Shown here piece after piece: positions 1 through 31,246 of a stretch of 31,246 bases of DNA. Made by a program: the position numbers and the translations under genes. The stretch lies in IMG/VR virus record IMGVR_UViG_3300046642_000283, positions 1 through 31,246 of that record. One strand, 5' to 3'. Under the pieces are notes generated by a model that worked only from the letters and a program-made list of their open reading frames with translations, was not told the DNA's origin and did not search any database. Each line of letters begins with the position of its first letter. Position 1 is the stretch's first letter. The DNA comes from a virus.

Positions 1-1443
1 AAAGGCGGGACCGGCCTTGTAGGCCTGCCCATAGGGGAGTCCGTCGAGATCGGCCTGGCTGTTCACCGGCTTTGGCTGGGCCCACGCCGGCAAGTTCTTG
101 AGCGCGTCCGGTCCCTCGAGGAACGACGGGTCGATCTTGGGCCGGTACTGGATCGGCAGGCCGTCGAGGTTCCGCGCCTCGCTATGCGCATTGCTCATCG
201 CGTGGCCGATGCGACTCTTCACCCTGTCGACGCGAGCCATGTAATCATCGACGGTTCCGCTGAATGTCCCGAGCTGATCAGCAGCGTTGCCGAGCCGCAT
301 GGCTTCCTGCTGCGACAATCGCTGACCGGGGAGCGCGTCCTTGAAGTTGGAGGCGTAATTCCCGAGGTGAAGCTGACGCAGATTGGCGACGGCTTTCGCC
401 TCCTCGCCCGATAAGGCCGCGCTTAATCCTCCGGTATAATAGATTGCCGGATCGGGCCCCTTGCCGTCCCAATTGAAGATCGCGCTCGCCGCCATCTTCT
501 TGCTCTGGCTTCCCAAGATGCTGGCGATAGCCGTCTTGGACGCATCGGATGACGCCTCGTCCGCCAGAGTGTTCATGTTGTTGAGCTGCGACTTCAACCC
601 TGGCAGTTGCAGCTCGATCTTGTGCGCGTCCTCCGTCTCTTTAGCTGCTTGAGCATGTTGCGCTTTGTATTCAAGCGGATCGGCCGGCGTTCTGCCAGCC
701 GCTCTTTCGCGCGCAGCATACTGATAATAGGCCGCATCTTCTGGGTTGCCGCCGACCGAAGACATCAAGAGATCGGGCGGCATACGCGCGTCGACCGCCG
801 CGGCGATGTCCTTGTCGCTCATGGTGGGGTTGTCGCGCTTCATGCTCGCCGTCAACTCGGCCTTCGCCGTGTTGTAATCCTTCACTTGCGGGGTCTGCGT
901 CACGTTGCTGCCGAAAGCGGTCCCCATCGAGTCCACGAACGGCTTGCTGTCCATCAGCACCCGGGCCTGGTCATCGGTCACGTTGATCCCGTGGTCGCGC
1001 AACGCCTGCGCGAATACCCCTACGTTGGCGTGAAATCTCGCGTACTCGTTCTGATCCTGCACCTGTTTCTGAATGCCCATGATGTCGGAGACGTCGCCTA
1101 TGCCGCCGCCGCCCGCGCCTCCGCCGCCATGAAGCGCAGCCTGCTTCGACGCCTGCTGCTGCGCGGTGCCGAAACCCGCCGAGATCTCGCCAAGCCCCTG
1201 CTCGAGTCCCTGCGCCGCCGCCGCCTTCCGCTGCCTGTCCAGAAGCAGATAGGCGAGGTTCGCGCTGACCGGATCCTGCTTGGTCGCCGCGGCGTTCGGC
1301 ATAGTGGAAGAACCCGACGTCGCAGGCGCGGGCTGACCCTGCTGCGCGAGCGGGTTAGGATTGGGCGTGATCGCAGCAGCGAGGTTCGCGTCCGCGTTCG
1401 GGTTCATCAAGTTCATAACCATGTTCCCGATAGGAGCGGCCAT
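1..1443 (-). CDS. Large ejection-type internal virion protein, truncated at the window edge
   Basis: An open frame runs from an ATG at 1443 to base 1 without a stop (481 codons visible), so the C-terminus lies outside the window. The N-terminal 100 residues are Ala/Gln/Asn-rich, followed by a Gly-rich linker (GGGGAGGGG) and then a mostly helical stretch with few aromatic residues. The visible end, LDGLPYGQAYKAGPAF, resembles the ends of phage structural proteins. The start overlaps the stop of the upstream gene as TGATG. Its place as the last visible gene of the late operon, after the lytic-enzyme protein, suggests a DNA-ejection or inner-core protein. No enzymatic motif is seen. Position and composition are observed; the function is inferred. 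Confidence 0.75.
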   Translation of the reverse strand, partial: MAAPIGNMVMNLMNPNADANLAAAITPNPNPLAQQGQPAPATSGSSTMPNAAATKQDPVSANLAYLLLDRQRKAAAAQGLEQGLGEISAGFGTAQQQASKQAALHGGGGAGGGGIGDVSDIMGIQKQVQDQNEYARFHANVGVFAQALRDHGINVTDDQARVLMDSKPFVDSMGTAFGSNVTQTPQVKDYNTAKAELTASMKRDNPTMSDKDIAAAVDARMPPDLLMSSVGGNPEDAAYYQYAARERAAGRTPADPLEYKAQHAQAAKETEDAHKIELQLPGLKSQLNNMNTLADEASSDASKTAIASILGSQSKKMAASAIFNWDGKGPDPAIYYTGGLSAALSGEEAKAVANLRQLHLGNYASNFKDALPGQRLSQQEAMRLGNAADQLGTFSGTVDDYMARVDRVKSRIGHAMSNAHSEARNLDGLPIQYRPKIDPSFLEGPDALKNLPAWAQPKPVNSQADLDGLPYGQAYKAGPAF

Positions 1444-2225
1444 CAGGCGGTCCTCCCCAGCGAGTTCAGCGTATTGAAGAACCCAGTGTTGTCATATCCG
1501 CCGGTCTTGGTGCCGCCGCTGGGATGCGCCGCAAGAAAGGCGTTCAAGACCGATGGCGTGCCGAGCGGCTTGCTCGCCGGCACCGCCGCGCCGACGATGG
1601 GCGGATTGCCGGGATTGGCCAGCGCATCGAGATAGGCTTGGCGGAGATCGACGCCGTTGTTCGGAGGCGGTCCAGCGGGCGCGGCGGGCCCAGCGGTGGC
1701 GGGACCGGACATCGCTGCAAGGGATAGGGGAGAAACAGCCTGCCCGGGGTTGAACGCGCCCCCCTGCGAATTCCCGAACCCGCCCGTAGCCGCTTTGGCC
1801 GTGGCCGCATCGTTCATTTGCCCCATAGCTTGCTGCCGATAAAGGTTGCTCTGCTGCTCGTTATAAAGTTGCTGCGGCGTCTTGGCGGCCTGCGTGGCCT
1901 GGTAATTGCTCATAAGTTCCTGGAGCGGGGCCCCCGCAGAACCCATCGCGCCATAGTTGATCGTCCCGCCCGCCGGCTGGCCGTTCATGGGCGCAGCGGG
2001 GCCGGGCGTGTTCAACGTCGTCGTTCCCGGCGGCGGCGGAGCGGCGGCGGCGGCGATGGCGTTCACGTCGCTCTGGATCGGCTTACCCGCATAGTTCGTC
2101 GCCACGCCGCGATAGCCCGGCAGCGGCAGCGGCTTCCCTGCGTAAGCCGGGTTCAAATAGGGGTTGGGCGTCATCATGCCCAGAAGCCCCATGTCGAGGA
2201 TTGGGTTGTCGCTTCCGTCAGACAT
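1443..2225 (-). CDS. Low-complexity internal virion protein, hypothetical
   Basis: 260 residues, strongly Ala/Gly/Pro/Asn/Gln-rich, with no recognisable domain. Around residues 90-150 there is a Gln-rich predicted helical region (QATQAAKTPQQLYNEQQS). The rest looks disordered, including a run of prolines near residue 63. The start is TGATG-coupled to the upstream peptidase/transglycosylase gene, and its own stop is TGATG-coupled to the next gene. Composition and position match the small ejection proteins of podoviruses, which leave the capsid with the DNA. This is an inference from context, not a family match. Confidence 0.7.
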   Translation of the reverse strand: MSDGSDNPILDMGLLGMMTPNPYLNPAYAGKPLPLPGYRGVATNYAGKPIQSDVNAIAAAAAPPPPGTTTLNTPGPAAPMNGQPAGGTINYGAMGSAGAPLQELMSNYQATQAAKTPQQLYNEQQSNLYRQQAMGQMNDAATAKAATGGFGNSQGGAFNPGQAVSPLSLAAMSGPATAGPAAPAGPPPNNGVDLRQAYLDALANPGNPPIVGAAVPASKPLGTPSVLNAFLAAHPSGGTKTGGYDNTGFFNTLNSLGRTA

Positions 2226-3496
2226 CAGCCGTACCCCGTCGTGTTGAGGCTCATGCCGGGAGCCGTCATCTGCAACCCTGCATCCCAGCCATATGGTCGT
2301 GACGACCAGGACAGAGGCTTCGCCGCCGCCTGTTGAACCGTTGTGTACAATTGTGCCGCCGGACCCGCCATCGCCGCCATCGGATCCTGCACCGGAGCGA
2401 ACGTCGCCGGCGTGGGCGCGGCGGCCTGCTGCTGCCCGCCGCTGGACTTGCCGCCGGGGATCGCCCCGGCGAGCTTCTCAATCGGGCTCTTGCCCTGGAC
2501 TTCATTACCCTCCGCGTCCTTCGTCGGCGCGGGCCGGGTCATGAACTTATCAAACAGACTTGGCTGCGCTGCCGTGACGCCTGGCGCGTCGGGGATCGGA
2601 GGGTTGACGGTCGAGCCGTGCGCCTGCGCGGACGGGTCCATCGGACCAGGATTGGTGATCGGATTTGTAGTCAGCGTCATGCCTTGCCCAAACTGTTGCG
2701 ACAACTGGCCGACTGTTTGTCCGGTGTCGAACTTCCCATATTGCTGCTGCAACATGCTCCTGGTGCGCGGACCAAAACGTGAGAGCGGGATCAACGAAAC
2801 GACTTGCGCCTGTACCTCTTGCGGGGCATTCATAGCGGAGGGAAATTTGCCAACATCGATCCCCGCCTTGGCCGCAAACTGCTGCCAAGTTGGAGTGTCG
2901 ATCTGATAAAAACCTTGGCTGCGGGATCCCGGCTGACCAGGATAATCCTTGTCGACGCCACTGAAAATGTTGCGATTGCCGCTCTCGATTTGGCTCAACG
3001 AACTTAAGAACGAATTAGCTGGCGGGATTGCAAAGCCTCCGCCAGCCGGCTGGTTGAAGGTCGAGACGTTCATCGCCATGCGCGTCGGCACGTTTGCCGG
3101 ATTGGTCTGGTCCCATGGCGTCGACGCCGGTTGCGCAGCCGCCTCCTGCTGCCAGTTTGCCAGCTCGACATGGTTTGGATCGTTATGGATCGCCCGCAAT
3201 CCAACCAACGGAGCGAGCCGCTCGAGTTCGGATTGCGGTATGCCCGTCACGTCGCTGGCGACGCCATATTGATGCGGAGAATAGCCAGGACGCGCCGCCG
3301 CGCGCGGGCCGCCTGGCTTGCCAAGCTGGTTGTAAAGATCCTCTTGCGACTGGCCCTTCATCCCTGGCCAGGCATAAGCAGCGCGCGTGCCTGAGAGGAG
3401 TTCGGGGGAGTATCCCTCCGCTTTGGCGCGGGCGAGCAGCTTATCCAGCCCGGTCTGAAATGCGGGATCGAACCCAGTGTAGACGACGTTAGCCAC
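2225..3496 (-). CDS. Virion-associated peptidoglycan hydrolase: M15 peptidase plus lytic transglycosylase
   Basis: 423 residues from a GTG start at 3496. This start follows a G-rich Shine-Dalgarno and overlaps the upstream stop by 8 bases; the longer upstream reading has no matching start context. Residues 10-112 are a D-Ala-D-Ala carboxypeptidase/VanY (M15) domain with the zinc motif SxHxxGxAxD (H75, D82) and a second site NHVEL (H109, E111). Residues 160-255 are a lysozyme-like transglycosylase domain with the catalytic Glu in QIESGNRN (E171) and SQGFYQID (193-200). The rest is Pro/Ala/Gln-rich. M15 enzymes cut peptide cross-links and transglycosylases cut glycan, so one virion protein could open the wall during DNA entry. 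It sits among ejection-type proteins, away from the GH19 endolysin. The domains are clear; the entry role is inferred. Confidence 0.88.
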   Translation of the reverse strand: MANVVYTGFDPAFQTGLDKLLARAKAEGYSPELLSGTRAAYAWPGMKGQSQEDLYNQLGKPGGPRAAARPGYSPHQYGVASDVTGIPQSELERLAPLVGLRAIHNDPNHVELANWQQEAAAQPASTPWDQTNPANVPTRMAMNVSTFNQPAGGGFAIPPANSFLSSLSQIESGNRNIFSGVDKDYPGQPGSRSQGFYQIDTPTWQQFAAKAGIDVGKFPSAMNAPQEVQAQVVSLIPLSRFGPRTRSMLQQQYGKFDTGQTVGQLSQQFGQGMTLTTNPITNPGPMDPSAQAHGSTVNPPIPDAPGVTAAQPSLFDKFMTRPAPTKDAEGNEVQGKSPIEKLAGAIPGGKSSGGQQQAAAPTPATFAPVQDPMAAMAGPAAQLYTTVQQAAAKPLSWSSRPYGWDAGLQMTAPGMSLNTTGYG

Positions 3497-5261
3497 TGAG
3501 CCCCCCGGCGACTTTGGGTCGCAGTCTGGTATTGGCGAGCGCGCCGTGGATCCCGCGCGCGCCGGCCCGAGCCTTGCCGGTAGCATCGGTGCGCACCGGC
3601 GGCATGAAGGCGTTCAGCTTCGCGATGTTGTGCCGCCCGAGATGATCGGCGGCAGGCCCGGTCAGGACCGCTTCGCCCGGGGTCAGCATCGCAGGGACGG
3701 TGTCGCCTTGCCCCATGCCGGGGACGCTGGGAGTGCCGTAGGCATAGCCGCTCTGAAAGTACCCCATGCTTGGCGCACCCCATCCAGGGGGCATCTGTGG
3801 CGCTCCTGGAGCCGTTCCCTGCGCGCCCCCAGCCATCTTTGCTGCGCCCGCGCCTGCCTTGCGGATCTTGTCGGCCATGCCGCCGCCAAACATGCTGCCG
3901 CCCATGATCTGATCCCCGAGCTCGACGTCGTCCATGTTGGGAGCCTGGACGTCGGCGGAGCCAAAGGCGAAATGCTGCATCTTGGAGACGCCCGCGCCGC
4001 GCGGCAGGCGCATCGGAGGCCGGAACGCCGACATCGTGGCGATCCCCTTGGCGACGCCCTTGCTCGACGGCGGGATGAAAGGAGTGAGAGGCGGCTGACC
4101 GACGAAGGGGGTGCCGCCGGCATAGCCTTTGACTTTGATCGCGAGCTTGCCGTCCTTGCCCACTTTCTTGACGGCGGAAGGATCGACGTCCTGCACGTCC
4201 TGCGCCATCGGCCCGACGACCTTGGGGTACGTCTTGGGATCGCCCTTGTAACGGTAGGCGTACATCGGCAGCTTGGTGTCGGGATCCTTGCCGAGCTTCT
4301 CGATGTCGGTCTTCATCGACTTGTCCGACATCGAGTAGAGGCTCGCCGCCGTGTCCGCGCCGCCCTTGATGATGCTCGCCCAATCGGTGGGGGTCGTCGT
4401 TGTGGTGTTCGACTGGCCTGAGGTCGAGGTGTCGTGCGGCGTCATGCCGAGCGACGACTCGAGGATACCAAGCTGCTGCTGCGGATAATTGAACGCCTGA
4501 TTAAATTTGGCCATCTGGGCGTTAATCTCGTTCTGCTGCTGCATCTCCTGCGCCGCGCCTGCGGACTGCAACATGCTGAAATTGGCGACGTTCGACTTGT
4601 TCAACTCGGTGCCGGTGTTCGTCAGCCCCTGCGAGGCAATGATGTCGGAATTGATCTTCGCCTGATTGGCCTGCTGGTTCGACGTATCCGCCGTGAGGGT
4701 GCGGTTGATGTCGCCGGTCGCGCCCGCTTGCGCCTGGGCGAAATTCGCCTGGTTCAACTGCGCCGCCATCTGGCCGATGTTCATCGCGCCTTGAGCCTGG
4801 GCGACGCCGCTCTGAATGCCCTGACGCGAACCGCCGAACGCGCCCGCCGAAGCGGCGTTGTTCGCAAGCTGGTTCTGCTGCAAGGCGTTCGCCTGCTGCA
4901 TGATCGGGATCGTCTTATTGATCACGTCCTTCGTGTACGGGTTCATGTACGGGTCGAGATTGGTGTCTCTGAGCAAACCCGCCTTGACGCTCGTCGGGCT
5001 CTGGCCGAGCGCGCCGAGGTAGCCCGCCGTCGCCGCATTGAACTGATCACTGCCAACATTGCCGCTGTTCGCCGCGACGTCCCACGACTGCTGCATCTGC
5101 GGGCTGACGTCCGCGACCATCTGCCCCTGATATTGCTGCAAGGGCTGCATCGCGACGTTCTGCGCGAAAGCATAGTTTTGCTCGCCCGCCTGCGTCATCC
5201 ACGCCGGGATCTGATTGATCTGGTTCGTGGTCGTGTCGGAGGTTGTGCTGCCGCCACTCAT
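3489..5261 (-). CDS. Internal/ejection-type virion protein with an S74-like motif
   Basis: 590 residues starting at MSGGSTT (5261), ATGA-coupled to the upstream gene. Residues 1-290 are Gln/Asn/Ala-rich with long predicted helices. Residues 312-378 resemble the peptidase S74 intramolecular-chaperone domain: SDKSMK gives Ser312 and Lys317 with the S-x4-K spacing of the known catalytic dyad, followed by LPMYAYRYKGD and a VGPMAQDV motif. The last third is Gly/Met-rich and ends with a TMLTPGEAVLTGPAADHLG segment of a kind seen in phage virion proteins. S74 domains normally sit at the C-terminus of tailspikes, so a mid-protein position is unusual. Ejection protein is the preferred reading from composition and order; a tail-fibre role is the alternative. 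Confidence 0.78.
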   Translation of the reverse strand: MSGGSTTSDTTTNQINQIPAWMTQAGEQNYAFAQNVAMQPLQQYQGQMVADVSPQMQQSWDVAANSGNVGSDQFNAATAGYLGALGQSPTSVKAGLLRDTNLDPYMNPYTKDVINKTIPIMQQANALQQNQLANNAASAGAFGGSRQGIQSGVAQAQGAMNIGQMAAQLNQANFAQAQAGATGDINRTLTADTSNQQANQAKINSDIIASQGLTNTGTELNKSNVANFSMLQSAGAAQEMQQQNEINAQMAKFNQAFNYPQQQLGILESSLGMTPHDTSTSGQSNTTTTTPTDWASIIKGGADTAASLYSMSDKSMKTDIEKLGKDPDTKLPMYAYRYKGDPKTYPKVVGPMAQDVQDVDPSAVKKVGKDGKLAIKVKGYAGGTPFVGQPPLTPFIPPSSKGVAKGIATMSAFRPPMRLPRGAGVSKMQHFAFGSADVQAPNMDDVELGDQIMGGSMFGGGMADKIRKAGAGAAKMAGGAQGTAPGAPQMPPGWGAPSMGYFQSGYAYGTPSVPGMGQGDTVPAMLTPGEAVLTGPAADHLGRHNIAKLNAFMPPVRTDATGKARAGARGIHGALANTRLRPKVAGGLSG

Positions 5262-5632
5262 GGGCTGATGTCCCGTTGGAAGACGTAGTTTCTCGCTTTG
5301 ACTTTCCAGCCGCGCGCGCGGGCATCCGGCATCCAACCGGGACGACCGTAAGCCATGACAACGCTTGCGCCCTCATCGGCGGCGAACGCAAGCACGCGGT
5401 CATGCAGGACACGCGCATCGTCAATATTGCCAATGACGGCGAGCACCTCGACCACCTTGGCGCGCGGATAGAGCGCAACCCGGGTAATCGCAACAGACTC
5501 GCCCTCGACGAACGACTGCATCCGGCGCGCGGCAATCGCCTCGAGGATGTCGCCAACCGTGTAGAGACCACCCATCCGGTCGAGGACACGCGCCAGCTTG
5601 GCGAGATAGGGATGGGGGACGTGCGCGGTCAA
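5258..5632 (-). CDS. Conserved phage virion-module protein, possibly GNAT-like
   Basis: 124 residues. The start is a TTG at 5632 that overlaps the previous stop as TTGA, with GAGG about 9 bases upstream; no better ATG gives a full-length product. The sequence (GGLYTVGDILEAIAARRMQS, a central EVLAVIGNIDDA, then a YGRPGWMPDARARGWKV ending) resembles a small protein family often found next to podovirus ejection genes. The alternating strands and the final aromatic segment suggest an acetyltransferase-like fold, but I see no clear acetyl-CoA loop. Role unknown, probably virion-associated by position. Confidence 0.7.
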   Translation of the reverse strand: MTAHVPHPYLAKLARVLDRMGGLYTVGDILEAIAARRMQSFVEGESVAITRVALYPRAKVVEVLAVIGNIDDARVLHDRVLAFAADEGASVVMAYGRPGWMPDARARGWKVKARNYVFQRDISP

Positions 5633-5925
5633 AACACCATCCTCGTCGCGCTGCCGGTCGTTACCGGCGTCGTCACCAAAGTCCCGTCACTCCTGACTTG
5701 AAGCATGAACACCGCCGGCGTCGTCCCCGGCGGAGGATCGTTAGCCTGGAGCAGGATCCCTGGCAGCGCCTGCGTCCGCGGGAGTTTGTCGGACAGGCTC
5801 TGCCGCGCCCAAAGCGCAAAGGTGCGCAGATACCCGGCGAGCGCGGGATCGACATTCGCTGCACCAGGGATATCGGGCGGCGTCGGAAGCAGGCGAGGAG
5901 TTTGATGCGAGCCGGGAGTTGGCAT
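5629..5925 (-). CDS. Small virion-module protein, hypothetical
   Basis: 98 residues. The N-terminus is Pro-rich (PTPGSHQTPRLLPTPPDI). A short helical centre (YLRTFALWARQSLSDKL) follows, and the end is probably beta-stranded (PAVFMLQVRSDGTLVTTPV). The start is TGATG-coupled to the gp10-like gene and the stop overlaps the next start as TTGA, which fixes both ends. No family is recognised. Its position between the hub and the ejection proteins suggests a tail or internal virion component. Confidence 0.7.
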   Translation of the reverse strand: MPTPGSHQTPRLLPTPPDIPGAANVDPALAGYLRTFALWARQSLSDKLPRTQALPGILLQANDPPPGTTPAVFMLQVRSDGTLVTTPVTTGSATRMVF

Positions 5926-7493
5926 CAGCGATCTCCCCGTGGCACGGCGTCGATCAAATGCTGGCCGAGCGTAAAGTTCAGAACCGGCTGCGCCGCAACC
6001 TCGAGCCGAAGCCGGATGTCACGCCCGGTCGTCCGGAAGTCGACAAAGCCATCGGAACGCACCGCGCGCGGCGTCGTCTGCAATTCGGGGGCGCCGGTCG
6101 AGCGCGAATTGCGATAGAATAACGAATACAGCAAACCCGAGGCATCGCCGTCGATGTCGGGCATCATTTGCTTGATGGTGATCAGCTGCCCGCCGTTGGT
6201 CAGATTGAGGTCGAACGTCTCCGCCCATGGCAACGGCGTATCGGGATAGAAATTCCCCAATTCATGCTCGAAGGCGACCACGCCATCGGCCATGATCGTC
6301 TGTGCGGTGTACGACGCGGTGATGCCGGCTGAGCGGGACATGGTCCCTTGTGACCACCACCCCTCTTTGTAATTGTAGATTATGCAGCGGGTATTATAGG
6401 GCTGGCCGCCCTGCGGGAAGAACCACCAAAACTCATTGAACGTGGCGACGTGAACAGCGCACGCCTGCTCGCGCACGTTGATGAGATCGATGTCATCGTC
6501 GACCCAGGACCTCACCTTGCATTGGATGGGCAGGATCGTCGTACCGTCGAACGAAAACATCCCCTGCTGCGACATCCAGACCAGCATCGACGAAGAGATA
6601 ATGACGCTCTCTGGACTCCAAGGAGTCGTATTGTTTCCAAGCTCTTTGTAATCATAAACGTAGGGTATGCCGAGGAAGCTCGACATATACGTTTTGTGAG
6701 CCGTCCAGAACACGACGCCGGTACGGGTCGCCTTTGCGGCAACAATCGGACTCGCCGGCTCGATGTCCAGGAAACCGGCCTGCGAGGTGACGTTAGAGAA
6801 ATCCCAGGCGTGCGGGTTCTCCTGGTCGCACCACCCAAAACGCCGGAACGATCCCTCGCCAAGCGTGCCGTCGTCGACCATGCCGAAGATGACGACGAAA
6901 CGTTCCTGGGTGACGACGAACAGCCGCCCGTGCGGGGCGACGCCGGTCCCGGTGTCAGCGCTCGTGACTTCGGTCATCGCGGCGGGAGGAACTCCCGTGC
7001 CGCCGCCGCTGGGATCCCACTGTAACAACCGCCCGTCGGGCGAGGTCATAGCAAGAAGGATCTGGCCGAAGTTGTCGAGGCTCCAGGCGTTGGGCAGGAC
7101 GTCGATCGGCAGCAGGCTCGAAGGCCGCTCAGTCGAGTAAAGCCCATCGGAATAATCGCCGTCGCTGTAGCCGCCTATCCCCGGCGCAACCGGCCCGACC
7201 ATTCCATCAACAGGCGTGATCTCGGTCAGCACGCCGCCGGTGTCGACGTAGATGTTGGTCTCGCAAAGGTAGGCGATGTAGTGGATGCCATCGAGCCCAT
7301 ACCAGCCATGGATAGCTCGGCATCTAGAAGCAAATGGTGGATATGCATATTGGGCCTGTCCTCCAACTGGAGCCAATTGCCCCTCGGACCAGCGCACGAG
7401 ATTGACCTCAGACCATGCCGTCGAGCGCATCTTCCGCGTTGCCGTGGCGACGACGCCGGGGGGAATTTCGAGCGGTCGAAACTGGCTGCTCAT
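5925..7493 (-). CDS. P22 gp10-like tail hub (packaged-DNA stabilization) protein
   Basis: 522 residues, close to the roughly 470 of P22 gp10. The sequence is rich in short beta strands with repeated aromatic and Gly motifs (HGWYGLDGIHYIAYL, RFVVIFGMVDDGT, FWWFFPQGGQPYNTRCI), as expected for the beta-propeller-like hub that closes the portal channel after packaging. The segment FRRFGWCDQENPHAWDF matches the typical measurement-over-surface pattern in this family. It is followed by small virion genes and preceded by the collar protein. The upstream stop is two bases before its ATG, so coupling is likely. Family assignment rests on pattern recognition and gene order. Confidence 0.72.
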   Translation of the reverse strand: MSSQFRPLEIPPGVVATATRKMRSTAWSEVNLVRWSEGQLAPVGGQAQYAYPPFASRCRAIHGWYGLDGIHYIAYLCETNIYVDTGGVLTEITPVDGMVGPVAPGIGGYSDGDYSDGLYSTERPSSLLPIDVLPNAWSLDNFGQILLAMTSPDGRLLQWDPSGGGTGVPPAAMTEVTSADTGTGVAPHGRLFVVTQERFVVIFGMVDDGTLGEGSFRRFGWCDQENPHAWDFSNVTSQAGFLDIEPASPIVAAKATRTGVVFWTAHKTYMSSFLGIPYVYDYKELGNNTTPWSPESVIISSSMLVWMSQQGMFSFDGTTILPIQCKVRSWVDDDIDLINVREQACAVHVATFNEFWWFFPQGGQPYNTRCIIYNYKEGWWSQGTMSRSAGITASYTAQTIMADGVVAFEHELGNFYPDTPLPWAETFDLNLTNGGQLITIKQMMPDIDGDASGLLYSLFYRNSRSTGAPELQTTPRAVRSDGFVDFRTTGRDIRLRLEVAAQPVLNFTLGQHLIDAVPRGDR

Positions 7494-7495
7494 GT

Positions 7496-8155
7496 TTAGG
7501 CGAACTTAATTATAAAATTAATAGCGCAGAACGGAGGGAGATTATTATGCGCGCCGTCTCCACCCGTGCTGTTGTTGACAGTGATGCCGGTCACCGACGA
7601 CTCGGTGACCTGCGTAATATCCTGATGCAGCAGTGCGCCGCTGCCAGCCGAGTCAAAAACTGACCCAGGAGCCATGTTGTCGACGATTTCGTGCGTATGG
7701 CCGGGGTCGGTAATCGTATGGCTGTGCGCCGGCAGTTCAGCAGTGGTGAGGACATGCGTAGCCTCGCCGCCCATTGTGCCTATCGGCAGAGTGCCTCCAG
7801 CCTGGTAGCCGATCGGGAACCGGCTGCGCAGATCGGGCACGGCATTCGATGTTCCTGCGACCCCACCGAACTGATTGTTGAGGACCGGAGCGAGCAGCGG
7901 AATGTCGGTGTTGAGGTAGACCGTCCCGTCGCACAGCTTCCAGTTGGCCGGTGGCGTCACCCCGGCGAACATCTTGATCTCGCCGATGACGATGTTGTCA
8001 GCCAGGGCCTTCGCGGCATTCGCCGTGGTCTGCGTGTCGAACGCTAGCTGGTCGATCAGGTCGAGATCGGCGTTGAGCTTCACGCCCCACGTCGTCGGGC
8101 TGCCGCTAATCTCGGGCTTCACCCAGTGGAAATGTGCGGTGATCATGTCGGCCAT
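7496..8155 (-). CDS. Phage tail collar domain protein
   Basis: 219 residues. The segment GEIKMFAGVTPPANWKLCDG (residues about 58-77), followed by VPDLRSRFPIGYQAG and PAHSHTI...GHTHEI, is the signature of the phage tail collar domain (PF07484), found near the distal ends of fibres. The C-terminal NNLPPFCAINFIIKF is also typical of this family. The His pairs probably bind metal in a trimer. The start is TGATG-coupled to the tailspike stop, so the two are made together and may form one receptor-binding apparatus. Confidence 0.9.
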   Translation of the reverse strand: MADMITAHFHWVKPEISGSPTTWGVKLNADLDLIDQLAFDTQTTANAAKALADNIVIGEIKMFAGVTPPANWKLCDGTVYLNTDIPLLAPVLNNQFGGVAGTSNAVPDLRSRFPIGYQAGGTLPIGTMGGEATHVLTTAELPAHSHTITDPGHTHEIVDNMAPGSVFDSAGSGALLHQDITQVTESSVTGITVNNSTGGDGAHNNLPPFCAINFIIKFA

Positions 8156-11100
8156 CAGTGATATGTCCAGCTTGTGCCGTCGCAGAAGACGGGACGGTGT
8201 GTCGCGCCCCCACCGGCGACTGCCGTACCGTAGCCCTTGGCCGCATATGTCTCACCGTCATAGGCGACGCCAAAACCAACCGTAGTTGCGTTGCAGGGGG
8301 CCAAGCCAGAAACATTAGCCAAGGTCGCAACTGGCCAGCTTGTCCCTGCGGCGTCGTTGGCGATATGGGCAGCCTGGCGCGATTGCATAAACATGGCTTG
8401 CCAGCCGCTCGTCGCAGCAGCGACGGCGGGGGCCTGAAACGTCAGCGTCGTACCTACGCATGAAGCAAGATCGCCGACAGGCTTCCGATCATCGAAGTTG
8501 GCGTAGTCGATTGGCGTCCCTGCCGGAAGCGCGGGCGAGGGGCAGGCGGCGACCGTGGCTGTCGTCGCGCCTACCGCCACGGGCGCAGAGAACGTCGTCG
8601 TGAAAGCCGACGCCCATGACCATGCCAAATTGCCGCCGGGGGTAGGTTGCCGATTAAAACGAACGTCACCTTCACGGTGACTATCATTAGAAAAAGCGGC
8701 TGTAGAAATGTCTATGGTCCGCTCTCTTCCCACCCCATAACTTTCCGCGCTTCCTATCGCGAAGCCATAAGGAGCCACAACCCCAGTGGGGTCATATCCA
8801 GCGTATCCGGAGGTTGGTATCCATAAAAAACTATTAAGAGTTGACCCAAGCGTCCAAGCCCTAACAGAGGGGTCATACTTTAGAGCAAAATCGTCATTCG
8901 GAGAGCCGTTAAAACAGGTAGTAGACATACTGAACAGGAGATCGACGCCGCCAACTATTCCAAGGCATGGCGCTGGGCCGCTTGTTACACTGAAATTAAT
9001 CTTATCACTAGCGGCAACGCCAGGAGAGGCGACTGGGTTTGAAATTGTCACGTTCACAGCGCCGCGATTGACGGCTGTTACCGTTGTCCCGCTTGGGATC
9101 GCCGTCGGATTGGTCAAATCGGTAATGGTGTAGCCCGAGGCAAGCATCCCAAAAATGGATCCGAGCGAAATTGTAGTCCCTCCGACCGCAGTAGGGGCGT
9201 TCGTCGTCTCGATCTTGGAGAAGTAACCCCCATAGGTAAATTGTCCTTGGTTGCGTCCCCCCGAGCCTAACAAAGCGGTGCCAAAGATACCCCCAACGCC
9301 AATCGACAGCATGCTGTTCTGGTTGGCTATATCAAGCGGAATTGTCGGCACGCCAATATTTACGTTGCTATTCACGTCGTATCCTAGACAGATGCCGTCC
9401 GTGTATTGATTGGACGCCCAGTAACCACCGATAAAAACACTGGTGTTAAAGCCACATAACGAAAGAAGGCTATACTTAGCGACATCGTTCTCGGGGCTGT
9501 TTGTATTCTCATTGACGTATGTACTTTCAAGCGTGCAGCTCTCCACAATGTCGGAGATGAAATTACGACCATAAATATTCCCCATACTCAAACTTGGCGA
9601 GCAATCTGACCCGGTTACGTAGCGCCCTATGAGGCCGTCCATAAACGCGCCGTTTTCATCGGAGCTGTTGGCGCATCCGGTATGAAACCCGCCACCCTGA
9701 TCGCAATACAATTCAAGCTCGATTGGAAACATCTGCACCATAGCGGAGCGCGTGCCCGCGCCAGTTCGCCGCATAAGCCCTGCGTTCAGCGCCCAAAGGT
9801 TGTATGTCCCGGTTTTGCCGGTTAGGGCAGGCGAAAGCTGACTGGACGCCGCCATCGTGCTCATAATCACGTTATTCTGGAACGCCAGATTGAAGCTCGC
9901 CCCGCTTCCTGCGCTCAGACCGCCCCCTGGCGTCCATGTCGTTGCGCCGGGCGCAGGCCACGCCCCGTTGCACTCGCCAGCACTCGCCACCCCAGTCACG
10001 GCGGTGATCACGCCACCGGAGGCCGTGACGTTGAGAACGGGATTGACCCCAGCAGGATGCGCCAAGCCGTTATAGGGGCCGCAACCCGGCCCGCTCCACG
10101 TCATCGTCCCCGACCCAGTCCCATAACCGGAACCGCCGGAGTTCACCATGGGCGTTCCGGTCACTTGATTGTGCTGGCTCATGATGACCGTGCCGAACAC
10201 AAACGCCTCGGACCAAATCCACGTCCCGACTTTCAACGGACGCCGGCCGCCAGTGACAACAGCGTTGCTGCTCCCGGCGGTCGTCGTGACCTGGTATTTC
10301 TCGTTCGCCGGCAAGCGATAAAGCGCCGCCGCCTGAGAGGCCGGAGCGCCAAAAATGGTTTCCTGCTTCCCAATCACATAAGGGGAAGCCAATGTTATGT
10401 TTTGACCCGATGTCGTTCCCGCCGAAACCGACTGGATGTAAGCGCCAGGCTGGAGCAGAGGAGCGCCGTTGATTGCGCCGGGACCAATAGCGATCACGCC
10501 ATCGTTAGGAGCGAGAAGGGGAAAGGGGCTCCCAGGCCAACCTATCGGCGGAGCCGGGTTCAGGTTCCTGAAAATATTCGAGCCCGTGTCGCCGTTGCCG
10601 TTGGGGGGGCTGGAATTGACGCTGCCAAACTTACCCGCGGAACCGATGCCGCAGCCGATTATAGCGCTGCCCGTATCGGCCCCGCCATCCGAAGACAGAT
10701 ACCAGCCTTCTTGTATGACCCCCGGCACGCCCGCAGGAAAAAGAAGCTGGGCCTTGGAGCCGAACTGGCTGCTGTTCGCCGCAGTCCCGCAGTTCAGGCT
10801 GGCTCCTTTCGTCAGCTCGAACGGTTCGCTGAAATAATAAGTCGTGTATGTCGGCCCGAACGTGGCTGGAAAATATATCTCCGGCCCTGTCGGCCCTATA
10901 TTGGGCTTCCCAATCGCCAGTATCATCGGGCCGACGAACGGCGAATTATCGAAGTGGCTTCCATCATCCGGCTTCATCCCAAATTGCCGCACGTTGATGT
11001 TGCCGTTGGTCAAACTGAGTATGTATCGCCCCGGCGTGGAGGGGCTCTGCCCTACCGGCAACACACAAGAAAGGCCGTCTGCGGGGATCGTCGGGGTTCT

Positions 11101-11556
11101 GAAATACCCGCCGGGGCAGAGAGACGTGGCATCCCAATTGTAGGTCGCTTCGCCGCCGTCGCCGGGGGCGTAGAAGCCCTGCTGCACGATGGTCCACGCC
11201 TCTGTCGGGGTCGTCACGTTCGCCAGCAAGCCCGCATGATTAGTGTAAATCGTAAGCTGGTTGGCGGGGTGCGCGCCGCCGGTCACGCTGTTGCAGGCCG
11301 CCCCCGCGCTGGTCAGGCCAGGTCCCCACTTCACGCAATCGTTAGGGGCAATCGTGCCGTTGGTGCCGGGAATGTAAACATGAGTTGACGGATCGACCGA
11401 GCCGAACGGCGTCCAAACGTTGTCGTGGCCTTTGAGCTTGAAGACGTCGGGAGTTCCCTTGGAGACGCCGACGTCGGCGGGAGACGGCGCGGTCTGGGCG
11501 ACGGCGCAGCTCGCCGCCAGTCCGAAAGCAAGGCTGAGAAATATCTTTCGGAGCAT
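8155..11556 (-). CDS. Large tailspike/fibre with Sec-type signal peptide
   Basis: 1133 residues from ATG 11556, just downstream of the Gly-rich gene stop, with GGTGAGG close upstream. The first 21 residues (MLRKIFLSLAFGLAASCAVA, then Q) form a convincing signal peptide with an AVA-Q cleavage site. After a Gly/Pro-rich head region comes INVRQFGMKPDDGSH (about residues 195-210), the lead-in typical of pectate-lyase-like beta-helix tailspikes. The body is Gly/Ser/Thr/Asn-rich with repeated short strands. Part of the middle (about 8650-9650) is visibly more AT-rich than the ends, suggesting domain exchange in the receptor-binding part. No catalytic residues can be assigned. An export signal on a virion protein assembled in the cytoplasm is odd. 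Confidence 0.85.
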   Translation of the reverse strand: MLRKIFLSLAFGLAASCAVAQTAPSPADVGVSKGTPDVFKLKGHDNVWTPFGSVDPSTHVYIPGTNGTIAPNDCVKWGPGLTSAGAACNSVTGGAHPANQLTIYTNHAGLLANVTTPTEAWTIVQQGFYAPGDGGEATYNWDATSLCPGGYFRTPTIPADGLSCVLPVGQSPSTPGRYILSLTNGNINVRQFGMKPDDGSHFDNSPFVGPMILAIGKPNIGPTGPEIYFPATFGPTYTTYYFSEPFELTKGASLNCGTAANSSQFGSKAQLLFPAGVPGVIQEGWYLSSDGGADTGSAIIGCGIGSAGKFGSVNSSPPNGNGDTGSNIFRNLNPAPPIGWPGSPFPLLAPNDGVIAIGPGAINGAPLLQPGAYIQSVSAGTTSGQNITLASPYVIGKQETIFGAPASQAAALYRLPANEKYQVTTTAGSSNAVVTGGRRPLKVGTWIWSEAFVFGTVIMSQHNQVTGTPMVNSGGSGYGTGSGTMTWSGPGCGPYNGLAHPAGVNPVLNVTASGGVITAVTGVASAGECNGAWPAPGATTWTPGGGLSAGSGASFNLAFQNNVIMSTMAASSQLSPALTGKTGTYNLWALNAGLMRRTGAGTRSAMVQMFPIELELYCDQGGGFHTGCANSSDENGAFMDGLIGRYVTGSDCSPSLSMGNIYGRNFISDIVESCTLESTYVNENTNSPENDVAKYSLLSLCGFNTSVFIGGYWASNQYTDGICLGYDVNSNVNIGVPTIPLDIANQNSMLSIGVGGIFGTALLGSGGRNQGQFTYGGYFSKIETTNAPTAVGGTTISLGSIFGMLASGYTITDLTNPTAIPSGTTVTAVNRGAVNVTISNPVASPGVAASDKINFSVTSGPAPCLGIVGGVDLLFSMSTTCFNGSPNDDFALKYDPSVRAWTLGSTLNSFLWIPTSGYAGYDPTGVVAPYGFAIGSAESYGVGRERTIDISTAAFSNDSHREGDVRFNRQPTPGGNLAWSWASAFTTTFSAPVAVGATTATVAACPSPALPAGTPIDYANFDDRKPVGDLASCVGTTLTFQAPAVAAATSGWQAMFMQSRQAAHIANDAAGTSWPVATLANVSGLAPCNATTVGFGVAYDGETYAAKGYGTAVAGGGATHRPVFCDGTSWTYH

Positions 11557-11561
11557 TGCCC

Positions 11562-11899
<338 letters not shown>

Positions 11900-11903
<4 letters not shown>

Positions 11904-12664
11904 GGCGCGTCCCATGCTTTAAAGCCGCTTGGCGCAGCGTACATTTGAGAAGCGGCAATGGAATGGATGGTTAGTACTTGTATGGAACTAGTTGATGCAG
12001 CAGCGTATAATGCTCCAACCGTCGCAGGCACAAAAGATACGATAGGCAGCGTTCCAGCAGCAGGATCACTGCTATTAACCCAAGTGCCTCTGAACGCTAT
12101 CCATATCTTCCCAGCAGCGAAATCAATCGCCAATCCCCATGTGCTTCCAACCTCCCCGTTTGGAAGGCCAGAATAATTTACCGTAAAACCAGAACTGCCG
12201 AAACCACCGCTCTGCGTTTGCAGCCCGACTGAGTAATTTGCCGATCCTAAATACGTATTGATCGGAGAGACATCAAAGCTAGCATTAGCAAACCCAAACA
12301 TCTGACCTGACCAAAAATCAGTGCTATCTATTGAGATTTCTATATACAACTTACCAGATGTTTTGCTGGTCGTATTTCGTACCGTTCTCCACCCGCTACC
12401 AGTTGAAGAAACAGTTAACCCACCATTGGACAGCGTTAATGGAGGCTGCGCCGCGACATCCGCTGCGCTCCATGTCGAAACAATCCCGAACGTGCCACCA
12501 AGACAGAGCTTTCCCGTCGTATCCATCGTCAGGTTGGTCATCGCGCCATTCGGCAACGCCCCGCCGCCGCACGAACTGACCACCAATGCTCGTGACAAGC
12601 CCTGCGTCTGCGCCATCGCGGGCACAGCAATCAGCAAAAGCAGGATGGCGAGCAGAAACCTCAT
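11900..12664 (-). CDS. Signal-peptide protein with Cys module and SPRY-like domain
   Basis: 254 residues. MRFLLAILLLLIAVPAMA-Q is a strong signal peptide. Residues 27-57 (VVSSCGG...LTMDTTGKLCLG) match a module in the preceding gene. Residues about 80-235 look like a SPRY/B30.2 beta sandwich: SGKLYIEISI, GQMFGFANASF, YSVGLQTQSG, WGLAIDFAAGKIWIAFRGTWV and FVPATVGALYAA appear in the expected order. SPRY domains bind proteins or sugars, so a receptor or surface-binding role is plausible. The DNA between about 12000 and 12450 is more AT-rich than its surroundings. Start and stop are both ATGA-coupled. Confidence 0.78.
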
Positions 12665-12930
12665 TTCTTGGGCTCGGGGAGGCCCGTAGGCGGCTTTGGA
12701 GCCTCGGGCGGTGTCTTTGCCTCAGACGCAGCCGGCGTCTGTCCTGCGCCTTCTGCGCCCTCCCTAAGCAGCGTCGTCGTCGAGACGCAGAGATAGCCGG
12801 CGGGGTTCATGGTCAGTTGGTGCAATTGACCGACCGTGTACGCCCCAGAGCCGCACGTGGCGACGACGATCGCCTGGCTCCAGGCAGGCGTAACAAACAG
12901 GAGCGCCGAAACGAAAAGAAGATGCTTCAT
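12661..12930 (-). CDS. Small exported protein with Cys module
   Basis: 89 residues. [19 protein letters not shown] is a typical signal peptide. The mature part begins with VVATCGSGAY...LTMNPAGYLCVS, the module also present in the next gene, and ends in a Pro/Lys-rich tail (KTPPEAPKPPTGLPEPKK). The two cysteines could form a periplasmic disulfide. The gene is ATGA-coupled on both sides between the adaptor and the SPRY-like protein. Function unknown; export to the periplasm or envelope is a reasonable inference. Confidence 0.75.
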   Translation of the reverse strand: MKHLLFVSALLFVTPAWSQAIVVATCGSGAYTVGQLHQLTMNPAGYLCVSTTTLLREGAEGAGQTPAASEAKTPPEAPKPPTGLPEPKK

Positions 12931-13553
12931 CCGAAACTCCTTACCCTTGAGCGCGTGACCCGCGAACCGCTCGCCTTCGACCTCAGATGGTCATTATTGA
13001 GCTTGGCGATGGTGTCTTCGGTGAGCTGCTTTGCCCCCATCGCCTTGTCCTCTTCGCCTGTGCTATGGAGAAAAGCGTACATAGATGCCGCACTGAGATA
13101 GAGGGACGGAAATTTTGTGTAAATCCAACTCGGGGTCGTGTCGGAGAACACTGGCACTTCGCCGTAATAGGTGATCCTGACCGCCTGTCCGTTAATAGCG
13201 TCTGGAGCCCCGCCAATAAAAACATTCCTTCCCTGAATGCTATAAAAGCCATAAGCCCAGTTATCGACTGTTGTGAAGAACTCGTCCCTGGATTTATATC
13301 TTATTGGAATAAATCCATCAGGGACGCTCGGGTTGGCAATACGAATAAAATCCATCTGCAACCAGTCATCCGGCAATTCAATACATCTACAATTTACCAA
13401 CGCCTCGTCGAACCGGATCATTCGATCGACGCGCAATTCCTGATTAAACTTAGCCTCGGCCATTCTTATGAATGACGTGACAAGATCGTCACTCCAATCC
13501 TCCCTGTTCATCCATTCAGCAATTTGAGACTTAAACGTTGAAAAGTCTGTCAT
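12927..13553 (-). CDS. Head-tail adaptor (connector) protein, gp4/SU10 adaptor-like
   Basis: 208 residues. The N-terminal helical part ([36 protein letters not shown]) is typical of the phage adaptor family that binds the portal ring. It is followed by the family's usual [14 protein letters not shown] and [12 protein letters not shown] segments, and by [22 protein letters not shown] near the end. The start ATG has a strong GGAGGG Shine-Dalgarno, needed because translational coupling to the upstream gene is interrupted here by the plus-strand HNH gene. The sequence is more AT-rich than most of the operon. Confidence 0.8.
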
Positions 13554-13575
13554 GCCGCCCTCCGCGTGCTATAAT
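13547..13575 (+). promoter_or_regulatory. Sigma70-like promoter of the plus-strand HNH gene
   Basis: CTGTCA (13547-13552, 4/6 to TTGACA), a 17-base spacer, and a perfect TATAAT (13570-13575). A GGAGGAG Shine-Dalgarno (13580-13586) and the ATG at 13592 follow at suitable distances. The -35 box overlaps the start codon of the oppositely oriented adaptor gene. Confidence 0.6.
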
Positions 13576-13591
13576 GGTTGGAGGAGTCAAC

Positions 13592-14074
13592 ATGCCGAAA
13601 TTCAACGATATCACTGGACTGCGCTTCGGTTTTTTGACCGCGCTGTCCGTCTTCCCTACAAAAATGAGAAATACACGATGGCGCTGCGTCTGCGACTGCG
13701 GAACGGAATGCTACCCTATAGTCAGCGATCTGAAGACAGGACACACCGTCAGTTGCGGATGCCACAAACGAAGCGTCACCATTGCTCGCAGCCTGAGGCA
13801 CGGACAGGCCACCCGAAAAGGCAAGACGCCCACGTATTACGTCTGGTCTGATATGGTAAGACGATGCACCAACCCGAGCCATAAAAGTTGGCGGCACTAC
13901 GGTGGTCGTGGCATCGCCGTATGCGACCGCTGGCTCAATTTCATCAATTTCCTCGCCGACATGGGCGAAGCCCCAAGCGGACTGACACTCGACCGCATCG
14001 ACAACGGGGGTCCCTACGCCCCCGGCAACTGTCGCTGGGCAACGTGGAAGGAACAAAGGGCCAATCGCCGCTGA
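13592..14074 (+). CDS. HNH homing-type endonuclease, antisense to the late operon
   Basis: 160 residues from ATG 13592, 5 bases after GGAGGAG. The N-terminus has a zinc-binding style Cys cluster (C32, C34, C36, C40 and C55, C57), as in the phage HNH family with the CDCG...SCGC pattern. The C-terminal half has the HNH/AP2-associated core: [33 protein letters not shown] (134-138), GNCRWAT and NRR. Such free-standing enzymes cut intron-less or HEG-less alleles and spread by repair. It lies exactly between two late genes (stops 2 bases apart on the left side), is the only plus-strand gene in the left 24 kb, and carries its own promoter. Confidence 0.9.
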
Positions 14075-14076
14075 CA

Positions 14077-14328
14077 TCATGCTAGTCCCAACGACGCCAG
14101 CCCAACCCGGCCGAATAGGCCCGCGCACTCAGCCAGCCGCCACAGGAACAGCAGGATCAGGATCGCGACCACGCCGCCGATGACGATCTGGATGATGTTC
14201 CAGTAGGGCGCGCTGGTGATACTGGCAAAGAAGTCGCCCATGAGGGCGCGAAGCAGCGCCAGAACGACCAGGACGACGATAACGAATATCGCCACCTGGA
14301 AGATCGTAGAGATGCCAAAACCGCACAT
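14077..14328 (-). CDS. Two-span membrane protein, holin candidate
   Basis: 83 residues from ATG 14328, which overlaps the previous stop as TGATG; a GTG one codon earlier is an alternative. There are two clear membrane segments, about residues 8-29 (FQVAIFVIVVLVVLALLRAL) and 44-66 (IIQIVIGGVVAILILLFLW), with a short polar loop between them. A small two-helix protein fits a class II holin, but the endolysin lies 6 kb away, so another membrane role is possible. Confidence 0.7.
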   Translation of the reverse strand: MCGFGISTIFQVAIFVIVVLVVLALLRALMGDFFASITSAPYWNIIQIVIGGVVAILILLFLWRLAECAGLFGRVGLASLGLA

Positions 14329-14507
14329 CACGGGGCCGCCTTTCCGCAGTTCTCCACCATCATCTTGGTCAGCATCTGACGCTCGTCCCGCTGCGTTCCG
14401 GCGACATACATCAGGGCAAAAATCATCCCGGCGTTCAACACCACGACCACCAAGAGCAAAGGGCTCGTTTTCAGCGCGCCGATCGTCTCAATGCCGAGCT
14501 GAGTCAT
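14328..14507 (-). CDS. Single-span membrane protein, holin/spanin-like candidate
   Basis: 59 residues beginning MTQLGIETIG at 14507, chosen because ATG overlaps the upstream stop as TGATG. One membrane segment (about residues 14-36, SPLLLVVVVLNAGMIFALMY) precedes a charged tail with RDERQMLTKMM. It pairs with the next two-span gene, an arrangement common for lysis cassettes, but no lysis family can be named. Confidence 0.65.
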   Translation of the reverse strand: MTQLGIETIGALKTSPLLLVVVVLNAGMIFALMYVAGTQRDERQMLTKMMVENCGKAAP

Positions 14508-14812
14508 CAGACCGTCTTCCCTTCCCAGATACGCCAAGGGGTGGCGTCGCTCGAGTTGAGCCAAATCTTGAACAGATCGGGATCGTCCGCGATGCCCTGA
14601 CGCTGCAACTCTTCGTAGATGACAGTCGGGATCCGGTGGGTGAGCTTGAAGTCCCCGTCGTTGCGCATGACTTCTCGGTCACGCGCAATCGAGTCGAGGA
14701 TCGGCTCGACGTCTTGTTGATGATGGACCGTGAACCTCGACGACGCATCGTCGAGGATCAAAGTCCTCTCGACGCCATTCCTGGCGTCATATCGACGTCG
14801 AGCCTCCCCCAC
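14507..14812 (-). CDS. Conserved small head-module protein
   Basis: 101 residues from a GTG at 14812, five bases after the capsid stop (VGEARRRYDARNGVERTL). A TTG start further upstream inside the capsid gene is possible but less likely. The C-terminal region, PTVIYEELQRQGIADDPDLF followed by IWLNSSDATPWRIWEG, resembles a short phage protein often found just after the capsid gene. It may be a head-completion or connector factor. No domain of known function is seen. Confidence 0.65.
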   Translation of the reverse strand: MGEARRRYDARNGVERTLILDDASSRFTVHHQQDVEPILDSIARDREVMRNDGDFKLTHRIPTVIYEELQRQGIADDPDLFKIWLNSSDATPWRIWEGKTV

Positions 14813-14816
14813 GGTA

Positions 14817-15827
14817 CTACTTCGTAATGCCGTTGAAAAGAATATGCGCAAGCGGATTGCGCATCTCGACGCCCCACTCGACCACGATCATGCGGACTTC
14901 CGCGTCGCCGGTGCGGGCCATCAGATACTGACGGAACGACCGGAAGAACGCGATAGCCAGATAATCAGGGTCGATCAGCAGCCCGACGTCAGGCGGGAGC
15001 CACCGCGACGGGATCACCTTGACTCGTCCAAAGTCCGTCGCGAGCACGTCGACGGTCGACACGACCTCTGTTTTCCCGACGAGAACTTGCGTCGTCGAGC
15101 GCCCGACGAAGGTCGAAACGGTGCGCTTGGGCCCCGGCGGCACAACCCATAGTGTCGGGCTCGCCCCGTTCACATAGGCTTTCTGCATCGCGTCGCCCAG
15201 CATCGCCTCCGTAACGGGAACCCCCACAGGAGCCGGGAAGAGATCGGTCGACAGGGTGATGCCGCCCGCAGCCGTACCCGGCGCGATTGCTCCGCCGACT
15301 GCGCCCAATTTGTCAGTCGCCCGGGCAAGCCAATGCGAGATGCCCTCCGTGACGCGCGCGGTCGGCGTCGTATCGTCGCCGTTGACACGCGGTTGCCTCG
15401 AGCAGGCCGCCGTCTCGATGTCCGATTTTAACACCTTCGACGACATTGCCATCTGATGGGCCATTTCGGACCCTTTACCCGCCGCATCCGACTCCTCCTG
15501 AGAGCCAGAGATGGTCGCATCCCTTTCGGAGATTTGCGTCACATTGTTCTGGCGGATGGTCGGCTGCGCAGCGTGCGGGGCGAGCGCAAAACCTTCGATC
15601 TGGGCATTCGAGGTCGCCGCCACCGCGCCGGTGCCTGGCGTCACCGGAACCGACACAGTCGGTAGGTATTCTGTTTGCCAGTCAAAGAGCCGATTTTTGA
15701 CGTTCCGCCGGCGAATGGCAGACATCACGGGGGTATCAAACGGATCTATATTGTAGATCACATTTGACAAGTCTTCTCTGTTGCCCACCGCGTTGTAAGT
15801 GGTGAAAGCATTCGTGACCTTAGGCAC
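14817..15827 (-). CDS. Major capsid protein, SU10/DUF5309-like
   Basis: 336 residues from a GTG start at 15827 with AGGGAG 9 bases upstream. The N-terminus (REDLSNVIYNIDPFDTPVMSAI) and the segments EYLPTVSVP, NVTQISERDATISGSQE and LATDFGRVKVIPSRW are typical of the SU10-type HK97-fold major head protein family; such proteins self-assemble into the icosahedral shell around the scaffold. It directly follows the acidic scaffold gene, the usual order. The C-terminal EWGVEMRNPLAHILFNGIT is likewise characteristic. Start codon GTG for a highly expressed gene is notable but the spacing supports it. Confidence 0.9.
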   Translation of the reverse strand: MPKVTNAFTTYNAVGNREDLSNVIYNIDPFDTPVMSAIRRRNVKNRLFDWQTEYLPTVSVPVTPGTGAVAATSNAQIEGFALAPHAAQPTIRQNNVTQISERDATISGSQEESDAAGKGSEMAHQMAMSSKVLKSDIETAACSRQPRVNGDDTTPTARVTEGISHWLARATDKLGAVGGAIAPGTAAGGITLSTDLFPAPVGVPVTEAMLGDAMQKAYVNGASPTLWVVPPGPKRTVSTFVGRSTTQVLVGKTEVVSTVDVLATDFGRVKVIPSRWLPPDVGLLIDPDYLAIAFFRSFRQYLMARTGDAEVRMIVVEWGVEMRNPLAHILFNGITK

Positions 15828-15842
15828 TGGGGGTCTCCCTGG

Positions 15843-16958
15843 TTAGAGCATACGTCGAAACACATCGACCGCATCATCGAGGCGGCCAGAGTTCGCCAAC
15901 CGGCGACTTGCTTCGTCGAGCCCTTTCCGAGGCGCATTCCCTAAGGGTGTAGCGCTGCCGGGAGTTAATGTTCGACCTTTGCCCGGAACCACAGCCTGAG
16001 GTTTGGCTGCGGCCATCATCCGGTCGTACTTGCTCGCCTTTCGCAGGATAGAAAGCATCCTGGGGTCATAGACCGTGGCGACTTCTTGCTCGCTAAACCC
16101 AGAGGCGAATGCGGTTTTCCGCATCGACTGGATTTCTTTCTTTAGCGCCGCTTCGTCTGGGATTTTGCTGTCGAAAACGAAGCGTGAAAAACCGTCTACC
16201 GCATATTTCTTGAGTTGTCGATCAGCCTCCTCGGCGCGCATCGCCTCCATCTGCCCGCGTTCAGCGCGCGACTGGTTCAGCTTGGCGTACAGAGCCTGGT
16301 AGATCTTCTGGTTTTTATGCGCCTCCTGCGGGTTGATCGCATACTCGCGATCCCAATCAGGCTCAGTCGGAAGCATCGTCCTGACGTCGGCCTCGTAAGC
16401 CTCCTTGGCCTGCATCAACAGACCCCAGTTCGCCTGCTGCCGACGCGAGTCTTCCTCGAGGCCGGCGCGCAGATTGCTGAGTTCGGTCATCCGCCGGTGG
16501 AAGGTCTCTTGGCGAACGTAGCCGTTGAGCGCTTCTCCTAGCGACACCTCGGTGGGAACGCCGTCGACGATGACTTCGTATTTGTCGCCTTCGTCTGGAG
16601 CTTCCCGCCGTTCGGAAACTTCCTTGGCCCCAGCGGCGGCGAGCTCGTCATCATCGAGTTCGCCATCCTCTGCTCCCTCGTCCCCAGATCCAATCCGTTC
16701 TGGACCCGCATCGGCGGATCCGTGTACGTCGTCGACATCGGCCTGCCTCTTGTTAGGGCCACGAGCCACCTCCCTTTCCCGGGACCGACGTCCCGCGTCA
16801 TCGCCGGCGTCGCCGGCTCCCTCGACCTCACGATCCTCAAACAGCGGTTGCGGCGGCCCAACTGTCTGGACAAACTTGCCGCCAATGTCGCGCGGGCGCG
16901 ACGGCGGCGCGATCTCGGTTGTGAAGGCTTGCGCAGCCTTGTCGATCTCTTCCGTCAC
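15843..16958 (-). CDS. Capsid scaffolding protein
   Basis: 371 residues from a GTG that overlaps the previous stop as GTGA. Residues 40-120 are very acidic and low-complexity (DDDELAAAGAKE and similar), 120-260 are predicted coiled helices (LRAGLEEDSRRQQANWG, AKLNQSRAERGQMEAM), and the end is basic (RRLANSGRLDDAVDVFRRML). Acidic helical proteins located between portal and capsid genes are the usual internal scaffold that guides head assembly and is then released. No protease is visible. Confidence 0.8.
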   Translation of the reverse strand: MTEEIDKAAQAFTTEIAPPSRPRDIGGKFVQTVGPPQPLFEDREVEGAGDAGDDAGRRSREREVARGPNKRQADVDDVHGSADAGPERIGSGDEGAEDGELDDDELAAAGAKEVSERREAPDEGDKYEVIVDGVPTEVSLGEALNGYVRQETFHRRMTELSNLRAGLEEDSRRQQANWGLLMQAKEAYEADVRTMLPTEPDWDREYAINPQEAHKNQKIYQALYAKLNQSRAERGQMEAMRAEEADRQLKKYAVDGFSRFVFDSKIPDEAALKKEIQSMRKTAFASGFSEQEVATVYDPRMLSILRKASKYDRMMAAAKPQAVVPGKGRTLTPGSATPLGNAPRKGLDEASRRLANSGRLDDAVDVFRRML

Positions 16959-17215
16959 CTGTTACGCGCCTCTGCCATTTTCTGGTCGTTGATCAAAGTC
17001 TGCAATTGCAGCGGGATCGACTCGAGCGCCCGCAGCATCCCCTGATATTGCAGCAATCGTTCTGGCGACGCGGCCATCATCTCGGCAAACCACTGCTTGC
17101 GCAGCCCGAGGATCGCCGCGCTGAACGCCTTGTTCTCAAGCAAGCCCCTCGCCTCATCAGCAAGAGCCTTGCGCTCGCCGCCGTCGACCGGCTTGAACGG
17201 GATCGGATCGGTCAC
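16955..17215 (-). CDS. Small head-module protein, hypothetical
   Basis: 86 residues from a GTG overlapping the portal stop as GTGA. Almost entirely predicted helix (ERKALADEARGLLENKAFSA, ALESIPLQLQTLINDQKMAE). A small helical protein between portal and scaffold is common in podovirus head modules. It may be an assembly cofactor. No named family. Confidence 0.7.
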   Translation of the reverse strand: MTDPIPFKPVDGGERKALADEARGLLENKAFSAAILGLRKQWFAEMMAASPERLLQYQGMLRALESIPLQLQTLINDQKMAEARNR

Positions 17216-19884
17216 TTAGTCGGTCCCTTTGGTTTCATCTTGGCGATGATCTGCTGGTTGTCGAGCGTCGCCGCGGTCGTTCGCTCCTGATGCTGCCGGT
17301 CAAGCCGCGCCTGCTCCGCGTCATGCTGCCGCCCAGCCTCGTCAATAACCGCGCTCGACAGGATCTTACCGCCGGTCATCGCGTGGCCGGTCATCGCCGC
17401 ATGATGACGCGACGCCAGATCAGTCATCGCCTGGGTATGGTCGCTGTCGATCTTCGCCATGTTCTCGTGATGCTGCGCCATCATCGAAGCGGCCTTCAAC
17501 GAAGCGTCGGTATTGGCCTGCTGCGACTGCATATCGGTCTGATTTTGCGTCGCCTGATGCTCGGCCATGTCCATCTGACCCTGACGGTCCTGCGCCTCGC
17601 TGTCTTGCTGATCCTTCATCAACTGCGACGCCAGCTGCGCCAGCGCGACGTGTCGGTCGACGCCCATCTGCTGCCCCTGCATGTCGAGCTTTTGCAGATC
17701 GACGACGGTCTTGGCGTGCAATTGCTGATGCTTGAAGGCGTTCTCCGTCTCCATACGCTGGGTGTCGAGATGCTGCTGCCCGACTGCCTTCGCGCCGTCC
17801 ATGCGGACCTTCTCGAGCATCGCCTGCGCCGCCATCATCTGCGCGTCGGGCTGCTTCGGAGACGAGGTCAACGCCTGCATCTGCTGCGGGTTCGGCGTCT
17901 TGAAATAGCGACCGACGTTCTTCACGTTCGCCAACGCAAGCATGTCGGTCATGGTGTTCAGCATCTCCTGGACGCCGCAGATCGGATTGGCGAGCCCCAT
18001 CTGCGCGATCAAAGCCTGCTGATCCTGCTTGATCCCGGTCAGGGCCATCATCCTGACCATGTCAGAACCCTTGCCGAGGTTCGGGTTCACCTCGACCGAC
18101 ATCGACGCATCGAACGTCGACGTATCGTATGGGACAAACTTGCCATTAACGCGAAGCGTGCGCGGCGGATTTGGGTTTTCGCAGATCTCATTGAAGAGGC
18201 CTGTGAAAAGATCCTTGAAGCCCGTCTCGCATAGGACGCGAGCCACCAGCTCAACCCGTTCTTGAGCGCCATTGACAATAGCTTCGACCCCAATCTGCGT
18301 CGAACTTTGAAGCGCCTTGGGATCCAGACCTTTCGCCGCATCCGACAACCCCGTCCGTCGCGATAGCGTATCGTTGAGCGAGTCGATGATCGGCATCGCC
18401 GCCTGGCCGACGAACGGCGTCTGAGCAAACATCACGCTCTGGCTCGGATCGCCGCGGGTGCGGATGACCGCGCCGAGGTCGTCGTTGAGCGCGTCGTCGA
18501 GGTTCACCGTCAGCTCGTTGACGACCGTCTTGGCGTTGATGCTCTCGGCCAAGCTGTCGAGCACGCCGCGCATCATGTTCGTTTTGATCTTCTGAATGTC
18601 GTAGGTGTAGTCGGCAATCGAGTCGCCCACGATGGTGTGCGAGATCGGGTCGCACGAGAACAGCGCAAACTTGACCCGGTTGGCTTCCTCGTCGTGGACG
18701 ATCTTATGCGTCTCGCCCATCGTGCAGATGTAACGGAGCTCTGGCGAACCGTCTCCATCCTTGTCCGCCTTGATGAACCACTCCCCGTAAAGCACCCCAT
18801 CGCCCACTCGAGTCGACATGAAGCGGCCAGCATTACGCATCTGGCTTTCCATCGTCATCTCGTTGATGTCCTGGCTCTGGACATGCTCCATGCACTCTTC
18901 GCGCGTGTAGCCCATCGCAATCATCTGATCGACCGGCACCACGCGCTCGTGGCCGACAATGCGCGAGTCCTTGAACGTCCGCGCGTAACGGTCGAGCCGC
19001 ATCTCCTCAGGCGGAACGCCTGCAACCTTGATCAGCGGCTTGTTCAGTTCAAACTGAACGATGACTTCGTCAAACGTCGGTGGCGGGGCTCCCATCGGTG
19101 AAGACATAGACGGCGGGGGCATGGGCCCAGGTGATCCGTCCATCCCTGAGGGTGAGGGCGATGGCGGAGCGCCAGGCGGCGGAGAAGCCGGTGGAGTTGG
19201 CAATTGCGGCATCCCGCTCGGCACTGGGTTGCCAACGTGGATCAGCTTTGCTGTCGGGTTCTCCATGATGACTTGCCGGATCTGGTCCGCCGTCACCTGT
19301 GTGAACCGCTTCTTCACCGTCTCCTTGTTCTCGTCGCACCACCATTTCACGAACCCCGTTTTTACCGTCAGCGCATCTTTCAGCGCGCCGTAGAGGATCA
19401 GAAACCCCGGGTTGTCGCACCAGAACGTATAGTTCACATAATTGGTCGCCTGCTCGGCCTGGTCGACCTCCTCCTGGCTGCGCGGCACCAGATAGACCGG
19501 GCTCTCCGAAGCCCCAAACAGCCGGATCAGCGCCGGCAACATCAGCATGATCGCATCGCGCACGTCGGTCGAGACATAGGTCGAGCGGTTCGCCGTCTCT
19601 TGGTCGTGGCCGAGGATCTGCTCGTAGGTGGCGGTGGGATCCTGGACGATCAACGTGTCGGTATAGGGACTGCCGTCAGGGTTCAGCCCCGGCAGATAGC
19701 CGTAATAATAGCTCTGCGCCTCGTTGCGCTTGTGCGCGAGGATCGTTCCCTCATAATCGCGCGCATCCGAGATCATCGCGTGAATGTAGGAGTCGTAACT
19801 GTCAGGATCGGACGGATCATAGCTGCCAGAGTCGCCGCCGCCCCTGTCCTCCTTGAAAGAGGCGAAGATCCGCTCCATCGACAT
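17212..19884 (-). CDS. Portal protein
   Basis: 890 residues; the dodecameric ring at the capsid vertex for DNA packaging and exit. The N-terminal part (residues 40-190) has the portal pattern AQSYYYGYLPGLNPDG, YVSTDVRDAIMLMLPALIRLF, FWCDNPGFLILYGALKDAL and KTGFVKWWC. A Pro/Ser-rich insertion (about 235-275) interrupts it. The clip/wing region follows with VGDSIADYTYDIQKIKTNMM and RRTGLSDAAKGLDP. The last 230 residues are Gln/His/Met-rich and helical, like the barrel seen in P22-type portals but longer, making the protein longer than the 725 of P22. It is the first essential head gene after the HNH gene; the HNH stop lies two bases upstream of its start. Confidence 0.9.
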   Translation of the reverse strand: MSMERIFASFKEDRGGGDSGSYDPSDPDSYDSYIHAMISDARDYEGTILAHKRNEAQSYYYGYLPGLNPDGSPYTDTLIVQDPTATYEQILGHDQETANRSTYVSTDVRDAIMLMLPALIRLFGASESPVYLVPRSQEEVDQAEQATNYVNYTFWCDNPGFLILYGALKDALTVKTGFVKWWCDENKETVKKRFTQVTADQIRQVIMENPTAKLIHVGNPVPSGMPQLPTPPASPPPGAPPSPSPSGMDGSPGPMPPPSMSSPMGAPPPTFDEVIVQFELNKPLIKVAGVPPEEMRLDRYARTFKDSRIVGHERVVPVDQMIAMGYTREECMEHVQSQDINEMTMESQMRNAGRFMSTRVGDGVLYGEWFIKADKDGDGSPELRYICTMGETHKIVHDEEANRVKFALFSCDPISHTIVGDSIADYTYDIQKIKTNMMRGVLDSLAESINAKTVVNELTVNLDDALNDDLGAVIRTRGDPSQSVMFAQTPFVGQAAMPIIDSLNDTLSRRTGLSDAAKGLDPKALQSSTQIGVEAIVNGAQERVELVARVLCETGFKDLFTGLFNEICENPNPPRTLRVNGKFVPYDTSTFDASMSVEVNPNLGKGSDMVRMMALTGIKQDQQALIAQMGLANPICGVQEMLNTMTDMLALANVKNVGRYFKTPNPQQMQALTSSPKQPDAQMMAAQAMLEKVRMDGAKAVGQQHLDTQRMETENAFKHQQLHAKTVVDLQKLDMQGQQMGVDRHVALAQLASQLMKDQQDSEAQDRQGQMDMAEHQATQNQTDMQSQQANTDASLKAASMMAQHHENMAKIDSDHTQAMTDLASRHHAAMTGHAMTGGKILSSAVIDEAGRQHDAEQARLDRQHQERTTAATLDNQQIIAKMKPKGPTK

Positions 19885-19886
19885 GG

Positions 19887-20234
19887 CTAAGACCTCTGTC
19901 GCCTAGTCACCCAGCCCTGTCTAATTCGGTCTGAACGATCACGCGCTGGAATGTCTCTGATATTCTCACGCGGCGTCGCCCATCGCAAGTGAGCCGGATT
20001 AATGCAGAACCCTCCAATACACCCGATAGGCGTGCTATGCGCCGCTTGATGCTCAGACGTCGGAGGACGCCCGTAAGTTTCCTCACAAATAACCCTGGTA
20101 ATGTTCACAATCTTATAATTTTCACGAATTTGTGGCCTATCAAGATATTTCCCATAAACCGCGCCACTCCATAGGTAGCACCCAGTATTTGGCTCTGGGG
20201 TCCATTTATCAGAGTGTGTATCCAGCATACTCAT
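19887..20234 (-). CDS. HNH endonuclease, co-oriented with the late operon
   Basis: 115 residues, ATGA-coupled to the endolysin stop. The HNH-like core is EHQAAH (H62, H66), CINPAHLRWAT (about 77-87, H82) and ENIRD (N91), the pattern of phage HNH nucleases that make nicks or breaks. The start region (WTPEPNTGCYLWSGAV) is typical of this subfamily. The gene has a visibly higher AT content than its neighbours, consistent with acquisition by transfer. It sits between endolysin and portal, where packaging-related HNH enzymes and homing enzymes both occur. The former usually lie next to the terminase, so homing-type is preferred. Confidence 0.82.
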   Translation of the reverse strand: MSMLDTHSDKWTPEPNTGCYLWSGAVYGKYLDRPQIRENYKIVNITRVICEETYGRPPTSEHQAAHSTPIGCIGGFCINPAHLRWATPRENIRDIPARDRSDRIRQGWVTRRQRS

Positions 20235-20800
20235 GAGGTCAAAGCTTCTTTGAAGCTCGCGTAGTACCCAGCTATTAGGTCAGCTTTATCTAATCCGTTA
20301 ACAATCTTGCGCGCGTTGACCGGATCTTCGGTGTCGGCGTCGAAATATTGCGACAGCTTCGCGCCGGTGAACCAACCATTGATCATGCCGTCATACAGCA
20401 CCAGCGCGCTCGGCTCGTCCTCGAGCATCCGGTGCGGATACTCAACGCACGGAACGTCAAGATCATAGGTTTTCTTGAGGATTTCCTCAGCCTTGACGTA
20501 ATTTTCATACCACGTCAGCTGCACGAAGCCGCGGCCATAATAGCACTGATTGAACTCGCCCGCCGGCTCGCCATAGGACTTGCCGCCGCCCTGCCCATAT
20601 TCCTCAATCGGCCGCATCTCTTGCGCCGTCTCATGGAACGCGGTGGCAAGCGCGTAAGCCAGCCACCGCAAGTCGCGATCCGGGTGGAAATTCTCCCAGG
20701 TGTCGAGAAGATAGTTCATCCCATCAACCTGACGCTGCGAGAGAACGCCGTTGAAGACGCTCTCCCGTATCGATGAGAAAAACTGGTCGCGGTCGATCAT
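20231..20800 (-). CDS. Endolysin, GH19 chitinase-like muramidase
   Basis: 189 residues, no signal peptide. It carries the glycoside hydrolase 19 features: LAYALATAFHETAQ with the catalytic Glu at E57, a second acidic pair in PIEEYG (E66/E67), and YYGRGFVQLTWYENY (87-101) forming the substrate cleft. GH19 phage enzymes cut the glycan of peptidoglycan late in infection. Without a signal it would need a holin; two small membrane genes lie at 14.1-14.5 kb. The gene is ATGA-coupled both to the HPGHP-repeat protein and to the HNH gene. Confidence 0.92.
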   Translation of the reverse strand: MIDRDQFFSSIRESVFNGVLSQRQVDGMNYLLDTWENFHPDRDLRWLAYALATAFHETAQEMRPIEEYGQGGGKSYGEPAGEFNQCYYGRGFVQLTWYENYVKAEEILKKTYDLDVPCVEYPHRMLEDEPSALVLYDGMINGWFTGAKLSQYFDADTEDPVNARKIVNGLDKADLIAGYYASFKEALTS

Positions 20801-21213
20801 TTGGGTTCGGGTGTAGCCGGAAGCCCTTGGCCCGGGAACGTCGCCGGGTCATACGCGGTGACACGCCACTCTACCACATTGGGACGCTTGATGGCGACGA
20901 TCACCTTGTCGTCGTAAGGCTCGGGCAGATACGCAGGCAGCGGCGGATTGATCGTGTCGGGCGGAACAGGCTGGCCGCTAGCATGGCCATAACCCGGCAA
21001 ACCCTGGTCGGGATGACCATAGCTCGGCAGACCATGATCCGGGTGTCCCGGATGATAGATCGGCCCGCCGCCGACATAGTTGGGCGGAACAGGCAGTCCA
21101 TGGCTCGGATGGCCGGGATGATAGATAGGCCGGTTGCTGGCGTGGCCTCCGCCAGGAAGACTGTTATCGATATGGCCGGCTTCGAGAGGGATGATCCAAT
21201 AGGCTTGCGGCAT
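20797..21213 (-). CDS. Pro/Gly/His tandem-repeat phage protein
   Basis: 138 residues with a GGAG Shine-Dalgarno. Residues 12-85 contain repeated units of the form YHPGHPxHGLP and YGHPDQGLPG, alternating with GGG and Pro-rich spacers. They are likely disordered or polyproline-like. The end (KVIVAIKRPNVVEWRVTAYD) is a more ordered strand pair. Similar repeats occur in proteins of alphaproteobacterial phages, from memory. Function unknown; position just before the endolysin may point to lysis or virion surface. Confidence 0.75.
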   Translation of the reverse strand: MPQAYWIIPLEAGHIDNSLPGGGHASNRPIYHPGHPSHGLPVPPNYVGGGPIYHPGHPDHGLPSYGHPDQGLPGYGHASGQPVPPDTINPPLPAYLPEPYDDKVIVAIKRPNVVEWRVTAYDPATFPGQGLPATPEPK

Positions 21214-21218
21214 GGGAG

Positions 21219-21446
21219 CTACTCCGTGGTTGTCGACGCATCCTCTGTAGCAGCTTTCGGTGACGGTTCATTCGCCGCCGCCAATTTCTTTTCAAGCTCG
21301 AGGAGGGCTTCGTGAACCGTCGCCCAGCGCGGCTTGCCCGACGTCGCCTGAACCGCCGCCCACACAAACTGCTCGGGCTCGTCGAGGTCGAGCAGCAAAT
21401 CCAGATCCTTGGTCACTTTCACCGCTCCATGCGGAAATTCGCTCAT
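21219..21446 (-). CDS. Small hypothetical protein
   Basis: 75 residues from MSEFPHGAV (21446), ATGA-coupled to the preceding gene, which fixes the start well inside a longer open frame. There are two short helices (LLLDLDEPEQFVWAAVQA and VHEALLELEKKLAAANE) and a Ser/Thr-rich tail. No family recognised. Confidence 0.65.
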   Translation of the reverse strand: MSEFPHGAVKVTKDLDLLLDLDEPEQFVWAAVQATSGKPRWATVHEALLELEKKLAAANEPSPKAATEDASTTTE

Positions 21447-21655
21447 TGAAAACCCTCCATCCCGCGCTGATACTCGCCGCCGCCGTCGAGCCGCCTGCGC
21501 ACCTCCTCGCGCGCGATCTCGCGCTGCAACGCCTTCATCTTGTTCATCGCCCGCAGCTGATCCAACGGATAATCGCGCTCGATCTCCGCCGTGATCCGCG
21601 CATACGCCTCCGCATAACTCTCGCGCCGGGGGAACAGACGCCGCCACCAACTCAT
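21443..21655 (-). CDS. Small basic helical protein
   Basis: 70 residues, ATGA-coupled on both sides. An Arg/Trp-rich start (MSWWRRLFPRRESYAEAY) is followed by a long amphipathic helix (ALQREIAREEVRRRL). The N-terminal WW and basic residues might touch membrane or DNA. No family recognised. Confidence 0.65.
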   Translation of the reverse strand: MSWWRRLFPRRESYAEAYARITAEIERDYPLDQLRAMNKMKALQREIAREEVRRRLDGGGEYQRGMEGFQ

Positions 21656-21798
21656 GGGTGCGAGTCCAGCAACAGCTCGTCGTCCTCGACATGAACCTTG
21701 GCAACCGGGACATAACGCTGATAGTCGCCGTCCCAGGCCTTGACCTCCATCGAGGGCGGAGCCTTCTTCAGTTCGTCGATCAGCTCGGCAACCGTCAT
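21652..21798 (-). CDS. Small hypothetical protein following terminase
   Basis: 48 residues from MTVAELIDELKKAPPSMEVK (21798), coupled to the terminase stop as ATGA. The short helix plus strands ending in VHVEDDELLLDSHP resemble small phage proteins of the pattern 'LIdeLkklPpdmeV'. Function unknown. Confidence 0.65.
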   Translation of the reverse strand: MTVAELIDELKKAPPSMEVKAWDGDYQRYVPVAKVHVEDDELLLDSHP

Positions 21799-23132
21799 AT
21801 CAATCCCCGCAACCGCCGGCGCAACCGCCCCGAAGCCCCATGCTTGCCAGAAAAACCGCCGCTGATCAACGGAATGCCCACACACCCAGTCCGAAACGCA
21901 TCCGCCGCATCCTCCGCCTCGTCCGCCACAGCCTGACCGTTCTTGTTGCGCCGATAGCTCCGCAGCCGCGCAAGCCCCTTCCGGCACGCGTCCTCGTCGA
22001 ACCAGCTTATCCCCAGACAACCCCGCGTCGCCGTGATCCCATCTTCCGTCGAATGGTTCGGAACCGGAATGACCGGCTCCTTGAGCAGCATGTTCAATTC
22101 ATGCTTGCGGCTGTAGCCGGTGATCAGCTCCTTCACCTCCACGTCATGGGGCAGAAGATGAGCCCGATACTCGAAACCCCCTACCTTGGCCTTGATCGCC
22201 AGCAAATCGGCATAATAACTGAGAGACTTGCCCTTGCCCTCGATGTAGTCGATCCAATGCAGCTCACGGCCCGCAATCTGGAACAGCCAAATCACCTGTA
22301 AATGCCGGATCCCAAGATCCCAGGCCGTAATCACCCCGGTGTTCAGGTCGGGGCTGACCTTGCAAACGCGCTTCTGCGTCTGGAGACTGTTGAGCGCCTC
22401 CTGATAATACGCCCCCTCCACCGGAGCCGCAAAAGAACACAACATTTCCCGCGCAAACTCGTCCGGGCTCATGTCCGCCCGCATCTCCTCAACCTCGTCC
22501 GGGTTGAGCGCCGTCGTCCCGGTCGCAGTCACCGGAATATCGAACACATCCCAGTTCGGATCGTCGTCGGCCCTCAGTTTCAGTGCATGAAAATGATCCT
22601 CCCCCGCCGCGGTGCCAGAGACAATGGCGAAACCGCGATAGTCTGCCAAACACGGTCTGACCACAGAAGTGAAGGCGTTGGGGTGAAGGAGCGGGTACTC
22701 GTCCAGGACCGCTCCGTCGAGATAAATCCCACGCATCCGCTCATAAGCCAAAGCCCCGCCATAAAGCCGGATCTGCGCGCCGTTGGGTAAAGTGACACTG
22801 AGCTCGCCCTCCATGTATTTCACGTCTGGAATGGCCTGAGTGTAGTGCTTGAGATAACCCCATACCAAATCCTTAGCCGCGTCAAAGGAAGGACCAATGT
22901 ACGCATAGCGGGGTGGCGGGGTGGCTCTCGTGTTGGTGTTAGCAGCCCGTATAAGCTGGTTGACCAACGCCACGGTTTTCCCCGCACGACGATGAGCAAC
23001 AACAAATATCCACCGCTTCCCTGTTTCATGCAAAGGAACGAAATGGGGCCGAGGTCGATAAGGTACGCGTACCCGTAGTACCTCTTCGGGGACGAAGGCG
23101 GGGGAGTCCAGTGCTTCAAAGCCGTAGCTCAC
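21795..23132 (-). CDS. terL: Terminase large subunit
   Basis: 445 residues, ATGA-coupled to the upstream gene. The ATPase half has a Walker A-like VVAHRRAGKT (44-53), Walker B GAVLDE (140-145, D144/E145) and coupling motif SGTAAG (172-177). The C-terminal RNase H-like nuclease half has AWDLGI (D272), LLPHD (D330) and DAADAFR (408-414) as likely metal ligands. It packages DNA into the prohead through the portal and cuts it. All essential motifs are present and the length is normal for podovirus-type TerL. Confidence 0.95.
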   Translation of the reverse strand: MSYGFEALDSPAFVPEEVLRVRVPYRPRPHFVPLHETGKRWIFVVAHRRAGKTVALVNQLIRAANTNTRATPPPRYAYIGPSFDAAKDLVWGYLKHYTQAIPDVKYMEGELSVTLPNGAQIRLYGGALAYERMRGIYLDGAVLDEYPLLHPNAFTSVVRPCLADYRGFAIVSGTAAGEDHFHALKLRADDDPNWDVFDIPVTATGTTALNPDEVEEMRADMSPDEFAREMLCSFAAPVEGAYYQEALNSLQTQKRVCKVSPDLNTGVITAWDLGIRHLQVIWLFQIAGRELHWIDYIEGKGKSLSYYADLLAIKAKVGGFEYRAHLLPHDVEVKELITGYSRKHELNMLLKEPVIPVPNHSTEDGITATRGCLGISWFDEDACRKGLARLRSYRRNKNGQAVADEAEDAADAFRTGCVGIPLISGGFSGKHGASGRLRRRLRGLI

Positions 23133-23605
23133 GCAGGCCAGCCCAAACCACGAGCGCGACGCCTGACCCCAGCAAGATCGTCCTCGCCGCGGCCCATATA
23201 CTCCTGCGAATTGGGCGGCTCAATGGTCCCAAACGGAGCAGGCGTCGGCGCAACCCCGTCAGGCGCATCGTCGCCGCCGGGATACATGCCGCCGCCACCG
23301 GGCAACGTCCCCGTTCCCCCATAATGCCCCATCATCTCCCACTCATTCTGCGACGGCGTCGTATTGATGTAATTCTGCACATTGGGAGGAAGACCAGAAC
23401 TCTTGAGCGCCTCCATCTGCCGCACCCGCTCCAAATACTCCGCCTGCCCCGGGTAGGGCGTCCCGGTATGCGGCGGCGCGGGCATGTTCGCCCGCTGCCT
23501 CGCCTGCAATAACCGCAACCGCTGCTGCGCCATATCCTCAGGACTCAACGTCTCTTGAGGAGAATAAGCCTCCAAGGGAAGACTGTTCAACGTGGTCCCG
23601 GGCAT
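23129..23605 (-). CDS. Pro/Gly-rich hypothetical protein in packaging module
   Basis: 158 residues with AGGAG upstream of the ATG. The first half has a Gln/Arg-rich helix (DMAQQRLRLLQARQRANM), the second a Gly/Pro-rich, probably disordered segment (GGTGTLPGGGGMYPGGDD). It lies between the presumed TerS and TerL genes and overlaps TerL by four bases. It could be a packaging accessory factor; no domain seen. Confidence 0.65.
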   Translation of the reverse strand: MPGTTLNSLPLEAYSPQETLSPEDMAQQRLRLLQARQRANMPAPPHTGTPYPGQAEYLERVRQMEALKSSGLPPNVQNYINTTPSQNEWEMMGHYGGTGTLPGGGGMYPGGDDAPDGVAPTPAPFGTIEPPNSQEYMGRGEDDLAGVRRRARGLGWPA

Positions 23606-23610
23606 CGCCG

Positions 23611-24069
23611 CTACTCCTGATGCTCAATCGTCTTGGCCTGCGGCTCGGTCCCGTCATCCCAGCTGATGATCACCCGGGTAGGCCCAGCAATGGCTAGCGT
23701 GGGTTGGGAGGCGTCCTTGCTCGGGGCCAGCGGATGAACCCGGAACGCCTCACTCCTGATCACCTGCGCGCTCGCCCACTCCCGACGCCGCGCCTCAGGC
23801 TCGTCAAACGCCAGCTTAACCTGTTTCAGAACCTTGTCGTTGAGGAGAGCAACGAGTTCTTTGTGCAGGCGAGTGAGCCGGGGGGATCTGTCTATGATCC
23901 GCTGCAACTTGAGAGACGGGATCTTCAACCGCTCGGCAGCTTCCTCAACCACGCCGCCATGAAGATAAAGGGCAGTGGCGGCTTCCTCAATGTCCACCGG
24001 AATGCCGGGAGGCCGGACCTCGTAAGGGTAATAAGGAAGAGGAAGAAACTCCTCGTCGATCTCGCTCAT
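23611..24069 (-). CDS. Probable terminase small subunit
   Basis: 152 residues from MSEIDEEFLP (24069). This start is favoured over a longer frame because it overlaps the previous stop as ATGA. Residues 27-64 (EEAATALYLHGGVVEEAAER LKIPSLKLQRII, shown in two pieces) form a helix-turn-helix-like unit. A long helix (LTRLHKELVALLNDKVLKQV) and a beta tail (TRVIISWDDG) follow. DNA-binding head, helical oligomerisation middle and location two genes before TerL fit a small terminase that recognises the packaging site. It is assigned by architecture and order, not by a family match. Confidence 0.65.
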   Translation of the reverse strand: MSEIDEEFLPLPYYPYEVRPPGIPVDIEEAATALYLHGGVVEEAAERLKIPSLKLQRIIDRSPRLTRLHKELVALLNDKVLKQVKLAFDEPEARRREWASAQVIRSEAFRVHPLAPSKDASQPTLAIAGPTRVIISWDDGTEPQAKTIEHQE

Positions 24070-24314
24070 GGCTTCCCCGTCCATAACCCCGGCGGACCAT
24101 AATACGCCCACTTGCCGTCAGTCCCCAACTCCCGCCCCACCGGACCAATCTCCCGACTGCTCTTCGCCCAAGAACACGCGCTCTCAAAAGTCGGACAAGT
24201 CGCAGAAATAAGAGCATCCGTCGCAGGACGCCCATAATATACCCACCACTCCCCACGCCACTGCTTGAGATGAGGCTTAATCGGCTCCCCAACCCTAACC
24301 CACGGTGGATACAT
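24066..24314 (-). CDS. First gene of the late operon, small hypothetical
   Basis: 82 residues, aromatic-rich (WVRVGEPIKPHLKQWRGEWW, WAYYGPPGLW). The ATG at 24314 has AAGGG about 9 bases upstream and is preceded by an AT-rich promoter-like stretch. It is ATGA-coupled to the presumed TerS. No family recognised. Confidence 0.6.
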   Translation of the reverse strand: MYPPWVRVGEPIKPHLKQWRGEWWVYYGRPATDALISATCPTFESACSWAKSSREIGPVGRELGTDGKWAYYGPPGLWTGKP

Positions 24315-24338
24315 GGTTAATATCCCTTGTGATTTTGT

Positions 24339-24344
24339 ATTATA
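24339..24344 (-). promoter_or_regulatory. Candidate -10 box of the late operon promoter
   Basis: Read on the minus strand this is a perfect TATAAT in an AT-rich stretch, 25 bases before the first late gene's ATG at 24314. No good -35 hexamer lies 15-18 bases upstream, so an activator or a phage-specific factor might be needed. Confidence 0.4.
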
Positions 24345-24537
24345 TTTTAGCAGGATTGCGGGATCGGCACCACCCCCGGTTCCGGTTCCAACGAGGAGGG
24401 GGGAGTGGGGGGCTCAAGGCTTCCTGGCTAATAGATCTACAATGCTTTGCTGTCATAGTCCTCGAGGCCAGGCCTGGCTCGAGGCCGGTCAATAGCTCGC
24501 CGGTTATGAATGACATCGCCGGCCTGGTCATCGCGCG

Positions 24538-24561
24538 CAACGAGGCGTGTCCGCCTCGTTG
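24538..24561 (+). repeat. Perfect 10-bp hairpin
   Basis: CAACGAGGCG (24538-24547), loop TGTC, CGCCTCGTTG (24552-24561). No T-tract follows on either strand, so it is not a standard intrinsic terminator. Confidence 0.75.
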
Positions 24562-24570
24562 ACCGATGGT

Positions 24571-24595
24571 CGACGACCGCCAGTCGTCGAGGTCG
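24571..24595 (+). repeat. 25-bp direct repeat, copy 1, hairpin-forming
   Basis: Matches copy 2 (24622-24646) at 23 of 25 positions. Contains CGACGAC (24571-24577) facing GTCGTCG (24583-24589), extendable by one T-A pair. Confidence 0.75.
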
Positions 24596-24621
24596 AGGCC
24601 TGCCCTTGCCCTGCTATGGCC

Positions 24622-24646
24622 CGACGACCGCTGGTCGTCGAGGTCG
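24622..24646 (+). repeat. 25-bp direct repeat, copy 2, hairpin-forming
   Basis: CGACGACC (24622-24629), loop GCT, GGTCGTCG (24633-24640). The start-to-start spacing from copy 1 is 51 bases. The two differences fall in the loop region, and one adds a base pair, so the fold is preserved. Confidence 0.75.
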
Positions 24647-24652
24647 TCGGAC

Positions 24653-24661
24653 TGTGGATAA
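24653..24661 (+). promoter_or_regulatory. Perfect DnaA-box sequence
   Basis: TGTGGATAA, the reverse complement of the consensus TTATCCACA, lies immediately before the early promoter and after the hairpin repeats. A near match (TGTGGATAG) occurs at 25926-25934. One perfect 9-mer could be chance, but the location is suggestive. Confidence 0.45.
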
Positions 24662-24665
24662 GGCC

Positions 24666-24694
24666 TTGACTAACCACTGCGCCTTAACTACATT
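24666..24694 (+). promoter_or_regulatory. Candidate early promoter
   Basis: TTGACT (24666-24671, 5/6), 17-base spacer, TACATT (24689-24694, 4/6). It is followed by a GAGGGA Shine-Dalgarno and the ATG at 24724. The same arrangement, TTGACA-17-TACATC, recurs at 25915. Confidence 0.55.
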
Positions 24695-24723
24695 GCTGCT
24701 GTTAACCACTGAGGGACATGCCC

Positions 24724-25104
24724 ATGTCAGACACAGCCAGACCATTCGCCTTTGAAGACTTGCCACTCAATGACGAGGGCAAGCGCATCGAACCTGATAA
24801 ATGGGGACCGCTCTACACAAAGCCTGTCAAACGCGCCAAGCCAGTGAATGACGAAACGCGCATCCCCACAAACTGCGCGTCGGGCCAGAAAGGGCAATTC
24901 AGCGCCGCCAAGCATCGGGCGAAACTCGCCGCTGAGTTTCACGCGGGCGCGGCCGCCGACCGTCGCACTTGGGCGGCTGACAAGTCCAAGGAAAAGTTTG
25001 CGGCCTATGAGGCCTGCCCCAAGTGGAGGCCTCGCGTTTCGGCGCCTCCCGCTCGCAAGCCGCATTACGTGCTACGTGACGGCGCTTGGCGGCTTGCAGC
25101 CTGA
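24724..25104 (+). CDS. First early gene, hypothetical
   Basis: 126 residues from MSDTARPFAF. An ATG two codons earlier lies only one base after the GAGGGA Shine-Dalgarno, so the ATG at 24724 is chosen; its spacing also matches the other early leaders. The protein is Lys/Arg/Ala-rich, with Trp at several places and a basic middle (GQKGQFSAAKHRAKLAAEFH). It stands alone between a promoter and a terminator. No family recognised; immediate-early host-modifying role is speculation. Confidence 0.7.
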   Translation: MSDTARPFAFEDLPLNDEGKRIEPDKWGPLYTKPVKRAKPVNDETRIPTNCASGQKGQFSAAKHRAKLAAEFHAGAAADRRTWAADKSKEKFAAYEACPKWRPRVSAPPARKPHYVLRDGAWRLAA

Positions 25105-25133
25105 TCGCTTTCCGAAAGAAAGAGAGGGCATTC

Positions 25134-25158
25134 GAGGGCGCTTGCGCCCTCTTTTTTT
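25134..25158 (+). terminator. Rho-independent terminator
   Basis: GAGGGCG (25134-25140), loop CTTG, CGCCCTC (25145-25151), then seven T residues (25152-25158). It ends the first early transcription unit. Confidence 0.85.
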
Positions 25159-25207
25159 GTCCCAAAGGAAAGATGGGCATTCGGGCCAAGTTGATGATCT
25201 TTGAATG

Positions 25208-25330
25208 TGACGAACTTCTAAGTGGACCCAAAAAAGGTAAGGGCATATAGAAAGCCTATTCAACAGTCCGAAAAAGTACCATTCAACTCTTATCAGGCGC
25301 GTAATTTGACTAGAACTTAGAAGTTCGTCA
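25208..25330 (+). repeat. 16-bp perfect inverted repeat enclosing 91 bp
   Basis: TGACGAACTTCTAAGT (25208-25223) is the exact reverse complement of 25315-25330. The 91-base core is visibly AT-rich compared with its neighbours and holds no open frame. No clear target-site duplication is seen. It may be a MITE-like element, a paired operator, or a long-range stem in the leader of the next gene. Confidence 0.75.
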
Positions 25331-25384
25331 TGGTAAGTCCCCCACTGTGGTTGATATTCCACGGGAAACCAGAAAGGACGACCG

Positions 25385-25918
25385 ATGGCCGACTGGAATG
25401 TAGAAAAAGCGATGGCGAGCGTTCGCGCCAGTAATACAGGCGATGGGCGCAAATTGACATTCAACGAGCGCTGTGCGGCCTTCGCATTAATGTACGGAGG
25501 CGAAAAGAATATGGTCGTTGCGCGCGCCTTTGGCATAAGCGCGACGACCGCCTCCAACATCGCCGGATGTCTCGAATACGACCCTCATCCGTACCAGCGT
25601 GAGATGGTCTATGACGAGGCCAGCAAGGCGATGGTCGAGCGCACCCGCGAGCGCGATCATAACCGCACCCGCAACCCTAATCGCTCCCGCCGCTATGAAG
25701 ACGTCGCGCGCGAATTCGAAGCGCTGGGCGAGGCGGAATTCAATCGGCGCTATGTGACAGAAGAAATCTTCAATCGCGCCCGCTTGGCCAATCGCCAGTT
25801 GCGCGCGGGCGCAAGCCGCGATCCCCACGCCAAGCCGAAAGACCTTAGCAACATGTCGGCCCCCGAAATTCGGGCTTGGCTCGACAATCACCCCGACGAC
25901 CCGCGTAACCACTCTTGA
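25385..25918 (+). CDS. Helix-turn-helix DNA-binding protein
   Basis: 177 residues with AGAAAGGAC ahead of the ATG. Residues 23-60 (KLTFNERCAAFALMYGGEKN then MVVARAFGISATTASNI) make an HTH in which VVARAFGISATTASNI is the turn and recognition helix. The C-terminal half has GEAEFNRRYVTEEIFNRARL, which parallels the end of the HTH gene at 29940. It is probably an early regulator that binds phage promoters; the target is unknown. It is preceded by the 16-bp inverted repeat, which may be its operator (inference), and its stop overlaps the -35 of the next promoter. Confidence 0.72.
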   Translation: MADWNVEKAMASVRASNTGDGRKLTFNERCAAFALMYGGEKNMVVARAFGISATTASNIAGCLEYDPHPYQREMVYDEASKAMVERTRERDHNRTRNPNRSRRYEDVAREFEALGEAEFNRRYVTEEIFNRARLANRQLRAGASRDPHAKPKDLSNMSAPEIRAWLDNHPDDPRNHS

Positions 25919-25943
25919 CAGCCACTGTGGATAGGACTACATC
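25915..25943 (+). promoter_or_regulatory. Candidate early promoter 2
   Basis: TTGACA (25915-25920, perfect), 17-base spacer containing TGTGGATAG, and TACATC (25938-25943). The -35 box overlaps the TGA of the HTH gene. It resembles the promoter at 24666. Confidence 0.5.
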
Positions 25944-25949
25944 ATAGAC
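25932..25949 (+). repeat. Upstream element, copy 1
   Basis: TAGGACTACATCATAGAC, found again at 28467-28484 with a single C for T change. It spans the presumed -10 and transcription start region. Downstream of both copies the same GAAAGGAC...GCCATG leader follows. Confidence 0.65.
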
Positions 25950-25971
25950 ATCAACAGCGAAAGGACACGCC

Positions 25972-26163
25972 ATGACGGCTTATCAACGACACGTTCGCTC
26001 CTACCACTTCCGCGAACAGATCGCGCTTTGGGATTTCGAGACCGCAGGCCAGTTCAACCTCTCTTGGAAAGAGGCGCGCGCTGCATGGCGCAATGCTTCG
26101 CAAGTCGCGCGCTCCTATCCCGCAACCCCCCGCAACCCCAACTCGCGCATGGTGACGCTGTGA
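25972..26163 (+). CDS. Small hypothetical protein
   Basis: 63 residues with the leader GAAAGGACACGCC before the ATG. It is basic and aromatic (HVRSYHFREQIALWDFETAG) with a helix EARAAWRNASQVARS. Its TGA overlaps the next gene's GTG start. No family recognised. Confidence 0.65.
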   Translation: MTAYQRHVRSYHFREQIALWDFETAGQFNLSWKEARAAWRNASQVARSYPATPRNPNSRMVTL

Positions 26164-26405
26164 GACAGGCAATTCAAACAAAGTGGCTTGGCCCTACCAA
26201 CAGGCGCGGCTCGCGCGTCAAGGCATGGTCCGACGCAGGCTCAAAGATCACCAATTGGGATTATTCCTTGGGCATTGAAGGCAACCATGCGGCGGCTGCG
26301 CTCGCGCTCGCCCGCAAGCTGGGATGGGAAGGCAAATGGATCGGCGGCGGTCTCGCCGGATCAGGCTGCGCCTTCGTACAGGATGACGGCTCGTTTTACG
26401 CCTAA
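26160..26405 (+). CDS. Small hypothetical protein, GTG start
   Basis: 81 residues from a GTG that overlaps the upstream TGA as GTGA; longer reading frames upstream are shadows of the previous gene. The content is mixed (WSDAGSKITNWDYSLGIEGN, AALALARKLGWEGKW, GGGLAGSGCAFVQDDGSFYA). The GNHAAAALALARKLGW segment looks like a helix packed on a short strand. No family recognised. Confidence 0.65.
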   Translation: MRQAIQTKWLGPTNRRGSRVKAWSDAGSKITNWDYSLGIEGNHAAAALALARKLGWEGKWIGGGLAGSGCAFVQDDGSFYA

Positions 26406-26416
26406 GGCTCGCAGAC

Positions 26417-26442
26417 CATGCTCGTCCATAGCGTCGAGCATG
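26417..26442 (+). repeat. 8-bp hairpin between early genes
   Basis: CATGCTCG (26417-26424), 10-base loop, CGAGCATG (26435-26442), in the 70-base gap between two early genes. There is no T-tract. It may protect or process the transcript. Confidence 0.55.
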
Positions 26443-26475
26443 TGCGGCAAGCCCGCCGACGAAGGAAGACACGCC

Positions 26476-26949
26476 ATGACACTGATCGAACTTAAAAACC
26501 TCAACAAGACGCTGCTGCCCGAACTGGAAGCGCTCTTCGCGCGCCACGATCTCAAGATGGGCAAAACCTCGTCCCTCAATGACGCCTTGGGCGGCTCGAT
26601 CAAGTTCACGATCACCGTGCAGGACACCAAAGCAGTGGGGTCCGATGGCAAGCCTGCCAGCCCCTACCGCCGCGACTGGCTTGAAATGGCGTCATTCATG
26701 ATGGACGCCTACAAGCTCGACCCCGACTGGCTTGATCGCGTGTTTGAAGCCAACGGAGGAAAAACCTACACCATCACGGGTCTCAAGGTGGGTCGAGGCG
26801 AGCCCAAGGTCGTTTGCGAGAGCGGCGGCAAGGCTTGGCTCTTCCCGTGCGATAGCGTCAGCCTTCGAATGCGCGCCGCCGCGCCCCCGCGCCCCGTCGA
26901 GATCTCGCCGTCCGTCACCGTCACCCCGTATAGCTCTTACCGAAAGTAA
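26476..26949 (+). CDS. Conserved early phage protein, hypothetical
   Basis: 157 residues with GAAGGAAGACACGCC before the ATG. The N-terminal helix (ELKNLNKTLLPELEALFARH) is followed by strands (IKFTITVQD), a helical stretch (WLEMASFMMDAYKLDPDWL) and TYTITGLKVGRGEPKVVCES, then a Pro/Val-rich end. The KxYTITGLK arrangement is common in uncharacterised phage proteins. Function unknown. Confidence 0.7.
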   Translation: MTLIELKNLNKTLLPELEALFARHDLKMGKTSSLNDALGGSIKFTITVQDTKAVGSDGKPASPYRRDWLEMASFMMDAYKLDPDWLDRVFEANGGKTYTITGLKVGRGEPKVVCESGGKAWLFPCDSVSLRMRAAAPPRPVEISPSVTVTPYSSYRK

Positions 26950-26962
26950 AGGAGGCCTAAAG

Positions 26963-26980
26963 GGCGGCGCACGCGCCGCC
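26963..26980 (+). repeat. GC-rich hairpin between early genes
   Basis: GGCGGCG (26963-26969), loop CACG, CGCCGCC (26974-26980). The bases after it are TCATTAG with no T-run, so it is a weak terminator or RNA-processing hairpin rather than a clear one. Confidence 0.55.
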
Positions 26981-27011
26981 TCATTAGACCCCCCGAAAGA
27001 AAGGACATGCC

Positions 27012-27365
27012 ATGACCTATCAAACCGAATTTCCTCATTACGCCTCGCCCATCCCCGACGTGTTCCTCGCGCCGCCGTGGGAGGACGCAAGCTGGCATAA
27101 CGACAGTTGCCCCTGCTTCTCGCGCAAGATCGGCCCTGCCGACGAACAGGTTCACGTCTACGTGGACGAGGCCAACCCGCGCCTTCGCGACTACTGGACC
27201 GCAGAGGGCGGCTTGCAGTCCCCGCTGCCGCGCTACACCGTGCGCTTTACCGACGAGGAAGGCGCATACCCCGAACGCGGCGAAGATCCGCGCGACTTCT
27301 CGACCGACAGTCTCGCAAACCTTCTCGACCGTATCGGCTTCATCACGGGCGAGGTCTCCCGATGA
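27012..27365 (+). CDS. Hypothetical early protein
   Basis: 117 residues with leader GAAAGGACATGCC before the ATG. Rich in Tyr/Trp/Asp (WEDASWHNDSCPCFSR, VHVYVDEANPRLRDYW, RYTVRFTDEEGAYPE). The C-terminal part (DSLANLLDRIGFITGEVSR) is helical. Coupled to the next gene by ATGA. No family recognised. Confidence 0.68.
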   Translation: MTYQTEFPHYASPIPDVFLAPPWEDASWHNDSCPCFSRKIGPADEQVHVYVDEANPRLRDYWTAEGGLQSPLPRYTVRFTDEEGAYPERGEDPRDFSTDSLANLLDRIGFITGEVSR

Positions 27366-27550
27366 GCCGCGACGAGCTGACGGCGGAATATCAGGGCTGG
27401 CTCAAGGCCAACCCCAACGTCCCGCCCATCAGCGCCGACGAGGCGCTATGGGAGCTGATCGAGGATCCGCCCTTTGAACGCCCGCCCGCGCTCAAGGCGC
27501 AGATCGACTGGCTCATAGACTTCTGCAACCGATGGGATGCTGCACAATGA
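27362..27550 (+). CDS. Small hypothetical protein
   Basis: 62 residues, ATGA-coupled both upstream and downstream. Two helical segments (ELTAEYQGWLKANPNV and LKAQIDWLIDFCNRWDAA) surround an acidic PPISADEALWELIEDP. No family recognised. Confidence 0.65.
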   Translation: MSRDELTAEYQGWLKANPNVPPISADEALWELIEDPPFERPPALKAQIDWLIDFCNRWDAAQ

Positions 27551-27813
27551 GACGCCTGACCCACGCCGAGACGCGCGCCATCATGCACCCGCCGCGCACA
27601 ATTTATAGGGCCCAGCTCGAAACAAGAAATTTCGACTTTGAGGCCTACGGCGAGACGGCGGAAAAAGCCGCTCTCACCTTGCGCGAGGGTTGCCGGAAGC
27701 ACGTCACAGAATATCGGCTGATCCAAGCCGACTTCGACGAGGTGTACGGACCCGAAATTCGTGTCATGCCCATCGCCTTGGGCCAATGCTATCGCGACCG
27801 CGAGCCGCTATGA
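27547..27813 (+). CDS. Small hypothetical protein
   Basis: 88 residues from MRRLTHAETR, overlapping the previous stop as ATGA. Pattern strand-helix-strand (YRAQLETRNFDFEAYGET, KAALTLREGCRKH, YRLIQADFDEVYGPEIRVM) resembles small phage accessory proteins. No named family. It is ATGA-coupled to the methyltransferase. Confidence 0.65.
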   Translation: MRRLTHAETRAIMHPPRTIYRAQLETRNFDFEAYGETAEKAALTLREGCRKHVTEYRLIQADFDEVYGPEIRVMPIALGQCYRDREPL

Positions 27814-28469
27814 TCTACCTCAACGAGAACAACCCCCACGCGGCGCAGTGGCTCCGCAATCTCATTGCAAAGGGACATTTGCCCAATGGCATTGTCGATC
27901 AAAGATCAGTTGTCGCTGTTTCCCCCATCGAACTCAGCTTCACCCAGTGCCACTTCTTTGCAGGGATCGGGGGATGGCCCTTGGCCCTCTCCCTTGCCGG
28001 ATGGCCCAGCGAGCGGGAGGTCTGGACCGCCAGTCTCCCCTGCCAACCCCTATCGGTCGCGGGCAAGCGCAAAGGCGCGGCTGACGAGCGTCACCTCTGG
28101 CCCACCTTCAACGCGCTCGTTGACGAGCGCCGCCCTGCAACAATCTTTGGCGAGCAAGTTGCAAGCAAGGCTGGCAGGGAATGGCTCTCCGCTGTTCGCT
28201 CTGACTTGGAAGACCTTGGCTATGCCGTCGCTGCCGCATGTCTGCCAGCTTGCAGCGTCGGGGCTCCGCACCGCCGATACAGGTTTTTCTGGCTGGCCCA
28301 CCGCGACGACGCGGGACGGGAAGGGCGGCTATCAGGGCGGAAGGCTCCGCTGGCTCATGGGGTATCCGGTCGCGTGGGACGACTGCGCGCCTATGGTAAC
28401 GCCATCGTCCCGCAAGTCGCCGCCGCGTTCGTAAGCGCCTTCCTTGACGCCGAGGGCAAATCAGTCTAG
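27810..28469 (+). CDS. C5-cytosine DNA methyltransferase, short phage form
   Basis: 219 residues. Motif I is HFFAGIGGW (48-56, S-adenosylmethionine binding), motif IV SLPCQPLSVAGKR with catalytic C78, motif VI EQV (115-117, in place of the canonical ENV), motif VIII GAPHRRYRFF (151-160) and motif X AYGNAIVPQVAAAF (194-207). It probably methylates phage DNA to evade host restriction. Only about 35 residues separate motifs VIII and X, so the target-recognition domain is essentially missing; this is seen in other prophage members from memory. The start is ATGA-coupled. The +1 frame over most of its length is also open and looks coding. Confidence 0.85.
   Translation: MIYLNENNPHAAQWLRNLIAKGHLPNGIVDQRSVVAVSPIELSFTQCHFFAGIGGWPLALSLAGWPSEREVWTASLPCQPLSVAGKRKGAADERHLWPTFNALVDERRPATIFGEQVASKAGREWLSAVRSDLEDLGYAVAAACLPACSVGAPHRRYRFFWLAHRDDAGREGRLSGRKAPLAHGVSGRVGRLRAYGNAIVPQVAAAFVSAFLDAEGKSV
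27886..28434 (+). CDS. Overlapping +1-frame protein nested in the methyltransferase gene
   Basis: 182 residues from MALSIKDQLSLFP, entirely inside the methyltransferase gene. AAAGGGACATTTGCCCA precedes the ATG and resembles the AAGGACATGCC early leader. The product has features I recall from phage open frames overlapping such methyltransferases: FALTWKTLAMPS, TADTGFSGWPTATTRDGK, RWLMGYPVAWDDCAP and a final SSRKSPPRS. The first half is Ser/Pro/Gly-rich. It might supply a partner or target-recognition function missing from the methyltransferase; that is speculation. The alternative is a fortuitous open frame in GC-rich DNA. Confidence 0.6.
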   Translation: MALSIKDQLSLFPPSNSASPSATSLQGSGDGPWPSPLPDGPASGRSGPPVSPANPYRSRASAKARLTSVTSGPPSTRSLTSAALQQSLASKLQARLAGNGSPLFALTWKTLAMPSLPHVCQLAASGLRTADTGFSGWPTATTRDGKGGYQGGRLRWLMGYPVAWDDCAPMVTPSSRKSPPRS

Positions 28470-28484
28470 GACTACATCACAGAC
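28467..28484 (+). repeat. Upstream element, copy 2
   Basis: TAGGACTACATCACAGAC, differing by one base from 25932-25949. It begins with the methyltransferase stop codon TAG. No -35 hexamer sits 17 bases upstream of its TACATC; the nearest TTGACG is 23 bases away, so promoter function is less certain. Confidence 0.6.
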
Positions 28485-28498
28485 GAAAGGACTATGCC

Positions 28499-28810
28499 AT
28501 GTCAATAATGCCATTAGAAAAACTCGACAAAGCCAGACTGGGTCTCATTCTCGACTGCCACGGACCAGAGAAGGTCATCGACATGCTGGCGAGCCTGCTT
28601 TTCCACGCCGCCGCCAAGGCTCTTGAGGGCGGCGACTATGAAGGCTCGACGCGGCTCGACCGCATCTCGCGCTATCTGGAGGACATGGAAGTCCATCTGG
28701 AAAACGAGGACTCCGGTCAGGAATGGCCCGAGGCGGCCGAGCGTTTCGAGGACAGCGCCAAATACCGCGCCGACATGATCGCGGCAGGCCGCGGGAAGCT
28801 CGTTCGATGA
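28499..28810 (+). CDS. Hypothetical helical early protein
   Basis: 103 residues with leader GAAAGGACTATGCC before the ATG. Mostly helical (KVIDMLASLLFHAAAKALEG, TRLDRISRYLEDMEVHLENE, AERFEDSAKYRADMIAAGRG). It starts a new run of coupled genes to the window's end. No family recognised. Confidence 0.68.
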   Translation: MSIMPLEKLDKARLGLILDCHGPEKVIDMLASLLFHAAAKALEGGDYEGSTRLDRISRYLEDMEVHLENEDSGQEWPEAAERFEDSAKYRADMIAAGRGKLVR

Positions 28811-29064
28811 GCGAGTACATCGTCATGACGGCGTCGGCCCAAATGCCGTCGTCGTGCAAGGGGATCTATAAGAAAGTCGCCGTCTGCGAAGTCGATGACG
28901 GCGTCATTCCGAAAATGATCTCAGAACGCGCCAAGGGGATGGTCCGCATCGTCGCCCTTTGGGACAAACGCCACGCGGGCGGAGGCGACAAGACTGCCTT
29001 CGCCCTCGCCGTCGTTGCGGCCAATCAGATGGCCAAGGATCTAACAGAAGGAAAACAGCAATGA
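28807..29064 (+). CDS. Small hypothetical protein
   Basis: 85 residues, ATGA-coupled on both sides. Short strands (EYIVMTASAQMPSSCKGIYK, VAVCEVDDGVIPKMI, GMVRIVALWD) are followed by a helix (FALAVVAANQMAKDL). It contains two cysteines. No family recognised. Confidence 0.65.
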   Translation: MSEYIVMTASAQMPSSCKGIYKKVAVCEVDDGVIPKMISERAKGMVRIVALWDKRHAGGGDKTAFALAVVAANQMAKDLTEGKQQ

Positions 29065-29267
29065 CCATGAGAAGCACAGACGTCGGGGACGCCGCGCAGG
29101 CGCTCCTCGACTGGCTCGACAGCCAAGACATCGTGCCGGATGACGCGGTGCGTGTCCTGACGACAACGCTGGTCGCCATCATTCACGAACTCGCCGTGAC
29201 CACCGGACGCGACGCTAAGGAAGGCGGCAAGATCATCGCCAACATCATCGTCGGGGCATTGCCATGA
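29061..29267 (+). CDS. Small helical protein
   Basis: 68 residues, ATGA-coupled both ways. Helices DAAQALLDWLDSQD, DAVRVLTTTLVAIIHELAV and KIIANIIVGALP form an amphipathic bundle pattern. No family recognised. Confidence 0.65.
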   Translation: MTMRSTDVGDAAQALLDWLDSQDIVPDDAVRVLTTTLVAIIHELAVTTGRDAKEGGKIIANIIVGALP

Positions 29268-29464
29268 GAGAACCAAATGCCCGCTGGCGGCAAGTCTTCA
29301 ACGAAAGTCTCCGCGATTATAACGCCGTTCAACAACGTCGCCTTCATCAGCACACGGCCGACTGCACGGAATGCGGCTGGTCTTGGTTCCCCGATCAAAT
29401 CAAGCGGGAGAACGACGACCAGTGGCAATGTCCCAACTGCAACGAATGGAACGACAAGCCATGA
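29264..29464 (+). CDS. Zinc-ribbon small protein
   Basis: 66 residues. CTECGWSWFP (Cys pair about 34/37) and CPNCNEW (about 56/59) form a C-x2-C...C-x2-C zinc ribbon separated by about 18 residues. The N-terminal part is basic (ARWRQVFNESLRDYNAVQQR). Zinc-ribbon miniproteins of phages often bind nucleic acid or host polymerase. Specific role unknown. ATGA-coupled upstream. Confidence 0.72.
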   Translation: MREPNARWRQVFNESLRDYNAVQQRRLHQHTADCTECGWSWFPDQIKRENDDQWQCPNCNEWNDKP

Positions 29465-29487
29465 GCCGCGAACAGGAAGGAAACTAA
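29461..29487 (+). CDS. Possible 8-residue coupling peptide
   Basis: ATG at 29461 overlaps the preceding stop (ATGA) and reads MSREQEGN then TAA, ending one base before the next ATG at 29489. It could keep ribosomes coupled across the gap. It may equally be a chance micro-frame, since GGAAGG serves as an independent Shine-Dalgarno. Confidence 0.25.
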   Translation: MSREQEGN

Positions 29488-29488
29488 A

Positions 29489-29737
29489 ATGTCAGGATGG
29501 AACCTACCCCCCGGCTGCACCGACCGCATGGTCGATGAAGCCTTTGGTTACAAGCGCGAGCCCAGCGAGCTTGCCGAGAACGTCCGCGCGCTCTTGGAAA
29601 AGAGCCGCGCCATCTCCAAGCAAACGATGGAGGCTATCCTCGAGATGATCGAGGAAGACGAGATTGAGGCTGAGGGGCCCGACCCAGACGACGAGCGCGA
29701 CTCGCGCGCCGAATGGCAAAACGAGCGCGACCGATGA
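29489..29737 (+). CDS. Small acidic hypothetical protein
   Basis: 82 residues, GGAAGG about 8 bases before ATG. A central helix (ENVRALLEKSRAISKQTMEA) leads to a strongly acidic tail (EMIEEDEIEAEGPDPDDERD). Acidic tails are common in phage inhibitors of host DNA-binding proteins, but nothing here proves that. ATGA-coupled to the next gene. Confidence 0.65.
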   Translation: MSGWNLPPGCTDRMVDEAFGYKREPSELAENVRALLEKSRAISKQTMEAILEMIEEDEIEAEGPDPDDERDSRAEWQNERDR

Positions 29738-29943
29738 GCAATCTCTGGACGAAACTCTACGCGGCCAAGCGCCGCGCCACCGACCGCGCATTGCTCGCCT
29801 CAATGGAGCGCGAGATCGCTCAAGCCGAGAAGGCCGCTGCAAGGGCCGGGGAGCGGCCTTGGAACCCCGAGACGGCTCCAGGGCATCAAATCACTAAGGA
29901 AGAGCGCGAGCGCATTTCTCGCGCCTTTGGGAGACCCGCATGA
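29734..29943 (+). CDS. Small basic helical protein
   Basis: 69 residues, from MSNLWTKLYAAKRR, ATGA-coupled both ways. A long Lys/Arg/Ala helix (ALLASMEREIAQAEKAAARA) is followed by ITKEERERISRAFGRP. No family recognised. Confidence 0.65.
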   Translation: MSNLWTKLYAAKRRATDRALLASMEREIAQAEKAAARAGERPWNPETAPGHQITKEERERISRAFGRPA

Positions 29944-30272
29944 GCCTAAACCTCGATAAAACCCTGTTGCGCCGTGCGCGCCGCCGACCCGCGCCCAACG
30001 AGCTCACTGAGGCCGAATGTATCGCCATTAATTTGTTCTGGCGTGAAGGGGCGAGCGTGACCGTGCTTGCCAAGGTTTTTGGCCGCGCGCGTAACACCAT
30101 CTATTATTGGTGCTTGACCGGCGACGCCGCCAGCTACCCGCGCAATAACAAGCGGGCGCGCGAGATCAACAATATCATTGAAGAGATGGGCGTCGAGGCT
30201 GCGCGGGCCAAATACATCACGCCTGAGTTGGTGACTGCCGTGGATAAGGCCAATAAGCAGCACGCAGCATGA
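29940..30272 (+). CDS. Helix-turn-helix protein related to the 25385 gene
   Basis: 110 residues, ATGA-coupled. The HTH is TEAECIAINLFWREGASVTV followed by LAKVFGRARNTIYYWC. The end (EMGVEAARAKYITPELVTAV, then DKANKQ) parallels GEAEFNRRYVTEEIFNRARL and ANRQ in the 25385 gene in spacing and residues, so the two probably share a domain. Likely early DNA-binding regulator or a small-terminase-like fold; its target is unknown. Confidence 0.72.
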   Translation: MSLNLDKTLLRRARRRPAPNELTEAECIAINLFWREGASVTVLAKVFGRARNTIYYWCLTGDAASYPRNNKRAREINNIIEEMGVEAARAKYITPELVTAVDKANKQHAA

Positions 30273-30898
30273 TCTCGTCGCCATACGGCCATGACTGGAC
30301 GTGGGAGCGTGAGCTCATTGACCGCATTCGCCGTGACGGCGTCATTCCCGAGGTTGTCTCGCTCGTTGATCTGATCCCAAGCGATTACAAATACGTCAAC
30401 GCCACCACTTGGGAGGCTGCGGAGGAGCATTCAAAGGACGCCATTCGCACCAATGCGGCCTACCTCGACGACGCCTCCATCGCCCGCCGCCGAGCCGAAC
30501 GCGAGCTGCGTCAACAGAACTGGGCTGAGAGCCGAGCCGAGTGGAGAGCCTATGAGGCCGGCCTAAGGCCAAAACCGTCCACGACGCCAGACATTGACCC
30601 CGCCGAGATCGCCGCGCGCAAGAACAGGGCGGCGCTCAAGAAGCTGGTTGAGGAGGAGCGCGCCGCGCGTGACGCCGAACTGCGCGCCGCCGCCGCCGAG
30701 CGGGTCGCCCTATGGGAGAAAGAGAACAAGCGCCGGGGCGAGGAAAGCCGCGTCCTTGCCAGCAAGTGGATCTGCACCGTCTGCAATGGCAAGTCTATGA
30801 TCGAGAAGCGCAACGACGGCTATCAGCTCACCTGTCTCAATTGCGGCAAGTCGGCGTGGGGCAGTCACGGCTCACTTATGGGAGTGTTGAACAGATGA
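30269..30898 (+). CDS. Coiled-coil protein with C-terminal zinc ribbon
   Basis: 209 residues, ATGA-coupled. After an N-terminal unit (WTWERELIDRIRRDGVIPEV), residues 85-160 are highly charged helix (RRRAERELRQQNWAESRAEW, then EEERAARDAELRAAAAERVA). The end carries CTVCNGKS...CLNCGKS, a C-x2-C...C-x2-C zinc ribbon. The combination could bind nucleic acid at one end of a rod. No family recognised. Confidence 0.7.
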   Translation: MISSPYGHDWTWERELIDRIRRDGVIPEVVSLVDLIPSDYKYVNATTWEAAEEHSKDAIRTNAAYLDDASIARRRAERELRQQNWAESRAEWRAYEAGLRPKPSTTPDIDPAEIAARKNRAALKKLVEEERAARDAELRAAAAERVALWEKENKRRGEESRVLASKWICTVCNGKSMIEKRNDGYQLTCLNCGKSAWGSHGSLMGVLNR

Positions 30899-31122
30899 AA
30901 TACCTTTGTGACATCGACGATCCGCGTTCATGCCTCTGCTGCGGCAAGATGATTATAAAGGCGCGCCGCCCAAAGAAGATGACGAAAGAGCGCTTTTACG
31001 AAGGGCTCGAGAGGGTCACGATGTTTGGCTACAGCAAGGAGGATTTGCTGGGTCCGTATCTCAAGCATCTCGATTGGCAATTCCCCGGCGTCTCCGACCT
31101 CATCCGCAAGAGCCTGTCATGA
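30895..31122 (+). CDS. Small Cys-rich hypothetical protein
   Basis: 75 residues, ATGA-coupled on both sides. DPRSCLCCGKMIIKARRPKK has a C-x-C-C cluster; a helical C-terminus (EDLLGPYLKHLDWQF, VSDLIRKSL) follows. Only one full cysteine pair is visible, so a metal site would need partner residues or dimerisation. No family recognised. Confidence 0.65.
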   Translation: MKYLCDIDDPRSCLCCGKMIIKARRPKKMTKERFYEGLERVTMFGYSKEDLLGPYLKHLDWQFPGVSDLIRKSLS

Positions 31123-31246
31123 CCCCTGCCGAGATCGACGCCAGCCCGACCGAGCCCGACTGGGTCGCGCAATGGCAGATCCTTCGCGTGGCGGACGATG
31201 GCTTCTCCGCCATTCTCCGCCAATGGCGGCGTTGGCCCTGGACGCC
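31119..31246 (+). CDS. Partial early protein at the right edge
   Basis: ATG at 31119 overlaps the previous stop as ATGA. 42 codons are visible (MTPAEIDASPTEPDWVAQWQ and onward to RRWPWTP) and the frame runs off the window. Trp-rich. Too little for a call. Confidence 0.55.
   Translation, partial: MTPAEIDASPTEPDWVAQWQILRVADDGFSAILRQWRRWPWT

Follow-up and report, generated by a model that had tools for sequence, protein, structure and literature searches.

The inverted repeat in the window

The locus considered here raises the question of what a perfect inverted repeat is doing directly ahead of an HTH gene in a viral genome. In the window, that is, the whole stretch of 31,246 bases that was analysed, two arms on the + strand, at 25208-25223 (TGACGAACTTCTAAGT) and 25315-25330 (ACTTAGAAGTTCGTCA), are complementary at 16/16 positions and enclose a loop of 91 nt (25224-25314, assigned to neither strand). 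They are followed on the + strand by a gene encoding 177 aa (25385-25918), which is the proposed partner of the repeat and is regarded as an HTH protein gene from the ORF list, an alignment of homologues and a structure model. An earlier note on this DNA had described such a perfect 16-bp repeat with a 91-base spacer just upstream of an HTH gene, and had judged the match to be far beyond chance in 280 bases; both statements hold, since none of 2000 dinucleotide shuffles of 25105-25384 (280 nt) equalled the repeat by ungapped inverted-repeat score. The loop, described there as AT-rich, is indeed so relative to the genome (40.7% G+C vs 60.1% for the window). The repeat is also the sole match in a scan of the whole window (span of at most 260, score of at least 14), and the arm 16-mer occurs at up to three mismatches at two sites of the window, which are the two arms themselves.

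Several signals surround the arms on the + strand. An intrinsic-terminator-like site (25134-25158), with a stem at 25134-25151 and then a T run, is located upstream of the left arm, and block A (ATGGGCATTCGGGCC, 25173-25187), which matches TTTGGCCTCCGGGCC at 11/15 positions as scored without shuffle control, lies 20 nt ahead of this arm. Inside the loop, block C (CTTATCAGGCGCGTAA, 25289-25304) matches its consensus TTTCTCACGCGCGTAA at 13/16 positions, and the right arm starts 10 nt further on. The right arm lies within a local near-palindrome, GAACTTAGAAGTTC (25313-25326), and is overlapped by the best promoter-like match before the HTH gene (TTGACT-17 nt-CATGGT, 25306-25334), which is weak (p=0.13 vs shuffles).

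Elsewhere in the window, portal- and terminase-like genes are carried on the - strand, with the large terminase and the portal gene separated by HNH endonuclease-like and endolysin-like genes (19887-20800, - strand), and a run of smaller + strand ORFs begins at about 24.3 kb. A promoter-like sequence (TTGACT-17-TACATT, 24666-24694, + strand) precedes the gene at 24718, and a similar TTGAC(A/T)AGGAC...TATGTG stretch was seen by eye at the corresponding place in relatives. Further along the + strand, two overlapping ORFs in different frames (27690-28469 and 27865-28434) both match DNA methyltransferase families (phrog_363, E 2e-69; phrog_1008, E 9.8e-16), for which a frameshift, a two-gene overlap or a chance match in one frame are all possible. 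A second HTH-like gene at 29940-30272 (+ strand) matches HTH_38 (0.0014) and HTH_23 (0.0017), both under the Pfam cut-offs, as well as phrog_664 (2.4e-5).

The HTH protein and its cultured relative

The AlphaFold model of the window HTH protein (pLDDT 87.8, 28 sequences) shows N-terminal helices in an HTH-like arrangement along with a beta hairpin and a further helical region, and M1 and Y104 are the only invariant residues in an alignment of 28 homologs. No Pfam or NCBIfam family exceeded its curated cut-off for this protein, PHROGs gave no match at E 0.001 or 0.1, and the best E in a fold search against the PDB was 0.17; the best single hints are HTH_38 (0.00021, for one member) and DUF6887 (0.0022, for the window protein). 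Two scans of genome_contigs found no relative of the HTH family, and four protein queries against the phage collection found vB_OspP_OH alone.

Comparison of the model with the viral structure library BFVD revealed one match at E<0.001, a 226-aa protein of Ochrobactrum phage vB_OspP_OH (NC_070933.1; E 3.4e-4). This protein, the only named relative found, is taken to be gp08 from the CDS length and the sequence pattern of the family. Upstream of gp08, a repeat with arms at 1674-1718 and 1780-1824 and a loop of 61 (score 35) was equalled by 0/100 shuffles; the 350-nt upstream region excludes the left arm and scores 23. A second, stronger repeat of this phage (L178) lies between the divergent gp03 and gp04, with arms around 764-797 and 932-968 (0/100 shuffles) and a near-perfect core (23/23, 775-797 and 932-954, loop 134). 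By eye, its arm ends carry TAGACA-17 nt-TAAAAT or TAGAGT, and this repeat apparently has mirrored promoters. The gp08 region of this phage (PMC7139368) resembles the window in having an HTH relative with a significant repeat upstream, and vB_OspP_OH differs in its second repeat, between gp03 and gp04.

Recurrence among related phages

Relatives of the window were collected by a portal search (33 loci) and a terminase search (the best 80 of 129 loci encoding a relative). Profile A2, made from eight HTH proteins, was compared with the ORFs of 154 loci and gave 30 distinct strong matches (E<1e-9). Dropping L083, a truncated duplicate, and adding the window resulted in a recurrence set of 30 upstream regions; L044, which duplicates L070 at the HTH locus, was omitted from most later counts. 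For L041 the start codon was assigned manually, and for L102 the one used is probably internal, which affects distances, not the repeat test.

An inverted repeat recurs ahead of the HTH gene family across this phage group. By gapped inverted-repeat score, 22 of the 30 upstream regions (350 nt, window included) beat 150/150 dinucleotide shuffles. The repeats of L107, L041, L110 and L111 were marginal, with 1, 2, 2 and 3 shuffles of 150 as good, and no significant repeat was detected in L147, L119, L017 and L022 (9, 16, 26 and 147 shuffles as good, respectively). A score of at least 30 was reached by 17/29 upstream windows vs 2/2121 other 350-nt windows of the same loci. Many relatives carry a second, weaker HTH homolog that has no long repeat upstream; the upstream regions of fifteen weaker homologs, mostly this second HTH gene of the same phages, scored 13-23. 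The repeat is likewise missing ahead of the HTH genes of L172, L173 and L174 (upstream score 15-16) and of the HTH homolog of G014, which is preceded, by eye, by a plain TTGACA/TAAAAT promoter.

The 21 non-duplicate repeats have arms of 16-63 columns with an identity of 75-100% and loops of 51-139 nt, and their right arms end 18-186 nt before the start codon used. Direct repeats in the upstream regions beat 200/200 shuffles in L105 and L138 only (0 as good in each, compared with 1 in L115 and 5 in L017); those of L105, L138 and L115 differ from the arm pairs, and that of L017 may be a site pair in direct orientation. In L090 (record G016), the element at about 8.9-9.1 kb has an inner perfect pair, CGGTACTACCGCA / TGCGGTAGTACCG, in addition to its long arms, and an imperfect inverted repeat takes up most of the intergenic sequence.

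The arms of different phages have no more sequence in common than expected by chance: among the 153 pairs formed by 18 phages, 8 scored at least 18, vs 8.6 expected under a column-shuffle null. A common motif had seemed to be in excess by eye and under a weaker null, and the excess vanished under the column-shuffle null. The earlier note had counted a lack of conservation of the arms against the element. As far as the sequence of the arms is concerned this conservation is absent, and as far as the presence of inverted arms is concerned it is found. What was a single odd repeat is now a pattern across a phage group, and a long inverted repeat before an HTH gene provides a sequence-independent signature for finding such cassettes.

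Copies of the element

The unit had also been called MITE-like, with a search for further copies in relatives proposed as a check. No such copies were found: the window contains a single unit, and each arm pair was found only at its own locus in 21/21 repeats, many of these phages being represented by 7-15 kb of DNA and the cut-off being too strict for weak copies. The loop 24-mer had no match in viral_contigs, a search from which records very near the window may be absent, and no second contig carrying the window loop was found there. Thirteen viral contigs contain a single exact copy of the arm 16-mer, which is taken for chance because none of those records encodes the HTH family. No DNA similar to the element was found among phage and plasmid records, and the flanks of the window repeat have at most a 2-base TG on either side, with no empty site found for comparison. 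A mobile element was rejected, as extra copies are absent from the window, viral_contigs, and phage and plasmid records. An invertible promoter switch has a similar outline to the locus, namely, a segment of about 100 bp, enclosed by short inverted arms, ahead of a gene; this idea is disfavoured and, like a MITE, highly improbable. Tyrosine recombinases (PF00589) and serine recombinases (PF00239) were each found in 0/16 related records, a set that does not include the window and whose records may be incomplete. Furthermore, extra copies are absent from related loci as well, and as many as 25% of columns can differ between the two arms.

A contig from another sample (L033, L048) is identical to the window over 6628 bases and ends at 25207, one base before the left arm. 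Such an end may be what an assembly fork between two cassettes would produce; it is a single end, and coincidence is possible.

Apparent exchange of the repeat and the HTH gene

Across 351 pairs, terminase identity and HTH identity are correlated (Spearman 0.49), and some pairs resemble each other in both proteins, such as L017 and the window (87%/64%) and L025 and L021 (86%/62%), in which the arms are not common. Terminase vs HTH identity is, by comparison, 95%/23% for L147-L117, 93%/32% for L118-L111, 93%/31% for L102-L099 and 91%/39% for L119-L108. DNA similarity was mapped for nine pairs, of which two (L118-L111 and L147-L117) were well resolved and seven patchier. In L118-L111, similarity stops at -347/-296, before the left arms, and returns at +671/+732, where the HTH genes end, at 93%. 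In L147-L117, it stops at -250/-269 and returns at +826/+654. L170 and L017 are 89-97% alike until -248, which is some 22 nt short of the L170 left arm; downstream they are 93-95% alike, and the stretch between is unmatched. Short matching stretches occur inside the HTH gene in L119-L108, part of this gene is common to the window and L017, and the match of L170 and L102 is continuous through flank, repeat and HTH gene.

The same comparison was made by zone for 68 pairs whose terminase zones match over 900 nt or more. At least 60 nt were common in the repeat zone in 0 pairs, in the upstream zone (-900 to -350) in 20 and in the downstream 1.2 kb in 24; the HTH gene was in common over at least 60 nt in 9 pairs and over at least 150 nt in 3. 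L147 and L017 have no significant repeat, yet they are partners in two of the three clear examples of exchange; therefore, L147-L117 and L170-L017 show exchange of the stretch, not of repeat for repeat. Together, these alignments make it quite likely that the repeat and the HTH gene constitute an exchanged specificity cassette. The regulator gene and its putative cis sites appear to be exchanged jointly between related phages, as is characteristic of temperate-phage immunity cassettes. Their divergence greatly exceeds that of the remaining genome, and they seem to travel as one unit among phages in whose records (16) no integrase was found.

A closely related pair shows how the parts of one cassette change. 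L102 and L170 carry the same cassette, with HTH proteins 99.5% identical over 201 aa and a flank common to both apart from indels (gapped alignment). The arms differ at 4/88 positions vs 14/65 in the loop (p=0.002), and the outer flanks at 2/101 (p=0.42 vs the arms). On these counts, the loop evolves fast, the arms and the outer flanks are equally slow, and the idea of the arms as an island of conservation was rejected. By eye, three of the arm changes break a match and one makes one, and 0/4 are compensated. The pattern, seen in one pair, mildly favours sequence recognition over pairing alone.

Blocks and promoters around the arms

The best match to block C is at least 12/16 in 17/29 upstream regions, and it ends 0-25 nt ahead of the right arm in 15/25 regions with a repeat. 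At 13/16 or better, 13 matches lie within 400 nt of an HTH start and 2 elsewhere in 399 kb (2 expected), and at 12/16 or better, 21 lie near an HTH start and 24 elsewhere in 399 kb (16 expected); as the consensus was drawn from the same sequences, this enrichment is partly by construction. Block A is matched at 11/15 in 17/29 regions, mostly upstream of the left arm, by a count made without shuffle control. A CGCG-type motif is contained in the arms of L128, L107, L110 and L115. Promoter matches before the HTH genes are weak (p<0.05 in 8/29); many sequences have their best match at or close to the right arm, its position relative to the arm being variable. At the left arm, matches to a leftward promoter in mirror image scored low in most sequences, this side being assessed without shuffle control.

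Alternative explanations

Complementarity that recurs without likeness of sequence between phages could reflect pairing of the DNA itself, with a cruciform or a single-strand hairpin (stem of about 16-60 bp, loop of about 50-140 nt) serving as a structural mark. Such a mark might define an origin of replication or be a hairpin that a common phage factor recognizes at block C, and the cassette's HTH protein would then serve as initiator or as accessory factor. The almost constant inverted orientation (direct repeats beat 200/200 shuffles only in L105 and L138, where they are not the arms) and the enrichment of block C at the HTH locus are consistent with this idea. So are the arm mismatches (n=98: 16 G.U, 25 A.C, 57 other), whose types are near chance with no excess of G.U. 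A structural mark of this kind is nevertheless rather unlikely. Long loops make cruciform extrusion costly, and loops here reach 139 nt; in addition, the uncompensated arm changes of L102-L170 speak against pairing, GC skew gave no origin signal, and exchange together with a DNA-binding gene is expected under either model. Prim-Pol PF09250 was found in 1/16 records, under its cut-off. The arbitrary sequence of the arms, their likeness of 75-100% and the near-chance mismatch types would also be expected if a mutational or replicative process, e.g., template switching, made the repeats and left the arms as functionless, decaying copies. This explanation is improbable, as the arms are slower than the loop in L102-L170 and the process would have to be confined to one spot, given the rarity of this class of repeat elsewhere (2/2121 windows).

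The arms could, on the other hand, be the closing stem of an RNA, a leader or a small RNA transcribed from either strand. Folding of the whole elements is stable on either strand (mean z -6.5 and -6.7), which is expected of long inverted repeats in general, and A.C mismatches, equivalent to G.U on the opposite strand, slightly exceed chance (25/98, p 0.03). The loops are unstructured on average (mean z -0.45 and -0.83), L070 and L128 being exceptions, and a stem that tolerates G.U within a transcript, as in a structured RNA leader, is not indicated by the + strand mismatches (16/98, the chance level). Nothing in the window reached the gathering score of an Rfam family, and three sub-threshold matches around the repeat are chance-like. 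The long-range leader stem suggested by the earlier note fares poorly as well, considering the terminator-like site upstream of the left arm, the promoter match overlapping the right arm (weak, p=0.13) and the missing enrichment of G.U. An RNA stem is thus disfavoured and has little probability.

Proposed working of the cassette

A pair of operator sites for the HTH protein is the best supported reading of the repeat from the sequence comparisons, because recurrence and exchange tie the repeat to the HTH gene and because in many sequences the right arm coincides with, or lies close to, the best promoter match. Two like sites, one of them at a promoter, are what a looping pair would present, the promoter match of the window being weak (p=0.13). 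It is plausible, though tentative, that the HTH protein recognizes the two arms as a pair of sites at the promoter of its own gene, in an immunity-like arrangement, and binding of the arms by this protein is put forward with similar reserve. The repeat would be the cis half and the HTH protein (25385-25918) the trans half of a two-part specificity cassette, in which the HTH protein of each phage would bind its own two arms. With the right arm on or near the promoter of the HTH gene and the left arm roughly 70-170 bp off, the protein would bridge the arms in their inverted geometry. Bridging would control the early transcript of the HTH gene itself, probably by switching it off, the choice of repression over activation being a guess. 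A resident cassette might also silence any newly arriving phage that carries its type, and cassettes would then be under pressure to diversify, much as in immunity or incompatibility systems.

Against the paired-site model, the arms reach 63 columns, more than a single dimer site would require, and have no common sequence. Internal palindromes in the arms of 18 phages show no excess (76 vs 77.7 expected), and arm spacing shows no helical phasing (Rayleigh p 0.45, 21 repeats). The promoter matches are weak and their position relative to the right arm is variable. Also unfavourable are the HTH genes that lack a significant repeat, the L102-L170 outer flanks, conserved to the same degree as the arms, and the overall correlation of terminase and HTH identity. 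Phasing is not needed for all DNA loops. Given that dyads and phasing are missing, that the arms are long and that they are inverted almost without exception, there is room for a role in DNA structure or as an origin. In a broader and more speculative proposal, which is doubtful at present, apparently virulent podophage-type phages would carry hypervariable, exchangeable cassettes, each composed of a member of a hitherto unnamed HTH protein family and its cognate long inverted arms beside a conserved motif. These cassettes would act as self/non-self switches of an immunity or incompatibility type, with the arms recognized perhaps as much by structure as through a conserved operator.

Comparison with known systems

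Within the terms searched, no paper was recognised as describing this element. A similar arrangement is the DNA-looping operator pair of RcoLS20 of plasmid pLS20, in which a protein that regulates its own expression bridges two operators, of which one overlaps a promoter (PMC4207663). The likeness lies in the two sites, one overlapping the promoter match, and in the proposed autoregulation. The differences are that bridging and binding are predicted here, that helical phasing is not observed, and that the HTH protein matches no named family with confidence.

If the predicted binding is true, immunity-like specificity would be evolving in phages with no known lysogenic life, and some twenty ready regulator/site pairs would be at hand for studying the diversification of HTH specificity. 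Lambdoid phages possess repressor/operator immunity regions. Cluster A mycobacteriophages likewise exemplify the repressor/operator immunity systems of temperate phages (PMC6550527). Compared with these temperate-phage systems, an integrase (PF00589) was found in 0/16 related records, which are possibly incomplete, and the arms occur at one locus only, are long and inverted, and have no palindrome excess, with the immunity itself being putative. Common to both is a DNA-binding protein that diversifies together with its cognate sites, and in the present phages the protein and its sites are apparently exchanged as one block in otherwise similar genomes.
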